Source of the DNA: Guyparkeria hydrothermalis
GTDB taxonomy: Bacteria; Pseudomonadota; Gammaproteobacteria; Halothiobacillales; Halothiobacillaceae
Reading direction: 5' to 3'
Length of the DNA: 64,000 bases
Assembly (NCBI RefSeq): GCF_023555375.1
Contig: NZ_JAJSEE010000005.1
Coordinates: 62,001-126,000, forward strand
In this document: piece by piece, positions 1 to 64,000 of the stretch
Layout of the letters: each line of letters begins with the position of its first letter
How positions within the stretch are numbered: position 1 is the stretch's first letter
The notes under the pieces: generated by a model
The model's input: the letters and a program-made list of their open reading frames with translations, nothing else
Told to the model about the DNA's origin: nothing
The model's database searches: none
Made by a program: the position numbers and the translations under genes

Positions 1-148
1 AACCCAGGGTGAATTCGTCGCCCGGCGTCAGGCGGCGCAGGTCGCCGAGCAGGCGGCGAATCAGGATATAGTTCTGCTCGTAGAGATCCATCAACTGATC
101 GAATGGATCGTGCTCGATGGAATGAGGAATGCCGGTGTTGAGATTCAT
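1..148 (-). CDS. DUF1249 (YqiB-like) family protein, 5' part only
   Basis: A reading frame runs leftwards from an ATG at 148 and leaves the window at base 1, so only the first 49 or so residues are visible. The stretch reading YEQNYILIRRLLGDL matches the start of DUF1249/YqiB proteins, which carry a similar YExNxxxLRRLLP signature (family knowledge). YqiB-type proteins are small cytosolic proteins of unknown function. The start codon lies back to back with the 5' end of the divergent lytic transglycosylase gene, so the two probably share this short promoter region. Function cannot be stated; the family call rests on a short N-terminal match. Confidence 0.6.
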   Translation of the reverse strand, partial: MNLNTGIPHSIEHDPFDQLMDLYEQNYILIRRLLGDLRRLTPGDEFTLG

Positions 149-197
149 GCCTGCCAGTGTAAGCAAGCGCCGCGCGAATAGGAATGCCGCGGGGCGA

Positions 198-830
198 ATG
201 GTCCGCCGGGGACGTCCGGGGGCGATCGGCACGCTCGCGGCCAGTCTGCTGCTTTCCCTGCTCACGGCCGGGGCGGCACAGGCCGATGTGTACAAGTACC
301 GCGACGCCCAGGGCGTGGTTCACCTGACCAACGTACCGCAGCAGTCGGCCAACGAACCCTACGCGCTCTGGCGCAAGAGCGAGGCGACCAAGCCCAAGGG
401 TTGGCAGGATGGCTACCGCGTCATGCCGCGCCTGGTGCATGACCGCTACGTCGAGCCGGTCAACCGGTTCGCCGGACTATACGGCGTCGACCCCACCCTG
501 GTTCGTGCCGTGATCCACGCCGAGAGCGCCTTCCGGCCCGATGCGGTCTCGCCCAAGGGGGCCGGCGGGCTGATGCAGTTGATGCCGGCGACGGCCGCGC
601 GCTTCGACGTGACCGACCGTTTCAATCCCGAGGACAACATTGCCGGCGGCGTCGCCTACCTGGCGTTGTTGCTGGACATGTTCCAGGGGAATCGCGAGCT
701 GGCGGTGGCCGCCTACAACGCCGGCGAGGGCGCGGTGAAGCGCTACGGTGGGATTCCGCCGTACGAGGAGACGCGCACCTACGTCAAGCGGGTCATGCAG
801 CTGCAGGCCGCTTACGCCGGGACCGGCTAG
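198..830 (+). CDS. Exported lytic transglycosylase with DUF4124 and SLT domains
   Basis: A 210-residue exported murein lytic transglycosylase, expected to cleave the MurNAc-GlcNAc bond of peptidoglycan in the periplasm. With the ATG at 198 the protein opens with a basic RR stretch and a hydrophobic segment ending near residue 30 (AGAAQA), a good signal peptide. A DUF4124-like strand motif (VYKYRDAQGVVHLTN) follows. The SLT domain begins near residue 85, with catalytic Glu109 in IHAESAF, then GLMQLMP and AAYNAGEGAV, all hallmark motifs. In-frame ATGs at 129 and 147 would give an Arg-rich extension and overlap the divergent gene. The ATG at 198 has a GGGG ribosome site just upstream and is preferred. 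The next gene starts 3 bp after the stop. Confidence 0.85.
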   Translation: MVRRGRPGAIGTLAASLLLSLLTAGAAQADVYKYRDAQGVVHLTNVPQQSANEPYALWRKSEATKPKGWQDGYRVMPRLVHDRYVEPVNRFAGLYGVDPTLVRAVIHAESAFRPDAVSPKGAGGLMQLMPATAARFDVTDRFNPEDNIAGGVAYLALLLDMFQGNRELAVAAYNAGEGAVKRYGGIPPYEETRTYVKRVMQLQAAYAGTG

Positions 831-833
831 GGC

Positions 834-1349
834 ATGGCCCGTGCCGGATCGTCACCGGCTCCCTCCGCGCCCGACCTGGCCGCGGAGGCCGACCGGCTGG
901 CCGGGTTTGTCGATGGCCAGTCGGCAATCGTGCTGGCCGTCACCCCCGAGGGGCAGACCCTGCCGGAGATCGGCACGTTGCCGTTCGTGCGCCACGAGGC
1001 CGCGTTCTGGGTGCTGGCCAGTGAATTGGCCGCCCACACGCGGCCGTTGCTTAAGCGCGGCGAGGCCCGCGTCGCCCTGCTGGCCGACCAGGCGGATACC
1101 CGCAATCCCTTCGCCCGCGAGCGCGCCCACTGGGCGGCACGGGTCGAGTCCGTCCACCGCGCGGACGAGCGCTTTGCCGTGATCACCGCGGCCCTGCGAG
1201 CGCGTCACGGCAAGACGGTCGACTTGCTGTGCGAGCTGGGAGACTTCCACCTGCTGGGTCTTCACCCCGAAGGCGGCAGCTACGTCAACGGCTTTGGCAG
1301 CGCCTTCCTGCTGGACGGGTTCTCGGTCGTCTCGCAGCGGCGGGGCTAG
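834..1349 (+). CDS. Pyridoxamine 5'-phosphate oxidase-like (HugZ-type) protein
   Basis: A 171-residue cytosolic protein of the FMN-binding split-barrel (PPOX/HugZ-like) superfamily. The N-terminal part contains the barrel-like run FVRHEAAFWVLASELAAHT followed by ARVALLADQAD and NPFARERAHWAARVE. The C-terminal part (LLCELGDFHLLGLHPEGG, GFGSAFLLDG) resembles the HugZ haem-degrading branch, where GFG..A is commonly seen. A haem-iron role is inference from that similarity only; substrate and cofactor are unproven. It follows the lytic transglycosylase by 3 bp and is likely cotranscribed. Its TAG stop (1347-1349) lies inside the CTAG that forms the left target duplication of the repeat element starting at 1350, so the element is inserted exactly at the stop codon. 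Confidence 0.65.
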   Translation: MARAGSSPAPSAPDLAAEADRLAGFVDGQSAIVLAVTPEGQTLPEIGTLPFVRHEAAFWVLASELAAHTRPLLKRGEARVALLADQADTRNPFARERAHWAARVESVHRADERFAVITAALRARHGKTVDLLCELGDFHLLGLHPEGGSYVNGFGSAFLLDGFSVVSQRRG

Positions 1350-1631
1350 GGAAACTCTGCACGATTCGATGACGTCTCTGCGGGACCTCCAAGGGTCCAG
1401 ATGCAAGGCGCAGTCCGCCGTCAAGGGCCGTCGCCCTTTACAAGGGCTGAAACGCCGCAGATGGGCCCTTGGAGGCCCGCCCGGACGGGGCCCGCGGGTT
1501 TGCCCGCACTCGTCGTTGCCGTCCCTCGACGGGCCCGAGTGATCGCCCTGGGCCCGTCTTCGGTCCGGCGCCTTGATTGCGAGCAAACCCGCGAGCCAGA
1601 GATGCCATCGAATCGTGCAGAGTTTCCCTAG
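1346..1631. mobile_element. MITE-like element, family A copy 1 (1350-1627) with CTAG duplication
   Basis: A 278-bp non-coding element bounded by inverted repeats. The first 23 bases (GGGAAACTCTGCACGA then TTCGATG) recur in reverse complement at the right end. Including two mismatches, the arms extend to about 32 bp. CTAG is present on both sides (1346-1349 and 1628-1631), consistent with a 4-bp target duplication of the kind made by some IS5-family elements (family knowledge). The interior is GC-rich with several small palindromes (for example AAGGGCCGTCGCCCTT) and no plausible gene. A second, longer copy lies at 43155-43500. The transposase that would mobilise it is not in the window. Confidence 0.85.
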
Positions 1632-2629
1632 CGCAGCAGGGCGATCGCCTCGTCGATCACGCTCGCGTCGTCGGGGCGCCTCGGTGCCTGTTCGCTCAGG
1701 TGCCGGCGATAGGCGCGGGCGCCCGGGCGTCCCTGGAACAGGGTCAGGATCGGCTTGATCAGCGTGGGCAGGCGCGTGCCGCGGGCAAGTTCGGCGGCCG
1801 CGTAGTCGCGGTAGGCCTGCAGCGCGGCCAGGCGGTCGGTCGGCTGATTCCCATCGAACAGCGCGGCATCGATCTCGGCCAGCAGCCCGACGTTCTGGTA
1901 GGCCGCCCGGCCCACCATCACGCCGTCGACCTCGCCCAGGCCCGCCTGCATCGATGCCACCGTCGTCAGCCCGCCGTTGAGCACCACCGTCAGGTTGGGG
2001 CGTTCGCGCTTCAGGCGCGTGGCGAACTCGGGCCGCAGAGGGGGCACGTCGCGATTCTGCTTGGGCGAGAGCCCCTTGAGCCAGGCCTTGCGGCTGTGGA
2101 CGAGGAACACGTTGGCACCCCCTTGATCCGCGACGATGTCGACGAATTCACGGAATTCCTCGTAGGTTTCTTGATGATCGATGCCGATGCGGCTCTTGAC
2201 CGTCACGGGCACGTCGACCGCCGCGCGCATGGCCGCGACGCATTCGGCCACCAGGCCGGGTTCGGCCATCAGGCAGGCCCCGAAGGCGCCGTTCTGCACC
2301 CGGTCGCTGGGACAGCCCACGTTGAGGTTGATCTCGTCGTAGCCCCAGTCGGCACCGATTCGCGCCGCCTCGGCCAGGGCGTTCGGATCGGAGCCGCCCA
2401 GTTGCAGGGCGACCGGGTGCTCGCTTTCATCGAAACGCAGGTGGCGCTCGACGTCGCCGTGCAGCAAGGCACCCGTGGTCACCATCTCGGTGTACAGCCG
2501 CGCATGCCGGCTCAACTGGCGGGCGAGATACCGGTAATGCCGGTCGGTCCAGTCCAGCATCGGCGCCACGCAGAAGCGCCAGGGGCTGTCCGGCGAGGGC
2601 TCGCGGGTGGCGGGAATGGAGTCGCTCAT
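1628..2629 (-). CDS. dusA: tRNA-dihydrouridine synthase A
   Basis: A 333-residue FMN-dependent enzyme that reduces uridine in the D-loop of tRNAs (positions 20/20a for the DusA class, family knowledge). The N-terminal signature VAPMLDWTDRHYRY, the motif INLNVGCPSDRVQNGAFGA with catalytic Cys119 in GACLM, VKSRIG, and the phosphate-binding VLNGGL and DGVMVGRAAY motifs all match DusA. Length is normal. The protein ends in ALLR and its TAG stop lies in the right-hand CTAG duplication of the MITE at 1350-1627. Without the element this gene and the convergent HugZ-like gene would have shared one palindromic CTAG as their stop codons. The ATG at 2629 has only a weak upstream ribosome site. Confidence 0.95.
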   Translation of the reverse strand: MSDSIPATREPSPDSPWRFCVAPMLDWTDRHYRYLARQLSRHARLYTEMVTTGALLHGDVERHLRFDESEHPVALQLGGSDPNALAEAARIGADWGYDEINLNVGCPSDRVQNGAFGACLMAEPGLVAECVAAMRAAVDVPVTVKSRIGIDHQETYEEFREFVDIVADQGGANVFLVHSRKAWLKGLSPKQNRDVPPLRPEFATRLKRERPNLTVVLNGGLTTVASMQAGLGEVDGVMVGRAAYQNVGLLAEIDAALFDGNQPTDRLAALQAYRDYAAAELARGTRLPTLIKPILTLFQGRPGARAYRRHLSEQAPRRPDDASVIDEAIALLR

Positions 2630-2695
2630 GGGGTCGCAGTCCGGCGCAAAAGGTCGGCATTGTAGCGTGCCGAGGCCAGCCTTCCGGTAATCACG

Positions 2696-3424
2696 TCAGG
2701 GCAGCAGGGCCTTGATGATGGCACTCAACCCGGCGATCGCCGCAATGCCGAGGATGATCGGGCGCAGCGCGCCGAACGGGATGCGGTTGACCAGGTGCCC
2801 GGAGGTGAGAAACCCGATCAGGGTGCCGGGCAGCAACGCGGCGAACAGCCACCATTCCCGCGGGCCGATAAAGCCGGAGAAGAACAGGGCCACGGCGCTT
2901 GCCAGGCTCGCGAATAGGAAGAAGGCCGAGAGATTGGCGCGCACCACCGGGCCCGTTTCGTTCTGGTAGATCAGGGCGATCGGCGGACCGCCCACGGCGG
3001 TGATCGTGCCCATGTAGCCCGAGGCGGCCCCGGCGATGACCGAATTGCGCGGATTGAGGGCCGGGTGGATGCCGATAACGCTCAAGGCCACGGCGAGCAG
3101 GATCAGGATGCCGAAGGCCAGCTCGAAGCCCCGGGGCGTGAGCAGAGCCAGGGTCACCACGGCCAGGAGCGTGCCGACGATATCGCCACCGATGGCGAAG
3201 CGCACCGGGCGGAAGCTCAGGCTCGCGCGACTGCGCCACAGGATCAGCACGGTGAGCAACACGGCGTTGAGGATCAGAGGGCCGGGCAGGAGCAGCGGGC
3301 TGATCAGGAACAGCAGTGGGGCCGAGAGGGTGCCGATGCCGTAGCCGGCCAGCCCCTGCAGGAAGGCGCCGGCGAAGATCGCGAGGTTGGCCAGCAGCAG
3401 CTGAAGAAGGGTGATGTCGTCCAC
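2696..3424 (-). CDS. TauE/SafE-family membrane permease
   Basis: A 242-residue polytopic inner-membrane protein with about seven to eight hydrophobic segments. The N-terminal half carries LQGLAGYGIGTLSAPLLF, a typical TauE/SafE (DUF81) motif with Gly-rich helix ends. The repeat half shows SGYMGTITAVGGPPIALIY, the equivalent motif of the second half. Members move small anions such as sulfite or sulfoacetate (family knowledge), and the substrate here is unknown. The frame is open further upstream, but the extra 113 residues are Arg-rich and overlap the terminator and gene above. GTG at 3424, preceded by GCGAGG, is taken as the start and gives normal family length. A sulfite export role would suit a sulfur oxidiser, but that is speculation. 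Confidence 0.8.
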   Translation of the reverse strand: MDDITLLQLLLANLAIFAGAFLQGLAGYGIGTLSAPLLFLISPLLLPGPLILNAVLLTVLILWRSRASLSFRPVRFAIGGDIVGTLLAVVTLALLTPRGFELAFGILILLAVALSVIGIHPALNPRNSVIAGAASGYMGTITAVGGPPIALIYQNETGPVVRANLSAFFLFASLASAVALFFSGFIGPREWWLFAALLPGTLIGFLTSGHLVNRIPFGALRPIILGIAAIAGLSAIIKALLP

Positions 3425-3448
3425 GGGGCCTCGCGAGGGGCTGACAAC

Positions 3449-3474
3449 GAAAAATCCCCGGCGGGGCCGGGGAT
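3449..3474 (-). terminator. Rho-independent terminator after the yjfB-like gene
   Basis: On the minus strand a perfect stem (ATCCCCGGC / GCCGGGGAT, loop of three bases) is followed by TTTTCG. It lies 40 bp past the stop of the YjfB-like gene and before the TauE gene start, so it probably ends the yjfB transcript. Confidence 0.8.
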
Positions 3475-3513
3475 GACGGAACCGTTGGTCCATGGGACCA
3501 ATGGCGGGTTGGT

Positions 3514-3729
3514 TCAGGCGTAGGTGTTGATCTGGCCGCCGACCGGACCATTGCTGGCCGCGGTGCTGGTCTGGCCGCCGCTCTCGCCGATCGAGTCGAT
3601 CAGCGGCGCCATCGCCTGTTCCTGCGTTTCCATCGCTTGTTTCTGTACGCGCACGCCCACTTCCTGTGTCAGCTGTGCGTTTGCCATGGCAGTTTGCATG
3701 CTGCCGGCGGCGGATACCGAGTCGGCCAT
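3514..3729 (-). CDS. YjfB-like putative motility protein
   Basis: A 71-residue protein matching the small YjfB/putative motility protein family. The N-terminal half has the spaced Met/Ala/Gln pattern (SVSAAGSMQTAMANAQLTQE), then VGVRVQKQAMETQEQ, where family members show a conserved TQEQ stretch. The biochemical role is unknown; genes of this family often sit near flagellar or chemotaxis genes (family knowledge). Start choice: ATG at 3729 has a strong GGAGGAGG ribosome site, whereas the upstream in-frame ATG at 3783 has none. It is divergent from the chemoreceptor at 3974, with about 240 bp between them, which supports a motility link. A clear terminator follows. Confidence 0.7.
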   Translation of the reverse strand: MADSVSAAGSMQTAMANAQLTQEVGVRVQKQAMETQEQAMAPLIDSIGESGGQTSTAASNGPVGGQINTYA

Positions 3730-3888
3730 GCTGCCTCCTCCGTCGAAACGTGTGTTTATGCACGCATCACAAGTCGTGAACACGTCCAGCGCACGTTCAG
3801 TGTACGCTCCCCGACCGATAATTTCACCCTTGCTGAAATGGCGCCACGGCGCGCTTTCATAAGGTTCTGCTTATTTACGTGGGCAGGC

Positions 3889-3915
3889 TAAAGATTCGCC
3901 TGCCTCGGCCGAAAA
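3889..3915 (+). promoter_or_regulatory. Sigma28 (FliA) promoter of the chemoreceptor gene
   Basis: TAAAGATT (3889-3896), an 11-bp spacer and GCCGAAAA (3908-3915) match the FliA consensus TAAAGTTT-N11-GCCGATAA closely. The gene start is 59 bp downstream, giving a short leader that includes a solo MITE end. Confidence 0.85.
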
Positions 3916-3932
3916 ACCGGTCGAAACGTGGA

Positions 3933-3946
3933 GCAGAGTTTCCCTA
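3933..3946 (+). repeat. Solo MITE terminus in the chemoreceptor leader
   Basis: GCAGAGTTTCCCTAG-type sequence here is identical to the right end plus CTAG flank of the family A/B MITEs (for example 5917-5931). No partner left end is found upstream, so this is a remnant of a deleted copy. It lies between the sigma28 promoter and the start codon, within the predicted 5' untranslated region. Confidence 0.65.
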
Positions 3947-3973
3947 GCAAGTCATCGGTCTCAAGGAGTCACA

Positions 3974-5596
3974 ATGAACCGGTTGAACAACACCACCAAG
4001 ATCCTCCTGGCGTTTGCCGTGTCCGCCGTGCTGTTTATCGGCGCGCTGGGCTACGCGCTGATCCAGATGGATTCGATCTCTGAGCAGTACCTGCAGGTTC
4101 AGCAGCAGGATAATGCGCGCGTCGAGGCGTTGCAGGACATCATGAGCAACGGCCTGTTGGGTGGTGTGGCGACGCGCAACAAGGTCTTCCGTCCCAACCT
4201 CGAGGCGGCGATCAAGGTTACCGGCAAGACCGACGAGGTGGTGCGCGCCGCCCTGGTCGAGGCCCGCTCGCTGACCTCCGCGGACAATGCCGAGGCCCAG
4301 GGCCTGCTCGATGACATCGAGGCGCGTTGGGAGCGCGTGATGGCCGCGCGCCTGGCGGTCTTCGACCAGGTTGATGCCGGCAACATCGAACGCGCCCAGC
4401 AGATCCTGGTGCAGGACGAGCACCCGGACTGGCAGCAGATCCGCAAGAACATCCAGTCGCTGATCGCCACAGCCAAGGCGCGCGAGGACGCGCGTACCCA
4501 GGCGGCCGAGGACCACATGCTCGAGGCGCGGGCGGCTACGCTGGTGATCGGCGCGGTGGCGCTGGGCGTGGGCATCTTCCTGCTGGTGCTGGTGATGGCC
4601 AACTTCACCCGGCGTATCCACCATGTCATCAACGCGATGGAGGACATTGCCGAGGGCGAGGGCGATCTCACGCGCCGGCTGTCGGTGACCGGCAACGACG
4701 AGTTCGCCAAGCTCTCGCGTGGCTTCAACCGTTTCGTCGAGCGTATCCACGACCTGGTGCGCGAGATCACCGATTCGACCGGCCAGCTTGCCGCCTCGGC
4801 CGAGGAGATGTCGATGATCACCCGCCAGTCGCGTGAGAGCACCCACGAGCAGAACGAGCAGACCCAGATGGTGGCCTCGGCGATCGAGGAGCTGACCGCC
4901 ACCACGCGCGAGATCGCCGAGAACACCAACCAGACCGCCAGCGCCTCCAACGAGACCGAGGAAGTCACCCACAACGGCCAGCAGGCGCTCAAGCGCTCCA
5001 TGGACACGGTCCACGAGCTGATGGGCTCGATGCGCAATACCGCCGAGTCGATCGGCGAGCTCGAGTCGCAGACCAAGGACATCGGCAAGGTGCTCGACGT
5101 GATCCAGGGCGTGGCGGAGCAGACCAATCTGCTGGCGCTGAACGCGGCGATCGAGGCAGCCCGCGCCGGCGAACAGGGTCGGGGCTTCGCCGTGGTGGCC
5201 GAGGAGGTGCGCAACCTGGCCAGCCGCACGCAGCAGTCGACCGAGGAGATCAAGGGCATTATCGACGGGCTGCGCGACCGGGCGCACGAGACGGTCGAGG
5301 CGATGGAGGTCAGCCAGTCGCAGGGCGAGGCGACGCTCGAGGCGGTCAACGAGACCGACGAGTCCCTCGGGGCGGTGGTGCGCCACGTCAATCACATCAA
5401 CGAGATGACCATGCAGATCGCCACCGCCGCCGAGGAGCAGTCGGCCACCGTCGAGGAGGTCAACCGCAACCTCGAGCGCATCCGTGCCAAGAGCGAGGAG
5501 CTCGACGATGCCTCACAGCAGGTGTCCACCGCCGGTGGCGATCTCACCCGGCTGTCGTCGAATCTCGACGGGCTGGTCAACCGCTTCAAGACCTGA
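3974..5596 (+). CDS. Methyl-accepting chemotaxis protein
   Basis: A 540-residue inner-membrane chemoreceptor. TM1 spans about residues 8-30. It is followed by a helical periplasmic sensor region of the four-helix-bundle type (about 35-185), TM2 at about 187-209, a HAMP domain at about 210-262 ([10 protein letters not shown]) and a long cytoplasmic coiled coil. The CheA/CheW-binding tip, [20 protein letters not shown] near residues 381-400, is intact. There is no C-terminal CheR/CheB-docking pentapeptide; the protein ends GLVNRFKT. The ligand is unknown. GGAG lies 6-9 bases before the ATG. A FliA promoter upstream and a terminator downstream make this a single-gene late motility transcript. 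Confidence 0.93.
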
Positions 5597-5620
5597 GGCG
5601 GTATGGGGTGACCCACGCAG

Positions 5621-5647
5621 AAAGGCCGGCACGATGCCGGCCTTTTT
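5621..5647 (+). terminator. Terminator of the chemoreceptor gene
   Basis: AAAGGCCGGC-ACGAT-GCCGGCCTTTTT forms a strong GC-rich stem with a T-run, 25 bp after the chemoreceptor stop. The family B MITE inserted 14 bp beyond it, so the terminator is intact. Confidence 0.9.
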
Positions 5648-5657
5648 CGTTGGGCTG

Positions 5658-5931
5658 CTAGGGAAACTCTGCACGAATGCCATGCCGCTCTGGCCTGGCG
5701 AGTCGTTCGTGATCAAGGCGCGATGTCGCCGGCGTGCCGGTGGCCACGTCAAGACATCGCAACGCCGAGCACGGGCGACTCGCCAGGCCCCGCAGGGCGC
5801 GCCTTGAGCCGGGCATCTGCTGCGTTGTCGTCCTTGGAAAGAGAATGACTCTTCCGCGGCGGACGAGCGCCTTGCACCTGCCCGGCTCAAGGCACGCAGA
5901 GCGGTATGGCATTCGTGCGGAGTTTCCCTAG
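5658..5931. mobile_element. MITE-like element, family B copy 1 (5662-5927) with CTAG duplication
   Basis: A 266-bp element with termini of about 32 bp that are inverted copies of each other (GGGAAACTCTGCACGA then ATGCCAT...; two mismatches). CTAG flanks both sides (5658-5661, 5928-5931). The interior has two nested palindromes: GGCGAGTCG with CGACTCGCC, and GCCTTGAGCCGGGCA with TGCCCGGCTCAAGGC. It could therefore fold into a branched cruciform. The outer 16 bases are the same as in family A but the interior differs. A near-identical copy of equal length is at 51337-51602. No gene is supported inside it. Confidence 0.85.
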
Positions 5932-5954
5932 TCAGGCGACTCGCTGCCGGGTGA

Positions 5955-6983
5955 TCAGAGCGGGCCGCGGACCAGGCGGTTGATCAGCGGCAGGCGGCGC
6001 CAGAGGCTGGGGCGGGTATCGGTGAGATCGCGACAGGTCTCGCACTGGCCGGCGCGCGGGCGGCGCGTGGTCAGGGGTTCGATGCGCATGGGCGAGGGGC
6101 CGCGTCCCGGCTCCCAGGCCGAGACGGGTTCCTCGTGGATCATCACGTCGGCACCCGGGAAGGTGCGCAGCAGCCGGGCCTCGACCTCGTCCCCGATCTG
6201 GTGGGCGCGATTGAGATCGATGTGATTGTCGAGGTAGAGGTACAGCTGGATGATCATGGTGCGCCCGGCCAGCCGGGTGCGGATCTGGTCGACCGCGTGC
6301 ACCGACGGGTGCGCGGTGGCGATCTGGGCCACCCGCATCTCGGTGCCGTCGAGCACCTCGCGGTCCATCAGCTGGTCGAGCGACTCGCGGCCAAGCTTCC
6401 AGGCGCTGTAGAGGACGAACACGCCCACCGCGGCGGCGAACGCCGGGTCGAGCCACACCACGCCGTAGCCGGCAAGGATCAGCACGGCGATGGTCGAGGC
6501 GTTGACCAGGAAGTCCATGGTGTAGTGCGCCGCGTCCGCCTTGATCGCCGGCGAGCGGGTCTTGGCGATCACGTAGCGCTGGAAGCTCACCAGCGCGAGG
6601 GTGGCGACCATCGAGAAGATCATCACGCCCACGCCCCAGTCGATCGCGGAAAGCTCCTGCGGTCGGATCAGGCGCTGCAACGCCTGGATCATCAGGAAGA
6701 CGCCCGAACCGGCGATGAAGGTCGCCTGGGCCAGCGCGGCGAGCGGCTCGGCCTTGCCGTGCCCGTAACGATGGTCCTCGTCGGGCGGTTGCAGGGCGAT
6801 CCGTACCGCCACCAGCGTGACCAGCGAGGCGAGTAGGTCCATGGTCGAGTCGATCAGCGAGGCCAGCAGGCTCACCGAATTGGTGGTGATGCTCGCCGCG
6901 AGCTTGAGCGCGATCAGTGTCAGGGCCAGTGTCACCGACGCGGTGGTGACCATGCGCAGCAGCTGGGCGTGGGGATTGGACAT
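5955..6983 (-). CDS. fieF: Cation diffusion facilitator (FieF-type) metal efflux protein
   Basis: A 342-residue inner-membrane CDF transporter exporting divalent metals (Zn2+/Fe2+/Cd2+ in FieF) in exchange for protons. About six TM segments occupy residues 10-205. Metal-site motifs are visible: DSTMD in TM2, HRYGHGKAEPLAAL in the following loop and HYTMDFLVN in TM5, so both Asp/His quartet elements are kept. The cytoplasmic C-terminal domain contains HPSVHAVDQIRTR and IHEEP. Residues after about 300 form a basic tail, unusual for FieF, with a CETC pair that might bind metal. The ATG at 6983 begins MSNPHAQ. It is divergent from ycjX across a 326-bp spacer that contains a palindrome. Confidence 0.9.
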   Translation of the reverse strand: MSNPHAQLLRMVTTASVTLALTLIALKLAASITTNSVSLLASLIDSTMDLLASLVTLVAVRIALQPPDEDHRYGHGKAEPLAALAQATFIAGSGVFLMIQALQRLIRPQELSAIDWGVGVMIFSMVATLALVSFQRYVIAKTRSPAIKADAAHYTMDFLVNASTIAVLILAGYGVVWLDPAFAAAVGVFVLYSAWKLGRESLDQLMDREVLDGTEMRVAQIATAHPSVHAVDQIRTRLAGRTMIIQLYLYLDNHIDLNRAHQIGDEVEARLLRTFPGADVMIHEEPVSAWEPGRGPSPMRIEPLTTRRPRAGQCETCRDLTDTRPSLWRRLPLINRLVRGPL

Positions 6984-7309
6984 GGGGTGATCGCCGCCTA
7001 GTCAGGGTCGATACGGTGCCGGCGGGGCGAAGCGTCGCTGATTCGCCGCCGGAAAGTTAGTCGGGACTAATACCGAACTGGATTGGTCCCATTTTACTGC
7101 ACCCCGCCGCCGTCCGCCAGTCCGGCACGCTCAGCACCTTCCCTCGGTGTTCGCGAGGCCGACCTCAAGGGCTTGATCGTCGGGTGCCGTGCGCGGGATG
7201 GCTCGCTCATGGCGCTTTGGGGCCTTGACCGGCTCGTCTACCATCGTGCTACCGCCGTCGTCGCCGGGGATCCCCGGGCGATGGCCTCGAATGCAACGCG
7301 CGACAGGTG
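6984..7309. other. fieF/ycjX divergent intergenic region
   Basis: A 326-bp gap between divergent genes. The only marked element is the palindrome at 7057-7070 and a related imperfect repeat to its right (GGACTAA near 7064-7070 and TTGGTCC near 7083-7090). An open frame at 7083-7310 has no ribosome site or recognisable protein and is not annotated. No terminator or RNA gene was seen. Confidence 0.5.
7057..7070. promoter_or_regulatory. Candidate operator palindrome between fieF and ycjX
   Basis: TTAGTC-GG-GACTAA is a perfect 6+2+6 palindrome located 74 bp upstream of the fieF start, in the right place to be a repressor or activator site. The binding factor is not identifiable from sequence. 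Confidence 0.35.
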
Positions 7310-8695
7310 ATGAGCCATGACACCCCGGCCTCCACGTTTTCGGTTGATCTCTTCATGAGCGACGAGCAGCGGCAATCCCGAACGCTCGCCGGCTGCCCGG
7401 TCACGCGCATCGGCATCACCGGCCTGTCGGGGGCCGGCAAGTCGACCCTGATCACGGCCATTATCAATCACCTGGAGAATGCCCGTCGCGGCGCGCTCGC
7501 CGAGCAGGCGGGGCTTGCCGCCATCCGTCACGGTCGCTGGCACCGCGAGATCGAGCGCGCCTTCGACTACGACCACGCCTTGACCGCGTTGACCGGCCAG
7601 CCACCGAGCTGGCCCGAGTCGACCCGCGACTGGTCGATCGCCCGACTGACCCTGGACTACGATCGGCGCTGGTACTCGTTGCGGCCGCGACGCCGCTGCC
7701 TGGAGCTGTTCGACTACCCGGGCGAATGGCTGCTCGATCTCTCCCTGCTCGACTGGTCGTTTGCCGAGTACAGCGCCCACTGGACCGACTGGCTGGCACG
7801 CAGTCCGCGCCGGGCGATCGCCCCGGGGCTGCTCGAGGACTTGCAGGCGATCGATCCGGCCGCGCCGGTCGACCCCGAGCAGCTGGCGTCACTTGCCGGG
7901 CGCTGGTCGATGATGCTGGCCGACAGCCGGCTGCCGCCGCATCGCCTGTCACGCAACCTCCCCGGGCGCTGGCTGATGCCGGGCGAGGGCTTCGACCCGG
8001 ACGCCATGCCATTCCTGCCACTGCCGAGCGTGGTGGCGGAGCCCTCGGAGGACTATCCCGAGGGCTCCTGGGGCAAGGTCTGTCAGCGCCATTTCGCCTA
8101 TTACCGCGACCGGATCGCGCGGCCATTCTTCGAATCGCACTTCGGTCGGCTGGATGCGCAGGTCATCCTGGTCGACCTGCTCGGCGCGCTGCGCAGCGGC
8201 CGGTCGGCGCTGGCGGACATGCGCGCGGCGCTGGAATCGATCCTCGAGCCGTTCCGCTACCGCGAGGGGCACTGGCTGGGCAACCTGTTCACGCGCCGCA
8301 TTCGCCGGGTGGCGATCGTCGCCACGCAGATCGATCACCTGCTGCCCGCCGATCAGGCCCGTCTCACCCGCCTGCTCGACAGTTATCTGTTCGAGCTGAC
8401 CCAGCGGCTGGCCGGCAAGGACATCGAGCTGCGCCTGTTCGCCGTCTCGGCGGTGACCGCCGCCCAGCCGCGCGAGGATGCCCGCGGTCGCCCCATGCTG
8501 GTGGGTACCGAGAAGAGCTCGCGGCAGAAGATCGCCTTTACCCCGCCGACCATCCCCGAGCAGATGCCGCATGACCTGGATCTTGCCATCGACGACCTGC
8601 CGACGCTGGCGCCGCCGGCCGGGCTGGATCGGGCCCGGGCCTTCCCCGGCCGTCGGGTCGATGCCCTGCTCGACTTCCTGATCGGCGAGTCCTGA
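7310..8695 (+). CDS. ycjX: YcjX family GTPase-like protein (DUF463)
   Basis: A 461-residue cytosolic P-loop NTPase of the YcjX/DUF463 family. The Walker A motif GLSGAGKS is at residues 38-45. Downstream come DYPGEWLLDL (switch/Walker B region in this family) and VAIVATQIDHL, which resembles the NKxD base-recognition region. The C-terminal part has LRLFAVSAVTAAQPR and PMLVGT, typical of YcjX. In enterobacteria ycjX-ycjF belongs to the phage-shock regulon (family knowledge), but no psp gene is present here. GTG 7307 or ATG 7310 are possible starts; ATG is chosen, with ACAGG just upstream. ycjF follows after 32 bp. Confidence 0.9.
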   Translation: MSHDTPASTFSVDLFMSDEQRQSRTLAGCPVTRIGITGLSGAGKSTLITAIINHLENARRGALAEQAGLAAIRHGRWHREIERAFDYDHALTALTGQPPSWPESTRDWSIARLTLDYDRRWYSLRPRRRCLELFDYPGEWLLDLSLLDWSFAEYSAHWTDWLARSPRRAIAPGLLEDLQAIDPAAPVDPEQLASLAGRWSMMLADSRLPPHRLSRNLPGRWLMPGEGFDPDAMPFLPLPSVVAEPSEDYPEGSWGKVCQRHFAYYRDRIARPFFESHFGRLDAQVILVDLLGALRSGRSALADMRAALESILEPFRYREGHWLGNLFTRRIRRVAIVATQIDHLLPADQARLTRLLDSYLFELTQRLAGKDIELRLFAVSAVTAAQPREDARGRPMLVGTEKSSRQKIAFTPPTIPEQMPHDLDLAIDDLPTLAPPAGLDRARAFPGRRVDALLDFLIGES

Positions 8696-8727
8696 TCCAT
8701 GACGCCATTTACCCCTAAGGGCCTGCA

Positions 8728-9717
8728 ATGAACGACGAGCAACCACCGCGCGGCGGCCATCTGGCCACCCGCATCCACGCGCAGGGCGACTCGGTGCCCG
8801 ATGTCGATACCGAGGCGCTGTACGACGAGGAATCGTCCGAGGACGTCGCCGACCTGATCGAACCGCGCCGCGGTGTTCCCTGGGTGGCGACCCTGCTGGG
8901 CGTGGTGGCGATCACCTGGATCACCATCAACTGGCTGCAGGCAATCTGGTGGGCGCACGCCACGCACCCGGCCCTGGGCTGGGTGATCTTCGCCATCGGC
9001 GTGGGCGTCGGCGGGGCCGGTCTGGCCCTGATCTGGCGGGCCTGGCGCCAGCGGCATCACATCGATGCGATCACCCACCTCAACCGCCGGCTGGCCGAGG
9101 CCGAGCGCGAGGGCGAGATGGGCCAGTCGGTGGTCGAGCTGCGCGAGGCGGCCGAGCACCTGCTCGCCGACAACCCGCAACGGCGGACCTTCGAGGAAAA
9201 CCTGCTCGGCATCGATGCCGGCAGCCACGCCACCGAGCTGGTGGTGGCCCTCGAGCGGGGTTACGCCGAGCAGGATGCCCGGGCCCGGGCGCTGATCCAT
9301 CGCGAAGTGGTGCGTACCGGCCTGTTCATTGCCGCCAGCCCCTATCCCGCGCTCGACCTGCTGCTGGTGGCCTGGCGCAACGCGCGGATGGTCAATGCCA
9401 TTGCCGGCATCTACGGGTTGACGCTCTCCTTCCCGGCCCGCTGGCGCCTCTACCGGATGATCCTGCAGAACATGGCCTTCGCCTCGGCCACCGAGACCGT
9501 TCTCGATTCGGCCAGCGAGGGCTGGGCCGCCAACCTGATGGTCAACCTCGGCGCCCGGGCCGGCCAGGGCGTGGCCGTGGCGTTGTATTCGCTGCGCATC
9601 GGCCGCCAGGCCATGCGGGCCTCGCGCATCGCCCCGGAGCACAAGCCCCTGGTCGATCGCAATCTGGCGAAACTGATCCTCGGCGCGATCCGCGAGCGTT
9701 CGTCCGGGACGCGTTAG
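8728..9717 (+). CDS. ycjF: YcjF family membrane protein
   Basis: A 329-residue inner-membrane protein of the TIGR01620/YcjF family (DUF697 C-terminus). An acidic N-terminal tail of about 50 residues is followed by two TM helices (about 52-72 and 83-103). A charged coiled-coil stretch (LNRRLAEAEREGEMGQSV) and the conserved C-terminal domain with FIAASPYPALDLLLVAWRN and VNAIAGIYG come next. Its role with YcjX is not established; both are stress-linked in other gammaproteobacteria. An AAGGG ribosome site lies 8 bp before the ATG. It is cotranscribed with ycjX and probably with the next gene, 24 bp away. Confidence 0.88.
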   Translation: MNDEQPPRGGHLATRIHAQGDSVPDVDTEALYDEESSEDVADLIEPRRGVPWVATLLGVVAITWITINWLQAIWWAHATHPALGWVIFAIGVGVGGAGLALIWRAWRQRHHIDAITHLNRRLAEAEREGEMGQSVVELREAAEHLLADNPQRRTFEENLLGIDAGSHATELVVALERGYAEQDARARALIHREVVRTGLFIAASPYPALDLLLVAWRNARMVNAIAGIYGLTLSFPARWRLYRMILQNMAFASATETVLDSASEGWAANLMVNLGARAGQGVAVALYSLRIGRQAMRASRIAPEHKPLVDRNLAKLILGAIRERSSGTR

Positions 9718-9741
9718 CCACCAACGATCGGGAGGGCGGGC

Positions 9742-10178
9742 ATGGAACAGCGGTTGAGCGTGATCACCCTGGGGGTGGCCGACCTGGCCCGCTCGCGGGC
9801 CTTCTACGAGACGGGGCTGGGCTGGTCGGTCGGTCAGGCGGCCGAGTCGGTGGTGTTCTTCCAGCTCAACGGCATGGTGCTGGCGCTCTATCCACGCGAG
9901 GCACTCGCCGCCGATGCCGGGGTCCCGTCCCAGGGCAGCGGCTTTGCCGGGTTTTCCCTGGCACACAACGTGCGCCGGCGAGACGAGGTCGATCACGTGC
10001 TGGCCGAGGCCGAACGGGCCGGTGGGCGGGTCGTCAAGCCCGCGCAGGAGACATTCTGGGGCGGCTACTCGGGGTACGTTGCCGACCCGGACGGGCATCT
10101 CTGGGAGGTGGCCCATAACCCGTTCTGGGCGATGGACGCGGCGGGCAGCGTGTCGCTGGCAACAGGAGAGGGCGTGTG

Positions 10179-10179
<1 letters not shown>
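9742..10179 (+). CDS. VOC (glyoxalase/bleomycin-resistance fold) family protein
   Basis: A 145-residue single-module vicinal-oxygen-chelate protein with two beta-alpha-beta-beta-beta repeats. The first repeat reads SVITLGVADLARSRAFYETGLGW and VVFFQLNGMVLALYPRE. The second contains ERAGGRVVKPAQETFWGGY followed by YVADPDGHLWEVAHNP, the C-terminal motif carrying the usual metal-ligand Glu. These features place it with small dioxygenase/glyoxalase-like enzymes of undefined substrate. The GGGAGGG ribosome site before the ATG is strong. Its stop overlaps the start of the DUF2238 gene (TGATG), so the two are translationally coupled. Confidence 0.85.
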
Positions 10180-11853
<1,674 letters not shown>

Positions 11854-11913
11854 TTAGGATAGCAAAAGGGTCTCGTCGCTCGTGGCGAGGCAAGCGACAA
11901 GCAGGAGGGAGGC

Positions 11914-12333
11914 ATGTACGAGTTCACGTTTCTGACGCCGGATCGCGGCGCGGGATTCGTCAAGCGGCTCGAGGCCGAGGGGCTGTCGGTCTCCGTCTCG
12001 CGCGACCCGATGGCCGAGGAGGCCACGACCATCTCGATTCCCGATGACATCAGCGATGAGCTGGTCGACCGGATCGAGGGCTGGTACGAGGAGGAAACGC
12101 AGGCGGCCGAGGCCGAGTTGTTTCGTGACGGCCGGGCAGAGGCCGCCATTTCCGCGGGCGTATGGGTGACGCTGGCGGACGGCCGGTCGAGCTTCGCCCC
12201 GATCGAGCCCTCGATCATGAGCCGGATGCTGTCGGTCCTGAGCCCGGATGAGGTGGGCGAGTTCGTCGACCGGGTGGCGAAAGCGGTCGAGTGCCCCGAC
12301 GACACCCCCGCCTGCGCCCGTCGCGAGGATTGA
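11914..12333 (+). CDS. Conserved-looking hypothetical protein (139 residues)
   Basis: The product is not recognised. It is a small acidic soluble protein with no signal peptide or membrane segment. It opens with MYEFTFLTPDRGAGFVKRL, a beta-alpha start reminiscent of a small alpha/beta domain, then TTISIPDDISDELVDRIEGWYEEE, and ends with a Cys pair (VECPDDTPACAR). A GGAGGGAGGC ribosome site directly before the ATG and codon use like that of its neighbours argue that it is translated. It is divergent from hemB and followed by a 167-bp gap before the DsrE-like gene. No function is proposed. Confidence 0.65.
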   Translation: MYEFTFLTPDRGAGFVKRLEAEGLSVSVSRDPMAEEATTISIPDDISDELVDRIEGWYEEETQAAEAELFRDGRAEAAISAGVWVTLADGRSSFAPIEPSIMSRMLSVLSPDEVGEFVDRVAKAVECPDDTPACARRED

Positions 12334-12500
12334 AAGCCGGCGAACGAATCGCAAGGCGTTGTTTTCCCAGCAACGCGAGGTGATTGATGGCCTACTCTTG
12401 ACTTGAGGGAGCGGCAGTCTCCCTCGGCCCGATTGGCCGCCGCGATGCGTCGCCGGCGCTCATTCGGGCGCGCTTAGCGCAACGACGAGAGGTGGTCGCC

Positions 12501-13067
12501 ATGAAACGCCAGATCCTTCCCGCCCGGACACTCGCGGTGCCGGCCTTCCTGTTGTGGTTCGCCCTGTTTGGGTTCGCCTCGGTCGGGTCCCTGCTGGGCG
12601 CCTCCTCGGCCTGGGCGCAGGCCAAGGTCGCCACGCCCGACTACGAGCCGCCGAGGGTGGTCTACGACTTCTACCTCGACGATCCGGCCAAGATCAACGC
12701 CGCCCTGTACTGGGTGCGCTCGCTGATCAACCCGCTGCAGGCCAGTCCGTACAACATGGACCCGATGCTCGACATGGAGATCGTGGTGATCATCCACGGC
12801 ACCGAGATCGTCACCGTGGCCAAGAAGAACGAGGCGAAGTACGAGGACGCGGTCGCCCGCATGCGCTACTACGCCAACCTCGGGGTGGATTTCCACGTCT
12901 GCGGTCTGGCCGCCGAGGACTACGACTACGACCGCGAGGACTTCCAGGACTTCATTACCCTGGTGCCGTCGGCCTTCACCGACCTGGTCCATTACCAGCA
13001 GCAGGGCTACGCGGTGATCAAGCCCGAGGTGTTCGTACGCACGCAGTCGATCGAATCGATGCGCTGA
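12501..13067 (+). CDS. Exported DsrE-like family protein
   Basis: A 188-residue protein with an N-terminal signal peptide (basic MKRQ, a long hydrophobic stretch, cleavage near SSAWAQA), so the mature part should be periplasmic. The mature domain matches the DsrE/DsrF-like fold: RVVYDFYLDDPAKINAALYW, then MEIVVIIHGTEIVTVAKKN, and FHVCGLAAEDY with one Cys at the position that carries the persulfide-bearing Cys in DsrE-type proteins. It ends with the VIKPEVF motif. Exported DsrE-like proteins are common in sulfur-oxidising bacteria, but this one has no sulfur genes around it, so a sulfur-trafficking role is inference. The GAGAGGTGG ribosome site lies 5-13 bp before the ATG. Confidence 0.78.
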   Translation: MKRQILPARTLAVPAFLLWFALFGFASVGSLLGASSAWAQAKVATPDYEPPRVVYDFYLDDPAKINAALYWVRSLINPLQASPYNMDPMLDMEIVVIIHGTEIVTVAKKNEAKYEDAVARMRYYANLGVDFHVCGLAAEDYDYDREDFQDFITLVPSAFTDLVHYQQQGYAVIKPEVFVRTQSIESMR

Positions 13068-13130
13068 CGGTCGTCGTGCCGGGTTTTGCCGTATCCTTGG
13101 GGCACGCTTGAGAGTCCCGAGGAAACCGTT

Positions 13131-13748
13131 TTGGACCCGCATCAGATCCGCTCGCTCGACGAACTCGAGTCCCTGTTCGACACGCCCGGCGAGGCGGCGA
13201 TCAAGAAGGAGGTCGACCGCCTCGTGCCGGTCTACCGCCGGCTGATCGAGGCCTCGCCGTTCTTTGTTCTGGCCACCCACGGGGCCGGCGGGCTGGACTG
13301 CTCGCCGCGCGGTGACCCGGCCGGCTTTGTCGAGGTGCTCGACGAGCGGCGCATCGCGCTGCCCGAACGCCGCGGCAACAACCGCATCGACAGTCTGCGC
13401 AACCTGGTCGAGGATCCGCGCATCGGGCTTTTGTTCCTGGTGCCCGGCAAGAACGAGACGCTGCGCGTCAACGGTCGGGCGCGGATCACCACCGACCCGA
13501 CCCTGCTCGAGCGGACCGCCATGAAGGGCAAGCCGCCGCAGTGCGTCATCGTGGTCGAGATCGAGACGGTCTACTTCCAGTGCGCCCGGGCGTTGCTGCG
13601 CGCGGGTCTCTGGGACCCGGACAGCCGGACGCTGGCCGCACGGACGCCGAGTGCCGGCGAGATGCTCGCCGGGGTGCCCGACTCCGGCATCGAGGCGGCG
13701 GTCTACGATGACGGGCTCGACGAGCGCCAGGCCCGCACGCTCTACTGA
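13131..13748 (+). CDS. PPOX-class FMN-dependent flavin-binding protein
   Basis: A 205-residue pyridoxamine-phosphate-oxidase-fold protein of the MSMEG_1061/DR2398-like subgroup. Typical motifs are PFFVLATHGAGGLDCSPRGD, ERRGNNRIDSLRNLVEDP, IGLLFLVPG and NETLRVNGRARI, the standard order for this subgroup, and QCVIVVEIETVYFQCARAL near the C-terminus. The substrate is unknown. The start is taken as TTG 13131 because GAGGAA sits 6 bp upstream; an in-frame ATG at 13086 lies in what looks like promoter sequence. It is the second PPOX-fold protein in the window, unrelated in detail to the HugZ-like one at 834. Confidence 0.82.
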   Translation: MDPHQIRSLDELESLFDTPGEAAIKKEVDRLVPVYRRLIEASPFFVLATHGAGGLDCSPRGDPAGFVEVLDERRIALPERRGNNRIDSLRNLVEDPRIGLLFLVPGKNETLRVNGRARITTDPTLLERTAMKGKPPQCVIVVEIETVYFQCARALLRAGLWDPDSRTLAARTPSAGEMLAGVPDSGIEAAVYDDGLDERQARTLY

Positions 13749-13858
13749 TTGAGCCCCGGGAATTGACCTCGTGGCGGGGAATCCCGCCGGGCCTTGTCGG
13801 TCAACCTGTTAGAATCGCGCGCCACACACGCACCCGATCGATCCGGAGCCACCTTCTT

Positions 13859-15298
13859 ATGACTCAGGGCATGCCCCAGGCCTCCCCCAACGGCACCACC
13901 CGCAAGACGCCCGAGCTGCTTTCCCCGGCGGGCACGCTCAAGTCGATGCGCTATGCCTTCGCCTACGGCGCCGATGCCGTCTACGCCGGCCTGCCGCGCT
14001 ATTCCCTACGCGCGCGCAACAACGACTTCCTCGAGGACAACCTGCGCATCGGCATCGAGGAGGCGCACGCCGCGGGTAAGCAGTTCTTCGTCACGGTCAA
14101 TCTCTCGCCGCACAACAGCAAATTGAAGACCTTCATCCGCGACATGGAGCCCATCGTCGCGATGAAGCCGGATGCCTTCATCATGGCCGACCCCGGCCTG
14201 ATCATGATGGTGCGCGAGGCCTTCCCCGAGATGCCCATCCACCTGTCGGTGCAGGCCAACACGGTCAACTGGGCCACGGTGAAGTTCTGGGAGTCGGTGG
14301 GCGTGACCCGCGTGATCCTCTCGCGCGAACTGTCGCTGGACGAGATCCGCGAGATCCGCGAAAAGTGCCCGACCATGGAGCTCGAGGTGTTCGTCCACGG
14401 CGCGCTATGCATCGCCTACTCGGGGCGCTGCCTGCTGTCGGGCTACTTCAACCACCGCGACCCGAACCAGGGCACCTGCACCAATGCCTGTCGCTGGGAA
14501 TACACGCCGCAGAACGCCGCCGAGGATATCTCCGGCGTGGTGCGTCCGGAGCCGGCGTCCGAGCAACCCCAGGAAAAGCCCATCTCGCTGGACGCGCTCA
14601 ACGCGGCCAACCCGATGCGGGATGGCGCGATGGGCGATCAGGAACGCCATCCGCTCGCCGACCAGGTGTATCTCCTCGAGGAGAAGAGCCGCCCCGGCGA
14701 GCAGATGCCGATCGAGGAAGACGAGCACGGTACCTACATCCTCAACTCGCGCGACCTGCGCGCCGTCGAGCACGTCCAGGCGCTGGTCGACATCGGCGTC
14801 GACTGCCTCAAGATCGAGGGGCGCACCAAGTCGCACTACTACGTCGCCCGCACCGCGCAGGTCTACCGCCAGGCGATCGACGATGCCATGGCCGGGCGAC
14901 CGTTCAACGAGGAGCTGATTGCCGATCTCGACAACCTCGCCAACCGCGGTTACACCGACGGCTTCTACAAGCGCCACCACACGCAGGAATACCAGAACTA
15001 CATCGAGGGCGTCTCCAAGAGCCGTCAGCAGCAGTTCGTCGGCGAGATCAGCGAGATCGAGGGCGACTGGGCCCGGGTCGAGGTCAAGAACAAGCTCCGG
15101 GTCGGCGACCAGGTCACGTTCCTGCTCCCCGACGGCAACCGGGTCGACCAGCTCGCCGAGATGCAGACGCTGGAGGGCGAGCCGTTGGATGAGGCGCCGG
15201 GCGGCGGCTGGCGGGTACGCCTGCGCCTGCCGGAAGGGGCCGAGGCCTTCGGCGACCGGCTGCGCTACGGGCTGATCGCCCGCAACCTGGCCGACTGA
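13859..15298 (+). CDS. trhP: tRNA 5-hydroxyuridine hydroxylase, peptidase U32 family
   Basis: A 479-residue U32-family protein matching TrhP/YegQ, which makes 5-hydroxyuridine at wobble position 34 of tRNAs using prephenate (family knowledge). The N-terminal TIM-barrel region has PELLSPAGTLKSMRYAFAYG and ADAVYAGLPRYSLRARNNDF. The cysteine-rich segment reads HGALCIAYSGRCLLSGYF and then QGTCTNACRWEY, the positions that bind an iron-sulfur cluster in the family. DCLKIEGRTKSHYYVA and a C-terminal beta domain (SEIEGDWARVEV) complete it. ATG 13859 has GGAG about 12 bp upstream; the open frame before it is non-coding leader. lptF starts 4 bp downstream. Confidence 0.93.
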   Translation: MTQGMPQASPNGTTRKTPELLSPAGTLKSMRYAFAYGADAVYAGLPRYSLRARNNDFLEDNLRIGIEEAHAAGKQFFVTVNLSPHNSKLKTFIRDMEPIVAMKPDAFIMADPGLIMMVREAFPEMPIHLSVQANTVNWATVKFWESVGVTRVILSRELSLDEIREIREKCPTMELEVFVHGALCIAYSGRCLLSGYFNHRDPNQGTCTNACRWEYTPQNAAEDISGVVRPEPASEQPQEKPISLDALNAANPMRDGAMGDQERHPLADQVYLLEEKSRPGEQMPIEEDEHGTYILNSRDLRAVEHVQALVDIGVDCLKIEGRTKSHYYVARTAQVYRQAIDDAMAGRPFNEELIADLDNLANRGYTDGFYKRHHTQEYQNYIEGVSKSRQQQFVGEISEIEGDWARVEVKNKLRVGDQVTFLLPDGNRVDQLAEMQTLEGEPLDEAPGGGWRVRLRLPEGAEAFGDRLRYGLIARNLAD

Positions 15299-15302
15299 CG
15301 GC

Positions 15303-16394
15303 GTGCGGCTTGCCGGATACCTGCGCCGCGAGGCGCTGATTTCCATCGGCGCGGTGACCACCGTGCTGATGCTGATCATGGCCACCAACCTGTTGGCTCG
15401 CGCGCTCTCGCTTGCCGCCGACGGCACGTTGCCGGCCGCGCTGGTGCCCAACCTGCTTGGGTTCAACCTGGTCAAGATGCTGATGTACGTCGTCCCGGTG
15501 GCGACGTTCATCGGCCTGATGTTCGCGCTCGGGCGGCTCAACCGCGACAGTGAGCAGACGATCATGCGTTCGAGCGGTTTCGGTCTGTGGCGGATCACCG
15601 GGTCGCTTTTGCCGCTGGGGATTCCGCTGGCGTTGCTGACCGCCTGGATTTCGTTGTTCGGTTGGCCCATGGCCGAACAGGCGCGCGACCGGATGGTCGA
15701 GGGCGCGCAATCGGACTACATCGGCCAGCAGGTGCCGGTCGGCCGCTTCATCGAGGCCAACGAGGGCCGGCTGGTCGCCTACGTGGGCGCGTCCGAAAAC
15801 GGCGGCTACCAGCGCATCTTCCTGTTCGATCGTGCCGAGGATGGCTCGATCGCGGTCGAGAGCGCGCCGTCGGGCGTGATGGTCGAGGAGGATGGCCAGC
15901 GCTACATCGCCCTCGAGGACGGCCGACGCATCGGCGGTACGGTCGGGGCGGCCGATTGGAATCGGCTCGATTACGAGCGCCACCTGATGCGCCTGCCGGG
16001 CCAGACGGAGGCCGATGGCGGGCAGGTCCGGGTGCGTTCGTCCGGCGAATTGTGGGCCTCGGGCAACCCGAACGACCACGCCGAGCTGTTCGAGCGCCTG
16101 TCGCAGGGCATCATCGCCCTGGTGCTGGTGCTGATCGCGATCCCGCTGGCGCAGGCGCCGCCGCGCAGCGGTCGTTACGGCCGCCTGTTCTGGGCCTTCT
16201 TGATCTACGCCCTGTACTTCAACGTCGTGCCGCTGGTTTCCGACGGCATCGAGGCCAACCACTACGGCCTGGCCGGCGCCGTGGTGCTGGCCCATGGCGG
16301 GTTCCTGCTCTTGTGGGGCGTGCTGTTCTGGTCGGCGCGTGGCGGCTGGGGACGATTGCGCAGCTTGTGGAAGGGACGCCGTGAATACGCTTGA
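15303..16394 (+). CDS. lptF: LPS export ABC transporter permease LptF
   Basis: A 363-residue inner-membrane permease of the LptB2FG complex, which extracts lipopolysaccharide and passes it to LptC. It has an N-terminal TM block (residues about 10-120), a periplasmic beta-jellyroll-like domain (about 130-265) and a C-terminal TM block (about 270-350). The coupling-helix region reads LNRDSEQTIMRSSGFG, the LptF/G signature that contacts LptB. GTG is the start codon, 4 bp after trhP. lptG begins 14 bp before the lptF stop, so the two are coupled and made in equal amounts. Confidence 0.93.
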   Translation: MRLAGYLRREALISIGAVTTVLMLIMATNLLARALSLAADGTLPAALVPNLLGFNLVKMLMYVVPVATFIGLMFALGRLNRDSEQTIMRSSGFGLWRITGSLLPLGIPLALLTAWISLFGWPMAEQARDRMVEGAQSDYIGQQVPVGRFIEANEGRLVAYVGASENGGYQRIFLFDRAEDGSIAVESAPSGVMVEEDGQRYIALEDGRRIGGTVGAADWNRLDYERHLMRLPGQTEADGGQVRVRSSGELWASGNPNDHAELFERLSQGIIALVLVLIAIPLAQAPPRSGRYGRLFWAFLIYALYFNVVPLVSDGIEANHYGLAGAVVLAHGGFLLLWGVLFWSARGGWGRLRSLWKGRREYA

Positions 16395-17478
16395 TCGCTA
16401 CCTGATCCGCAGTGTCGTGACCGGCGGGCTGGCGGCCTCCGCGGCCTTCGGCGTGCTGATCCTCGTGTTCGGCATGATCGACGAGTTCAGCAAGATCGGG
16501 CCGGGCTATACCACCATTCAGGCGTTGCAGTTCGTCGTCTTGAGCACCCCGGGGTATCTCTACGAGCTGTTTCCGGTGACGGTGCTGGTCGGCGGGTTGT
16601 TGAGCCTCGGCGCGCTGGCGGCCCACTCGGAGCTGACGGTGATGCGGGCGACCGGCATGTCGCTGTTGCGCCTGGCCCGGCCGGTACTGATCGCCGGGGT
16701 CATCCTCGCCGCGCTGGGCACCACCATGGGCGAGACCATCGGCGCCTGGGGGCAGGCCGAGGCCAACCAGATGCGCGCGGCGGCCACCGAGAGCGAGGTG
16801 AGCACCGATCTGGCCAGTGGTTTCTGGCTGCGCGAGGGCGACCGGATCGTGAACGTGGAGCGCGCGCTGGTCGACGGCCAACTGCTCGGGTTGCGGGTGT
16901 TCGAGCTGGGCGCGGACAGCCGTCCGAAGCGGGTGATCGAGGCCGGCCGCGCCGAGAGCCTGGGTGACGATCGCTGGCGGCTCGAGGACGTCATCGACAC
17001 GCGCCTGCCGATCGACGATCCGGCCTCGGCCGTGCGTGTCGAGCGGCACACCGCGATCGAACAGCGCCTGTTCGACCGCGAGATACTCGAGATCGCCGCG
17101 CTCAATCCGCGCTACATGAACGTCGCGCAGCTGGCCGACTACGTCGGTTATCTCGAGCGAAACCAGCTGGATGCCTCGGTCTACGCCACGGCCATGTGGT
17201 CACGCGTGGTCCAGCCGATCTCGGTGCTGGCGATGCTGCTGGTGACCCTGCCGTTCGTCTTCGTCGCCCAGCGCGGCGGCTCGGCCGGGCGCTGGCTGTT
17301 CATCGCCATCCTGCTGGGCGTGGCCTACATGACGCTCACCCAGATCGTCTCGGCACTGGCGCCGGCCTACGATATCTCCCCGATCCTGAGCACGATTCTG
17401 CCGCCGACCCTGTTCTCGATCGCGGGAGTGGTGGCATTGTATCGGGCGACACCGCGCGCCCGACGACCTGCCGGTTGA
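16381..17478 (+). CDS. lptG: LPS export ABC transporter permease LptG
   Basis: A 365-residue partner of LptF. It starts with [18 protein letters not shown], the normal LptG N-terminus. The coupling-helix motif is [19 protein letters not shown], followed by a periplasmic domain (about residues 120-265) and TM helices containing [14 protein letters not shown] and [19 protein letters not shown]. The start is GTG 16381, inside the last codons of lptF (14-bp overlap); the longer open frame upstream is only lptF in another frame. parC follows after 49 bp with its own GGGA ribosome site, so it may be cotranscribed. Confidence 0.93.
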
Positions 17479-17527
17479 CGATCGGGACGGCACGATCCGG
17501 CACGCAGAGGAACACATAGGGACCCGC

Positions 17528-19762
17528 ATGTTCGAAGACCCGAGCCACAACGAATACGAGCGCCAGTCGATCGGCGCCTTCACGGAAAAGGCGTACCTCA
17601 ACTACGCCATGTACGTCATCCTCGACCGGGCGCTGCCGCACGTCGCCGACGGCTTGAAGCCGGTGCAGCGACGCATCGTCTACGCGATGAGCGAGCTGGG
17701 GCTCTCGGCGCTGGCCAAGCACAAGAAGTCCGCCCGCACCGTGGGTGACGTGCTCGGCAAGTACCACCCGCACGGGGATTCGGCCTGCTACGAGGCCATG
17801 GTGCTGATGGCCCAGCCGTTCTCCTACCGCTACCCGCTGATCGACGGGCAGGGCAACTTCGGCTCCCCGGACGACCCGAAATCCTTCGCGGCGATGCGCT
17901 ACACCGAATCGCGCCTGACCCGCTACGCCCAGACGCTGCTGGCCGAGGCCGACCAGGGCACGGTCGACTGGGTCGACAACTTTGACGGCTCGCTCAAGGA
18001 GCCGGCCCTGCTGCCCGCGCGCCTGCCCAACGTGCTGCTGAACGGTTCAACCGGCATCGCCGTGGGTCTGTCCACCGACATCCCGCCGCACAACCTCAAG
18101 GAGGTGGTCGATGCCTGCGTGGCCTTGATCAAGAACCCGGAGGCCGAGGTCGCGACCCTGTGCAAGCACGTCAAGGGACCGGACTTTCCCACCGAGGGCG
18201 AGATCATCACGCCGCCCGAGGACATCCGCCGGATGTACGAGACCGGCACCGGCAACGTGCGCCAGCGGGCCCGCTACGAGATGGAAAACGGCCAGATCGT
18301 GGTCACCGCGCTGCCGTTCCAGGTGTCGGGCTCGAAGGTGCTCGAGCAGATCGCCGGGCAGATGCACGCCAAGAAACTGCCGCTGGTCACGGATCTGCGC
18401 GACGAGTCCGACCACGAGTCGCCCACGCGGCTGGTGATCGTGCCCAGAAGTCGCCAGGTCGACATCGAGGCGCTCATGGCGCACCTGTTCGCGACCACGG
18501 ATCTGGAGAAGAGCTACCGGATCAACATGAACGTGATCACGGCCGACGGTCGGCCGCGGGTGCTCAACCTCAAGGAGATGCTGACCGAGTGGCTCGCGTT
18601 CCGTCAGACGACCCTGCGCCGGCGGCTGGAATGGCGGCTGGCCAAGATCGAGCGCCGTCTCGAGGTACTCGCCGGCCTGTTGATCGCCTTTCTCAACATC
18701 GACGAGGTGATCGCGATCATCCGCGAGGCCGAGGATCCCAAGGCCGAGCTGATCGCCCGCTTCGAGCTGACCGAGCTGCAGGCCGACTCGATCCTGGAAA
18801 TCCGCCTGCGCCAGCTGGCCAAGATCGAGGAGATCGCGGTCAAGAAGGAGCAGGCCGAGCTCGCCGAGGAGGCCGACGGCATCCGCACGCTGTTGGCCGA
18901 CGAGTCGGCCCTGCGTGCCCTGATGCGCGACGAGCTGGTCGCCGATGCCAAGGAGTACGGCGATGCACGCCGCTCGCGGTTGGTCACGCGCGAATCGGCC
19001 CAGCCGCTCGACGAGACCCGCCTGATGACCGCCGAGCCGGTCACCGTGGTGTTGAGCCAGAATGGCTGGATCCGCGCGGCCAAGGGGCACGACGTCGATC
19101 CCGAGTCGCTGTCCTACAAGTCGGGCGACGGCTACCAGGCCCACATTGCCGGGCGGTCGACCCAGCCGACCGTGGTCTTCGACGACACGGGGCGTGCCTA
19201 CACGCTCGCCACGCACACGCTTCCGTCGGCGCGCGGGCAGGGCGAGCCGGTCACCGGCCGGGTCACGCCACCCTCGGGTGCGCGTTTCACCGCGTTGGCG
19301 ATGGGCGAGTCCGACCAGCGGGTGTTCCTCTGGTCACCGGCCGGGTTCGGTTTCGTGACCTCGATGGGCGACCTCGTCGGGCGCCAGCGGGCCGGCAAGC
19401 AGATCTTCAGCCTGCCAAAGGGCGTGGCACCGGGCCAGCCGGTGTTGCCGGGCAAGGCATTCGACTACCTGGCCGTGGCCACCAGCGACGGGCACGTCCT
19501 GGTCATGGAGGCCGACGAACTGCCGGTGCTCGCCAAGGGCAAGGGCAACAAGCTCGTGTCCCTGAAAAGCGGTGCGCAGGTCGTGGCGGTCGCGGCCCTC
19601 GGCGAGGACGACGGCCTGCGCGTCACCGCCGGGGCGCGCACCATGACCATCAAGCCCGCCGACCTGGCCCTGTATCGCGGCAAGCGGGCCGCCCGCGGTC
19701 GCAGCCTGCCGCGCGGCCTGACCCGCGTGGATGCCCTGGCGGCTGCCGCGGCGGGCGGTTGA
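17528..19762 (+). CDS. parC: DNA topoisomerase IV subunit A
   Basis: A 744-residue ParC, which with ParE decatenates daughter chromosomes. The breakage-reunion domain has the active-site Tyr125 in [10 protein letters not shown]. The quinolone-resistance region reads [13 protein letters not shown], with Ser85 and Glu89 at the positions equivalent to E. coli Ser80 and Glu84, i.e. the susceptible state. The GyrA/ParC coiled-coil tower follows (about residues 370-490). The C-terminal beta-pinwheel (about 500-735) is short and lacks the GyrA box QRRGG, which separates it from GyrA. The C-terminus is Ala/Gly-rich. parE is not in the window. Confidence 0.96.
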
Positions 19763-19990
19763 GGCGGATGCATCGGCACGCCTCTGCCGGGCTCGACCCG
19801 ACGCCCGGCTAACCAGTAGCCCGGCGCTGTGAAAATCGCTTGAAAAACCCACCGTGGCACCCCAGATTGGGGTAGGCTGCGTCTCGCACCGCGAGTCGCG
19901 GTTTGCCGGCGAATGGCTCGGATGCGCGGGTTAACGCGCATCGAGCCAGGCACACCGGAAGAAGATCAACCACTCATACCCGAGGTAGAG

Positions 19991-20905
19991 ATGAAACGCA
20001 TCGGCTTGTTCCTGCTGACCAACCTGGCCGTGATCGTCGTGCTGATGATCGTCTGGTTCGTGATTTCCAGCGTCTTCGGTCTAGGCCGGACGATGGATTA
20101 CCAGGCGGGCACGATCAACCTGACCTCCACGCTGGTGCTGGCGGCGGTATTCGGCTTCGGCGGCTCGATCATCTCGCTGCTGATGTCCAAGTGGATCGCA
20201 AAGAAGAGCGTCGGCGCCCAGGTGATCGAGAACCCGCGCTCCGAGGGCGAGCGCTGGCTGGTCGAGACCGTGCAGCGCCAGGCACGCGAGGCCGGTATCG
20301 GCATGCCCGAGGTGGCCATCTACGAGTCGGCGGAGATCAACGCCTTTGCCACCGGCGCGAGCCGCAACAAGGCGCTGGTTGCCGTCTCTACCGGGTTGCT
20401 TTCCAGCATGACCCGTGACGAGGCAGAGGCGGTGCTCGGCCACGAGGTCGGTCACATCGCCAACGGCGACATGATCACGCTGACCCTGATCCAGGGCGTG
20501 GTGAACACCTTCGTGATCTTCTTCGCCCGCATCGTGGGCTTCTTTGTCGATCGCATGATCCTCAAGAACGAGGAGGGGCCGGGCATCGGCTTTTTCGTCA
20601 CCACGATCGTCGCCGAGATCGTCTTCGGCATTCTCGCGAGCACCATCGTGATGTGGTTCTCCCGTCAGCGCGAGTTCCGGGCCGATGACGCCGGAGCACG
20701 CCTGGCCGGTCGCGAGAAGATGATCGCCGCGCTCGAGCGTCTCAAGCTCAACTACGATCGCCCGTCGGACATGCCGGCGCAGATGACCGCCTTCGGCATC
20801 TTCGGTCGGGGTGGCAAGTTCGGTCGGCTGTTCATGTCGCACCCGCCGCTCGACGAGCGGATCGCCGCCCTGCGGGCGGCCAGCGGCCAGGCCCAGGTTG
20901 CTTGA
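19991..20905 (+). CDS. htpX: Membrane-bound zinc protease HtpX
   Basis: A 304-residue M48B metalloprotease of the inner membrane involved in membrane-protein quality control. Two N-terminal TM helices (about 4-28 and 44-66) are followed by the cytoplasmic catalytic motif HEVGH at 151-155, two further TM helices (about 160-185 and 200-225), and the third zinc ligand in [13 protein letters not shown]. It ends with [14 protein letters not shown], typical of the family. The start is ATG 19991 with GAGGTAGAG upstream; an in-frame extension to 19913 lacks family similarity. A 228-bp gap separates it from parC. HtpX is often heat-shock controlled, but no sigma32-like promoter was identified here. 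Confidence 0.96.
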
Positions 20906-20956
20906 TCAAGGCCCCGTGAGCGTGATTTGAAACCCCGCTGACGGCGGGTGACAATT

Positions 20957-21006
20957 GCCGGCCCCGCGGGGCCGGAACGAAAGGCCCGCCAAGCGCGGGC
21001 CTTCTT
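20957..21006 (+). terminator. Tandem hairpins, terminator of htpX
   Basis: A GC palindrome (CCGGCCCCGCGGGGCCGG, 20959-20976) is followed by AAGGCCCGC-N5-GCGGGCCTTCTT (20981-21005), the latter a good intrinsic terminator, 75 bp after the htpX stop. Confidence 0.8.
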
Positions 21007-21060
21007 GTCGAGGGGTGGCGGATGCCGTTCGCTACGTCGACACCGTGACGGAGTAACGCG

Positions 21061-21315
21061 ATGGAAGTCCTGTTTCTGTTCGTGCCGCTGAGCATGCTGG
21101 TGGTCGCCGGGCTGGTCTGGGCCGCGTTCTGGGCGATCCGGAACAACCAGTACGAGGACCTGGAGGGGCCGGCGCATCGCATTCTCATGGACGATGACGA
21201 TCCGAAGATTCCGACCAACCAGGCCACCGAAGAGGCGGATGAGCCCGACGCCGAGGGCGCAGGCCGAACGCGTCAAGAAACGGCGGGGAAATCACCGCGT
21301 TCCGGTGAGGAATAA
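21061..21315 (+). CDS. ccoS: cbb3-type cytochrome oxidase assembly protein CcoS
   Basis: An 84-residue small membrane protein. A single TM helix (about residues 4-27) starts immediately after MEVLFLFVPLSMLVV, followed by AIRNNQYEDLEGPAHRILMD, the diagnostic CcoS sequence (YDDLEGPAxRIL in family members). CcoS is needed to insert haem/copper cofactors into the cbb3 oxidase (family knowledge). The C-terminal tail is long and acidic. ccoS normally sits at the end of ccoGHIS; here no cco genes are adjacent, so it is an isolated copy. CGGAG lies 5-9 bp before the ATG. A 33-codon membrane peptide gene follows 69 bp later. Confidence 0.88.
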   Translation: MEVLFLFVPLSMLVVAGLVWAAFWAIRNNQYEDLEGPAHRILMDDDDPKIPTNQATEEADEPDAEGAGRTRQETAGKSPRSGEE

Positions 21316-21384
21316 CCCCAACCCAACTAGTGACATTGCCGTGGGGCTGGTTTAGGATACGGCCAACAACGGGAGGAACCAGAC

Positions 21385-21486
21385 ATGAAAGACTTCTTCA
21401 ACTTCGACAATTTCGCGTTCACGTTCATCGTCGGCCTGATCGTGTTTTCCTGGCTGAGCTTCCTGAGCGTCGTCTTCTTCGGTTGA
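21385..21486 (+). CDS. 33-residue single-TM membrane peptide
   Basis: A short reading frame (ATG 21385, TGA 21484-21486) with a perfect GGGAGGAA ribosome site at 21371-21378. The peptide starts MKDFFNFDNFAF and then forms one hydrophobic helix (about residues 13-32; FIVGLIVFSWLSFLSVVFF) with almost no tail. It lies between ccoS and a strong terminator, so it is the last gene of that transcript or has its own promoter. It resembles in size and layout the small accessory subunits of terminal oxidases (CcoM or CydX type), but no specific match can be claimed. The strong ribosome site, clean membrane helix and terminator are the evidence that it is real. Confidence 0.65.
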   Translation: MKDFFNFDNFAFTFIVGLIVFSWLSFLSVVFFG

Positions 21487-21520
21487 TCGCCCGCGCGTAT
21501 TGCGCGCTGGGTCAGCCACG

Positions 21521-21556
21521 AAAAAAGCCACCGCGGTGATCCGCGGTGGCTTTTTT
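21521..21556. terminator. Bidirectional terminator between the 33-residue peptide gene and rpoH
   Basis: AAAAAAGCCACCGCGG-TGAT-CCGCGGTGGCTTTTTT is a perfect stem flanked by A and T runs, so it can stop transcription in both directions. It lies 53 bp before the rpoH stop codon, which arrives from the other strand. Confidence 0.93.
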
Positions 21557-21609
21557 GTTTGCCGGTTTGTTGGCCTGGCTGTTTCCAGCCCGCATGGGCC
21601 GGACCGGGA

Positions 21610-22515
21610 TCAGGCCGGCTGGGGCAGGGCGGTGCGCAGCTTCTTGAGGGCGGCCGTCTCGATCTGGCGGATTCGCTCGGCCGAGACGCCGTACTCGTCG
21701 GCCAGGGTCTGCAGGGTGGCCTTGGGCTCGTCGAGCCAGCGGCGGGAGAGGATATCCCGGCTGCGGTCGTCGAGCATCGAGAGCGCGGCGGTCATCGCCT
21801 CGACGCGGTCGTCCTCGTCGCGCTGGGAGGCGATGTCCTCGACCGACAGGGCGTCCTGGTCGACCAGGATCTGCTCGTAGGACGGGCCGTCGCCATCTTC
21901 CGAGCCGTCGTAGGCCGGGGTGTCGAGGCCCATGTCGCGCCCGTAGAGGCGCGCCTCCATGGTCATGACCTCGCGCTCGGGGACGTCGAGCTCCTCGGCG
22001 ACCGCCTCGGCCTCCGACTTGGAGAGCCAGCCGATCGAGTTCTTCATCTGGCGCATCTTGAAGAACAGCTTGCGCTGCGCCTTGGTGGTGGCCACCTTGA
22101 CGATGCGCCAGTTCTTGAGGATGTACTCGTGGATCTCGGCCCGGATCCAGTGCACCGCGAAGGTCACCAGGCGCACCTTCTGGTCCGGGTCGAAGCGCTT
22201 GACCGCCTTCATCAGGCCGATGTTGCCTTCCTGGATCAGATCGGCCAGCGGCAGCCCGTAGCCCCGGTAGCCCCGGGCGACATGCACGACGAAACGCAGG
22301 TGACCGAGGACGAGCTTCTGTGCCGCCTCGATATCACCGGTTTCCTTCAGCCGCCGGCCCAGCGCCTGTTCCTCCTCGACGGAGATGACGGGCAGACGGC
22401 GCACCTCGTTGAGGTACTGCGACAGCGAATCGCCCATGACCGGCATGGTCATGCCGGCTGACGGGGTCAGGCCCCGCGATTTGCTGTCGATCATCTGGTT
22501 GCTTGCTGTCTGCAT
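21610..22515 (-). CDS. rpoH: RNA polymerase heat-shock sigma factor sigma32
   Basis: A 301-residue sigma factor of the RpoH class. Region 1.2/2 includes LSQYLNEVRRLPVIS, LVLGHLRFVVHVARGYRGYG and LADLIQEGNIGLMKAVKRFD, and region 2.4 contains TFAVHWIRAEIHEYI. The RpoH box QRKLFFKMRQ, which distinguishes sigma32 from sigma70 and sigmaS, follows. Region 4 ends with the helix-turn-helix LQTLADEYGVSAERIRQIE. ATG 22515 (MQTASNQM) is chosen because upstream codons run into the promoter and operator region. A perfect CIRCE operator lies 54-80 bp upstream of this start, suggesting HrcA repression. The gene is downstream of ftsX in the common ftsYEX-rpoH order but has its own promoter region. Confidence 0.96.
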   Translation of the reverse strand: MQTASNQMIDSKSRGLTPSAGMTMPVMGDSLSQYLNEVRRLPVISVEEEQALGRRLKETGDIEAAQKLVLGHLRFVVHVARGYRGYGLPLADLIQEGNIGLMKAVKRFDPDQKVRLVTFAVHWIRAEIHEYILKNWRIVKVATTKAQRKLFFKMRQMKNSIGWLSKSEAEAVAEELDVPEREVMTMEARLYGRDMGLDTPAYDGSEDGDGPSYEQILVDQDALSVEDIASQRDEDDRVEAMTAALSMLDDRSRDILSRRWLDEPKATLQTLADEYGVSAERIRQIETAALKKLRTALPQPA

Positions 22516-22568
22516 GCTGTCGTTCTCGCCTCGCTGCAAGTATCCCAATCGTCTCGTGAACCCGTATT

Positions 22569-22595
22569 TTAGCACTCGCGATATGAGAGTGCTAA
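22569..22595 (-). promoter_or_regulatory. CIRCE operator (HrcA site) upstream of rpoH
   Basis: TTAGCACTC-N9-GAGTGCTAA is a letter-perfect CIRCE element (9+9+9). On the minus strand a possible -35 (TTGTCC) lies 17 bp before TATCGC, which falls in the CIRCE spacer; the same stretch also reads as a weak sigma32-like promoter (CTTGTCC, then TCTCATAT). Binding of HrcA would therefore cover the rpoH promoter. hrcA itself is not in the window. Confidence 0.88.
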
Positions 22596-22659
22596 ACCCG
22601 GGACAAGTTCCCCTCGCCCCTGCTCAGAGTGAAAAGACTAATGCACCAATCGAAAAAAA

Positions 22660-23622
22660 TCATGGAGTGCTCAGCCGGCCGATGTAGAAGCGACCGATGA
22701 CTTGCGCGGACAGCCACCCGAGCAGGGCCCCGGCGGTCATCAGTAGCAGCACCAGCGTCGGGTCGATTTGCGGCGAGATCGCCGCGCCGTAGGAGGCGGC
22801 AAAGCGCTCGATCGGGCCGGCGGTCACCGAGACCGCCAGGGCGACCAGGCCGCTTGCCACAAGACCGCCCAGCAACCCCGTCAGCGTGCCGTCGTAGAGC
22901 AGGGGGCGCAGCATGTAGCGCTCGGTCCCACCGATCAGGGCGATCAGGGCGATCTCGCGGCGACGCTCGTGCAGCTCGAGGCGCAGGGTGTTGCCGACCA
23001 CGAACACCACGGTCAGCCCCAGCAGGATCAGGAGCCACCAGCCGAGTTCGTCGAAGAAGGCGCGGATCTGCTCGAGGCGTTCGATCCATTCGCCCCCGGA
23101 GGAGAACTCGGCGACGGCCGACTGCTCGCGCAGCCCCTCGGCCAGCGCCAGGCGCGTGTCCGGGCGGGCGTCGCTCAAGGTCAGTTCGATGACCCAGGGC
23201 AGCGGATTCGAATCCAGACCCTCCAAGCCATCCATGTGCAGGCGTTCGGTCAGCGTCTCGAGGCCCTCCTCGGGCGGGATGACACGCTGTTCGGCCACGG
23301 TCGCCTGTCTGTCCAGCCAGTCGCGCAGCGATTGTCGCTCGGCCTCGTCCGTTCCCGGGGCGAGGTAGAGATCCATGCGAGCGGCATCGCTCATCCAGAT
23401 GGCGCCCAATCGCTCGACCTGGTGGCCCAGGGTCATCACCAGGGCGGGCAGGCTGAGCACCACGCCCAGCACCAGGATGGTGGCCCAGGCCCCCACCGGG
23501 CGGCGGATCAGCCGTGCCAGTGCGCCCCGCAGGCACTGGCGGTGGTGCCGACGCCAGGCGGCCAGCGGGTGGCGGCTCTTCTCGCGGGTGCCACGGGTCT
23601 CGTGGTGGGCCGGCGCGCTCAT
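22660..23622 (-). CDS. ftsX: Cell division protein FtsX
   Basis: A 320-residue permease-like partner of FtsE. Together they regulate peptidoglycan amidases at the septum (EnvC in E. coli). It has a basic cytoplasmic N-terminus, TM1 at about residues 46-68, a periplasmic domain to about 192 (with SNPLPWVIELTLSDARPD) and three C-terminal TM helices. The FtsX-type VGNTLRLELHERRREIALIALIGGT lies just after TM2. The start overlaps the ftsE stop by 4 bp (ATGA), showing translational coupling. A gap of about 140 bp to the rpoH start contains the CIRCE operator. Confidence 0.94.
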   Translation of the reverse strand: MSAPAHHETRGTREKSRHPLAAWRRHHRQCLRGALARLIRRPVGAWATILVLGVVLSLPALVMTLGHQVERLGAIWMSDAARMDLYLAPGTDEAERQSLRDWLDRQATVAEQRVIPPEEGLETLTERLHMDGLEGLDSNPLPWVIELTLSDARPDTRLALAEGLREQSAVAEFSSGGEWIERLEQIRAFFDELGWWLLILLGLTVVFVVGNTLRLELHERRREIALIALIGGTERYMLRPLLYDGTLTGLLGGLVASGLVALAVSVTAGPIERFAASYGAAISPQIDPTLVLLLMTAGALLGWLSAQVIGRFYIGRLSTP

Positions 23623-24290
23623 GACTCGGCCTCCTCGAAGGCGCTGATGCGGCCCTGGTTGAGGGCGATGCGCGGTACCGGGTATTGCTTGAGAAGCTCG
23701 ACGTCGTGACTGGCGATCAGCACGGTGACCCCCACGGCGTGGAACTCGAAGAAGCGGTCGAAGATGTCACGGGACAGGTCGGGGTCGAGGTTGCCGGTCG
23801 GCTCGTCGGCCAGCAGGATGCGTGGCCGGTTGACCAGCGCGCGGGCGATGTTGACCCGCTGCTGTTCACCGCCGGAAAGCTCCTCGATCCGGGCTCGTTG
23901 ACGGCCCAGCAGTCCCACCTTGTCGAGCGCGGCGTCGACGCGGCGGCGAATGTCGCCGGGGAGGTAGCCCGAGACCTGCAGGGGCAGGGCGACGTTGTCG
24001 AACACGAGCCGGTCGGCGAGCAGGTGGTGGTCCTGGAAGACCACGCCGATCTGCCGGCGCAGCTTGGGGTACTGGTGGCGCCCCATCCGGTTCAAGTCAT
24101 AGCCGCCGATCAGCACCTTGCCCGAGGTGGGGCGGTCAAGTGCCGGGATCAGTCGTAGCAGGGTCGACTTGCCGGCGCCGGAATGACCGGTGAGGAACGC
24201 CATGCGCCCGGCCGGCAGACGAAAGCTGATGTCCTGAAGGCCGAACTGCCCGTTGGCGTAGCGACGGGAAACGTTGGCGAACTCAATCAT
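23619..24290 (-). CDS. ftsE: Cell division ATP-binding protein FtsE
   Basis: A 223-residue ABC ATPase. Walker A is GHSGAGKST, the Q-loop is GVVFQDHHLL, the signature is LSGGEQQRVNIARA, Walker B is ILLADEPTGNLD, and the H-loop is IASHDVELL. The FtsE-specific ending includes RIALNQGRI. It pairs with FtsX in the inner membrane and links divisome assembly to wall hydrolysis. ATG 24290 (MIEFANV) matches the usual FtsE start; a GTG four codons upstream is possible. It lies 170 bp downstream of ftsY and probably shares its transcript. Confidence 0.95.
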   Translation of the reverse strand: MIEFANVSRRYANGQFGLQDISFRLPAGRMAFLTGHSGAGKSTLLRLIPALDRPTSGKVLIGGYDLNRMGRHQYPKLRRQIGVVFQDHHLLADRLVFDNVALPLQVSGYLPGDIRRRVDAALDKVGLLGRQRARIEELSGGEQQRVNIARALVNRPRILLADEPTGNLDPDLSRDIFDRFFEFHAVGVTVLIASHDVELLKQYPVPRIALNQGRISAFEEAES

Positions 24291-24460
24291 GGCGGCGGGC
24301 ACCTCGTGGGCCGTTTGATGTTGGTGTCGCCACCTCGTTCGTTTCCCGGCAATCGGCTTGCTCTGTCTGGTCGGTCACGGCGCGGCTCCTTCCACTTTTC
24401 TCGGTTCGCCCGCTCGGTGTTTGGTCGGCGCATTCGCGGTCACGGCTCAGGGCGAAGCGC

Positions 24461-25672
24461 TCAGTCGGCTTGACGGTCGAGCAGCGCGTCGACAAAGGCA
24501 CGCGGCTCGAAGGGGCGCAGGTCCTCGGCTTTCTCGCCAACGCCGATGAAGTGAATCGGCAGGCCGAGTTCGTCGGCGATGGCAAAGACGATGCCGCCCT
24601 TGGCGGTGCCGTCGAGCTTGGTGACGATCAGCCCGGTGAGCTTGACGGCCTGATTGAACTGGCGTGCCTGGACCAGCGCGTTCTGCCCGATGCTGGCATC
24701 AATGACCAGCAGCACCTCGTCCGGCGCCTCGGGTTCAGCCTTGCCGATCACGCGGATCAGCTTGCCCAGTTCGTCCATCAGGCCCGACTGGGTGTGCAGG
24801 CGGCCGGCCGTATCGACGATCAGGATGTCACTGCCGCGCGCCTTGGCCGAGCTGACGGCATCGAAGGCCACCGAGGCCGGATCGCCACGGCCCGGTTCGC
24901 CGATCACGCGGACGTCGTTGCGTTCGCCCCAGCGAATCAGCTGCTCGACGGCGGCGGCGCGGAAGGTATCCGCGGCGGCCAGGGTCACGTCGCGGCCTTC
25001 GGCCTTGAAGCGATGCGCGAGCTTGCCGATGCTGGTGGTCTTGCCGCCGCCGTTGATGCCGCAGACCACCATCACGTGCGGGCGACCCGCCTGGCGACGG
25101 GCCGGCGGTTCGTCGGGCTGCACCGCCTCCAGGCGTTCGATCATCAGGAGGTAGAGGGTCTCGAACAGGTGTTCGGGGTCGTTGACGTGCTTGCGGCTGA
25201 CCTCGTCGGTCAGCTCGTCGATCAGGGCCGCGGTCGTTTTTTGGCCGACGTCGGCCATGATCAGGCGCGTTTCCAGCTCCTCGAGCAGGTCGTCGTCGAT
25301 TCGCTTCTTGCCGAGGAAGAGATCGCCCAGCCCTTCGGTCAGGCCCGAGCGGGTCTTCGCCAGCCGGCTGAACAGCGAGCCAGACTGTTCCGGCGTGGGG
25401 CGCGGGGTCGGAGGCTCGCTCGGGGTGGATGGGGCGGTGTCGGATTCCTGACGCCCCGTGTCCGGCTCCGTGACGGTCAGGTCATTGGCGGGCGTGGCGG
25501 CCGGTTCCTCGTGGATCGGGGGCGGCTCGGCGGGGGTGCCGTGTTCCGAGGCCGGCTCGGGCGGGGTGGGCTCGTCATCGCCGGTCGAGGTCTCGACGGC
25601 GGGCTGGTCGACCTCGCCCTGGCCCTCGGTGGCGTCGTTCTTGCGCTTCTTGCGTCTGAGAAATCCGAACAT
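24461..25672 (-). CDS. ftsY: Signal recognition particle receptor FtsY
   Basis: A 403-residue SRP GTPase that docks ribosome-nascent chains at the membrane. A short basic start (MFGFLRRKKRK) is followed by a long Pro/Glu-rich acidic A-domain to about residue 97, then the N domain (about 105-185) and the G domain. The P-loop is GINGGGKTT at 205-213, followed by DTFRAAAVEQL, the G3 motif DTAGRLHTQ, the G4 motif TKLDGTAKGG and the closing IGVGEKAEDLRPF. Gly replaces the more usual Val or Thr in GxNGxGKTT, which is not expected to abolish function. It is divergent from rsmD with a 180-bp spacer, as in many gammaproteobacteria. Confidence 0.96.
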   Translation of the reverse strand: MFGFLRRKKRKNDATEGQGEVDQPAVETSTGDDEPTPPEPASEHGTPAEPPPIHEEPAATPANDLTVTEPDTGRQESDTAPSTPSEPPTPRPTPEQSGSLFSRLAKTRSGLTEGLGDLFLGKKRIDDDLLEELETRLIMADVGQKTTAALIDELTDEVSRKHVNDPEHLFETLYLLMIERLEAVQPDEPPARRQAGRPHVMVVCGINGGGKTTSIGKLAHRFKAEGRDVTLAAADTFRAAAVEQLIRWGERNDVRVIGEPGRGDPASVAFDAVSSAKARGSDILIVDTAGRLHTQSGLMDELGKLIRVIGKAEPEAPDEVLLVIDASIGQNALVQARQFNQAVKLTGLIVTKLDGTAKGGIVFAIADELGLPIHFIGVGEKAEDLRPFEPRAFVDALLDRQAD

Positions 25673-25852
25673 GACGTTGCTTGTCTACCTGGGTTCGCGG
25701 CGGATGACTGCCGGGGCGTCCCGGCGTGGCGTGGCCGTGAACTGGCACTGGCCCGCATGGCGCCGACGGAGTTTATCATGCGGCCATTGCCGGTCGGGGG
25801 TTCAGGCGCCCTTGATCGCCCGACGTTTACGCGATTCGCAAGGAGTGTCCTC

Positions 25853-26458
25853 ATGCCCAGCACCCCCAAGGGGAGAAGCCCGGCGCGCGGCGAACAGGTG
25901 CGCATCATCGGTGGGGAGTGGCGCTCGCGCCGCCTGCGTTTCCCCCCGGCCCGCGATTTGCGCCCGACCCCCGACCGGGTGCGCGAGACGCTGTTCAACT
26001 GGCTGGGTCAGGATCTCGCCGGTTGGCGGGTGCTCGACCTGTTCGCCGGCAGTGGTGTGCTCGGGATCGAGGCGTTGTCCCGTGGAGCCGCCTGGGTGGG
26101 GTTCGTCGAACGCTCGGCGCGCGTGGCACGGTCGCTCGAGGAAAACCTGGCTCGATTGGATGCCCCGGCGGAACGTTTCACGATCTGGGCCATGAATGCC
26201 CGTCACTGGTGGTCGTCTCCGCCCCAGAGGTTCGAGGGTCCGATCGACCTGGTGTTCCTCGATCCGCCGTTTCGTCAGCCCGAATTGCTTCAGGAGGCGC
26301 TCGAGGCGCTGGCCGAGGCCCCCTGGCTTGCCGAGGATGCCCGGGTGTTCGTCGAGAGCGGGGCGCCGGAGTCCCTGCGGCTCCCCGAGCGATTCGTGGT
26401 CAGCCGCGAGACGCGGGCCGGGGAAAGTCGGTCGCTGTTGCTCGAGCGGGCGGGCTGA
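25853..26458 (+). CDS. rsmD: 16S rRNA (guanine966-N2)-methyltransferase RsmD
   Basis: A 201-residue SAM-dependent methyltransferase acting on G966 of 16S rRNA. N-terminal RIIGGEWRSRRLRFPPAR and LRPTPDRVRETLFNWL are RsmD signatures. The SAM motif I is LDLFAGSGVLGIEALSRGA, and the catalytic motif is LVFLDPPFR, with the D/N-PP-F pattern of N2-guanine methylases. The start is ATG 25853 with AAGGAG 9 bp upstream. A much longer open frame back to 24470 is only the antisense of ftsY and is ignored. It converges on flgN with a 29-bp gap and no clear terminator. Confidence 0.95.
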   Translation: MPSTPKGRSPARGEQVRIIGGEWRSRRLRFPPARDLRPTPDRVRETLFNWLGQDLAGWRVLDLFAGSGVLGIEALSRGAAWVGFVERSARVARSLEENLARLDAPAERFTIWAMNARHWWSSPPQRFEGPIDLVFLDPPFRQPELLQEALEALAEAPWLAEDARVFVESGAPESLRLPERFVVSRETRAGESRSLLLERAG

Positions 26459-26487
26459 CGGGGTGTGCCGGGTGCCGGCGCCGACGA

Positions 26488-26985
26488 TCAGGCGTCGCCG
26501 AGGGTGCGGCCGCCTCGACCGGTATTGCGTTCGGTGCCGCCGGCGGTGTAGAGCGAGCCGGCCGGCTCGTCACGCTGGGTGAGAAAGTCGATTCGTTCGC
26601 CGAGGAAGTGATCGATCCGCCGCAGGGCCATCAGGTTGGTTTCGGATAGGTCGCGAAACCGCCGTGCCGTCTCCTTGAGTTGCTCCCAGTGGGCCCGTGT
26701 CTGCCCGTCTTCATGCTGGAGTGCCGCGTCCGTGTCGATCTCGCCCTGCGCGGCGAGCCAGTCCAGCCGGGCCTGTTCGGCATGGGCCAGCTTCTCGTTG
26801 TGCTCGCGGATCCGGCGGAAGACCTCGTCGAACTCGTCGAGTGACGGAGTTTCCGGCCGGCGCAGCAGCCCGGCGAGGGTCTCATGCTCGTCGAGCAGGG
26901 CCTGCGCCGGCTCGAGCATCGCGGCGAGCCAGTCGCTGGTCGAGGGGCTGTTGTCGGCGGGGTTGCCGGAATCGAACTGGGTCAT
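26488..26985 (-). CDS. flgN: Flagellar chaperone FlgN
   Basis: A 165-residue helical cytosolic protein matching FlgN, the chaperone of hook-filament junction proteins FlgK and FlgL. The core is an alpha-helical hairpin: LAAMLEPAQALLDEHETLAGLL, then EVFRRIREHNEKLAHAEQARLDWL, and ETARRFRDLSETNLMALRRI. It ends in a Gly/Arg-rich tail. It lies downstream of flgM, the usual flgA-flgM-flgN order. Start ATG 26985 (MTQFDSG) is preferred; the open frame continues upstream through the intergenic hairpin without family similarity. A stem-loop lies between flgM and flgN. Confidence 0.8.
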   Translation of the reverse strand: MTQFDSGNPADNSPSTSDWLAAMLEPAQALLDEHETLAGLLRRPETPSLDEFDEVFRRIREHNEKLAHAEQARLDWLAAQGEIDTDAALQHEDGQTRAHWEQLKETARRFRDLSETNLMALRRIDHFLGERIDFLTQRDEPAGSLYTAGGTERNTGRGGRTLGDA

Positions 26986-27066
26986 CGATGGGTGCCTGCT
27001 TGGGGCTTCTGCCGGATTGTCATGGATGGCAGCGTGAGCATACGAATTGTGGACGCCCAATAGAAG

Positions 27067-27095
27067 CACCCCGGTCGGGAACGCCCGCCGGGGTG
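27067..27095 (-). terminator. Hairpin between flgM and flgN (possible attenuator)
   Basis: CACCCCGG pairs with CCGGGGTG around a smaller CGGG/CCCG hairpin. On the minus strand it is followed by CTTCTATT, a poor T-run, so it may only partly terminate flgM transcripts before flgN. Confidence 0.4.
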
Positions 27096-27133
27096 TGTTT
27101 CCTGGCATCGCGCCGGCGCTGCGTTCCGCGCCC

Positions 27134-27451
27134 TTAGAGGGTCTCGAACTGGCGCAGCTTCTCGGCGATGCGGCTGGAATCGATCTGGTATTCGCCCTGG
27201 CTGATCAGATCCTTGATCCGATCGACGTTGGCCTGGTCAAAGGGGGCGGATTCGGCCATCGCGCGGCCCATTTCCTGGAGCTGGGAGGCCCCACTGGAGA
27301 GCGTCACGGCGTCATCCTCCTTGATGCCGTTCGTCGCGCTGCCGGAGGCTCGCTGGCTCTCGCCCTTGGCCTCGGTCCGGCCGCGGGACGAGTCCACTGA
27401 CCCGTTCGGGCCCAGGTTGCGCGGGCCAAAGCCGTTGATTTCGTTTGCCAT
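27134..27451 (-). CDS. flgM: Anti-sigma28 factor FlgM
   Basis: A 105-residue, largely disordered, polar protein that holds FliA (sigma28) inactive until it is exported through the finished hook-basal body. The N-terminal half is rich in Gly/Ser/Asn/Arg. The C-terminal half carries the sigma28-binding helices with DAVTLSSGASQLQEMGRAM and VDRIKDLISQGEYQIDSSRI followed by IAEKLRQFE, all standard FlgM motifs. The ribosome site AGGAAGG lies 8 bp before the ATG. A FliA promoter 100-125 bp upstream shows feedback: FliA drives its own inhibitor. Confidence 0.93.
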   Translation of the reverse strand: MANEINGFGPRNLGPNGSVDSSRGRTEAKGESQRASGSATNGIKEDDAVTLSSGASQLQEMGRAMAESAPFDQANVDRIKDLISQGEYQIDSSRIAEKLRQFETL

Positions 27452-27549
27452 GATGCTTGATCCTTCCTGTCTCGGACGATGTGTCCGCGCCGCGGCACGG
27501 GCCGGGCTGGCAGGCGTCTAGGTTAACGTAAAATCGCCTTCGCCCTTGA

Positions 27550-27576
27550 ACATCGGCCGGTGGGCGGAAAACTTTA
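27550..27576 (-). promoter_or_regulatory. Sigma28 promoter of flgM
   Basis: On the minus strand TAAAGTTT (27576-27569), an 11-bp spacer and GCCGATGT (27557-27550) match the FliA consensus with a perfect -35. It lies in the flgA-flgM gap, so flgM-flgN can be transcribed apart from flgA. Confidence 0.9.
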
Positions 27577-27644
27577 GCCCCGACTGAAATACGTCTGCGG
27601 GACGAGGTTCGTACGTTTTCCGTTCGTCGTGACGGGGTGTGGCG

Positions 27645-28409
27645 TCAGCCGCCGATCGCCTCGACGGTGCGGCTGTCGATCACGACCGTCTCGATCACCT
27701 TGCCCGAGCCGGTGTTCTTCACCTTCACCCGCTGGCCGACGCCAGCGCGACCCTGCACCTCGCCAGTCGAGCCCACCACGAAACCGCCCCGGCCGATCTG
27801 GATGGCGACGATGTCGCCGCGTTCGACCACGGCATTGATGCCGAGGTTGTGGGCGGTGACCAATTGACCCGATTGTAGCGGTTGGGTGGCCACCATGCCG
27901 ATAAGTTCCGCGGGGTCGGTGTAGTACTGCCGACGCGCGCGATTGGCGTCCACGGTGGCGAGGTCGAGGTCCTCGGCAGATAGCACGTCGCCGGCAGACA
28001 ACGGCCGGGCCGCGACGACGGCCTGCTGTCGCCGGGTGAGTTCGACCGGGACGTAGATGCGCCAGGGCGAGGAGCCGTGGCAACTGACCTTCACCGTCTG
28101 GCGTCCCCGATTGAGATTCAGTGGGCGGCCCTCGTTGATTTCCAGCGCCTGATCGCACACCCCCAGGCGCAGCCGCGGGTCGAGGCGCCCGGCGCGCAGC
28201 GTCAGGCGGTCGTTCCCGCTGCCCTGGGCCGCGAGGAACGCGTCCATGGCCTGGCCGACCTGGGCCTGGACGGTCTCCGGCGGCTCGCCCGGCGCCGCCT
28301 GGAGTAGTGTCGGCGCCAATAGGAGCAGGGCGGACAACAGCATGCCGCTCATCCGGTTCGCGGCGCGGGCGTGGCGGGTTGCTTTGATGTGTGAGTTAAG
28401 ACGACTCAT
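27645..28409 (-). CDS. flgA: Flagellar P-ring assembly chaperone FlgA
   Basis: A 254-residue periplasmic chaperone needed to assemble the FlgI P-ring. It has a basic N-terminus and a signal peptide (MLLSALLLLAPTLLQAA). The mature protein contains the SAF-domain stretch ARPLSAGDVLSAEDLDLATV and VATQPLQSGQLVTAHNLG, then VVERGDIVAIQIGRGGF and GRAGVGQRVKVKNTGSGKV, all conserved in FlgA. ATG 28409 (MSRLNSH) is taken as start; the frame is open further upstream but crosses the sigma54 promoter. It is divergent from cheV across about 300 bp that hold promoters for both. Confidence 0.93.
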   Translation of the reverse strand: MSRLNSHIKATRHARAANRMSGMLLSALLLLAPTLLQAAPGEPPETVQAQVGQAMDAFLAAQGSGNDRLTLRAGRLDPRLRLGVCDQALEINEGRPLNLNRGRQTVKVSCHGSSPWRIYVPVELTRRQQAVVAARPLSAGDVLSAEDLDLATVDANRARRQYYTDPAELIGMVATQPLQSGQLVTAHNLGINAVVERGDIVAIQIGRGGFVVGSTGEVQGRAGVGQRVKVKNTGSGKVIETVVIDSRTVEAIGG

Positions 28410-28460
28410 CTGTAAACCGTTACGTCCTCGGGCTGTGGTTTGCCTTGCATCGACGTAGTA

Positions 28461-28476
28461 AGCACTTACCATGCCA
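28461..28476 (-). promoter_or_regulatory. Sigma54 promoter of flgA
   Basis: On the minus strand TGGCATG-GTAA-GTGCT carries the GG-N10-GC core of sigma54 promoters and differs little from TGGCACG-N4-TTGCW. It lies about 50 bp upstream of the flgA start. An enhancer-binding activator (FleQ/FlrC class) would be expected to drive it. Confidence 0.78.
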
Positions 28477-28619
28477 GCCGTTTGAACCGGCGCGCGTCCG
28501 GAGGCCCGGGCGGTTGCGTGGGGCAACCGGTGGTCGACTGCGCTACCATGCCCTTACCCCTTTTCAATTTTGGTGCGGCGATAGCCAGCGCCGTTGTGGG
28601 AAGGGATGCGATGAGACGC

Positions 28620-28646
28620 TAAAGATTGCGCCCGTCGCGCCGATAC
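28620..28646 (+). promoter_or_regulatory. Sigma28 promoter of cheV
   Basis: TAAAGATT (28620-28627), an 11-bp spacer and GCCGATAC (28639-28646) match the FliA consensus in 14 of 16 positions. The cheV start is 67 bp downstream. Confidence 0.88.
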
Positions 28647-28712
28647 GCCGGTTTAATAACGAACACCAATTGTGTTCCCGCCACATTCCGCGTCACCAGG
28701 ACAGGACTAGCC

Positions 28713-29672
28713 GTGAAAAGCAACGTGATGTCATCCGTCGATTCCCGCACCCAGCTCGCCGGTCGCAACCGGTTGGAATTGCTGGTGTTCGGCCTCGGTA
28801 ACGATCAGCGGTTCGGGATCAACGTCTTCAAGGTCCGCGAGGTAATCCGTTGCCCCAAGCTGACCGACGTGCCGCATTCGGACAGCTCGATTCGCGGGAT
28901 CGCCGATGTGCGTGGCCATACCATCACCGTCATCGATCTGTCGGAGGCGATCGGCAAGGGCCGCATGACCGACGAGCAGGTGGAAAACGCCTTCGTCATC
29001 ATCACCGAGTACAACCGTGCCGTGCAGGGCTTTTTGGTGCACTCGGTCGATCGGATCGTCAACCTCTCCTGGAAGGAAGTGCTGACCCCGCCGAGCGGGA
29101 CCAACAACTCCAATTTCCTCACGGCCGTGGCGCGAATCGACAAGCAGCTGGTCGAGATCATCGACGTCGAGCAGATCTTCGCGCGCGTCGTTGGCGTGGC
29201 CGATACCGTCTCCGACGACGTGATCGGCGAGTACGGCGAGATTGCCAAGGGCTCGGACCTGGTGCTGGTGGTCGACGACTCGGTGGTCGCGCGCAAGCAG
29301 GTGGAAAGCACGCTTGAGCAGATGCACCTGAAGTCGGTCGTGACCAAGAACGGGCAGGAGGCGATCGACACGCTGCGCCGCTGGAAGGAAAAGCAGCCCG
29401 AGCAGCTCGAGCGGCTGGCCATGGTCGTCTCCGACATTGAGATGCCCACCATGGACGGTTACACGCTGACCTCGCTGATTCGCCAGGACTCGGCCCTCAA
29501 GGGGATCTACGTCATCCTGCACTCCTCGCTCAGTGGGGTGTTCAACGAGAAGATGGTCAAGCAGGTGGGGGCCGATCGCTTCATTCCCAAGTTCCACCCG
29601 GATGACCTTGCCCGGGTCGTGGGTGACGCCCTTCGCCGCCATGAGGTGCACCACGCCGTGGACGAGGCTTGA
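28713..29672 (+). CDS. cheV: Chemotaxis coupling protein CheV
   Basis: A 319-residue fusion of a CheW-like coupling domain (about residues 15-165) and a response-regulator receiver domain (about 180-312). The N-terminus RTQLAGRNRLELLVFGLG and FGINVFKVREVI is typical of CheV. The receiver has the acidic pair VVDDS, the phospho-acceptor Asp in VVSDIEMPTMDG, the conserved Ser in HSSLSG and Lys in IPKFHPDDL. CheV couples receptors to CheA and damps the signal by phosphorylation. GTG 28713 is used as start; an ATG lies five codons in. A FliA promoter precedes it. cheR follows after 8 bp. Confidence 0.93.
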   Translation: MKSNVMSSVDSRTQLAGRNRLELLVFGLGNDQRFGINVFKVREVIRCPKLTDVPHSDSSIRGIADVRGHTITVIDLSEAIGKGRMTDEQVENAFVIITEYNRAVQGFLVHSVDRIVNLSWKEVLTPPSGTNNSNFLTAVARIDKQLVEIIDVEQIFARVVGVADTVSDDVIGEYGEIAKGSDLVLVVDDSVVARKQVESTLEQMHLKSVVTKNGQEAIDTLRRWKEKQPEQLERLAMVVSDIEMPTMDGYTLTSLIRQDSALKGIYVILHSSLSGVFNEKMVKQVGADRFIPKFHPDDLARVVGDALRRHEVHHAVDEA

Positions 29673-29680
29673 GCCGCGGC

Positions 29681-30484
29681 ATGAAGGCCGAAACCTTCGA
29701 CCGGTTCTGCGCGTTCCTGGAGCAGCACAGCGGGATCCTGCTGAGCCGCGACAAGCAGTACCTGGTGGAAACCCGCTTGTCGCGCGTCGCCCGGTCGAAG
29801 GGCTACTCGACGGTCGAATCCCTGATTGAGACGCTCCTGTCGCGTCGGGATCGCATGCTCGCGCGCGACGTGGTCGATGCCATGACCACCAACGAAACCC
29901 TCTGGTTCCGCGATGGCTACCCCTTTGCCGCGCTGGAGAAGAAGTTCTTTCCCGAGGCGGTGGCAGCGAAGAAGGCCACTTACCGGGTCTGGTCGGCGGC
30001 CTGCTCGACCGGCCAGGAGGCGTTCTCGATCAGCATCATCGCCGAGGAACAGCGGGTGCCGTTTAACCTCGAGATCGTCGGCACCGATATCTCCGAGGCG
30101 GTGGTCGAGAAGGCCCGTCGGGGGGTGTTCGATGACCTGTCGCTCGGGCGGGGGTTGTCGCCGGAGCGCAAGCGTCAATTTTTCGTCAAGGCGACCGAGG
30201 GCTGGAAGGTCGCGCCCCAGATCAGCCGTCGCACCCAGTTCCGGGTCGGCAATCTGCTCGAGCTGCGCCCGGAAGCCCGTCGCTACGACCTGGTGTTCTG
30301 TCGCAACGTGCTCATCTACTTCTCGCGGGACACCAAGGCGAAGATCATCGATCGTATCGCCGATACCCTGGTGCCCGGCGGCTACCTGATCCTCGGCGCC
30401 TCGGAGTCGCTTACCCAATTCTCCGACCGTTTCACCCCCGAGCGTCTGCCCACCGGCGGTACCGCCTACCGACTCAAGAGCTGA
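29681..30484 (+). CDS. cheR: Chemotaxis protein methyltransferase CheR
   Basis: A 267-residue enzyme that methylates glutamates on chemoreceptors using SAM. The N-terminal helical domain has FDRFCAFLEQHSGILL and LVETRLSRVARSKGY. The SAM domain has TTNETLWFRD, then VWSAACSTGQEAFSISIIA (motif I) and IVGTDISEAVVEKARRGVF, and YDLVFCRNVLIYFSRDTKAK near the C-terminus. These are all canonical. ATG 29681 gives MKAETFDR; a TTG overlapping the cheV stop is less likely. It sits between cheV and flgB, as in Pseudomonas and Vibrio. Confidence 0.95.
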   Translation: MKAETFDRFCAFLEQHSGILLSRDKQYLVETRLSRVARSKGYSTVESLIETLLSRRDRMLARDVVDAMTTNETLWFRDGYPFAALEKKFFPEAVAAKKATYRVWSAACSTGQEAFSISIIAEEQRVPFNLEIVGTDISEAVVEKARRGVFDDLSLGRGLSPERKRQFFVKATEGWKVAPQISRRTQFRVGNLLELRPEARRYDLVFCRNVLIYFSRDTKAKIIDRIADTLVPGGYLILGASESLTQFSDRFTPERLPTGGTAYRLKS

Positions 30485-30543
30485 TCCCGGTTGGGTTCCT
30501 TGGGTGCTCCCCGCACCCTCTATCAAGCCTCGGTTTCAAAAAC

Positions 30544-30559
30544 TGGCACGCTTATCGCA
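30544..30559 (+). promoter_or_regulatory. Sigma54 promoter of the flgBCDE operon
   Basis: TGGCACG-CTTA-TCGCA has an exact -24 box and the GG-N10-GC spacing, 39 bp upstream of flgB. It is the strongest sigma54 match in the window. Confidence 0.9.
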
Positions 30560-30597
30560 TAAGCCCTCGGCACTGACATTGTGTCGAGGGTTTTTTC

Positions 30598-31011
30598 ATG
30601 TCGATCATCAATGACCGCCTGCTTGGCATCCACGATGATGCCCTGATTCTCCAGGAGCGCAGCCTCAAGATGCGCGCGGAGAACATCGCCAATGCCGACA
30701 CCCCGGGCTACAAGGCGCGCGCGATGTCGTTCGATCGGGCGATGGAGACCGCGTTGCAGAGCAAGTCCTCGTCTGCCGGTAGCGCCGGGCGCCTCAAGAC
30801 CGAGGATCCGCGCCAGATCGGTGGCGGCGGCGTGTCGTCGGGGATCCGTGAGGGGTTTTCGGTGCCGGATGCGCCAGCCCTGGATGGCAACACAGTCGAT
30901 CTCGACAAGGAGCGAGTGGGCTTTACCCAGGACGCGGTGGGTTACCAGACGACGCTTTCGTTTCTCAACAGTCGTGTTTCCGGCATCAAGAAGGCCCTGA
31001 GTGGCCAGTGA
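30598..31011 (+). CDS. flgB: Flagellar basal-body rod protein FlgB
   Basis: A 137-residue proximal rod subunit, exported by the flagellar type III system without a cleaved signal. The N-terminal rod motif LKMRAENIANADTPGYKARA is the FlgB/FlgC/FlgF/FlgG hallmark (ANxxTPGYK). The C-terminal amphipathic helix (GYQTTLSFLNSRVSGIKKAL) completes the coiled-coil pair. Length is standard. It is first in the sigma54-driven flgBCDE transcript; flgC follows after 52 bp. Confidence 0.95.
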   Translation: MSIINDRLLGIHDDALILQERSLKMRAENIANADTPGYKARAMSFDRAMETALQSKSSSAGSAGRLKTEDPRQIGGGGVSSGIREGFSVPDAPALDGNTVDLDKERVGFTQDAVGYQTTLSFLNSRVSGIKKALSGQ

Positions 31012-31063
31012 TGACCGCGCCGGATTTCCGCGAACTACACTTTTCAGTCAAGGCAGGTGAAGC

Positions 31064-31471
31064 ATGAGCTTGTACGACGTTTTCAATATTTCCTCCTCCG
31101 CGATGGCGGCGCAGTCGACGCGCCTGAACACCACCGCCTCGAATCTGGCGAATGCCAACGTCGATGCCTCCTCGCCGGAAGAGGCCTACAAGGCAAGACA
31201 GCCGGTCTTTCAGACCGTGCTCGAGGCCAATGGCGGGCGCGGTGTGAAGGTGGTGGGCATCACCGAGTCGCAGGCGCAGCCGGCGCCGAAGCATGATCCG
31301 GGCAACCCGCTGGCCGACGAGAATGGGTACGTCTACAGCTCGAACGTCAACCCGGTCGAGGAGATGGTCAACATGCTGTCGGCCTCGCGTACCTATCAGA
31401 CCAACGTCCAGGTGATGGACACGACCAAGCAGCTCGCGATGCGCACGCTGCAGCTTGGCCAGAGCCAGTAA
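31064..31471 (+). CDS. flgC: Flagellar basal-body rod protein FlgC
   Basis: A 135-residue rod subunit. It begins MSLYDVFNISSSAMAAQS and has the rod motif NTTASNLANANVDAS, and SNVNPVEEMVNMLSASRTYQ in the C-terminal helix, a universal FlgC ending. The middle GVKVVGITES and PLADENGYVY segments are typical. AGGTGAAGC precedes the ATG. It lies between flgB and flgD in the expected order. Confidence 0.95.
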   Translation: MSLYDVFNISSSAMAAQSTRLNTTASNLANANVDASSPEEAYKARQPVFQTVLEANGGRGVKVVGITESQAQPAPKHDPGNPLADENGYVYSSNVNPVEEMVNMLSASRTYQTNVQVMDTTKQLAMRTLQLGQSQ

Positions 31472-31511
31472 GGCCGGAACGTGAAGGCCGAAAACCGGCA
31501 AGGGGCATGAC

Positions 31512-32219
31512 ATGACCAGTTCCGTGAACAGCGACATCTACGCCGACCTCGGGCTTGCCGCGCGCAAGACCAGTGAGGGTGAGAGCAAGAACAAGCAGAA
31601 TCTCGATCAGACGGATTTTCTCAAGCTGCTGACCACGCAGATGCAGAACCAGGACCCGATGAAGCCGATGGACAACACCCAGTTCGTCGCGCAGATGGCT
31701 CAGTTCTCCTCGCTCGAGGGCATTACCCAATTGAACGAGACTGTCTCCGGCTTCCAGGAGTCGGTGCAGTCCAACCAGGTGATGCAGGCCTCGTCACTGG
31801 TCGGCAAGGCCGCCATGGTCAAGGGCGATACGGCTCAGATGTACCACATGCAACAGGCGGATGGCAGCACGGCACCATCGGGGATTCTGGGCGCGGTCGA
31901 CGTGCCCACCGGTGCCTCGAAGATGAGTGTTGAGATCACGAACGCCAGCGGGCAGGTGGTCAAGTCCATCGACGTGCCGGTGGATGGATCGGATCGACCG
32001 TCCTTTTCCTGGGACGGCCGACTGAAGGACGGGCGGATGGCGCCCGAGGGCAACTACAAGGTGAACGCGACGGCCACGGTGGACGGCAAGGGGCAGGCGC
32101 CCCAGACCTACGTCGGGGCGGTGATCAGCAGCGTGGGCGTGACCAAGAATGGTCCGGAGCTGAATCTCGACGGTTTGTCGTCGGTGAAGCTATCGGATGT
32201 CGTTGAAATCATTAATTAA
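31512..32219 (+). CDS. flgD: Flagellar hook capping protein FlgD
   Basis: A 235-residue scaffold that caps the growing hook and promotes FlgE polymerisation, then is discarded. The N-terminal signature QTDFLKLLTTQMQNQDPMKP, then NTQFVAQMAQFSSLEGITQL, is diagnostic. The C-terminal half contains the Tudor/FnIII-like beta domain with PSFSWDGRLKDG and APEGNYKVNATATV. It is followed 15 bp later by flgE with a GGAGG ribosome site. Confidence 0.95.
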   Translation: MTSSVNSDIYADLGLAARKTSEGESKNKQNLDQTDFLKLLTTQMQNQDPMKPMDNTQFVAQMAQFSSLEGITQLNETVSGFQESVQSNQVMQASSLVGKAAMVKGDTAQMYHMQQADGSTAPSGILGAVDVPTGASKMSVEITNASGQVVKSIDVPVDGSDRPSFSWDGRLKDGRMAPEGNYKVNATATVDGKGQAPQTYVGAVISSVGVTKNGPELNLDGLSSVKLSDVVEIIN

Positions 32220-32234
32220 ACCGGAGGACGCAGC

Positions 32235-33485
32235 ATGTCGTTCAATACCTCCATCAGCGGCCTGAACGCCGCGCAGAAAGACCTGAACGTGACGAGCAAC
32301 AACATTGCCAACGCCAAGTCCACCGGCTTCAAGAAGTCGCGGGCCGAGTTCGGCGATATCTATGCGGTCAGCGCGTTCGGCAACAGCAAGACCGCCGTGG
32401 GGCAGGGTGTCATCAACCAGGCGGTGACCCAGCAGTTCGCGCAGGGCAACCTCGAGTTCACGGACAACTCACTCGATCTCGCCATTTCCGGTCAGGGGTT
32501 CTTTGCCTTCCAGCCGTCGTTGGACAGTTCGGAGTCGGTATTCAGTCGGGCCGGCGCACTGGGCGTGAACAAGAACGGTTATCTCGTGAACCAGGCGGGT
32601 GAGTTCCTGAAGGCGTTGCCGGTCAACGAAAATGGCACCCTGCAATCGACCTCGTTGGCGACATCCAGCCCGGTGCAATTGCCGGTCGCGGCCGGTGCCC
32701 CGCAGGCGACTACGGAAGGCAGTCTGTCCCTCAACTTGCCTGCAGGGGCAGAAACCCCTCCGGTGACTACCTTCGATCCTGACGACCCGGATTCCTACAA
32801 TCAGGCGAACTCGCAGCGGATTTATGATTCTTTGGGGAATCCGCACACGCTGACGAGTTATTTCGTGAAAACGGGGAATCCCAACGAATGGGATGTCTAC
32901 TACCAGATCGATGATCAGCCGGTAGCGGACATGACCCAGCAGACGGTCACGTTCAACACGGATGGTTCGTTTGACACGGCCAGTGCCAATCCGGTCACCG
33001 TGACCGAGACCGGTGCGAATTTGGGCACCGGTGCGGGGGATCTCAGTATCGACATGACCTTCCGCACCGACTCGACTCAATACAATGGTCCGTTCAACGT
33101 TGCCGACCAGTCAGCCGACGGCAACACAACCGGCCAGCTGACTGGCATCTCGGTGGGTACCGATGGCCTGATCCGCGCAAGCTACACCAATGGCGAGTCC
33201 ATCCCGCTGGGCAAGGTCGCCTTGGTTGATTTCCGTAACCCGCAAGGTCTGAAGCAGGTGGGCGACAACCAGTGGATCGAGTCGATCGACTCAGGTGAGC
33301 CGCTGGCGGGCGAGGCCGGTACGGGCACCTTCGGTGCGATCCAGGGCGGCGCGCTCGAGGCATCCAACGTCGACCTGACGTCTGAGTTGGTCAACCTGAT
33401 CACCGCGCAGCGGAACTTCCAGGCCAACTCGCGGGCGATCGAGGCCAACAAGACCTTGAGCGACACCATCATCGGCATTCGCTGA
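32235..33485 (+). CDS. flgE: Flagellar hook protein FlgE
   Basis: A 416-residue hook subunit. N-terminal MSFNTSISGLNAAQKDLNVT and SNNIANAKSTGFKKSRAEF are canonical. The central domains are variable, acidic and Asp/Thr-rich (DPDDPDSYNQANSQ, EWDVYYQID). The C-terminal GALEASNVDLTSELVNLITA is followed by QRNFQANSRAIEANKTLSD. Length is typical for FlgE of about 400 residues. Codon use is a little more AT-rich in the central exposed region than at the ends, as is common for surface-exposed flagellar domains. A strong terminator follows, ending the flgBCDE transcript. Confidence 0.95.
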   Translation: MSFNTSISGLNAAQKDLNVTSNNIANAKSTGFKKSRAEFGDIYAVSAFGNSKTAVGQGVINQAVTQQFAQGNLEFTDNSLDLAISGQGFFAFQPSLDSSESVFSRAGALGVNKNGYLVNQAGEFLKALPVNENGTLQSTSLATSSPVQLPVAAGAPQATTEGSLSLNLPAGAETPPVTTFDPDDPDSYNQANSQRIYDSLGNPHTLTSYFVKTGNPNEWDVYYQIDDQPVADMTQQTVTFNTDGSFDTASANPVTVTETGANLGTGAGDLSIDMTFRTDSTQYNGPFNVADQSADGNTTGQLTGISVGTDGLIRASYTNGESIPLGKVALVDFRNPQGLKQVGDNQWIESIDSGEPLAGEAGTGTFGAIQGGALEASNVDLTSELVNLITAQRNFQANSRAIEANKTLSDTIIGIR

Positions 33486-33511
33486 TCCTTTCGGCGAGTG
33501 ACCGTTCCACC

Positions 33512-33538
33512 GGGCGGCCTGCGGGCCGCCCTTTTTTT
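33512..33538 (+). terminator. Terminator of flgBCDE
   Basis: GGGCGGCC-TGC-GGGCCGCCC followed by TTTTTTT, 26 bp after the flgE stop, a textbook intrinsic terminator. It separates flgBCDE from the flgF operon, which has its own sigma54 promoter. Confidence 0.93.
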
Positions 33539-33585
33539 GTCCGCAAGTGATTCAATTGCGCCATCTTTCGCCAGTTTTCTTCTCT

Positions 33586-33601
33586 TGGCACACCTCCTGC
33601 A
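33586..33601 (+). promoter_or_regulatory. Sigma54 promoter of the flgF operon
   Basis: TGGCACA-CCTC-CTGCA has the GG-N10-GC core and lies about 60 bp upstream of flgF, just after the flgE terminator. Confidence 0.87.
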
Positions 33602-33661
33602 TTACCCATGGCAACGGGGCATTTTCCCCGCTTGTGATTCGTGAATCGTGGAGGTGTTGTG

Positions 33662-34405
33662 ATGGATCGTCTGGCTTATATCGCCATGAGCGGTGCCTCG
33701 CAGACATTACGGGCCCAGGCCACCAACGCCAATAATTTGGCGAACGTGAACACCCAGGGCTTCAAGGCCGACATCGATGCCTTTGCCGCGCTGCCGGTCT
33801 ACGGCCCGGGGCAGGCATCGCGCGCCTACACCGAGGCGCAAGGCAAGGGTGCCGATTTCTCGCCTGGTCCCCTGATGACCACCGGTCGGGATCTCGACAT
33901 TGCCGTCAAGGGCGAGGGCTTTATCGCCGTGGAGGCCCCGGATGGCCGGGTGGCCTACACACGGCGCGGTGATCTTCACCTGACGGCCAACGGCCAGTTG
34001 CAGACCGGGCAGGGCGATCCGGTGATGGGCAACGAGGGGCCGATCGCGATCCCGCCGGCCGAGAAGATCGATATTCACGCCGACGGCAGCATCAGCATCA
34101 TCCCGGTGGGCGGTCAGACCAACGCCCCGGCGATGGTCGATCGGATCCGGCTGGTCAACCCCGACCAGGCGGACCTGCAGAAGGCTCCGGACGGCCGGTT
34201 CTCGCTGCGCGAGGGCGCCGAGGAGCCGCAGGCCGATGCCGCCGTACAGATCGCCAGTGGCGTGCTCGAGGGCAGCAACGTCAATGCCGTCGAGGCCATG
34301 GTCAACATGATCGAGTACGGCCGCATGTTCGAGACACAAAGCCGAATGATTCGCACGGCGGACGAGAACGGCGAAGCCGCCGACCGCCTGATGCGCCTCG
34401 GTTAA
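33662..34405 (+). CDS. flgF: Flagellar basal-body rod protein FlgF
   Basis: A 247-residue proximal rod protein. It begins MDRLAYIAMSGASQTLRAQA, the FlgF-specific start, then [18 protein letters not shown]. The middle contains DIAVKGEGFIAVEAPDGRV and YTRRGDLHLTANGQLQTG, and the C-terminus has GVLEGSNVNAVEAMVNMIEY. GGAGG lies 9 bp before the ATG. It is first in the second sigma54-driven rod/ring transcript (flgFGHIJ). Confidence 0.95.
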   Translation: MDRLAYIAMSGASQTLRAQATNANNLANVNTQGFKADIDAFAALPVYGPGQASRAYTEAQGKGADFSPGPLMTTGRDLDIAVKGEGFIAVEAPDGRVAYTRRGDLHLTANGQLQTGQGDPVMGNEGPIAIPPAEKIDIHADGSISIIPVGGQTNAPAMVDRIRLVNPDQADLQKAPDGRFSLREGAEEPQADAAVQIASGVLEGSNVNAVEAMVNMIEYGRMFETQSRMIRTADENGEAADRLMRLG

Positions 34406-34427
34406 TTGGATTTAGGGGAGAGACACC

Positions 34428-35216
34428 ATGACCACACCCGCACTTTGGACCGCCAAGACCGGCCTGGACGCGCAGCAGACGCGCATGTCGGTGATTTCCA
34501 ACAACCTCGCCAACGTCAATACCACCGGGTTCAAGCGTGACCGGGCGGTGTTCGAGGACCTGATCTACCAGAACTACCGTCAGGTCGGCGCAGCGAACAA
34601 CCAGCAGGACGAGGTGCCCACCGGCCTGAACGTCGGCACGGGCGTTCGCGTGGTGGCCACCGAGAAGCAGCACACGCAGGGCAATATCCAGCAGACGGAC
34701 AACGCCCTGGACATGGCCGTCAACGGTCGCGGCTTCTTCCAGGTGCTCCAGCCCGACGGCAACATCGCCTACACCCGAGATGGTGACTTCTCGCTCAACA
34801 GCGACGGCCAGCTGGTTACGGCCAACGGCCAGCCGGTCGAGCCGGCGATCAACGTCCCGCAGGGGGCCCAGTCCATCACCATCGGCACGGACGGCACGGT
34901 CAGCGCGCAGCTGGCCGGCCAGGCCGAACCGGTTCAGCTGGGCAACATCCAGCTGGCGGATTTCGTCAACCCGGCGGGCCTGCAGCCGATCGGCAACAAC
35001 CTGTTCGTCGAATCGGGTGCCAGTGGCGCCCCGCAGCTGGATACCCCGGGCCTCAACGGCCTGGGCGCGATCCAGCAGGGGGCACTGGAAAGCTCGAACG
35101 TCAATGTGGTCGAGGAGCTGGTCAGCATGATCGAGACGCAGCGTTCCTACGAGATGAACTCCAAGGCCATCTCGACCACCGACGGCATGCTCCAGTACCT
35201 GAACCAGAACGTCTGA
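34428..35216 (+). CDS. flgG: Flagellar distal rod protein FlgG
   Basis: A 262-residue distal rod subunit. Characteristic segments are [40 protein letters not shown] and [31 protein letters not shown] lies in the first third, and [20 protein letters not shown] and [11 protein letters not shown] at the C-terminus. The length equals that of E. coli FlgG within two residues. It is separated by 22-25 bp from flgF and flgH. Confidence 0.96.
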
Positions 35217-35241
35217 TGACGCCGATCCGCGGAGGCACGCC

Positions 35242-35934
35242 ATGAAACCGTCAATCCACTGGCTTACCCGGGGCGTGGTCCTGATCGGCGCGGCATTGCT
35301 GGCCGGTTGTGCCAGCCAGCCGCCGATCAAGCCGGACCCCCAGTTCAATGCCGCACTGCCGCCGGAGGCCTCCGAGCACAACCCGGTGCAGAGCAATGGC
35401 GCGATCTTCCAGGCCGGGCAGGTGGACAACATGTTCGCCGACGCTCGTCCGTACCGCGTCGGCGACATCCTGACGGTCATCCTCGAGGAGCGCATGCAGG
35501 CCTCCAAGAGCGCGCAGACCTCCACCGGCAAGAGCCAGGAGACCGCCATCACCCCGCCCAACGTGCTGGGGCTGACCGGCCCGGCGATCGAGCGGCTCAA
35601 CGCCCAGATCACCGGCGAGCGGGATTTCGCGGGCGACGGGGAGAGCAGCCAGCAGAACACGCTCAATGGCCAGATCACGGTCACCGTCGCGCGGGTGCTT
35701 TCCAACGGCAATCTCGTGATTCGTGGCCAGAAGTGGATCGGCATCAACCAGGGCAGCGAGTTCATCAAGCTGGCCGGCATGGTCCGGCCGCAGGACATCG
35801 CGCCCGACAACACCGTCATGTCCACGCGCGTGGCCAACGCGCAGATTGCCTACGGCGGCGAAGGCGTGATCAACGAATCGAACAACATGGGCTGGCTGGC
35901 GCGCTTCTTCAACAGCCCGGTCTTCCCCTTCTGA
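35242..35934 (+). CDS. flgH: Flagellar L-ring lipoprotein FlgH
   Basis: A 230-residue outer-membrane lipoprotein forming the L-ring bushing. The signal peptide ends in the lipobox LLAGC, with acylated Cys near residue 23. Mature motifs include [20 protein letters not shown], the FlgH core, [20 protein letters not shown], and [30 protein letters not shown] and [11 protein letters not shown] at the end are also family-typical. An ATG for flgI overlaps its stop, but the preferred flgI start is 11 bp after. Confidence 0.95.
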
Positions 35935-35945
35935 TGGTGACAGGC

Positions 35946-37079
35946 ATGAACATCAAGACACACCTTCGCGCCTTCCTGGCCGGCCTGCTGCCTTTGGTGC
36001 TGGCGGCCGGGGCAGCGACCTTCGCCCCGCAGGCCGGCGCCGAGCGGATCAAGGACGTGGCGAGCTTCGCCGGCGTGCGTGACAACCAGCTGGTCGGTTA
36101 CGGCATCGTGGTGGGTCTCGCCGGCACCGGCGATCAGACCACCCAGGTGCCGTTCACGCGTCAGAGCATCCAGAACATGCTCGAGCGCCAGGGTCTCTCG
36201 CCCGGCGGCGGCAACGTCCAGTTAAACAACGTCGCCGCGGTCATGGTCACGGCCAACCTGCCGCCGTTCGCCAAGCCGGGTCAGACGGTCGACGTGACGG
36301 TCTCCTCGATCGGCAATGCCGACAGCCTGCGCGGCGGTGAGCTCCTGATGACGCCGCTCAAGGGCGCGGACGACAACATCTACGCCGTTGCCCAGGGCAG
36401 CCTGATCGTGGGTGGCCTGGATGCCTCGGGCCGGGACGGCTCGCGCGTGACCGTCAACATCCCCACGGCCGGGCGCATTCCAAACGGTGCGACGGTCGAG
36501 CGCAGCGTCCCGTCCAAGATGGGTGGCGCCGGCGCGGTGTTCCTCAATCTCAACCAGCCGGACTTCACCACCGCGCGGCGTATGGAACAGGCGATCAACG
36601 ACGTGCTGGGGGGCGGGGTCGCCCAGGCGGTCGACGGCGGCACGGTCAAGGTGCGCGCCCCCGATTCGCCCGACCAGCGCGTCGGTTTCATGTCGGTGCT
36701 CGAGAACGTCGAATTCCAGCCCGGCGAGGGTCCGGCCCGCGTGGTGGTCAATTCGCGCAGCGGCACGGTCGTGATCGGTCAGAACGTGCGCATCGAGGCG
36801 GCTGCCGTTTCGCACGGCAATCTCACCGTCACGGTCGACGAGGACCTGGACGTTTCCCAGCCGGGCCCGTTCGCGGAGGGCGAGACGGTGGTCACGCCGG
36901 ATTCGGACGTGGCCGTGCAGGAGGAGAGCAGCCGCGCCTTCCTGTTCGACCCGGGCGTGAAGCTCAACGACATCGTCAATGCGGTGAACGCGGTCGGCGC
37001 CTCGCCGTCGGACCTGGTGGCCATCCTCGAGGCGCTAAAGAGTGCCGGGGCGCTCAAGGCCGAGTTGATCGTGATCTGA
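35946..37079 (+). CDS. flgI: Flagellar P-ring protein FlgI
   Basis: A 377-residue periplasmic P-ring subunit with a Sec signal peptide (cleavage near AGAERIKD). The mature protein starts [20 protein letters not shown], then [36 protein letters not shown], and the end segment [20 protein letters not shown] followed by [12 protein letters not shown], all strongly conserved. The start is ATG 35946; ATG 35934, which overlaps the flgH stop, would add four residues. A long same-frame extension upstream is flgH read out of phase. FlgA, present in the window, is its chaperone. Confidence 0.96.
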
Positions 37080-37088
37080 GGTGACGTA

Positions 37089-38129
37089 ATGGTCAGTCCA
37101 GCGCAAATCAATTCCTACACCGACTTCCAGGGCCTGAACCAGCTGCGTTCCCAGGCCGGGAAGGACCCCGGGCAGGCCCTCAAGCAGGTCGCCTCCCAGT
37201 TCGAGACGCAGTTCGTCAAGATGATGCTGCAATCGATGCGCGAGGCCACGCCACGCGACGGGCTGTTCAATAGCGAACAGACCAAGACCTTCGAGGGCAT
37301 GTTCGACCAGGAGATCGCGCAGAAGCTCTCCAGCCGCGCTGGCGGGATTGGCCTGGCCGAGATGATCGAGCGCCAGCTTTCCAAGCAGACCGGCGGCATG
37401 GACGGGGAGCGGCGGTCAGAGGGGTTCCCGCTGCAGGTCAAGGAGAACGGCGGCGTGGTCGAGCAGGCGCCACGTGCCTACCCCCTGCCCGATGCCTCCG
37501 AATGGACCCTGCGTCCGCACGCCTGGATGCAGAAGGACAAGGAGACCGAGGGCGCCGCCGCGGACGACGAGAAACGGGCGCAGCCCGGACCGACGAAAGA
37601 GCGGTTGGCCGCGCTGGATTCCTCCGACGCTGCCGGCCGCAAGCAGCAGCCGGCCTACTGGGAATCGCCCGAGCAGTTCGTCGAGGCCATCCTGCCGCAT
37701 GCCCGCGAGGCGGCGGAGAAGCTCGGCGTCTCGCCGAAGGTGCTGGTCGCGCAGTCGGCGTTGGAGACGGGCTGGGGCAAGCACGTCCCGCATGACGGCG
37801 GTGGCCAGGCGAGCAACAACTTCTTCGGCATCAAGGCCGATCGCAGCTGGGACGGCGAGCGTCAGGTGCATGGCACGCTGGAATTCGAGTCCGGCAGCCT
37901 GGTCCGCCGACAGGCGGCCTTCCGCCAGTACGACTCGATGGCCGCCTCCTTCAACGACTTTGCCCGCTTTATCCAGGAAAACCCGCGCTACGGCAAGGCA
38001 CTGGAGGCGCGTGACGACCCCGAGCAGTTCGCCCGCGAACTGCAGCAGGCCGGCTACGCCACCGATCCGAAATACGCCGACAAGCTGATCTCGATCATGA
38101 ACTCGCCGGCGATGCGAGACGCGGTGTGA
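37089..38129 (+). CDS. flgJ: Bifunctional rod assembly factor and muramidase FlgJ
   Basis: A 346-residue two-domain protein. The N-terminal rod-cap domain (about 1-100) includes QVASQFETQFVKMMLQSMRE and FNSEQTKTFEGMFDQEIAQ. A charged, Lys/Glu-rich linker (about 100-190) follows. The C-terminal glucosaminidase domain (about 195-346) has VLVAQSALETGWGKHV with the catalytic Glu, and ASNNFFGIKADRSWDG. The muramidase half lets the rod pierce the peptidoglycan; this dual form is typical of beta- and gammaproteobacteria. It closes the flgFGHIJ transcript; flgK has its own promoter. Confidence 0.95.
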   Translation: MVSPAQINSYTDFQGLNQLRSQAGKDPGQALKQVASQFETQFVKMMLQSMREATPRDGLFNSEQTKTFEGMFDQEIAQKLSSRAGGIGLAEMIERQLSKQTGGMDGERRSEGFPLQVKENGGVVEQAPRAYPLPDASEWTLRPHAWMQKDKETEGAAADDEKRAQPGPTKERLAALDSSDAAGRKQQPAYWESPEQFVEAILPHAREAAEKLGVSPKVLVAQSALETGWGKHVPHDGGGQASNNFFGIKADRSWDGERQVHGTLEFESGSLVRRQAAFRQYDSMAASFNDFARFIQENPRYGKALEARDDPEQFARELQQAGYATDPKYADKLISIMNSPAMRDAV

Positions 38130-38146
38130 TCGGGTCGGGCCGACGT

Positions 38147-38173
38147 TCAAGTTTTTCCTCAATCGGCCGATAA
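38147..38173 (+). promoter_or_regulatory. Sigma28 promoter of flgKL
   Basis: TCAAGTTT (38147-38154), an 11-bp spacer and GCCGATAA (38166-38173; exact -10 consensus) lie 30 bp before flgK. This places flgK and flgL in the FliA class, separate from the sigma54 operons upstream. Confidence 0.88.
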
Positions 38174-38203
38174 GGTCGGCAGTAAACCCTTCGAGGCCTC
38201 ATC

Positions 38204-39865
38204 ATGGCGGACATCCTCAGCAACTCGGTCAGCGGCCTGCTCGCGGTGCAACGCGCACTGACGACGACCGGGCACAACGTCTCGAACGCCAATACCGAGG
38301 GGTACTCGCGGCAGACCGTCAACCTCAGTGCCCGGACGCCGCAGTTCATGGGCAACGGCTACGTCGGGACGGGCACGCAGGTGCAGTCGATCACGCGCAG
38401 CTTCGACCAGTACGTCGAAAGCCAGTTGCGTGACGTCACCAGTGACAACAGCCGGCTCCAGTTCGTCAGCGACATCGCCAGCCAGGTAACCACCGTGCTC
38501 GGAGATACCGAGTCCGGTATTGCCCAGAGCTCCCAGGCCTTCTTCGGGGCGGCGAGCGATGTGGCGGCCAACCCGACCGATATCACCGCACGACAGGCCT
38601 ACCTCAACGAGGCATCGGCGCTCACCGACCGGTTCAACCAGCTAGACGGCCGTCTTGCCGACCTCAATACACGGATTGGGCAGCAGGCGAATGCAATCTC
38701 CCGCGAGGTGAACACCTTCGCCGAGGAAGTGGCCAGCCTGAACGACAAGATCAGCCGGGCCTACGCCCAGGATCCGAACGCCTTGCCGAATGACCTGCTC
38801 GACCGTCGCGACCAGCTGGTTCGTGATATTGCCGAGCGCGTGAACATTCGTGTGAACGACGACGGTGCGGGTTCGCTGAACCTGGCGGTAGGGTCGGGGC
38901 AATCCCTGGTCACAGGCGGCGCAGCCACCGAGTTCCAGGCGATCAACGGGGCCGCGGGGCTGACGGTCAAGATCGGCGACAAGACGATCACCGAGCGGGT
39001 AACCGGCGGCCAGCTGGGCGGTATGATCGAGACGCAGAACGAGTTGATCACGCCGCTGCGCAACGAGCTGGGGCGTGCCGCCCTGGTGTTGGCCCAGGAA
39101 GCGAACGCGATTCAGGAGGCCGGCTACGATCTGGACGGAAACGCCGGGACGCCGTTGTTCACGGCTATTGGTGGTTTCTCGCCCAGTGTTTCGGTGGATG
39201 GTCGGAATGACGGCAGCGGTTCCGCCTCGGGCAGTATCGCGGACGCGACCCTCCTGACCGATGCCCGCTACGAGGCGCGCTTCGATGGTACGAACTGGAG
39301 TGTTCGCAGTCAGGATGACCCGGGCACGGAACTGGCGAGCGTTGGTTCGGGGGGCAGCACCACCGCGATCCCGGGGCTGGACATCACGTTCTCGGGCACC
39401 CCGGAAGCGGGCGATGTGCTGTACATCGACCCGGCTGCCGGTGCGGCCGGCCAGATCGAGACAACCCTGGCTGACCCCCGGGACGTGGCGGCCGCCGGGG
39501 GCGACGGTGGCGGCAATTCGTTGGGCAATCGTGATAACACCCAGATCGAGGCGATGGCCGAGCTGGCAAATCGCACCCTCGTGGGGCAGACCGGTGCCGG
39601 TGCCGCGGATGGGCAGACGCTGGGTGGCGCCCTGTCCTCCGCTGTCAGCAATGCCGGCTCGGTGGCGCGCACCGCCGAAATGCAGGGCGAGTCGGCTCAG
39701 GCCTCGCTGGACAACCTGGTTGCGCGCCAACAGTCGGTGTCCGGCGTGAATCTCGACGAAGAGGCCGCCAACCTGCTCAAGTACCAGCAGCAATACCAGG
39801 CCCTGGCTCGAAGCATTTCCATCTCGGGCAACCTGTTCCAGTCCGTTCTCAATGCCGTCGGCTAA
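38204..39865 (+). CDS. flgK: Flagellar hook-associated protein FlgK
   Basis: A 553-residue hook-filament junction protein (HAP1). N-terminal NSVSGLLAVQRALTTTGHNV and SNANTEGYSRQTVNL are diagnostic, as are GTGTQVQSITRSFDQYVESQ and SFVxD-type helices around residues 70-200. The C-terminus has GVNLDEEAANLLKYQQQYQA and ARSISISGNLFQSVLNAV. The middle third is variable. It is secreted with the help of FlgN. flgL starts 21 bp downstream. Confidence 0.95.
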   Translation: MADILSNSVSGLLAVQRALTTTGHNVSNANTEGYSRQTVNLSARTPQFMGNGYVGTGTQVQSITRSFDQYVESQLRDVTSDNSRLQFVSDIASQVTTVLGDTESGIAQSSQAFFGAASDVAANPTDITARQAYLNEASALTDRFNQLDGRLADLNTRIGQQANAISREVNTFAEEVASLNDKISRAYAQDPNALPNDLLDRRDQLVRDIAERVNIRVNDDGAGSLNLAVGSGQSLVTGGAATEFQAINGAAGLTVKIGDKTITERVTGGQLGGMIETQNELITPLRNELGRAALVLAQEANAIQEAGYDLDGNAGTPLFTAIGGFSPSVSVDGRNDGSGSASGSIADATLLTDARYEARFDGTNWSVRSQDDPGTELASVGSGGSTTAIPGLDITFSGTPEAGDVLYIDPAAGAAGQIETTLADPRDVAAAGGDGGGNSLGNRDNTQIEAMAELANRTLVGQTGAGAADGQTLGGALSSAVSNAGSVARTAEMQGESAQASLDNLVARQQSVSGVNLDEEAANLLKYQQQYQALARSISISGNLFQSVLNAVG

Positions 39866-39886
39866 GGCCGGCTCGGGAGCTACACG

Positions 39887-40789
39887 ATGCGCGTTTCCAC
39901 GTCACTGATTTTCCAGCAAGGCTTGCAAAGCCTGCAGCGGCAGCAGTCTGAGATGATCCGGGCGCAGACCGACATCGCCACCGGCGTGAAGCTGCGTACC
40001 GCGGATCGCGATCCGGTGGCCTTCGGTCAGGCCAGTCAGCTGACCAATCAGCAGGCGCGCGTGGATCAGTTCCTGCGCAGCAACGACATGGCGACTGGCA
40101 AGATCGAGGCGCAAGAAACCCGTCTGGCGGCGAGTACCGATATTCTCCAGCGCGTGCGCGACATCGCGATACGGGCCAATAATGCCGTCAATGACGGAGT
40201 GAGTCGTGGCGCGCTGGCGGATGAGCTGGCCGAGTTGCGGTCCGCCCTGGCCGAGCAGACAAATGCCAAGGACGAGCGGGGCGAATACGTCTTTTCGGGC
40301 GTGCGTGCGAACCAGATCCCGTATGACCCGGCCGGTCAGGATCAGCTCAACACCGCTACCCAGAACACCGGGGCGGTGGAGCTGCGTGTTGGGGAATCCG
40401 ATTCGGTGACCGTCAGCCGGGTCGCCACGGACATCTTCAACACCTCTCCGACCTCCGGGCGGTCGGCGTTGCAGGTCATCGACGAGCTCGAGGCAGCCGT
40501 GCGTGCGGGTGACGATACCCAATACGAAGCACTGCAGACCGATGTGGATGCGGTGCTTGATCAGGTGATCACCGCACAAGGGCAAATGGGCAACGACCTC
40601 AAGAAGCTCGAACGCCTGCGCGATGACCAGAACGCCTGGAGCCTCAGCAACAAGGAATCGATCTCGAAACTCCGGGACACCGATCTCGCCGAGGCCATCA
40701 CCCGCCTCAACCAGAACTACCTGACCCTTCAGGCCACCCAGCAGAGCATGGCCAAGACCCAGCAGCTATCGCTGTTCAATAATCTCTAA
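39887..40789 (+). CDS. flgL: Flagellar hook-associated protein FlgL
   Basis: A 300-residue junction protein (HAP3) of the flagellin fold. N-terminal MRVSTSLIFQQGLQSLQRQQ and SEMIRAQTDIATGVKL lead into RTADRDPVAFGQASQLTNQQ. The C-terminal helix contains LRDTDLAEAITRLNQNYLTL and QATQQSMAKTQQLSLFNNL, the flagellin-like ending. It is the last gene of the flagellar block in this window; flagellin, fliD and the export genes lie elsewhere. There is no obvious terminator before fabD, 143 bp away. Confidence 0.95.
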   Translation: MRVSTSLIFQQGLQSLQRQQSEMIRAQTDIATGVKLRTADRDPVAFGQASQLTNQQARVDQFLRSNDMATGKIEAQETRLAASTDILQRVRDIAIRANNAVNDGVSRGALADELAELRSALAEQTNAKDERGEYVFSGVRANQIPYDPAGQDQLNTATQNTGAVELRVGESDSVTVSRVATDIFNTSPTSGRSALQVIDELEAAVRAGDDTQYEALQTDVDAVLDQVITAQGQMGNDLKKLERLRDDQNAWSLSNKESISKLRDTDLAEAITRLNQNYLTLQATQQSMAKTQQLSLFNNL

Positions 40790-40932
40790 TTGGGCCGCGA
40801 TGGTCGCCGGCGTCCGCGACTCGCTTCCGGGCGTCGGTTTTTCGCGTCTGGCCGTTCGTCGCTGTGGCCATCCGTCGGCGTCCCGTGGCGCTGTGATACC
40901 ATCCCCGCGTTTTTCAACGGTGAGGCGAGACC

Positions 40933-41859
40933 ATGATTGCAGGGGTGTTTCCGGGACAGGGTTCCCAGTCGATCGGCATGGCCAGTGGCTGGGGCGAGCA
41001 CGAGGATATCGCGCAGGCGGTGTTCGATCGTGCCGGTGATGTGCTTGGCTACGATCTCTGGAAACTCGTGGCCGAGGGCGAGTCCGCCGACCTGAACCGG
41101 ACCGAGGTCACCCAGCCGGCCATGCTGGCCGCCGACGTGGCGGCCTGGCAGATCTGGCGCCGTAACGACGGCGCCATGCCTGCTGCGCTGGCTGGCCACA
41201 GCCTGGGTGAATACGCCGCCCTGGTCGCCGCCGAGTCCATCGATTTCGAAGCCGCCGTCGCACTGGTCGCCCGGCGCGGCCAGCTGATGCAGTCGGCCGT
41301 GGCCGAAGGGCAGGGCGCGATGGCCGCGATACTGGGTCTCGAGGACGAGGCGGTGCGCGGCGTCTGCGAGAAGGCCGCCGACGGCGAGGTCTGCGAGGCC
41401 GTCAATTTCAATGCTCCGGGCCAGGTAGTGATTGCCGGTGACCGGGCCGCCGTCGAGCGGGCCGAGGCGGTCGCTAGCGAGGCGGGTGCCAAACGCTTCG
41501 TGCTGCTGCCGGTGAGCGTGCCGTCGCACTCCTCGCTCATGCGCGAGGCCGGCGAACAGCTGCGAGCCGAGATCGCGCAGGTCGACATCCGTCCCCCGCA
41601 GATCCCCGTCATTCATAACGTCGATGCCCTGACCCACGACAAGCCCGAGGCCATCGCCACCGCACTGATCGAGCAGCTGTTCCGCCCGGTCCAGTGGGTC
41701 GCCTGCGTCCAGGCGATGCAGGCCATGGGCGCCGGCGACCAGGTCGAGTTCGGTCCGGGCAAGGTGCTCACCGGCCTCGCGCGTCGCATCGATCGCCAGA
41801 TGGGCGCCAAGGCCGTCTTCGACCAGGCGACCCTGGAAAAGGCACTGGGCGCCGAGTAA
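40933..41859 (+). CDS. fabD: Malonyl-CoA:ACP transacylase FabD
   Basis: A 308-residue cytosolic enzyme loading malonate onto AcpP. GVFPGQGSQSIGMASGW is the N-terminal motif. The catalytic Ser90 is in AGHSLGEYAAL, and Arg116-type RRGQLMQSAV and the His of VPSHSSLMREA complete the active site. The ending EFGPGKVLTGLARRID is typical. It begins a fab cluster that lacks plsX and fabH on its 5' side; instead it directly follows flgL. fabG is 39 bp downstream with GAGGAA before its ATG. Confidence 0.96.
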   Translation: MIAGVFPGQGSQSIGMASGWGEHEDIAQAVFDRAGDVLGYDLWKLVAEGESADLNRTEVTQPAMLAADVAAWQIWRRNDGAMPAALAGHSLGEYAALVAAESIDFEAAVALVARRGQLMQSAVAEGQGAMAAILGLEDEAVRGVCEKAADGEVCEAVNFNAPGQVVIAGDRAAVERAEAVASEAGAKRFVLLPVSVPSHSSLMREAGEQLRAEIAQVDIRPPQIPVIHNVDALTHDKPEAIATALIEQLFRPVQWVACVQAMQAMGAGDQVEFGPGKVLTGLARRIDRQMGAKAVFDQATLEKALGAE

Positions 41860-41898
41860 GCCGGCCCGATCGAACACGAATCATCACGAGGAATCCCC

Positions 41899-42657
41899 AT
41901 GTCTGAACAAGCGACTCAATTTGCCAACCTCGACGGCCGCGTTGCCCTGGTCACTGGCGCCTCGCGCGGCATCGGCGCGGCCATCGCCGATGCGCTGGTT
42001 GCCGCTGGGGCGACGGTCGTCGGCACGGCCACCTCGGAGAAGGGCGCGGCCGCCATCGACGAACGCCTGGGCGAGCGTGGCGCCGGCATGGCGCTGGACG
42101 TCACCGACGCCGAGCAGGTCGACGCGGTGATCAAGGCGATCGAGTCGCGCTTCGGGCCGGTCGCCGTGCTGGTCAACAACGCCGGCATTACCCGCGACAC
42201 GCTGCTGATGCGCATGAAGGAGGACGACTGGGACGCCATCATCCAGACCAACCTCACGTCGGTGTTCCGCCTGTCGCAGAAGGTCATGCGTTCGATGGCC
42301 AAGGCCCGCTGGGGGCGGATCATCTCGATCGCCTCGGTGGTCGGCTCGATGGGCAACGCCGGGCAGACCAACTACGCGGCGGCCAAGGCCGGCATCATGG
42401 GCTTTTCCAAGTCGCTGGCCCGCGAGATCGGGCCGCGTGGCGTGACCGTCAACGTGGTCGCCCCCGGGTTCATCGAGACCGACATGACCCGCGATCTGCC
42501 GGAAAAGCAGAAAGAAGCGCTACTGGGCAACATCCCCAACGGCCGCCTGGGTCAGCCCGAGGAGATCGCCTCGGCGGTCCGTTTCCTGGCGGCGCCCGAG
42601 GCCGGCTACATCAACGGCCAGACCATCCACGTCAACGGCGGCATGTACATGGCATAA
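41899..42657 (+). CDS. fabG: 3-oxoacyl-ACP reductase FabG
   Basis: A 252-residue short-chain dehydrogenase using NADPH for the first reduction of fatty-acid elongation. The nucleotide motif is TGASRGIGAAIA, followed by the structural NNAGITRD. The catalytic triad is Ser146, Tyr159 and Lys163 (IASVVGSMGNAGQTNYAAAK). The C-terminal NGQTIHVNGGMYMA matches FabG. Length is a few residues longer at the N-terminus than E. coli FabG. It lies between fabD and acpP as in E. coli. A GC hairpin followed by ATTTTTATTT (42664-42700) may partly end transcription after it. Confidence 0.95.
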   Translation: MSEQATQFANLDGRVALVTGASRGIGAAIADALVAAGATVVGTATSEKGAAAIDERLGERGAGMALDVTDAEQVDAVIKAIESRFGPVAVLVNNAGITRDTLLMRMKEDDWDAIIQTNLTSVFRLSQKVMRSMAKARWGRIISIASVVGSMGNAGQTNYAAAKAGIMGFSKSLAREIGPRGVTVNVVAPGFIETDMTRDLPEKQKEALLGNIPNGRLGQPEEIASAVRFLAAPEAGYINGQTIHVNGGMYMA

Positions 42658-42698
42658 GCCCCGTCGCGGCGCGCCTTGCCGCGAATGGGCATTTTTAT

Positions 42699-42727
42699 TT
42701 GGCCTGCCGGTCGGTTTTCACTAGAAT
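42699..42727 (+). promoter_or_regulatory. Sigma70-type promoter of acpP
   Basis: TTGGCC (42699-42704), a 17-bp spacer and TAGAAT (42722-42727) form a plausible housekeeping promoter 80 bp before acpP, in the fabG-acpP gap. A separate acpP promoter would fit the very high acyl carrier protein demand. Confidence 0.55.
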
Positions 42728-42806
42728 GCCGGGCAGTGTTGGCCCGGAGTTGCCGGGCCAAAACGTTTAATTGAACAGTGTTTGTACCAGAAGAGGTTCG
42801 ATACGA

Positions 42807-43046
42807 ATGAGCACCGTTGAAGAACGCGTCAAGAAGATTGTTGTAGAGCAGTTGGGCGTCAAGGAAGAAGAAGTCACCAATGAAGCTTCATTCGTTGACG
42901 ACCTCGGCGCGGATTCCCTGGATACCGTCGAGCTGGTCATGGCGCTGGAAGAAGAGTTCGAGTGCGAGATTCCGGACGAAGAGGCCGAGAAGATCACCAC
43001 CGTTCAGCAGGCCATCGACTACGTCAATAACCACAAGGACGCCTGA
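42807..43046 (+). CDS. acpP: Acyl carrier protein AcpP
   Basis: A 79-residue acidic four-helix protein. The 4'-phosphopantetheine attachment Ser37 is in [20 protein letters not shown], the universal AcpP motif. It opens [18 protein letters not shown] and ends VNNHKDA. Codon use is strongly biased, in keeping with high expression. The start is the ATG at 42807, with AAGAGG upstream; the 12 extra in-frame codons belong to the leader. A strong terminator follows at 43101, then a MITE, then fabF. Confidence 0.97.
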
Positions 43047-43100
43047 TTCGGCCCTTGTGCGTTTCGCAGGCCCTGGCCGGGTGTCCGGGCTTGTGAACTG

Positions 43101-43148
43101 AAAAACCGTGTTTCGGCCTTCTGCACAGGAGGTCGATCGCGGTTTTTT
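43101..43148 (+). terminator. Terminator of acpP
   Basis: AAAAACCG pairs with CGGTTTTT, closing a long stem (CGGCCTTCTG / CAGGAGGTCG with wobble pairs), and ends in TTTTTT. It lies 55 bp after the acpP stop. Confidence 0.88.
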
Positions 43149-43150
43149 AC

Positions 43151-43504
43151 TTAGGGAACCTCTGCACGATTCGATGACGTCTGAAGCGGGACCCCCAAGG
43201 GTCCAGATGCAAGGCGCAGTCCGCCGTGAAGGGCCGTCGCCCTTCACAATGGCTGGACCGGATCGGCACGACGCCGATCCGGCCGGCGCGAGCCGGCCCG
43301 ACGGGCGGGGTTCATGGATGAACCCGCGACGCCGCAGATGGGGCCTTGGAGGCCCGGAGGGGGCTCGCGGGTTTACCCGCACTCGGCGTTGCCGTCCCTC
43401 GGCGGGCCCAAGTGATTGCCCTGGGCCCGTCTTCGGTCCGGCGCCTTGATTGCGGACAAACCCGCGAGCCAGAGATGCCATCGAATCGTGCAGAGGTTCC
43501 CTAA
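43151..43504. mobile_element. MITE-like element, family A copy 2 (43155-43500)
   Basis: A 346-bp copy of the element at 1350-1627 in the same orientation, about 68 bp longer. The extra length is internal and made of palindromes (CCGGATCGGC/GCCGATCCGG; CCGGC/GCCGG; GGGTTCATGGATGAACCC). The two ends match each other over 23 bases. Both read GGGAACCTC, where copy 1 has GGGAAACTC at both ends. Flanks are TTAG on the left and CTAA on the right, sharing only the central TA. It ends 36 bp before the fabF start and leaves no other sequence between the acpP terminator and fabF. Confidence 0.85.
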
Positions 43505-43536
43505 TGGCCGACCGTAACCGAACTGGAAAAAACAGC

Positions 43537-44784
<1,248 letters not shown>

Positions 44785-44883
44785 TGGCCACGGTGCGGCG
44801 TTCGATCGCACCACGCACTCGGCGGTCTCCTCGAGGACCGTCGATCCGGCACACCCATCGTTCATCGCTTGCCTGATCCGCCC

Positions 44884-46335
44884 GTGAGCCTGCCCGTCAT
44901 TCATCGCCTCAACGATGACCCGCAGCGGGTACCGCCATCGCTTGCGGCGATGCTGGCCCGCGCAGGAGAGCGCGCAAGCCACCTGTTCGAAAGCGTGACC
45001 GCCGGTGGCCCGTTGAGCCGCTGGTCGATCCTGTTTTCCGCGGTCGACGAACGAATCTTCGCTCCGGCAATGCCGACGAGCGACGAGCCCCGCTTTCTCG
45101 AGCGTTTCCAGCAGGCCGTCTCGCGTCGCCAGCCGTTGCCGGCATCGTTCGATGCCAGTGACTGGCTGGCGTCGCAGGACCTGCCAGCGGAATTTCCCTT
45201 CCTCGGTGGCTGGAGCTTCTTCCTCGCCTACGAGATGGCCGCCGAGATCGAGCCCACCCTCGACCTGCCGGCCTTTGCCCTCGGTGCCGAGAGCGGCTTT
45301 CCGCGGGCGATCGCCGAATATCATCCGGCCGCCCTGGTGCGGGATCACGTGACCGGCGAAGACATCGTGGTACACGATGGCAGCGCCCGGGGCGAAGCAT
45401 TCGCCGGGGCCCTGATCACGGCCTGGCAACAGGCGCGTGACGCCGCCGGCAACGATCAGGGTGGCACGGTGGAACTGGCCGAACTCCAGGCACCGGCGGG
45501 GGCGCCGCACTGCGAGCGGGTGGCAAAGGTGCGCGACTACCTGTTCGCCGGGGACGTCTTCCAGGCCAACCTGTCACATGCCTGGCGTTTCCGACTGGCC
45601 CCCGGGGTGTCGTCCGCTGCGGTCTACGATGCCTTGTGTCGCCGCAACCCCGCCCCGTTCGCCGCCTGGTATCGCCAGCCCGAGGGGGAGATCGTCAGCT
45701 CCTCGCCGGAGCGATTGCTTAGGGTGGCCGACGGACGCGCCGAGACCCGTCCGATTGCCGGCACCCGCCGACGCGACCCGGACCCGGTGCGCGACCGCGA
45801 GCTGATCGAGCAGCTCCAGGCCCACCCCAAGGAGCGTGCCGAGCACGTCATGCTCATCGACTTGGCGCGCAACGATCTGGGCCGGGTCTGCGAGCCCGGC
45901 TCGGTGCGGGTCGACGAGTTGATGGTGGTGGAGTCCTACGCCCAGGTTCACCACCTGGTCTCGAACGTGGTCGGGCGACTGCCGGCGACCACCTCGCCAC
46001 TGGCCGCTCTGGCGGCGTGCTTTCCCGGCGGCACCATTACCGGTTGCCCGAAGGTGCGCTGCATGGAGATCCTCGCCGAGCTCGAGCAGACCGGGCGTGG
46101 GCCGTACACGGGAAGCCTGGGCTACTTGAGCAATCACGGCCGGATGGACAGCAACATCCTGATTCGAAGCCTGTTCCTCGCCCCGGACGGGCAGGGGGAG
46201 TTCCGCACCGGCGGCGGCATCGTGGCCGACTCCGACCCGGCGCGCGAACTCGACGAGACCTACCAGAAGGCCCGCGGCGTACTTGATGCCCTGGGCGGCG
46301 AGACAGCACTGGCGGCCGGGGTGCCGGTCGGATGA
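44884..46335 (+). CDS. pabB: Aminodeoxychorismate synthase component I
   Basis: A 483-residue chorismate-binding enzyme which, with the PabA glutaminase, turns chorismate into 4-amino-4-deoxychorismate for folate. The chorismate-binding domain has DVFQANLSHAWRF, PAPFAAWYR, IVSSSPERLL, HVMLIDLARNDLGRV, ACFPGGTITGCPKVRCMEI and the closing FRTGGGIVADSDPARELDET. The signature near residues 290-294 reads PIAGT, with Ala at 292 where E. coli PabB has the nucleophilic Lys (PIKGT); PIAGT is the anthranilate-synthase form. Linkage to pabC favours PabB. GTG 44884 is the chosen start; TTG 44869 is an alternative. It overlaps pabC by 4 bp. Confidence 0.85.
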   Translation: MSLPVIHRLNDDPQRVPPSLAAMLARAGERASHLFESVTAGGPLSRWSILFSAVDERIFAPAMPTSDEPRFLERFQQAVSRRQPLPASFDASDWLASQDLPAEFPFLGGWSFFLAYEMAAEIEPTLDLPAFALGAESGFPRAIAEYHPAALVRDHVTGEDIVVHDGSARGEAFAGALITAWQQARDAAGNDQGGTVELAELQAPAGAPHCERVAKVRDYLFAGDVFQANLSHAWRFRLAPGVSSAAVYDALCRRNPAPFAAWYRQPEGEIVSSSPERLLRVADGRAETRPIAGTRRRDPDPVRDRELIEQLQAHPKERAEHVMLIDLARNDLGRVCEPGSVRVDELMVVESYAQVHHLVSNVVGRLPATTSPLAALAACFPGGTITGCPKVRCMEILAELEQTGRGPYTGSLGYLSNHGRMDSNILIRSLFLAPDGQGEFRTGGGIVADSDPARELDETYQKARGVLDALGGETALAAGVPVG

Positions 46336-47273
46336 ACGCGGCCGGGTTTGCCGTCAACGACCGGGGCTGCGCCTTCGGCGATGGCCTGTTCGAGACGCTG
46401 TTCGTCCACGAGGGGCGAGTGGCCCGGCTTGACGATCACCTCGCCCGGCTGCGTTGCGGGCTGTCGCGACTCGGCCTGCCCGAGCCGTCCGGAGACCAGG
46501 TGCTCGCGGTGCTCGACGAGGCGATCAAGACCGGGGCGAGCGATCACGGGACAACCGGGGTGTGCAAGCTCGTGGTCACCGCCGGTAGCGGCCCGCGTGG
46601 CTACCGGCGTCCCGAGCAACCCGCGCTGACGGTGACGGCTACCGTCGGGCCGCTGCCGCCGGTGCCGACGGAACCACTGGCGCTCGACCCGGTACCGGTG
46701 ATCGTGGAGGGCGTGACCGCGTTGCGCGGTCTCAAGCACCTCAACCGTCTCTCGCACGTGCTGGCCCAGCAGTCGCTGCCCGCGGGACGGCGCGAGGGGC
46801 TGATGCTCGACCCGGCCGGGCGCGTGGTTTCCGGTACGATGGGCAACCTGTTCTGGCGCGAGCGCGGGGGCTGGCATACCCCGCCGTTGGTCGGCGGGGC
46901 CATTGCCGGCACGCGCCGAGCCTGGTGGATCGAGACGCTGGACGCGCGGGTGACCCCCTGCGCCCCGGGCCGACTTGCCCTGGCCGAGGCGGCCTTTCTC
47001 TGCAACGCCGTCTCGGCCTGGCGACCGGTCGGCTGGTTGCTCGGGCGGGCGCTGCCCGACGTCGATGGCCCACCCGCCGACGGGCTCGAATCGGTGGCAG
47101 GCTGCTGGCAGCCACCGGCGAGGGCAATGCGCCCCCGACAGAACCCGTGGCCGGCGAGCTTGTCCGAGGCGATGGCCGACAGTTGCTGGGGGCGGGTTGC
47201 CCTCGCGGAGTTCGGTGCCCCCTGCGAGGCGGCGTGCCCGACCCCACCGTCACCCCAATCGATCGAGCGTTAG
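46332..47273 (+). CDS. pabC: Aminodeoxychorismate lyase PabC
   Basis: A 313-residue PLP fold-type IV enzyme that releases pyruvate to give 4-aminobenzoate. N-terminal NDRGCAFGDGLFETLFVHEG and HLARLRCGLSRLGLP are typical. The PLP Lys is in LKHLNRLSHVLA, followed by EGLMLDPAGRVVSGTMGNLF, the phosphate-binding and substrate loop. The protein is about 40 residues longer than E. coli PabC because of a C-terminal extension after LLGRALPDVDG that contains several Cys and Trp residues and ends SPQSIER. The extension is not recognised. It is coupled to pabB by ATGA; mltG follows 9 bp later. Confidence 0.88.
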   Translation: MNAAGFAVNDRGCAFGDGLFETLFVHEGRVARLDDHLARLRCGLSRLGLPEPSGDQVLAVLDEAIKTGASDHGTTGVCKLVVTAGSGPRGYRRPEQPALTVTATVGPLPPVPTEPLALDPVPVIVEGVTALRGLKHLNRLSHVLAQQSLPAGRREGLMLDPAGRVVSGTMGNLFWRERGGWHTPPLVGGAIAGTRRAWWIETLDARVTPCAPGRLALAEAAFLCNAVSAWRPVGWLLGRALPDVDGPPADGLESVAGCWQPPARAMRPRQNPWPASLSEAMADSCWGRVALAEFGAPCEAACPTPPSPQSIER

Positions 47274-47282
47274 GAGTTCTGG

Positions 47283-48308
47283 ATGCGGCGAGCCATCGGA
47301 GTGTTCTTGATCTGGGCAGCCGGCATGGGCTTGCTCGCGGGCCTGTTGGTCGGGACGGGACTGGCCGTGCATTACTGGCAGAAACCGCTTGCCGAGGCGC
47401 CGACCACGCTCACCGTGGAACCGGGGCAGTCCATGCCGGCCATCGCCGCGGCCATCCACAAGGTGCAGCCGGCCATCCCGACGCGCGTGATCGACTGGAC
47501 CGCGCGTTTCCGCGGCCAGGCACGCTCGATCCAGGCCGGCGAGTACGAGGTGCGCCCCGACGACCGATTGGCGTCCCTGCTCGATCGGATGGTCGCCGGT
47601 GACGTGATCGAATACCGGTTCACCGTGCCGGAAGGCGTCACCGCGCAGGCCTTCCTCGACCAGCTGGCCGAGGCGCCGCGTATCCGGCGCACGCTCGACG
47701 AACTGACCCCGTCGGCAGTGATCGAGGCGCTCGATCTGCCGGTGGAGCACCTTGAGGGCTGGCTGTTCCCGGATACCTACCAGTACCCGGCCGGCACCAC
47801 CGACCGGGCGCTGATTCAACGCGCCTTCGACCAGATGCGCGAGGCGCTGGACGCCGCCTGGGCGGCCCGAGCGGACGACCTGCCGCTGGAGGACCCCTAC
47901 GAGGCCCTGATCCTCGCCTCGGTGATCGAGAAGGAAACCGGGCTGTCGGGCGAGCGTGGCGAGGTCGCCGGCGTGTTCGTCAATCGGCTCAAGCGCGGCA
48001 TGCGCCTGCAGACCGATCCCACCGTGATCTACGGCATGGGCGACGACTACGACGGGCGCCTGTTCAGCCGGCACCTGCGCGAGGACACGCCCTACAACAC
48101 CTACACCCGCGACGGGCTGCCGCCGACACCAATCGCCTTGCCGTCGAGCGCCTCGCTGGCGGCCGCGACCCGTCCGACCGAGACCGAGGCGCTGTACTTC
48201 GTGGCCGACGGCACCGGCGGGCACGCGTTCTCGCGCACGCTCAAGGAACACAACCGCGCCGTGGCGCGTTGGCGGGCGATCAAGCGAGAAGAGGGAGAGC
48301 GCCCATGA
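47283..48308 (+). CDS. mltG: Endolytic murein transglycosylase MltG
   Basis: A 341-residue inner-membrane protein that cuts nascent glycan strands and helps set their length. One TM helix (about residues 5-28) is followed by a LysM-like region (SIQAGEYEVRPDDRLASLLD) and the YceG catalytic domain. The catalytic Glu is in LASVIEKETGLSGER, with VFVNRLKRGMRLQTDPTVIY, YNTYTRDGLPPTPIALPSS and YFVADGTGGHAFSRT conserved. It is followed by tmk with a 4-bp overlap (ATGA). Its place between pabC and tmk is the normal gammaproteobacterial order. Confidence 0.95.
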   Translation: MRRAIGVFLIWAAGMGLLAGLLVGTGLAVHYWQKPLAEAPTTLTVEPGQSMPAIAAAIHKVQPAIPTRVIDWTARFRGQARSIQAGEYEVRPDDRLASLLDRMVAGDVIEYRFTVPEGVTAQAFLDQLAEAPRIRRTLDELTPSAVIEALDLPVEHLEGWLFPDTYQYPAGTTDRALIQRAFDQMREALDAAWAARADDLPLEDPYEALILASVIEKETGLSGERGEVAGVFVNRLKRGMRLQTDPTVIYGMGDDYDGRLFSRHLREDTPYNTYTRDGLPPTPIALPSSASLAAATRPTETEALYFVADGTGGHAFSRTLKEHNRAVARWRAIKREEGERP

Positions 48309-48940
48309 CCGCCGCCACCTCGCCGCGTTTCGTTACCCTCGAGGGGCTGGAAGGGGCGGGCAAGTCGACCGCCATGGCCTTCGTGCGCGACTGGTTCGAG
48401 GCCCGTGGCGAGACGGTGCTCTGCACCCGCGAGCCGGGCGGCACCCCACTGGCCGAGGAGTTGCGCGCGGTGCTCAAGGCCGTACGCGAGGAGCCGGTAG
48501 CCGCTTCGACCGAGCTCTTGTTGATGTTTGCGGCGCGTGCCCAGCACGTCGAGCGGGTGATCCGTCCGGCCCTCGCGGCCGGGAAGGTGGTGGTCTGCGA
48601 TCGCTTTACCGATTCCACCCGCGCCTACCAGGGCGCTGGACGCGGGCTGTCGATGGCGACCATCGACCAGTTGGCCGAGGTGGCACACGCGGGTTGTGAC
48701 CCCGAGCTCACGCTCTGGCTGGACGTGCCGGTGGCGCTGGGGCTCGAACGGGCGGCGAGCCGCGAGGCCGCCGATCGATTCGAGCAGGAGACGCTCGATT
48801 TCTTCGAGCGCGTGCGTGACGGGTTCGAGGCACTCAGCGAGCGCGAACCCGCGCGGTTCCGGCGGGTGGATGCCACGCGCGCCCTCGACGAGGTGCGTGC
48901 CCAAATCGAGACCGAACTGGAGGCAGCGCATGGCGGTTGA
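48305..48940 (+). CDS. tmk: Thymidylate kinase
   Basis: A 211-residue P-loop kinase converting dTMP to dTDP. The N-terminal phosphate-binding motif is LEGLEGAGKST, followed by the DR motif in VVCDRFTDSTRAYQGAGRGL and TREPGGTPLAEELR, which binds the nucleotide base. The LID region has RAASREAADRFEQ. Length is standard. The start ATG overlaps the mltG stop, and its own last 11 bp overlap holB, showing a tightly coupled operon. Confidence 0.96.
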   Translation: MTAATSPRFVTLEGLEGAGKSTAMAFVRDWFEARGETVLCTREPGGTPLAEELRAVLKAVREEPVAASTELLLMFAARAQHVERVIRPALAAGKVVVCDRFTDSTRAYQGAGRGLSMATIDQLAEVAHAGCDPELTLWLDVPVALGLERAASREAADRFEQETLDFFERVRDGFEALSEREPARFRRVDATRALDEVRAQIETELEAAHGG

Positions 48941-49979
48941 CGCACCGGAAGGCAATCTCTCGGGCCTGGCCGAGCAGCGGTTGGTCAGCGATCCGGCCAC
49001 CATCCGCAGCGCCGGCTGGCTGAACGATGCCTGGGCGCAGCTCGAGCGGATGATTGCCGCCAAGCGCCTGCCGCACGGGCTGCTGCTGCATGGCCGTCTG
49101 GGCGCGCCCATGACCGCGCTGCTCGAGACGCTGGCGCGCCGCCTGATCTGCGAGGCGCCCCGCGAAGGCTGGCCCTGCGGCGAGTGCCCGGCCTGTCGCC
49201 AGGCCGAGCAGGGCAGTTTTCCCGACCTGCATCGGCTGGCCGACGATCCCGATCACCGCGATATCCCGGTCGATGCCATCCGCGCCCTGATCGACGGGGC
49301 GTTCATCACCCGGTACGGCCGCATGCGGCTGGTCCTGGTCGAGCGCATCGAACGGCTCAACCGCGCCTCCGGCAACGCCCTGCTCAAGCTCCTCGAGGAA
49401 CCGCCGGAATCGATGCAGTTCCTCTGCACGGTCGAGCAGGTCGACCGGTTGCTGCCCACGATCCGTTCGCGGTTGCAGCGCGTGCGCCTGCGCGAGCCGA
49501 GACCCGACGAACTGGCCGCCTGGTGGCGGCAGGCCACGGGGTGTTCGCCCGAGCGGGCCGAGTTGCTGGCCTTTATCGACGATCCCACTCTGGTCGACGG
49601 CACGGACCCCACCTTCGATTGGCAGGCGGTAACGCAGGCGTGGGTGCAGCTGGCCGAGGAGCCCCGCTCGCCGCTTGCCGCCATCGCCCCGTGGCTGGCC
49701 ACGCCACGCCCGGTGCTGGCCCGTTGGCTGTTGCGGCTTTGGCCGGCCGTCGCCCGCCGCCAGGCCGGGCTGACCGACACGGTGCCGGCCGCCCTGGTGC
49801 CGATGCTCGATCGTCTGGCTCGTGCCCACGACGGCGAGCAATGGCTCGCGGTGCAGACCCGACTGATCCAGTTCGCCCGCGAGGCGGGGCACCCGCTGCA
49901 CCCCGAGCTCTCGGTCGAGCAGCTGGCACTGGACCTGGTCGACCCGCGTCTGGCTCGGCGTCTCGAGCCGGTCGGCTGA
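48930..49979 (+). CDS. holB: DNA polymerase III delta-prime subunit
   Basis: A 349-residue clamp-loader subunit. The AAA+ fold is recognisable from RLPHGLLLHGRLGAPMTALL, which lacks a functional Walker A as is normal in delta-prime, the zinc-finger CGECPACRQAEQGSFPDLH, then VLVERIERLNRASGNALLKL and LEEPPESMQFLCTVEQ, with the SRLQR arginine finger motif as TIRSRLQRVRL. The C-terminal helical domain is Leu/Arg-rich and weakly conserved. The start ATG 48930 lies within tmk. A 110-bp gap with two hairpins separates it from pilZ. Confidence 0.93.
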   Translation: MAVDAPEGNLSGLAEQRLVSDPATIRSAGWLNDAWAQLERMIAAKRLPHGLLLHGRLGAPMTALLETLARRLICEAPREGWPCGECPACRQAEQGSFPDLHRLADDPDHRDIPVDAIRALIDGAFITRYGRMRLVLVERIERLNRASGNALLKLLEEPPESMQFLCTVEQVDRLLPTIRSRLQRVRLREPRPDELAAWWRQATGCSPERAELLAFIDDPTLVDGTDPTFDWQAVTQAWVQLAEEPRSPLAAIAPWLATPRPVLARWLLRLWPAVARRQAGLTDTVPAALVPMLDRLARAHDGEQWLAVQTRLIQFAREAGHPLHPELSVEQLALDLVDPRLARRLEPVG

Positions 49980-50089
49980 CTTCGGCCTACCGGCGATTCC
50001 CGGTAGACTTCGGACTGGATTACTGAACCACGACCCGGCGGCGCCCCAGGCGCGGCCGGGTCGACAACCGTGTGACGAGGTAGCGTGCA

Positions 50090-50443
50090 ATGGCAGCAGG
50101 AGGCGGCCTGGGTGGAGGCATGATCCACCACAACATCCCGGACAAGGACACGCTCTACAAGTCCTACATGCCGTTCGTGAAGAACGGCGGGTTGTTCATC
50201 CCGGGGCACACCCACATCCCGATGGGCAAGGAGATCTTCCTGACCCTGACCCTGATGGGCAGCCCCGAGCGGTTGGCCGTGGCCGCCAAGGTGATCTGGG
50301 TCACCCCGCAGGGCGCTCAGGGCGGCAAGGTGGCCGGCATTGGCGTGCAGTTCGGTCGCATGGACCAGGGCCGCACGCGCCAGCAGATCGAGACCTACCT
50401 CGCCGGCGCGCTGGAAAAGGAAACGCCGACCTACACCATGTGA
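50090..50443 (+). CDS. pilZ: Type IV pilus PilZ-domain protein
   Basis: A 117-residue protein matching the original PilZ of Pseudomonas type IV pili. The core reads YKSYMPFVKNGGLFIPGHTH, MGKEIFLTLTLMGSPERLAV, KVIWVTPQGAQGGKVAGIGV and QFGRMDQGRTRQQIETYLAG. It lacks the RxxxR and D/NxSxxG c-di-GMP-binding residues, which is the known state of this PilZ subtype (family knowledge), so it is likely a protein-binding partner (PilB, FimX) and not a c-di-GMP sensor. It sits between holB and tatD, the conserved order. The Gly-rich start MAAGGGLGGG is slightly longer than usual. Confidence 0.9.
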   Translation: MAAGGGLGGGMIHHNIPDKDTLYKSYMPFVKNGGLFIPGHTHIPMGKEIFLTLTLMGSPERLAVAAKVIWVTPQGAQGGKVAGIGVQFGRMDQGRTRQQIETYLAGALEKETPTYTM

Positions 50444-50482
50444 CGCGCCGCCGCGCGCTGATCGCTTTTATCTCGGAGCACC

Positions 50483-51310
50483 ATGCAACTGTTCGATTCA
50501 CACTGCCACCTCGACCGGGTGGAGCTCGACGCCTTCGACAACGACTTCGACCGCTTCATGCACACCGCCTGGCTGGAATCGGTCACGCGGATGCTGTGCG
50601 TGTCGATCAAGCCGTCGACCTGGCCGGCGATGACCGACCTGGTCTCGCCGTACCTTGCCGGCAACCCCGAGCGCTTAGCCGAGCGCCCCGAGGTGTTCCT
50701 CTCCTACGGCCTGCATCCCACGGACGATGCCGGCGCGGTAATCCCGGCCGACGAGCTGGTGCGCGCGATCCGCGACGACCGGCACGCCGATTCCATCGTC
50801 GCGGTCGGCGAGACCGGGCTCGACTACTTCCACTGCGAGGAAGGCGAGCGCTGGCAGCACGATCGCTTCGTCAATCACATCGAGGCGGCCAAGGCGGTGG
50901 GCAAGCCGGTCATCATCCACACCCGCGGGGCCCCGGGGGACACGATGGACGTGCTCGAGCGCGAGCACGCCGAGGAATGCGGCGGGGTGATGCACTGTTT
51001 CGCCGAGGACTGGGAAACCGCGCGCCGCGCGCTGGATCTTGGCTTCTACATCTCGTTTTCCGGCATCGTGACGTTCAAGTCGGCCGCCGCGCTGCGCGAG
51101 GTGGCGAAGAAGGTGCCCGGTGACCGGATCCTGATCGAGACCGATTCGCCGTATCTCTCACCGGTCCCGTACCGCGGCAAGCCCAACAACCCCATCCGGG
51201 TGCGGCATGTCGCCGAGATGCTGGCCGACCTGCGCGGCGAGAGCCTGCCGGAAATGGCGACCCGGTCACGCGAAAACGCCCAGCGCTGGCTGGGGCTGGC
51301 GACCGGCTGA
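50483..51310 (+). CDS. TatD family metal-dependent hydrolase
   Basis: A 275-residue TIM-barrel hydrolase of the TatD/YcfH family (metal-dependent DNase or deacylase activity in studied members). Metal ligands are visible in FDSHCHLDRVE, VAVGETGLDYFHCE, PVIIHTRGAPGD, GVMHCFAEDW and ILIETDSPYLSP, in the expected order. The closing PIRVRHVAEMLADLRG and TRSRENAQRWLGL are family-typical. It ends the fab-tmk-holB-pilZ operon. A MITE (51337-51602) has been inserted between its stop codon and the downstream terminator at 51612. Confidence 0.92.
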   Translation: MQLFDSHCHLDRVELDAFDNDFDRFMHTAWLESVTRMLCVSIKPSTWPAMTDLVSPYLAGNPERLAERPEVFLSYGLHPTDDAGAVIPADELVRAIRDDRHADSIVAVGETGLDYFHCEEGERWQHDRFVNHIEAAKAVGKPVIIHTRGAPGDTMDVLEREHAEECGGVMHCFAEDWETARRALDLGFYISFSGIVTFKSAAALREVAKKVPGDRILIETDSPYLSPVPYRGKPNNPIRVRHVAEMLADLRGESLPEMATRSRENAQRWLGLATG

Positions 51311-51332
51311 CGCCCGGGGCGGCAACGCGGGG

Positions 51333-51606
51333 CAAGGGAAACTCTGCACGAATGCCATGCCACTCTGGCTTGGCGAGTCGTTCGTGCTCAAGGCGCGATG
51401 TCGCCGGCGTGCCGGTGGCCACGTCAAGACATCGCAACGCGGAGCACGGGCGACTCGCCAAGCCCCGCCGGGCGCGCCTTGAGCCGGGCATCTGCTGCGT
51501 TGTCGTCCTTGGAAAGAGAATCACTCTTCCGCGGCGGACGAGCGCCTTGCACCTGCCCGGCTCAAGGCACGCAGAGCGGGATGGCATTCGTGCAGAGTTT
51601 CCCAAG
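51333..51606. mobile_element. MITE-like element, family B copy 2 (51337-51602) with CAAG duplication
   Basis: A 266-bp element, the same length and orientation as 5662-5927 and nearly identical in sequence, differing at scattered positions. Ends are inverted over about 30 bp (GGGAAACTCTGCACGA then ATGCCAT). CAAG lies on both sides (51333-51336, 51603-51606) as a 4-bp direct repeat, which is stronger evidence of transposition than the palindromic CTAG around other copies. Frames open across it repeat in the first copy, but only because the DNA is the same. Confidence 0.87.
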
Positions 51607-51611
51607 TGAAG

Positions 51612-51645
51612 AAGGGCCCCCGTGTCTGACGTGAGGGCCCTTTTC
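51612..51645. terminator. Terminator between tatD-type gene and mltD
   Basis: AAGGGCCC (51612-51619) pairs with GGGCCCTT (51635-51642) and is followed by TTCC on the plus strand and by CTTCTTC on the minus strand, so it may serve both converging genes. The MITE lies between it and the tatD-type stop codon. Confidence 0.7.
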
Positions 51646-51678
51646 CTGTCTGGGGAATAACTCCAAGTCGGCGGCGGA

Positions 51679-53217
51679 TCAGTTGCTGGCCACCCGCAGC
51701 TCCTGGCCTGGCTTGAGGGCGGCGTCGGGACCGATGCGGTTGAGTGCGGTCAATTCCTCGACGGTGGTGGAGAACCGCTGGGCCAACTGCCAGAGCGTGT
51801 CGCCCGGCTGGACCACGTACTTCGAGGGGGCGTCCTGGTCGTCACTGGCCATCGTCGCACCGATGATCACCTTGTCGCCCGGGCGCAGGACCGGGTTGTC
51901 GCCGTAGGCGTTCATGCGCCGCAACTCGGCGAGCTTGACGCCATGCTGGCGCGAGATCGCCCAGAGCGATTCGCCCGGCTGGACGGTGTGCGTGCGGGCG
52001 TTGCCCGAGGCGATCGCGCGATCCACGCGCCCGGTCGGGACCAGGATGACCTGGCCGGGGCGGGCCACCGCGTCCTGGCGGCGGTTGATCGCGAGCAGCT
52101 CGTCGACCGAACTGCCATAGCGTTGCGCCACGCGGTAGAAGCTGTCGCCGCGCACGAAGGTGTAGCGCTGCCAGTCCTCGGCGGCGCTGGCCGCGGAGTT
52201 GAGCGTGTCGACGTCGAAGCGCCCGCGTGCCTCGCGCGGCACGAGCAGTTGCCGTGGCGTGTCGCCGGTGATCGAGCGACCGAAGCCCGGGTTGAGGCGA
52301 TAGAGCTCGTCGTGGTCCATGCCGGTCAGATCGGCCAGCTTGACCAGGCTGACGGAGCGATCGAGTTCGACCTGGGCGAGCGCGGGACGGTTCTCGATCG
52401 CGTGCGGGGTAAAGCCGTACTTCTCCGGTTCGGAGAAGATGCGCACCAGCGCGAACAGCCGGGCGGGGTAGTCCTGGGTCTCCTTGCGAATCTGCTTGAG
52501 GCTCCAGAAATCCGTGGGCCGGCCACGCTGCTCGTTTTCCCGGATGGCGTTGAGCAGGGTGCCCTGGCCGCCGTTGTAGGCGGCGATCACGGTGGGCCAG
52601 TCGTCGTCGAACATGCCGCGCAACTGGCTGAAATAGGTCACGGCCGCGTCGGTGGAGGCCTCGATGTCGCGACGGCCGTCGTAGAAGGCATCGCGATCCA
52701 GCCCGAAGTAGGTGCCGGTCGACGGGATGAACTGCCAGATGCCGGCCGCCGAGCTCGATGACAGGGCCTGCGGCAGGTAGGCGCTCTCCACGATCGGCAG
52801 TAGGGTCAGCTCCAGGGGCAGGTTCGCCGCCTCGAGTTTCTCCACGATCATGTAGAGATAGGGTTCGGCGCGCTGGCTGACCTCGCGCAGGTACTCCGGG
52901 TGGCGGGCGTAGCGGCGGATCTCGGCGTCCACCCGCGCGTTGTCCGGTATCGGTAGCGTGAAGCGGCTGGCGACCGCGCCCCACAGGTCGTGGCGGTGAT
53001 CGGTGGCCGGTTCGCCGTCGCCCCCCTGGCGGCTGATCGCGGGCAGGGTGGAGAAGCCCGGCCGGCTGGAGTCGCGCGCCTCACTGCCATCACGGTCGGC
53101 GGGCGGCACGAGTGCGGCACAGCCGTGCAGGAGCAGGACGAGCGCCGGCAGGAGCAGGCCACGCAGCAGCCGGGTCGGCAGTCGGGTGGTTAGCGCGGGA
53201 AGGGAGTGGCTTGGCAT
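51679..53217 (-). CDS. mltD: Membrane-bound lytic transglycosylase D with three LysM domains
   Basis: A 512-residue outer-membrane lipoprotein that cleaves glycan strands. The lipobox LLLHGC lies near residue 33. The SLT domain (about 110-235) has catalytic Glu in LTLLPIVESAYLP, followed by SSSAAGIWQFIPSTGTYFGL and VIAAYNGGQGTLLNAI. Three LysM repeats close the protein: FVRGDSFYRVAQRYG, HTVQPGESLWAISRQHG and YVVQPGDTLWQLAQRFS, each ending in a PGQ/PGD motif. The start codon ATG (53217) and its 5' flank lie in a degenerate MITE end (53212-53236), so part of the translation initiation region derives from the repeat. No strong ribosome site is seen. Confidence 0.92.
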   Translation of the reverse strand: MPSHSLPALTTRLPTRLLRGLLLPALVLLLHGCAALVPPADRDGSEARDSSRPGFSTLPAISRQGGDGEPATDHRHDLWGAVASRFTLPIPDNARVDAEIRRYARHPEYLREVSQRAEPYLYMIVEKLEAANLPLELTLLPIVESAYLPQALSSSSAAGIWQFIPSTGTYFGLDRDAFYDGRRDIEASTDAAVTYFSQLRGMFDDDWPTVIAAYNGGQGTLLNAIRENEQRGRPTDFWSLKQIRKETQDYPARLFALVRIFSEPEKYGFTPHAIENRPALAQVELDRSVSLVKLADLTGMDHDELYRLNPGFGRSITGDTPRQLLVPREARGRFDVDTLNSAASAAEDWQRYTFVRGDSFYRVAQRYGSSVDELLAINRRQDAVARPGQVILVPTGRVDRAIASGNARTHTVQPGESLWAISRQHGVKLAELRRMNAYGDNPVLRPGDKVIIGATMASDDQDAPSKYVVQPGDTLWQLAQRFSTTVEELTALNRIGPDAALKPGQELRVASN

Positions 53218-53236
53218 TCGTGCAGGATTCCTTCAG
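53212..53236 (-). repeat. Degenerate MITE family B terminus over the mltD start
   Basis: TGGCATTCGTGCAG (14 bases) is identical to the right end of the family B elements; the remaining outer bases (GATTCCTTCAG against AGTTTCCCTAG) have drifted. On the minus strand it supplies the ATG used by mltD. No matching left end is adjacent. Confidence 0.6.
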
Positions 53237-53240
53237 CGGG

Positions 53241-54050
53241 TCACAGGCGGGCCAGGCCGTCGAAGTCGTCTTTCCAGTGGCGCAACTGGGCGAAGGCCTC
53301 GATGTCGTTCTCGATGGTCTCCCCGACGTAGGCCTCCACCGCCCGGCGCAGCACCGGCTCGCGGATGCGCAGAAACGGGTTGGTGCGTTTCTCGAGATCC
53401 ATCGAGGCGCTGGCCGTCGGCTCCCCTTTCGCGCGCATGGCGGCAACCTCGCGCACCCGGGCGGCGATGTCGGCGTTGTCGGGCTCGGCGTGCGCGGCGA
53501 ACCGCAGGCTGTCGGTGGTGTACTCGTGACCGCAGTAGATGGTCGCCCCGTCGCCGATCGCATCGGCCGCGTCGGCCAGCCGGTCGAGCGAGTGCAGCAT
53601 CTGCGCCGCGGTGCCCTCGAACAACCGTCCGCAACCGGCGGTGAACAGGGTGTCGCCGCAGAAGATCGCCTGACCGTTGATGAAGCTCAAGTGATCCTGC
53701 GTGTGGCCCGGCGTGGCCATGACCGCGAATTCGCCCACCTGGGGAATCGTGAACCGGTCGCCTTCGCCGACGACGGTGTCGACCCCGACGCGTCGGCAGC
53801 TGTCCGGGCCGTAGACCGGCATCGGGAACCGCCGGGTCAGCTCGCCGAGCCCCTGCACGTGGTCGCCATGGTGATGCGTGATCAGGGTGGCCACGGGGTT
53901 AAGACCGCGTGACTCGATCGCCTCGATGATGGGGCCGGCCTCGCCGGCATCCACGATCACGGTGGCGCGATCCGCCCCCTCGATCAGCCAGACGTAGTTG
54001 TCCGCGAGGACGGGAATGCAATGGATGGTCGGGGCGGTTACAGTGCTCAT
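53241..54050 (-). CDS. gloB: Hydroxyacylglutathione hydrolase (glyoxalase II)
   Basis: A 269-residue metallo-beta-lactamase-fold enzyme hydrolysing S-lactoylglutathione to lactate and glutathione in methylglyoxal detoxification. Metal motifs are THHHGDHVQG, ATPGHTQDHLSF, FCGDTLFTAGCGRLFEG and YCGHEYTTDSLRFA. The C-terminal domain has the NPFLRIREP and EAFAQLRHWKDDFD region typical of GloB. The start is ATG 54050 (MSTVTAP); a long upstream open frame is antisense to comEC. It is head-to-head with comEC. Confidence 0.95.
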   Translation of the reverse strand: MSTVTAPTIHCIPVLADNYVWLIEGADRATVIVDAGEAGPIIEAIESRGLNPVATLITHHHGDHVQGLGELTRRFPMPVYGPDSCRRVGVDTVVGEGDRFTIPQVGEFAVMATPGHTQDHLSFINGQAIFCGDTLFTAGCGRLFEGTAAQMLHSLDRLADAADAIGDGATIYCGHEYTTDSLRFAAHAEPDNADIAARVREVAAMRAKGEPTASASMDLEKRTNPFLRIREPVLRRAVEAYVGETIENDIEAFAQLRHWKDDFDGLARL

Positions 54051-54138
54051 GCCGGCATGGTAACGCAGTCTGACGAGGGCAAGGAATGCCTTTGTGGGCA
54101 TGTTGGCAACCCCATTCTCGCTGCAGGGACGCGGCTCG

Positions 54139-56667
54139 ATGGACAACCTTTCCCTTGATGACGAGCGGCAGTCGCCCCGGTCATGTCGGCCGACCAACCG
54201 GCACGGCTCGCCCGGGTCGTGTGATCGCCACGGAAACGAACCGCGCCAGGGCAAACCGCTCGCCGCCCGTTGGCTCCTGGCCGGCTGGGCGGGTGGCGCG
54301 CTGCTCGCCTGGTTCTTGCCCTGGCCGCTGCTGGTCGCGTCGGGTCTTGGCGCCGATGACGGGGCGTGGCCGGTGCGAATCATGGCCCACGCGTTGGCCC
54401 TCGGGGTGGTTGCCGCGGCGCTGTGGGCCAGGCGAAAGGGGCGCAATGGTCCGGCCTTGCTGGCGATGGCCCTCGCGGGCGCGCTGCACACCCTGGTGCC
54501 GGTCGGGGCGTTGCTGGGCCAGACGCCGACGTTCGACGATCGCGTGGATTGTCATATCGACGGCGCCGTCGTCGGGCTGGTCGATGACCGCGCCGATCGA
54601 CGTCGGTTCACTTTCGCCATCCAGGCAGCCGAGCCGGCTAGTAGCGGCGACGATCGCGCCGGCTCGATCTGCCGGCAGTTGCCATCGGGCGGGCGGCTCA
54701 AGCTCAGCGATTACACGCCGCCGGACGAGCGGGGCGGTCTGGTCGTCGGCACCCGCTACGCGCTCACGGCCCGTCTCAAGCCATTGCGAGGCCATGCCAA
54801 CCCGGGCGGCTTCGATTACCGTCGTTACCTGTTTCGCCACCAGATCCTTGCCACCGGCTACCTGCGCGATCGCCAGCCGCAGGCCCTCGGGGCGGCAAAC
54901 GGGTGGCGGGCACGGGTCGATCGTTGGCGAGCCGGTGCCCGCGAGCGCCTGAAATCGGGGCTGGCGGCCGTCGCGGCGCCGGATGACTCGCTGGAGGCAG
55001 GCGCGGCGTTGTTGCATGGCCTGGCCCTGGGGGATCGCGGCGAGCTGAGTGACGAGCAGTGGGAGCTGCTGCTGGCTTCGGGCACCAACCACCTGCTCGC
55101 GATTTCGGGGTTGCACGTGGGCATGGTGGCGGCGCTGGCCGCCTGGTGGCTGCGAATGCTCTGGGGGCGATTGCCGATCAGCCGCGGCATGCCCGCCCAG
55201 CGGGTGGCGGCATTGGCCGCCGTCATCGCCGCCTGGGCCTACGCGCTGATCGCCGGGCTGTCGATTCCCACCCTGCGAGCCGCCCTGATGCTCACGGTGC
55301 TGCTGCTTGGCGTGTTGATGCAGCGGCGCTGGCGCCTGCTCGACCTGTGGCTGGTCGCCTTCATCCTCGTGCTCGCCATCGACCCGTTCGCCCCGCTGGA
55401 CATGGGGTTCTGGCTGTCGTTTGCCGCCGTGCTGCTGATCATCGTGCTCGTTCGCGGGCGCGATGCCCTTTGGCGCCCCTGGGAGCTGCTCCGCCTGCAA
55501 TGGCTGCTCACGCTGGGGCTGCTCCCCCTGACCTGGGGGCTGTTCGATCGGGTGGCCTTCGCCTCCTTGCCGGCCAACCTCGTTGCCGTGCCGTTGGTCT
55601 CGATGCTGATCACGCCGCTCGCCCTGTTCAGCCTGGGCCTGGCCACGATCAGTCCCGCATTGGCCGCCTGGCCCATCGGGTTGATCAACGCGCTGGGCGC
55701 CGGGTTGTTCGCGGTCCTCGGGTGGCTGGTCGACGTCTTCCCCGACTCGAATCACGGGGCGCCCGGGGCGCTCGCGCTCGGTCTGTTTGCGTTTGGCGTG
55801 ATCTGGTTGGGGTTGCCGCGTCGCTTTCCGGGCCAGTGGCTGGCCATTCTGCTCTTGCTGCCGGCGATTCTCGTGGGGCCGTCGCGACCGGCGACCGGGG
55901 AGTTCACGGCGGTGGTGCTCGACGTCGGGCAGGGCGCGGCGGTCCTGTTACGCACCGCGCGGCACGACCTGCTCTACGATGCCGGGCCCCGGCATGGCCG
56001 CTTCGACACCGGCGAGGCAATCGTGCTGCCGGCGCTGCGGGCGGTGGGCGTGACCCGGCTTGATCGCATCGTGATCAGTCACGCGGCCATGGATCATGCC
56101 GGCGGGCTTGCCTCGATACGCCAGGCGTTTCCGGACGCGACCGTGATCGGCCTGTCCGGCGATCGGTTCGCCGGCAGCGGGGAGGGGCGTGAGTGCCGGC
56201 ACGGCGAGCGGTGGCACCTCGATGGGGTGGTGTTCAGGCTGCTGCGTGCGCCGCTTGGTTCGGCCAACGACCGTTCCTGCGTGTTGCGGGTGGAGGGGGC
56301 GTCCGGGTCATTGCTCTTGACCGGCGATATCGAGGCGGCGGCCGAGCACTGGCTGCGGCGCCACGCGCGAGTGAAGGCCGATGCCGTGCTGGTACCGCAT
56401 CACGGGTCGGCGAGCTCATCGACGCCCGGTTTCGTCGAGGCCACCGGTGCCCGTCATGCACTGGTCAGTGCCGGGTTCCTCAACCGCTGGGATCATCCGC
56501 GCGATTCCGTGGTGTCCCGCTGGCACGCGTCGGGGGCCTCGGTCTGGCGTACCGATCGACATGGGGCGTTGTGGATCGAAAGCGGCGAGTTGCGCACCGA
56601 GCGGTCCGAGCGCTGGCCATTTGCCTGGCGCCGACCGACGGCGATGCCGGGCGTGGAGAGCCCGTGA
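54139..56667 (+). CDS. comEC: DNA internalisation competence protein ComEC/Rec2
   Basis: A roughly 842-residue inner-membrane channel protein for uptake of transforming DNA. The N-terminal TM helices and the DUF4131/OB-like domain (to about residue 230) include HANPGGFDYRRYLFRHQILA. The Competence domain (about 265-545) has SGTNHLLAISGLHVGMVAAL and YALIAGLSIPTLRAALML. The C-terminal metallo-beta-lactamase-like domain (about 590-820) has VVLDVGQGAAVLL, LLYDAGPRHGRFD and VPHHGSASSSTPGFVE. The motif usually HxDxDHxGG reads HAAMDHAGG, losing the first Asp. The start is uncertain (GTG 54094, ATG 54100 or ATG 54139). PilZ elsewhere in the window suits a pilus-based uptake system. Confidence 0.9.
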   Translation: MDNLSLDDERQSPRSCRPTNRHGSPGSCDRHGNEPRQGKPLAARWLLAGWAGGALLAWFLPWPLLVASGLGADDGAWPVRIMAHALALGVVAAALWARRKGRNGPALLAMALAGALHTLVPVGALLGQTPTFDDRVDCHIDGAVVGLVDDRADRRRFTFAIQAAEPASSGDDRAGSICRQLPSGGRLKLSDYTPPDERGGLVVGTRYALTARLKPLRGHANPGGFDYRRYLFRHQILATGYLRDRQPQALGAANGWRARVDRWRAGARERLKSGLAAVAAPDDSLEAGAALLHGLALGDRGELSDEQWELLLASGTNHLLAISGLHVGMVAALAAWWLRMLWGRLPISRGMPAQRVAALAAVIAAWAYALIAGLSIPTLRAALMLTVLLLGVLMQRRWRLLDLWLVAFILVLAIDPFAPLDMGFWLSFAAVLLIIVLVRGRDALWRPWELLRLQWLLTLGLLPLTWGLFDRVAFASLPANLVAVPLVSMLITPLALFSLGLATISPALAAWPIGLINALGAGLFAVLGWLVDVFPDSNHGAPGALALGLFAFGVIWLGLPRRFPGQWLAILLLLPAILVGPSRPATGEFTAVVLDVGQGAAVLLRTARHDLLYDAGPRHGRFDTGEAIVLPALRAVGVTRLDRIVISHAAMDHAGGLASIRQAFPDATVIGLSGDRFAGSGEGRECRHGERWHLDGVVFRLLRAPLGSANDRSCVLRVEGASGSLLLTGDIEAAAEHWLRRHARVKADAVLVPHHGSASSSTPGFVEATGARHALVSAGFLNRWDHPRDSVVSRWHASGASVWRTDRHGALWIESGELRTERSERWPFAWRRPTAMPGVESP

Positions 56668-56882
56668 TCGCCCGCGATTTGTTGTCATGCCCCCGGCTGG
56701 TGGCATGACTTCTGCTAACCTCTGCTAACGAAATCACCATATCCCGGTGCCCTGTCTTAGAGTGGTGTCGGGATCGAGTGCGCCGTCGACGTGACAAGTT
56801 CACGGTCGGATGGCGCCCAATGGCCACGGAATCGGCTGAATGGGGCAGGGAGGCATGGCCCGCGAGGTAACACCGGTCCCCG
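56668..56882. other. Intergenic region after comEC
   Basis: A 215-bp gap. GTCATGCC and GGCATGAC (56684-56709) form a hairpin that may terminate comEC. A second ATG at 56855 with a strong GGCAGGGAGG site opens a 34-codon frame overlapping the next gene's start; it has no recognisable product and might be a leader peptide. Confidence 0.35.
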
Positions 56883-57323
56883 ATGAAATCGACCAGCCTG
56901 TATTCCGAGGAGCAGATCCGTGCCGCCGAGCAGTACCTCAAGGAGGTCGGCGCGGATGACATGAGCCTCGACAATCGCAACGGCCGCAGCGGCCGGCCGG
57001 AATCGGTGCGTGCGCTGAGCCCCGACGAGCGGGGTATCCGTATCCTCGAGGGTGTCTATCTCGACTTCTTCGCCAAGGACCGCCTGGCCCTGATCGTGCC
57101 GCGCTACACGCAGCAGTTGCCCCTGACCTGGATCAAGGAGGGCGCCCGCCTGGTCATCATGCGCCGTTTCGCCGACGAGAATCTGGGCATCCGCCAGATC
57201 ATCGAGGGGTTGGTCACCAAGACCACCGAGGCCCGGCGTGATGACGACCCCAACCAGGGGGTCGTGCTGATCATGCAGATCAATCGCCAGCGCCAGTTCG
57301 AGCCTGGCGAGAATCCCGGCTGA
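56883..57323 (+). CDS. Hypothetical protein (146 residues)
   Basis: The product is not recognised. It is a soluble, mixed-charge protein with no signal peptide or TM helix. An N-terminal helix (SEEQIRAAEQYLKEVGADDM) precedes a polar linker (DNRNGRSGRPESVR) and a compact alpha/beta part (GIRILEGVYLDFFAKDRLAL, then WIKEGARLVIMRRFADENLG). ATG 56883 is forced by a stop at 56868, and the only upstream ribosome-like site (GAGGTAA) is 15 bp away, so translation may be coupled to the small upstream frame that starts at 56855 with a strong site. It is followed after 150 bp by the DUF2853 gene. No function is suggested. Confidence 0.6.
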   Translation: MKSTSLYSEEQIRAAEQYLKEVGADDMSLDNRNGRSGRPESVRALSPDERGIRILEGVYLDFFAKDRLALIVPRYTQQLPLTWIKEGARLVIMRRFADENLGIRQIIEGLVTKTTEARRDDDPNQGVVLIMQINRQRQFEPGENPG

Positions 57324-57473
57324 CTTCACCTCGCCATGTCGTGCTGAGCCGATCGATCCGACGGCTTGTCAATTCCAGCTCACTGACCTATTGATGGGTG
57401 TCAGGTCTCGTTGAACGAACGGACACGGGTCGTGCGCCGTGGACGAGACCGGGAACCGAGCGGAGGAATCGCC

Positions 57474-57815
57474 ATGAGCAGTCGGGATGAACTGATCGAA
57501 AAGTACGCCGAAGAGATTCAGGAGAAGTGCGGGGAAACACCGGATCGTGACTTGCTGGAGCGCGTGGTCGTCGGCCTTGGGCCGGCGGTCTACAACGCCG
57601 ATGCGTCGATTGTTGCGGCAAGCGACGAGAGCGAGCTCGAGAGCATCAAGAAGAATTTCCTGGTCAAGAAGCTCGGCCTGACCGATGGGCCGGACCTGGA
57701 CGCGGCGCTCGACAAGGTGTTCGAGCAGTACGGTCGGTCCAACCGTCACAAGTACCGGGCCGTGGTCTACTACCTGCTTACGCGCCACTTCGGTCGCGAG
57801 GCGGCCTACGCCTGA
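57474..57815 (+). CDS. DUF2853 family protein
   Basis: A 113-residue small cytosolic protein matching DUF2853. It starts SSRDELIEKYAEEIQEKCGE and has the conserved NADASIVAASDESELESIKK, KNFLVKKLGLTDGPDLDAAL, and SNRHKYRAVVYYLLTRHFG ending. A structure of a family member is known, but the function is not. The ribosome site GGAGGA lies 6 bp before the ATG, which fixes the start despite an open frame back to 57411. It is followed by a strong terminator shared with the converging ect operon. Confidence 0.88.
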   Translation: MSSRDELIEKYAEEIQEKCGETPDRDLLERVVVGLGPAVYNADASIVAASDESELESIKKNFLVKKLGLTDGPDLDAALDKVFEQYGRSNRHKYRAVVYYLLTRHFGREAAYA

Positions 57816-57840
57816 ACCCGCAACCTCGGCACCACAACAA

Positions 57841-57874
57841 AAAACCCCGGCCTGCGAACAGGTCGGGGTTTCTT
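57841..57874. terminator. Bidirectional terminator between the DUF2853 gene and ectC
   Basis: AAAACCCCGGCCTG-CGAA-CAGGTCGGGGTTTCTT is a long GC stem with A and T runs on its two sides, 25 bp after the DUF2853 stop and 31 bp past the ectC stop. Confidence 0.92.
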
Positions 57875-57904
57875 CGTTTCACGGCTACCGGAAGTTGACC
57901 GTGA

Positions 57905-58315
57905 TCAGTCGTCCAGGCTCAGTGCCGGGTAGACGCCGTTCTCGTCGTGAACCTCGCGGCCGGTCAGCGGCGGGTTGAACACGCAGATCAGGCGCATGTC
58001 CTCGCTGCCGCCGCGCAGGTAATGCTTGTCGGCGGCCGGATCATTGAGGAGATACATCATGCCGTCGCGGATCGGGTAGGTGACATCGTTGTTGATGTCG
58101 TGGATCTCGCCGTTGCCACCCACGCAGTAGACCGCCTCGATGTGGTTCTGGTAGTGGATGAAGGTCTCCGTGCCGGCACGGATGATGGTGTCGTTGTAGG
58201 AGAAGCCGACCTTGTCGTCGGCGAGGATCAGACGGCGGCTGACCCAGTTGCCGTTTTCCGCTTCGACTTCGCGGTCGGTGCCGATGATGTCCCGGTCAAG
58301 ATAACGTACGAGCAT
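57905..58315 (-). CDS. ectC: L-ectoine synthase
   Basis: A 136-residue cupin enzyme that cyclises N-gamma-acetyl-diaminobutyrate to the compatible solute ectoine. Conserved stretches are [60 protein letters not shown] (metal-binding Glu/His region), [17 protein letters not shown] and [20 protein letters not shown]. It is the last gene of ectABC on the minus strand. It is separated from ectB by 99 bp containing a terminator-like hairpin, so its level may be lowered relative to ectA and ectB. No ectD (hydroxylase) follows. Confidence 0.97.
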
Positions 58316-58364
58316 GGTGAACTCCGTTACGGGTAGAAAGGTAAAGGGGTAGGGGGCTAAAACA

Positions 58365-58388
58365 CGGCCCCGCGCGAGGGCGGGGCCG
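58365..58388 (-). terminator. Hairpin between ectB and ectC (possible attenuator)
   Basis: On the minus strand CGGCCCCGC pairs with GCGGGGCCG around a six-base loop and is followed by TGTTTTAG. It has the form of a weak intrinsic terminator inside the ect operon. Confidence 0.55.
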
Positions 58389-58414
58389 AATGACGTTGAA
58401 GCCGGCCGACAGGC

Positions 58415-59692
58415 TTAGCCCTGGTAGGCGGCCGCGGCGGCGTCGACGGACTCGTCGAGGATGTCCAGGCCCTGGTTCAGCTCGGCCTCGCTGATCGTCA
58501 GCGGGGCGAGGAACTTGATCACCTGGTCGTCGGCGCCGGCGGTCTCCGCCAGCAGGCCGCGCTTGAAGGCCTCTTCCGAGATCTTGTTGCAGAACTCGTC
58601 CTTCTCGGACTCCAGGCCCCAGATCATGCCCAGGCCGCGCACGTCGGAGATCAGGTCCTTGTGGCGCTCGGCGATGGCGCGGAAGCGCTTCTCGACCTTC
58701 TCGCCCTTGGCGACGATCTCCTTGGAGAACTCGTCGGTGTCCCAGCGCTCCAGCGCGGTCGCGCCGGCGACGAAGGCCAGCGAGTTGCCGCGGAAGGTGC
58801 CGGTGTGTTCGCCCGGCGACCACTCGTCGATTTCCGGACGCATCAGGACGATCGCCATCGGCAGGCCGGTGCCGATCGACTTCGAGATGGTGACGATGTC
58901 CGGCTTGATGCCCGCACGCTCGAAGCTGAAGAAGTTGCCGGTCCGGCCGTTGCCGACCTGGATGTCGTCGACGATCAGCAGGATGTCGAGGTCCTTGCAC
59001 ATCTTGTCGAGCTTCTGGAGCCACTCGACCGAGGCGACGTTGATGCCGCCCTCGCCCTGGATGGTCTCGACCACGATGCCCGCCGGCAGCTCGTAGCCCG
59101 AGCTCGCGTCCTCGTAGTACTGGCGCATCATGTCGATGCTGTCCATCTGGCCTTCGCCGGTCGGGTCGAAGTAGTTGTCGTACGGCATTTTGGTGACGTT
59201 CAGCGGCACGCCGTAGAAGTCGTCGTGATAGAACTCGTTGCCGGTGACGGCCAGGGCGCCCAGGGTGTGACCGTGGTAGGCGTTGGTAAAGGAGACGATC
59301 TTGGAGCGCTCCTTGACCTTGCGCGCCAGCTTCAGGGCCGTCTCGACGGCGTTGGTGCCGGTCGGGCCAACGAACTGGATCTTGTAGTCCAGGTCGCGGG
59401 GCTGAAGGATGGTCTCCTGCAGCTTCTTGATGAACAGGTACTTGGCGTCGGTCGCCTTGTCGAGCGCGTTGGTGACGCCGTCACGCTCGATGAAGTCGAT
59501 GATGGCGCGCTTGATCGCCGGGTCGTTATGGCCGTAGTTCAGGGAGCCGGCGCCGCCGAAGAAGTCGATGTACGCCTTGCCGTGGTGGTCCCACATCGTG
59601 GCGTTCTTGGATTTGACGAAAATGGTCGGGAACGAGCGGATGTAACCGCGAACGTTGGACTCGTATTTCTCGAACAGGTCGATGTTCATCAC
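58415..59692 (-). CDS. ectB: Diaminobutyrate-2-oxoglutarate transaminase EctB
   Basis: A 425-residue class III PLP aminotransferase that makes L-2,4-diaminobutyrate from aspartate semialdehyde, the first ectoine step. Key motifs are YESNVRGYIRSFPTIFVKSK, FFGGAGSLNYGHNDP, FVGPTGTNAVETALKLARKV, AYHGHTLGALAVTGN and VVETIQGEGGINVAS. DDIQVGNGRTGNFFSFE and the PLP-binding Lys in VTISKSIGTGLPMAIV follow, with HTGTFRGNSLAFVAG after them. Length matches family members. It is separated from ectA by a 90-bp hairpin-bearing gap. Confidence 0.97.
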   Translation of the reverse strand: MMNIDLFEKYESNVRGYIRSFPTIFVKSKNATMWDHHGKAYIDFFGGAGSLNYGHNDPAIKRAIIDFIERDGVTNALDKATDAKYLFIKKLQETILQPRDLDYKIQFVGPTGTNAVETALKLARKVKERSKIVSFTNAYHGHTLGALAVTGNEFYHDDFYGVPLNVTKMPYDNYFDPTGEGQMDSIDMMRQYYEDASSGYELPAGIVVETIQGEGGINVASVEWLQKLDKMCKDLDILLIVDDIQVGNGRTGNFFSFERAGIKPDIVTISKSIGTGLPMAIVLMRPEIDEWSPGEHTGTFRGNSLAFVAGATALERWDTDEFSKEIVAKGEKVEKRFRAIAERHKDLISDVRGLGMIWGLESEKDEFCNKISEEAFKRGLLAETAGADDQVIKFLAPLTISEAELNQGLDILDESVDAAAAAYQG

Positions 59693-59742
59693 AGGTCCTC
59701 GTCTTGAGCTTGAAAAAGAAATCGGGATCGAAAAGAAAATAG

Positions 59743-59772
59743 CACCGCCGGTGGGAATCGCACCGGGCGGTG
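59743..59772 (-). terminator. Hairpin between ectA and ectB (possible attenuator)
   Basis: On the minus strand CACCGCCCGGTG and CACCGGCGGTG can pair imperfectly (one bulge) and are followed by CTATTTTCTTTTC. It is terminator-like and lies directly after the ectA stop. Confidence 0.5.
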
Positions 59773-59782
59773 ATGTCGTTGA

Positions 59783-60256
59783 TCAGAGATCGATGACGTA
59801 GAGGTCTTCCGGCTGATGGCCATCGCCGAGAAGCTCGCTGGAGAGATAGGGCTCGTTGCGGATCGAGCAGCCCAGCTTTTCGGCCCAGCGGGTGAACAGG
59901 GCCTGGGAGGCCGGATTGTCCGGGGCGATGGTCAGTTCGATGCGCTTGATGTCGCTGAACCAGTCGCGCTCCTGGAGGGCGCCGAGCAGGCGGGAGGCAA
60001 CGCCCTGGCCGCGGGCCGAGGCATCGACGCCGATCTGCCAGACGAACAGGGTGTCAGGGTTGTCCGGCAGCCGATAGGCGGTGACGAAACCCACGAGGTC
60101 ATCGCCGTTTTCCGCGATGGCGCAGGTCGAGCGGAAGTGGTCCGCAAGCAGGAAGTAGAGGTAGGCCGAGTTGAGGTCGAGCGTGCCCGCTCGTTGGATC
60201 AGTTGGTGAATCCGACCCCCATCCTCGAGGCGCGGTTCACGAAAATGAATCGTCAT
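59783..60256 (-). CDS. ectA: Diaminobutyrate acetyltransferase EctA
   Basis: A 157-residue GNAT enzyme that acetylates diaminobutyrate at the gamma-amino group. The EctA core shows FREPRLEDGGRIHQLIQRAG, LDLNSAYLYFLLADHFRSTC (substrate-binding motif), LVGFVTAYRLPDNPDTLFVW and QIGVDASARGQGVASRLLGA with the acetyl-CoA-binding R/QxxGxG/A. NPASQALFTRWAEKL is close to the C-terminus. The start is ATG 60256 (MTIHF); upstream in-frame codons cover the promoter and leader. It is the first gene of ectABC. A good sigma70-type promoter lies 62-90 bp upstream. Confidence 0.95.
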   Translation of the reverse strand: MTIHFREPRLEDGGRIHQLIQRAGTLDLNSAYLYFLLADHFRSTCAIAENGDDLVGFVTAYRLPDNPDTLFVWQIGVDASARGQGVASRLLGALQERDWFSDIKRIELTIAPDNPASQALFTRWAEKLGCSIRNEPYLSSELLGDGHQPEDLYVIDL

Positions 60257-60317
60257 GCTTTTTTGCCTGTCCGCGTTCAGTTTCCAGCCGCGATCAGGTC
60301 CGTATAAGTGAGCGGCC

Positions 60318-60345
60318 ATTATAGGGCATGAGGCGTAAAGCTCAA
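60318..60345 (-). promoter_or_regulatory. Promoter of the ectABC operon
   Basis: On the minus strand TTGAGC (60345-60340), a 16-bp spacer and a perfect TATAAT (60323-60318) precede ectA by 62 bp. The AT-rich -10 stands out in GC-rich surroundings. An osmotic signal input is expected for ectoine genes but is not visible here. Confidence 0.65.
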
Positions 60346-60511
60346 CCGTTGAAGCCGTCCGCGAGCGGTTGGTAACCCGTCTGTAACGGCGCCGTCATGC
60401 GGTTTTCATCCCGGATTCGCCCGCGAGGAATCACTCGAGCGATTCCCGGGGTCGATCGGGGTGAACCTCACCGGTTTGCCGCATGCAAACGGCCGCATGG
60501 CGGGCCCAGAA

Positions 60512-61003
60512 CTACTGGGTGGTCGGCGGCCCGTGGCGATGGAAGGTCAGCGGGAGATCGCCCGGCGGCAGGTGGGCGATGTCGGCCAGGGTGTAGCGGT
60601 CGAGCACCGCCCAGAAGGCCTCCAGCGCCTCGCCGAGCACAGGGGCCAACCGGCAGCTCGCCGCGATCCGGCAGTCCCCGGTCGTCGAGAAGCATTCGAC
60701 CAGCTCCCAGTGGCCTTCCATGTCGCGGGCGACCGCCCCCAGCGAGATGGACGACTCGGCGCGGGCCAGCGCCAGACCGCCGCCCTTGCCGCGGCGCGCC
60801 TTGACGTAGCCGCGCGCGGCGAGGGCATTCGCCACCTTCATCAGGTGGTTGTAGGAAATCTCGAAGTAGTCGGCGATCTCGCGGATCTTCGGCAGGGCGA
60901 TCGTTTCCTCGGCGTTTGTCCCCCGCGCGTTGTGTCGAGCGGCGTGATCGGCCAGGTACATCAGGAGTCGAAAGGCGAAATCGGTCTGTTGATTGAGCTG
61001 CAT
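60512..61003 (-). CDS. nsrR: Nitric-oxide-sensitive Rrf2 family repressor NsrR
   Basis: A 163-residue Rrf2 transcription factor. The winged helix has MQLNQQTDFAFRLLMYLADH, then EIADYFEISYNHLMKVANAL and AARGYVKARRGKGGGLALAR, the NsrR/IscR recognition region. Three Cys (104, 111, 117; CFSTTGDCRIAASC) are placed to bind an iron-sulfur cluster; the spacing differs slightly from E. coli NsrR (C91, C96, C102). Identification as NsrR rests on the adjacent 23-bp NsrR-type operator and on its divergent partner genes (hemerythrin, nnrS). ATG 61003 is the start; the frame is open further upstream without homology. Confidence 0.87.
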   Translation of the reverse strand: MQLNQQTDFAFRLLMYLADHAARHNARGTNAEETIALPKIREIADYFEISYNHLMKVANALAARGYVKARRGKGGGLALARAESSISLGAVARDMEGHWELVECFSTTGDCRIAASCRLAPVLGEALEAFWAVLDRYTLADIAHLPPGDLPLTFHRHGPPTTQ

Positions 61004-61056
61004 GGCGTCCATTCTCGGCGGTGGTCCATCGATCAAGCGGATCGCTGGGCGTTTGT

Positions 61057-61079
61057 AATATGCAAACAGTATGCATATT
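61057..61079. promoter_or_regulatory. NsrR operator between nsrR and the hemerythrin gene
   Basis: AATATGCA (61057-61064), seven bases, TGCATATT (61072-61079): perfect 8-bp arms in a 23-bp site, the same architecture as the known NsrR site (ATGCA arms, 23 bp). It lies 54 bp from the nsrR start and 38 bp from the hemerythrin start, so one site can control both directions, including autoregulation. Confidence 0.87.
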
Positions 61080-61117
61080 CTGGTCGGCCAGTACCAGCCA
61101 CGCGGGAGGAGCCCCCG

Positions 61118-61522
61118 ATGCATCGCCACGAATCCCTGCAGCCCCTGTCTCGCGAACACCATCAGACTTTGAAGATCGCACGGCGATTGCAGTGGGGCGA
61201 GCCGGATGCGGACCTGCTTCGGGATCTGGCCGAACACCGCGGCGAGCTCGCGGCGCATTTCGTCACCGAAGAGTCCATTGGGCGTCAGGCGTTAAGGCAA
61301 TGTCCGACGGATTCAACCCTGGCAGGGCAGCTCGATCGGATGCAACGCGAGCACCGCCAGATCGAGGAGCTCTTGACCGAGGTGCTCGATGGCGCCGGCG
61401 AGCAATCGAGCTTCCATCGCTTGGGTGAATTACTGGTCACCCACGTGCGGTTCGAGGAACGTGAATTGTTCAATCACTTGCAGGAAGGATGTCTGCCGGG
61501 GCAGGCGGGAGAGCCGGCATGA
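61118..61522 (+). CDS. Hemerythrin HHE-domain protein
   Basis: A 134-residue cytosolic di-iron-type protein. The His/Glu ligands of the HHE fold can be placed in SREHHQTLKIARRLQWG, RGELAAHFVTEES, MQREHRQIEELLTEV and LLVTHVRFEERELFNHLQE. The family includes NO- or oxygen-binding proteins and iron-sulfur repair proteins (family knowledge). The site upstream is an NsrR operator and its stop overlaps the nnrS start, so a role in NO stress is inferred. GGGAGGAG lies 7-14 bp before the ATG. The long upstream open frame is antisense to nsrR. Confidence 0.87.
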   Translation: MHRHESLQPLSREHHQTLKIARRLQWGEPDADLLRDLAEHRGELAAHFVTEESIGRQALRQCPTDSTLAGQLDRMQREHRQIEELLTEVLDGAGEQSSFHRLGELLVTHVRFEERELFNHLQEGCLPGQAGEPA

Positions 61523-62730
61523 GCGATTGGCGCCACTGGCCCGTCCTCTCGGTCGGGTTTCGCCCCTGGTTTCTGCTGATGCTGGGGTTTGCCACGCTCG
61601 CGATGGGGCTCTGGGCCGCGGTCTGGATCGTTGGAGGCTGGGGGGCTGCCATGCAGGGACTGCTCGACGGCGGGCAACTCGATTGGCGCTGGCATGCCCA
61701 CGAGATGATCTTTGGCGTGGGGGTGGCACTGGTGGCGGGCTTTCTGACCACGGCCGCGCAGAACTGGACCGGCCGGCGCGCCTGGCATCCGGCCGGTCTG
61801 CTGGCGGTGCTAGGGATCTGGCTCGCCGCGCGGCTCGCGTTTCTGCTCATGGGGGGCGATCCACTCTGGCCCTACCTGCTCTCGATCGCCGCCGAGCTGG
61901 GCATCCTGTTCGTGGTGGCCCGTCTGATCCTGCTGTCCCGCCAATGGCACAACCTGTTGTTCGTCTTGGCGCTGACCGGGATGGTGCTGGCGGATGCGCT
62001 GTTCGCCCTGCTGCGGCACGACGGGGGGCTGGCCGGCATCCACGGCTGGCTGGGGCTGCTGCCGATCGTGGCGATGTTGTTGTTCATCGCCCAGCGGGTG
62101 GTGCCGCCGTTTTCGGCCAATCGCTTGGGCATTCCGCCGCGGCGCACCGGCCGTTATGTGGCGTTCATCCTGGGTGGTGGGCCGTTGCTGCTGTTCGTTG
62201 TCGTGCTCGCCAAACCGATCGTGCCGAACGCCGTGTCGCTGGTCGGGGCGACGATCGCCGCCGTGGTCGCCGTGACCGGCGGTTATGCGCTCACTCGCTG
62301 GTGGCACCGCCGGGTGCTTACCGAACCGATGTTGTGGTTACTGTTCCTGGGGGTCTCGGTGGTGCTGCTCGGGCTGGCATGGCTGGCGGGGGTCCTCGTC
62401 GGCGTGCCGGCCGGCGGGCTGGACGGCCCGGTGCATGCGCTGGGTCTGGGCATGCTGGTGGTCATGGCGATGGGCATGATGACGCGGGTCAGTGCCGGGC
62501 ACACGGGGCGCCCGATTCACCTGCCACGATGGCTCCGTCCGATGCTGGTGTTGATGCTGGCGGTGGTGGCCGGACGGCTGCTGTTGCCAATCTGGCCGGG
62601 GTTGGAGCCGGCCTGGCTCGCGGTCACCGCCGGTGGGTTGGCGCTGGTCTATCTGGCGATGCTGTTGGTGATTGGCCCCTGGCTGGTCCACGAACGCGCG
62701 GATGCCCGTCCGCCGGTGCGCCGGAGTTAA
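61519..62730 (+). CDS. nnrS: NnrS family haem/copper membrane protein
   Basis: A 403-residue polytopic inner-membrane protein with about 12 TM helices. NnrS signatures are PVLSVGFRPWFLLMLGFAT, WHAHEMIFGVGVALVAGFLT and TAAQNWTGRRAWHPAGLL. VHALGLGMLVVMAMGMMTRV and SAGHTGRPI sit near the C-terminus, with conserved His and Met residues. NnrS is an NO-responsive protein that protects cells under nitrosative stress (family knowledge). ATG 61519 overlaps the hemerythrin stop (ATGA), giving a coupled operon under NsrR. It converges on hemN with a 16-bp gap. Confidence 0.93.
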   Translation: MSDWRHWPVLSVGFRPWFLLMLGFATLAMGLWAAVWIVGGWGAAMQGLLDGGQLDWRWHAHEMIFGVGVALVAGFLTTAAQNWTGRRAWHPAGLLAVLGIWLAARLAFLLMGGDPLWPYLLSIAAELGILFVVARLILLSRQWHNLLFVLALTGMVLADALFALLRHDGGLAGIHGWLGLLPIVAMLLFIAQRVVPPFSANRLGIPPRRTGRYVAFILGGGPLLLFVVVLAKPIVPNAVSLVGATIAAVVAVTGGYALTRWWHRRVLTEPMLWLLFLGVSVVLLGLAWLAGVLVGVPAGGLDGPVHALGLGMLVVMAMGMMTRVSAGHTGRPIHLPRWLRPMLVLMLAVVAGRLLLPIWPGLEPAWLAVTAGGLALVYLAMLLVIGPWLVHERADARPPVRRS

Positions 62731-62746
62731 CCAGCGGGCCGGTGCC

Positions 62747-64000
62747 TCAGATCACCTTGGAGAAGCGCTGACCGTCGAGCGTGCCGTGGTACTCGTCGAA
62801 GGCCATGCAGACGTTGCGGATCAGCAGCCGTCCGCGCGGTTGAACCTCGATCGAGTCGGGCGTGATGGTGACCAGTTCGTCGCGGGCCATGTCGGCCAGC
62901 TCGTCCAGCGCGTCGGCGAAGTGCTCGGCAAAGTCGATGCCGAAACGCGCCTCGACCTCGGGGATCGACAGCCGGAAGTGACAGATCAGCTCGGTGATCA
63001 CGTACCGGCGCAGCACGTCCTCCTCGGTAATTACCACCCCCTTCTCGATCGGCAGGTGCCCGGCGATCAATGCCTCGTGGTAGGCGGTCAGATCCTTGAC
63101 GTTCTGGCTGAACGCGCCGCCCACCTGGCTGATCGACGAGGCGCCCATCGCGACCATGTCGCACTCGGCGTGGGTGGAGTAGCCTTGGAAATTGCGCTGC
63201 AGCGTGCCTTCGCGCTGGGCGATCGCCAGCGGATCGTCGGGCTTGGCAAAATGATCCATGCCGATCAGCACGTAGCCGGCCTGTTGCAGGTAGCGGATGG
63301 TCGAGCCGAGGATGTCGAGTTTCTCCGCCGGGCTGGGCAGGTCGTCGCCCGCGATCCGGCGCTGCGGTTTGAAGCGCTGCGGCAGGTGGGCGTAGTTGAA
63401 GATCGACAGCCGGTCGGGGTCGAGTTCGATCACCCGGTCGAGTGTGGCCATGAACCGGTCACGCGACTGGTGCGGCAGTCCGTAGATCAAATCGATGCTC
63501 ACCCCGTGGAAGTCCTGTTCGCGGGCGGTCTGGACCACTTCGCGGGTCTCCTCGACGCTCTGCACGCGGTTGACCGCCCGCTGCACCTCGGGGTCGAAGT
63601 CCTGCACCCCGAGGCTGATGCGGTTGAAGCCGATCTCGCGTAGCAGGCGGATGGTGTCTGCATCGGCCTCGCGCGGGTCGATCTCGATGGAGTATTCGCC
63701 GGTGTCATCCGTCTTGAGCGCGAAGTGCTCGCCGGTCTTGGCCATCAGCTCGCGCATCTCGTCGTGCGAGAGGAAGGTGGGCGTACCGCCGCCCCAGTGG
63801 AGCTGGTCGACCGGCCGACCGGCATCGAACAGCTCGGCCTGCAGCGCCATCTCCCGGTAGACGTCCTCGAGGTAGGGGCGGGCCTTGGCGCGATCCTTGG
63901 TGACCACCTTGTTGCAGGCGCAGTAGTAGCAGACCGTGTCGCAGAACGGGATGTGCACGTACAGCGACAGCGGCCCGCCGGTGGCGTTCGACCGCGCGGC
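62747..64000 (-). CDS. hemN: Oxygen-independent coproporphyrinogen III oxidase HemN (5' end missing)
   Basis: A radical-SAM enzyme that decarboxylates coproporphyrinogen III during anaerobic haem synthesis. About 418 residues are visible; the N-terminus lies beyond the window. The radical-SAM cluster motif CDTVCYYCAC follows SLYVHIPF. QLHWGGGTPTFLSHDEM, EIDPREADADTIRLLREIGF, ISLGVQDFDPEVQRAVNRVQ and IYGLPHQSRDRFMATL are canonical, as is GMDHFAKPDDPLAIAQREGT in the second half. The Cys-x3-Cys-x2-Cys-x-Cys pattern is that of true HemN, not HemW. It is convergent with nnrS. The oxygen-independent enzyme matches the NO/low-oxygen theme of its neighbours. Confidence 0.95.
   Translation of the reverse strand, partial: AARSNATGGPLSLYVHIPFCDTVCYYCACNKVVTKDRAKARPYLEDVYREMALQAELFDAGRPVDQLHWGGGTPTFLSHDEMRELMAKTGEHFALKTDDTGEYSIEIDPREADADTIRLLREIGFNRISLGVQDFDPEVQRAVNRVQSVEETREVVQTAREQDFHGVSIDLIYGLPHQSRDRFMATLDRVIELDPDRLSIFNYAHLPQRFKPQRRIAGDDLPSPAEKLDILGSTIRYLQQAGYVLIGMDHFAKPDDPLAIAQREGTLQRNFQGYSTHAECDMVAMGASSISQVGGAFSQNVKDLTAYHEALIAGHLPIEKGVVITEEDVLRRYVITELICHFRLSIPEVEARFGIDFAEHFADALDELADMARDELVTITPDSIEVQPRGRLLIRNVCMAFDEYHGTLDGQRFSKVI

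Follow-up and report, generated by a model that had tools for sequence, protein, structure and literature searches.

A putative HrcA operator predicted to form part of the rpoH promoter in Guyparkeria hydrothermalis and other Gammaproteobacteria

The rpoH locus and its closest described counterparts

Two schemes of heat-shock control are usually taught, one relying on sigma-32 (proteobacteria, E. coli) and the other on the repressor HrcA and its operator CIRCE (Gram-positives and others). The sigma-E promoter of E. coli rpoH is named P3. The work of Permina and Gelfand (2003) on HrcA in gammaproteobacteria and RegPrecise may reportedly list rpoH among the HrcA targets; we therefore claim no priority for the link between HrcA and rpoH. 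As an idea, HrcA control of rpoH is already known, since a CIRCE at rpoH was predicted in 2004 for Geobacter sulfurreducens (Rodionov et al. 2004, PMC545781, Table 8). As in the locus described here, an exact CIRCE lies there close upstream of rpoH (at -51), and further CIRCEs occur at groESL and, in that species, at hrcA-grpE-dnaK-dnaJ. It was, however, a single deltaproteobacterial prediction, and an overlap with a promoter is not mentioned in the available parts of that paper (PMC545781). Among the sources consulted in part, it alone reported CIRCE at rpoH, with no such report in the portions seen of PMC10696704, PMC3989490, PMC3135505, PMC9866376, PMC4890791, PMC10490939 and PMC12194929. 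Likewise, no account of an rpoH promoter, sigma-E or sigma-70, that contains an HrcA operator was found in a literature coverage that was mostly at the level of titles and included few subscription journals. In Bacillus and many other bacteria, the same operator and repressor regulate groESL and dnaK; here, in contrast, the target is a sigma factor gene and the operator itself would supply promoter elements.

The window analysed is a stretch of 64,000 nucleotides from G. hydrothermalis, in which the operator and its neighbouring genes are arranged as follows.

21610..22515, minus strand: rpoH, sigma-32, 301 aa (TIGR02392, 384.8 bits, cut-off 323.1; NF005143 above cut-off)
22569..22595, minus strand: CIRCE, putative HrcA operator, exact 9-9-9 palindrome with 0 mismatches
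22595-22587, minus strand: CIRCE left arm, TTAGCACTC
22586-22578, minus strand: CIRCE N9 spacer, TCATATCGC
22577-22569, minus strand: CIRCE right arm, GAGTGCTAA
22660..23622, minus strand: ftsX, the upstream neighbour (best match TIGR00439, 217 bits, below the cut-off of 255)
23619..24302, minus strand: ftsE (TIGR02673, above cut-off)
24461..25672, minus strand: ftsY (TIGR00064, above cut-off)

Because rpoH lies on the minus strand, it reads from 22515 down to 21610, and since ftsX, also on that strand, has its end at 22660, the gene that follows CIRCE is rpoH. The earlier note had described an exact CIRCE 54 bp before the rpoH start. The sequence TTAGCACTC-N9-GAGTGCTAA is indeed present without mismatch at 22569-22595, upstream of the gene as claimed, and the gap to the ATG at 22515 is corrected to 53 bp. 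An alternative upstream start, GTG 22575, would give a 321-aa open reading frame and make part of CIRCE coding; it was rejected because the genus aligns from ATG 22515. The opposite strand carries ccoS, for cbb3 oxidase assembly, past the 3' end of rpoH (window 21061-21315). The order ftsY-ftsE-ftsX-rpoH is that of E. coli, whose strain K-12 carries GAACTT-N16-TCTGA in the ftsX-rpoH gap. Unlike in the present genome, HrcA was not matched in E. coli (one of 14 controls), and the best CIRCE match in its gap has mismatches at 8 of 18 positions.

Within the window, the rpoH site is the only CIRCE match at up to 3 mismatches, and 100 dinucleotide shuffles gave none. The whole genome (2.43 Mb, 9 contigs) holds three CIRCE-like sites at the same threshold, located before rpoH, groES and hrcA with 0, 1 and 2 mismatches, respectively, which makes the rpoH operator the nearest to consensus of the three; a genome-wide control with the reversed pattern returned 0 sites. 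The hrcA gene, which the cascade proposed by the earlier note implies, was found (TIGR00331, 305 bits, cut-off 197), as was rpoE (TIGR02939, 260 bits, cut-off 236). By eye, the frame that follows hrcA resembles grpE.

Predicted promoter elements overlapping the operator

The earlier note had also placed CIRCE over a likely promoter. This was borne out, as the elements below overlap or adjoin the palindrome.

22605..22611, minus strand: sigma-E-type -35, GGAACTT, starting 16 bases before CIRCE
22584..22588, minus strand: sigma-E-type -10, TCTCA, made of the TC of the CIRCE left arm and N9 positions 1-3
22590..22595, minus strand: weak sigma-70-type -35, TTAGCA, the first six CIRCE bases, 4/6 to TTGACA
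22566..22574, minus strand: sigma-70-type extended -10, TGCTAAAAT, the CIRCE right arm plus AAT, hexamer 5/6

A scan for sigma-70 promoters between 22480 and 22800 returned a single one, TTAGCA-N18-TAAAAT with TG (22595-22566), where shuffles average 0.1; the sole sigma-70-like promoter of this region is thus CIRCE itself. Sigma-E promoters follow the layout GGAACTT-N15-17-TCNNA, and the GGAACTT-N16-TCTCA of the window matches this pattern. Across the G. hydrothermalis genome the pattern occurs at 8 sites, against 5 in the control, with no clear overrepresentation. Two of the 8 (L358 and L362) lie upstream of genes for small proteins whose start resembles a signal peptide, one of them glycine-rich; judged by eye, these genes are candidate sigma-E targets. 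Autoregulation of rpoE by sigma-E was considered and rejected, as the 400 bases upstream of rpoE contain neither GGAACTT nor GAAC-N17..19-TCNNA.

To see how general these elements are, we drew 369 class genomes, 345 of which have an RpoH match. The best 150 matches were listed and 146 regions from 90 families retained after removal of four from the own genus, so that this set is non-random; CIRCE was sought within up to 450 bases upstream of rpoH, with less sequence for L226 and L313, which lie at contig ends. The best CIRCE match has 0, 1, 2 or 3 mismatches in 64, 36, 13 and 6 regions, respectively, none has 4-5, and the other 27 have at least 6. CIRCE is thus present at rpoH in 119 of the 146 listed regions, from 74 of the 90 families. 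The comparison set, CIRCEs at groES, came from 70 listed rows (30 loci, the next 20 in order and 20 hand-picked, with some rows passed over in this last step, including genomes that have no HrcA). One row (L349) was too short, and of the 69 scored, 3 of them from the own genus, 64 have a CIRCE.

The two sets differ in the bases that would belong to promoters. Among the 119 listed rpoH CIRCEs, GAAC occupies either of two adjacent offsets in 96 (groES 0/64), A occurs at spacer position 3 in 96, its mirror T in 35 (groES 11/64), T at position +3 in 112, its mirror A in 20 (groES 3/64), and TGnTAnnnT in 110 (groES 3/64). GAAC, the spacer A and the +3 T occur together in 79 of 119 rpoH sites and in 0 of 64 at groES. 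With one listed region per family (n=74), the counts are 57 for GAAC, 57 for the spacer A, 67 for the +3 T and 66 for TGnTAnnnT. The commonest sigma-E-type -10 sequences in the 119 contexts are TCTAA (34), TCTCA (22) and TCTTA (10), and a sigma-E match within 2 of 10 mismatches is found in 102 of the 119, compared with about 6% in shuffles and 2 of 64 unshuffled groES contexts, the shuffles for the sigma scores having been made from the rpoH contexts. These shuffles, like those for sigma-32, TGCTA, the sister-genus motif and the E. coli gap, preserve base composition only. Since the target of HrcA is palindromic, any sequence preference of the repressor should appear in both halves; these signals are unmirrored, hence directional, and look like promoter signals. 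An extended HrcA palindrome as the cause of the spacer A and the +3 T was rejected for the same reason, the mirror positions being far less enriched and the groES CIRCEs having neither base.

The remaining 23 of the 119 contexts have no GAAC at the expected offset. Separately, CIRCEs with altered arms occur at rpoH in L185, L218, L225, L163, L166, L174, L052 and L054 (those named being Luteimonas and Xanthomonas), mostly reading TTAGCAGTC-N9-GA[CGT]TGCTAA or a weaker form; a shift in operator strength or specificity is possible.

Searched as a composite, GGAACT followed by CIRCE (up to 2 mismatches) is found in 146 of the 369 class genomes by tally (145 names in the hand list), and the reversed control gave 0. 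All but one of 30 fetched composite loci precede rpoH, the exception, L139, having no RpoH; chance alone would place some composites at CIRCEs of any kind. Of 80 named RpoH loci forming a second sample, 38 have CIRCE, with GAAC in 17 of these, the spacer A in 24 and the +3 T in 30; the betaproteobacterial loci, judged by eye, show the complete design less often. In a species-weighted draw of the phylum (totals counted by hand), the strict composite was found in 10 of 137 class genomes. RpoH follows 7 of the 11 strict sites on the same strand; at L385 it lies on the other strand, and at L386, L390 and L395 there is none within 1.5 kb. The L390 site (1501-1542) is a perfect GAACT-N10-CIRCE composite. 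Outside the class, a composite was seen in 1 of 261 genomes (G436, reading GATCT, at a locus without RpoH; totals also hand-counted) and was taken as chance. These two samples indicate that the design extends across many families yet is uncommon in species-rich ones.

Co-occurrence of the operator with HrcA

In the family, CIRCE at up to 2 mismatches was found in 17 of 27 genomes, from three genera, and in each of them one site immediately precedes rpoH (14 sites without mismatch, two with 1 and one with 2). HrcA was found in 16 of these genomes, the exception being G025 (95% complete). GAAC (at its expected offset or shifted by one more base), the spacer A, the +3 T and TGnTAnnnT are each present in 17/17, and within the genus the arms are unchanged in 11 of 11 genomes while the spacer varies. 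HrcA was found in none of the 10 genomes of the sister genus, the fourth of the family, and CIRCE at up to 2 mismatches nowhere in them; at the nine rpoH loci found (rpoH was detected in 9/10 genomes), no CIRCE appears even at up to 5 mismatches. GAAC-N17..19-TCNNA is nonetheless kept in 7 of these 9 regions, where shuffles average 0.4. The survey of relatives suggested in the earlier note thus gave an rpoH CIRCE in 17 of 17 CIRCE-bearing family genomes and in 0 of 9 rpoH loci of the sister genus, and its proposal of a single cascade is supported by the presence of hrcA and by the way the rpoH CIRCE tracks HrcA. This co-occurrence makes it very probable that HrcA and sigma-32 belong to a single cascade.

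The class draw agrees. HrcA was found in 268 of the 369 genomes, and the 146 listed regions divide into 110 with CIRCE and HrcA, 9 with CIRCE and without HrcA, 10 with HrcA and without CIRCE, and 17 with neither (Fisher p = 2e-9, uncorrected for relatedness). The 10 HrcA-positive regions without an rpoH CIRCE have no TGCTA and are not explained by the model; six of them fall into f152 and f122 (L220, L230, L251, L281, L282, L301), with three HrcA-positive genomes each and neither CIRCE nor TGCTA upstream of rpoH, possibly a separate rewiring. Among the 17 regions with neither, TGCTA lies within 130 bases in 12, where mononucleotide shuffles average 1.9, and 5 of these 12 read TGCTAT, nearer to the sigma-70 TATAAT and away from the CIRCE arm. 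In G103 and G331, of one family, the palindrome is broken and GAACTT, the -10 and TGCTAAAAT are intact. The simplest history would be that the promoters outlived the operator in lineages without HrcA; we regard this as a lead rather than proof, because the HrcA-less regions are few and some are closely related.

Alternative readings and proposed regulation of rpoH

We propose, with a probability of about three in four, that in the rpoH control region an HrcA operator forms part of the promoter, with sigma-E- and sigma-70-type promoters overlapping it. An unlikely alternative keeps repression by HrcA through CIRCE and takes the sigma-70 extended -10 as the sole real promoter, GGAACTT then marking an activator or another ECF sigma factor. 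The greater conservation of the +3 T over GAAC (112 against 96 of the 119 listed sites) would fit it, as would the TGCTA found in 12 of 17 listed regions without HrcA and CIRCE and the lack of a clear genome-wide enrichment of the sigma-E motif (8 sites against 5 in the control). However, GAAC and the spacer A have the spacing and sequence of a sigma-E promoter, the genome holds rpoE, a comparable motif lies between ftsX and rpoH in E. coli K-12, and 7 of 9 regions of the sister genus retain theirs although CIRCE has gone; in addition, RpoE was found at the rpoH promoter of Vibrio alginolyticus by ChIP, according to the part seen of PMC4890791.

The earlier note had further read a sigma-32-like promoter over CIRCE, adding autoregulation of rpoH to control by HrcA. 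The window does contain CTTG, the start of a sigma-32 -35, inside GGAACTTG, and one of the 119 listed contexts has a sigma-32 match with a single mismatch. The full pattern CTTGAAA-N11-16-CCCCAT, though, is absent from the window, where its best match has 5 of 13 mismatches, and over the 119 contexts sigma-32 scores are at or below those of shuffles while sigma-E matches are strongly enriched. Matches at up to 3 mismatches number 4 of 119 at rpoH vs 29 of 64 at groES. We thus rejected this promoter, and its autoregulation is very improbable.

In other bacteria CIRCE can influence the stability of mRNA, and the palindrome could in principle be a relic or a leader RNA hairpin to which HrcA is irrelevant, as the nine listed CIRCE-positive genomes in which HrcA was not detected might suggest. 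Seven of these assemblies are less than 90% complete, G101 and G120 being about 99%. The constancy of the arms in all 11 genus genomes, set against a variable spacer, together with the association of CIRCE with HrcA, tells against such a role, and the starts predicted from either promoter would omit the left arm, so that no full hairpin would be transcribed. A search for known RNAs between 21500 and 23000 gave no match at the gathering score, and none among the matches listed touches CIRCE. We consider this reading quite improbable.

HrcA control of rpoH, as preferred here, is well supported by sequence comparison. GroEL control of HrcA, by titration, is established for HrcA elsewhere; for this locus we infer binding by HrcA, the use of either promoter, titration by GroEL and cascade behaviour. 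Free GroEL would keep HrcA active, and active HrcA would cover both -10 elements, keeping rpoH off or at a low level. Once GroEL is taken up by unfolded protein, HrcA would come off, allowing basal transcription of rpoH by sigma-70 and, under envelope stress, transcription by sigma-E, and the resulting sigma-32 would drive groESL and other chaperones. Since HrcA would block both sigma-E- and sigma-70-driven transcription, chaperone load and envelope stress would meet at one site. Sigma-E with HrcA at rpoH, and sigma-32 with HrcA at groESL, would be a division that fits a cascade. By eye, a sigma-32-like promoter, CTTGAAA-N14-CCTAAT, runs into the groESL CIRCE (L002, ~140-193), which fits the same scheme.

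The new interest of the locus thus lies in an operator that would double as a promoter, in place of sigma-32 autoregulation. A repressor site on a sigma factor promoter in many gammaproteobacterial families would join components of both schemes. In these families the operator may well be the rpoH promoter, the CIRCE arms bearing the -10 elements of a sigma-E and a sigma-70 promoter, with one repressor responsive to GroEL load gating both inputs to sigma-32, and the E. coli design may be a remnant left after loss of HrcA, with relics in other HrcA-less lineages; we lean somewhat towards this wider reading. It makes a testable claim on how cytoplasmic chaperone load and envelope stress may be combined, and on what enteric bacteria would have lost.
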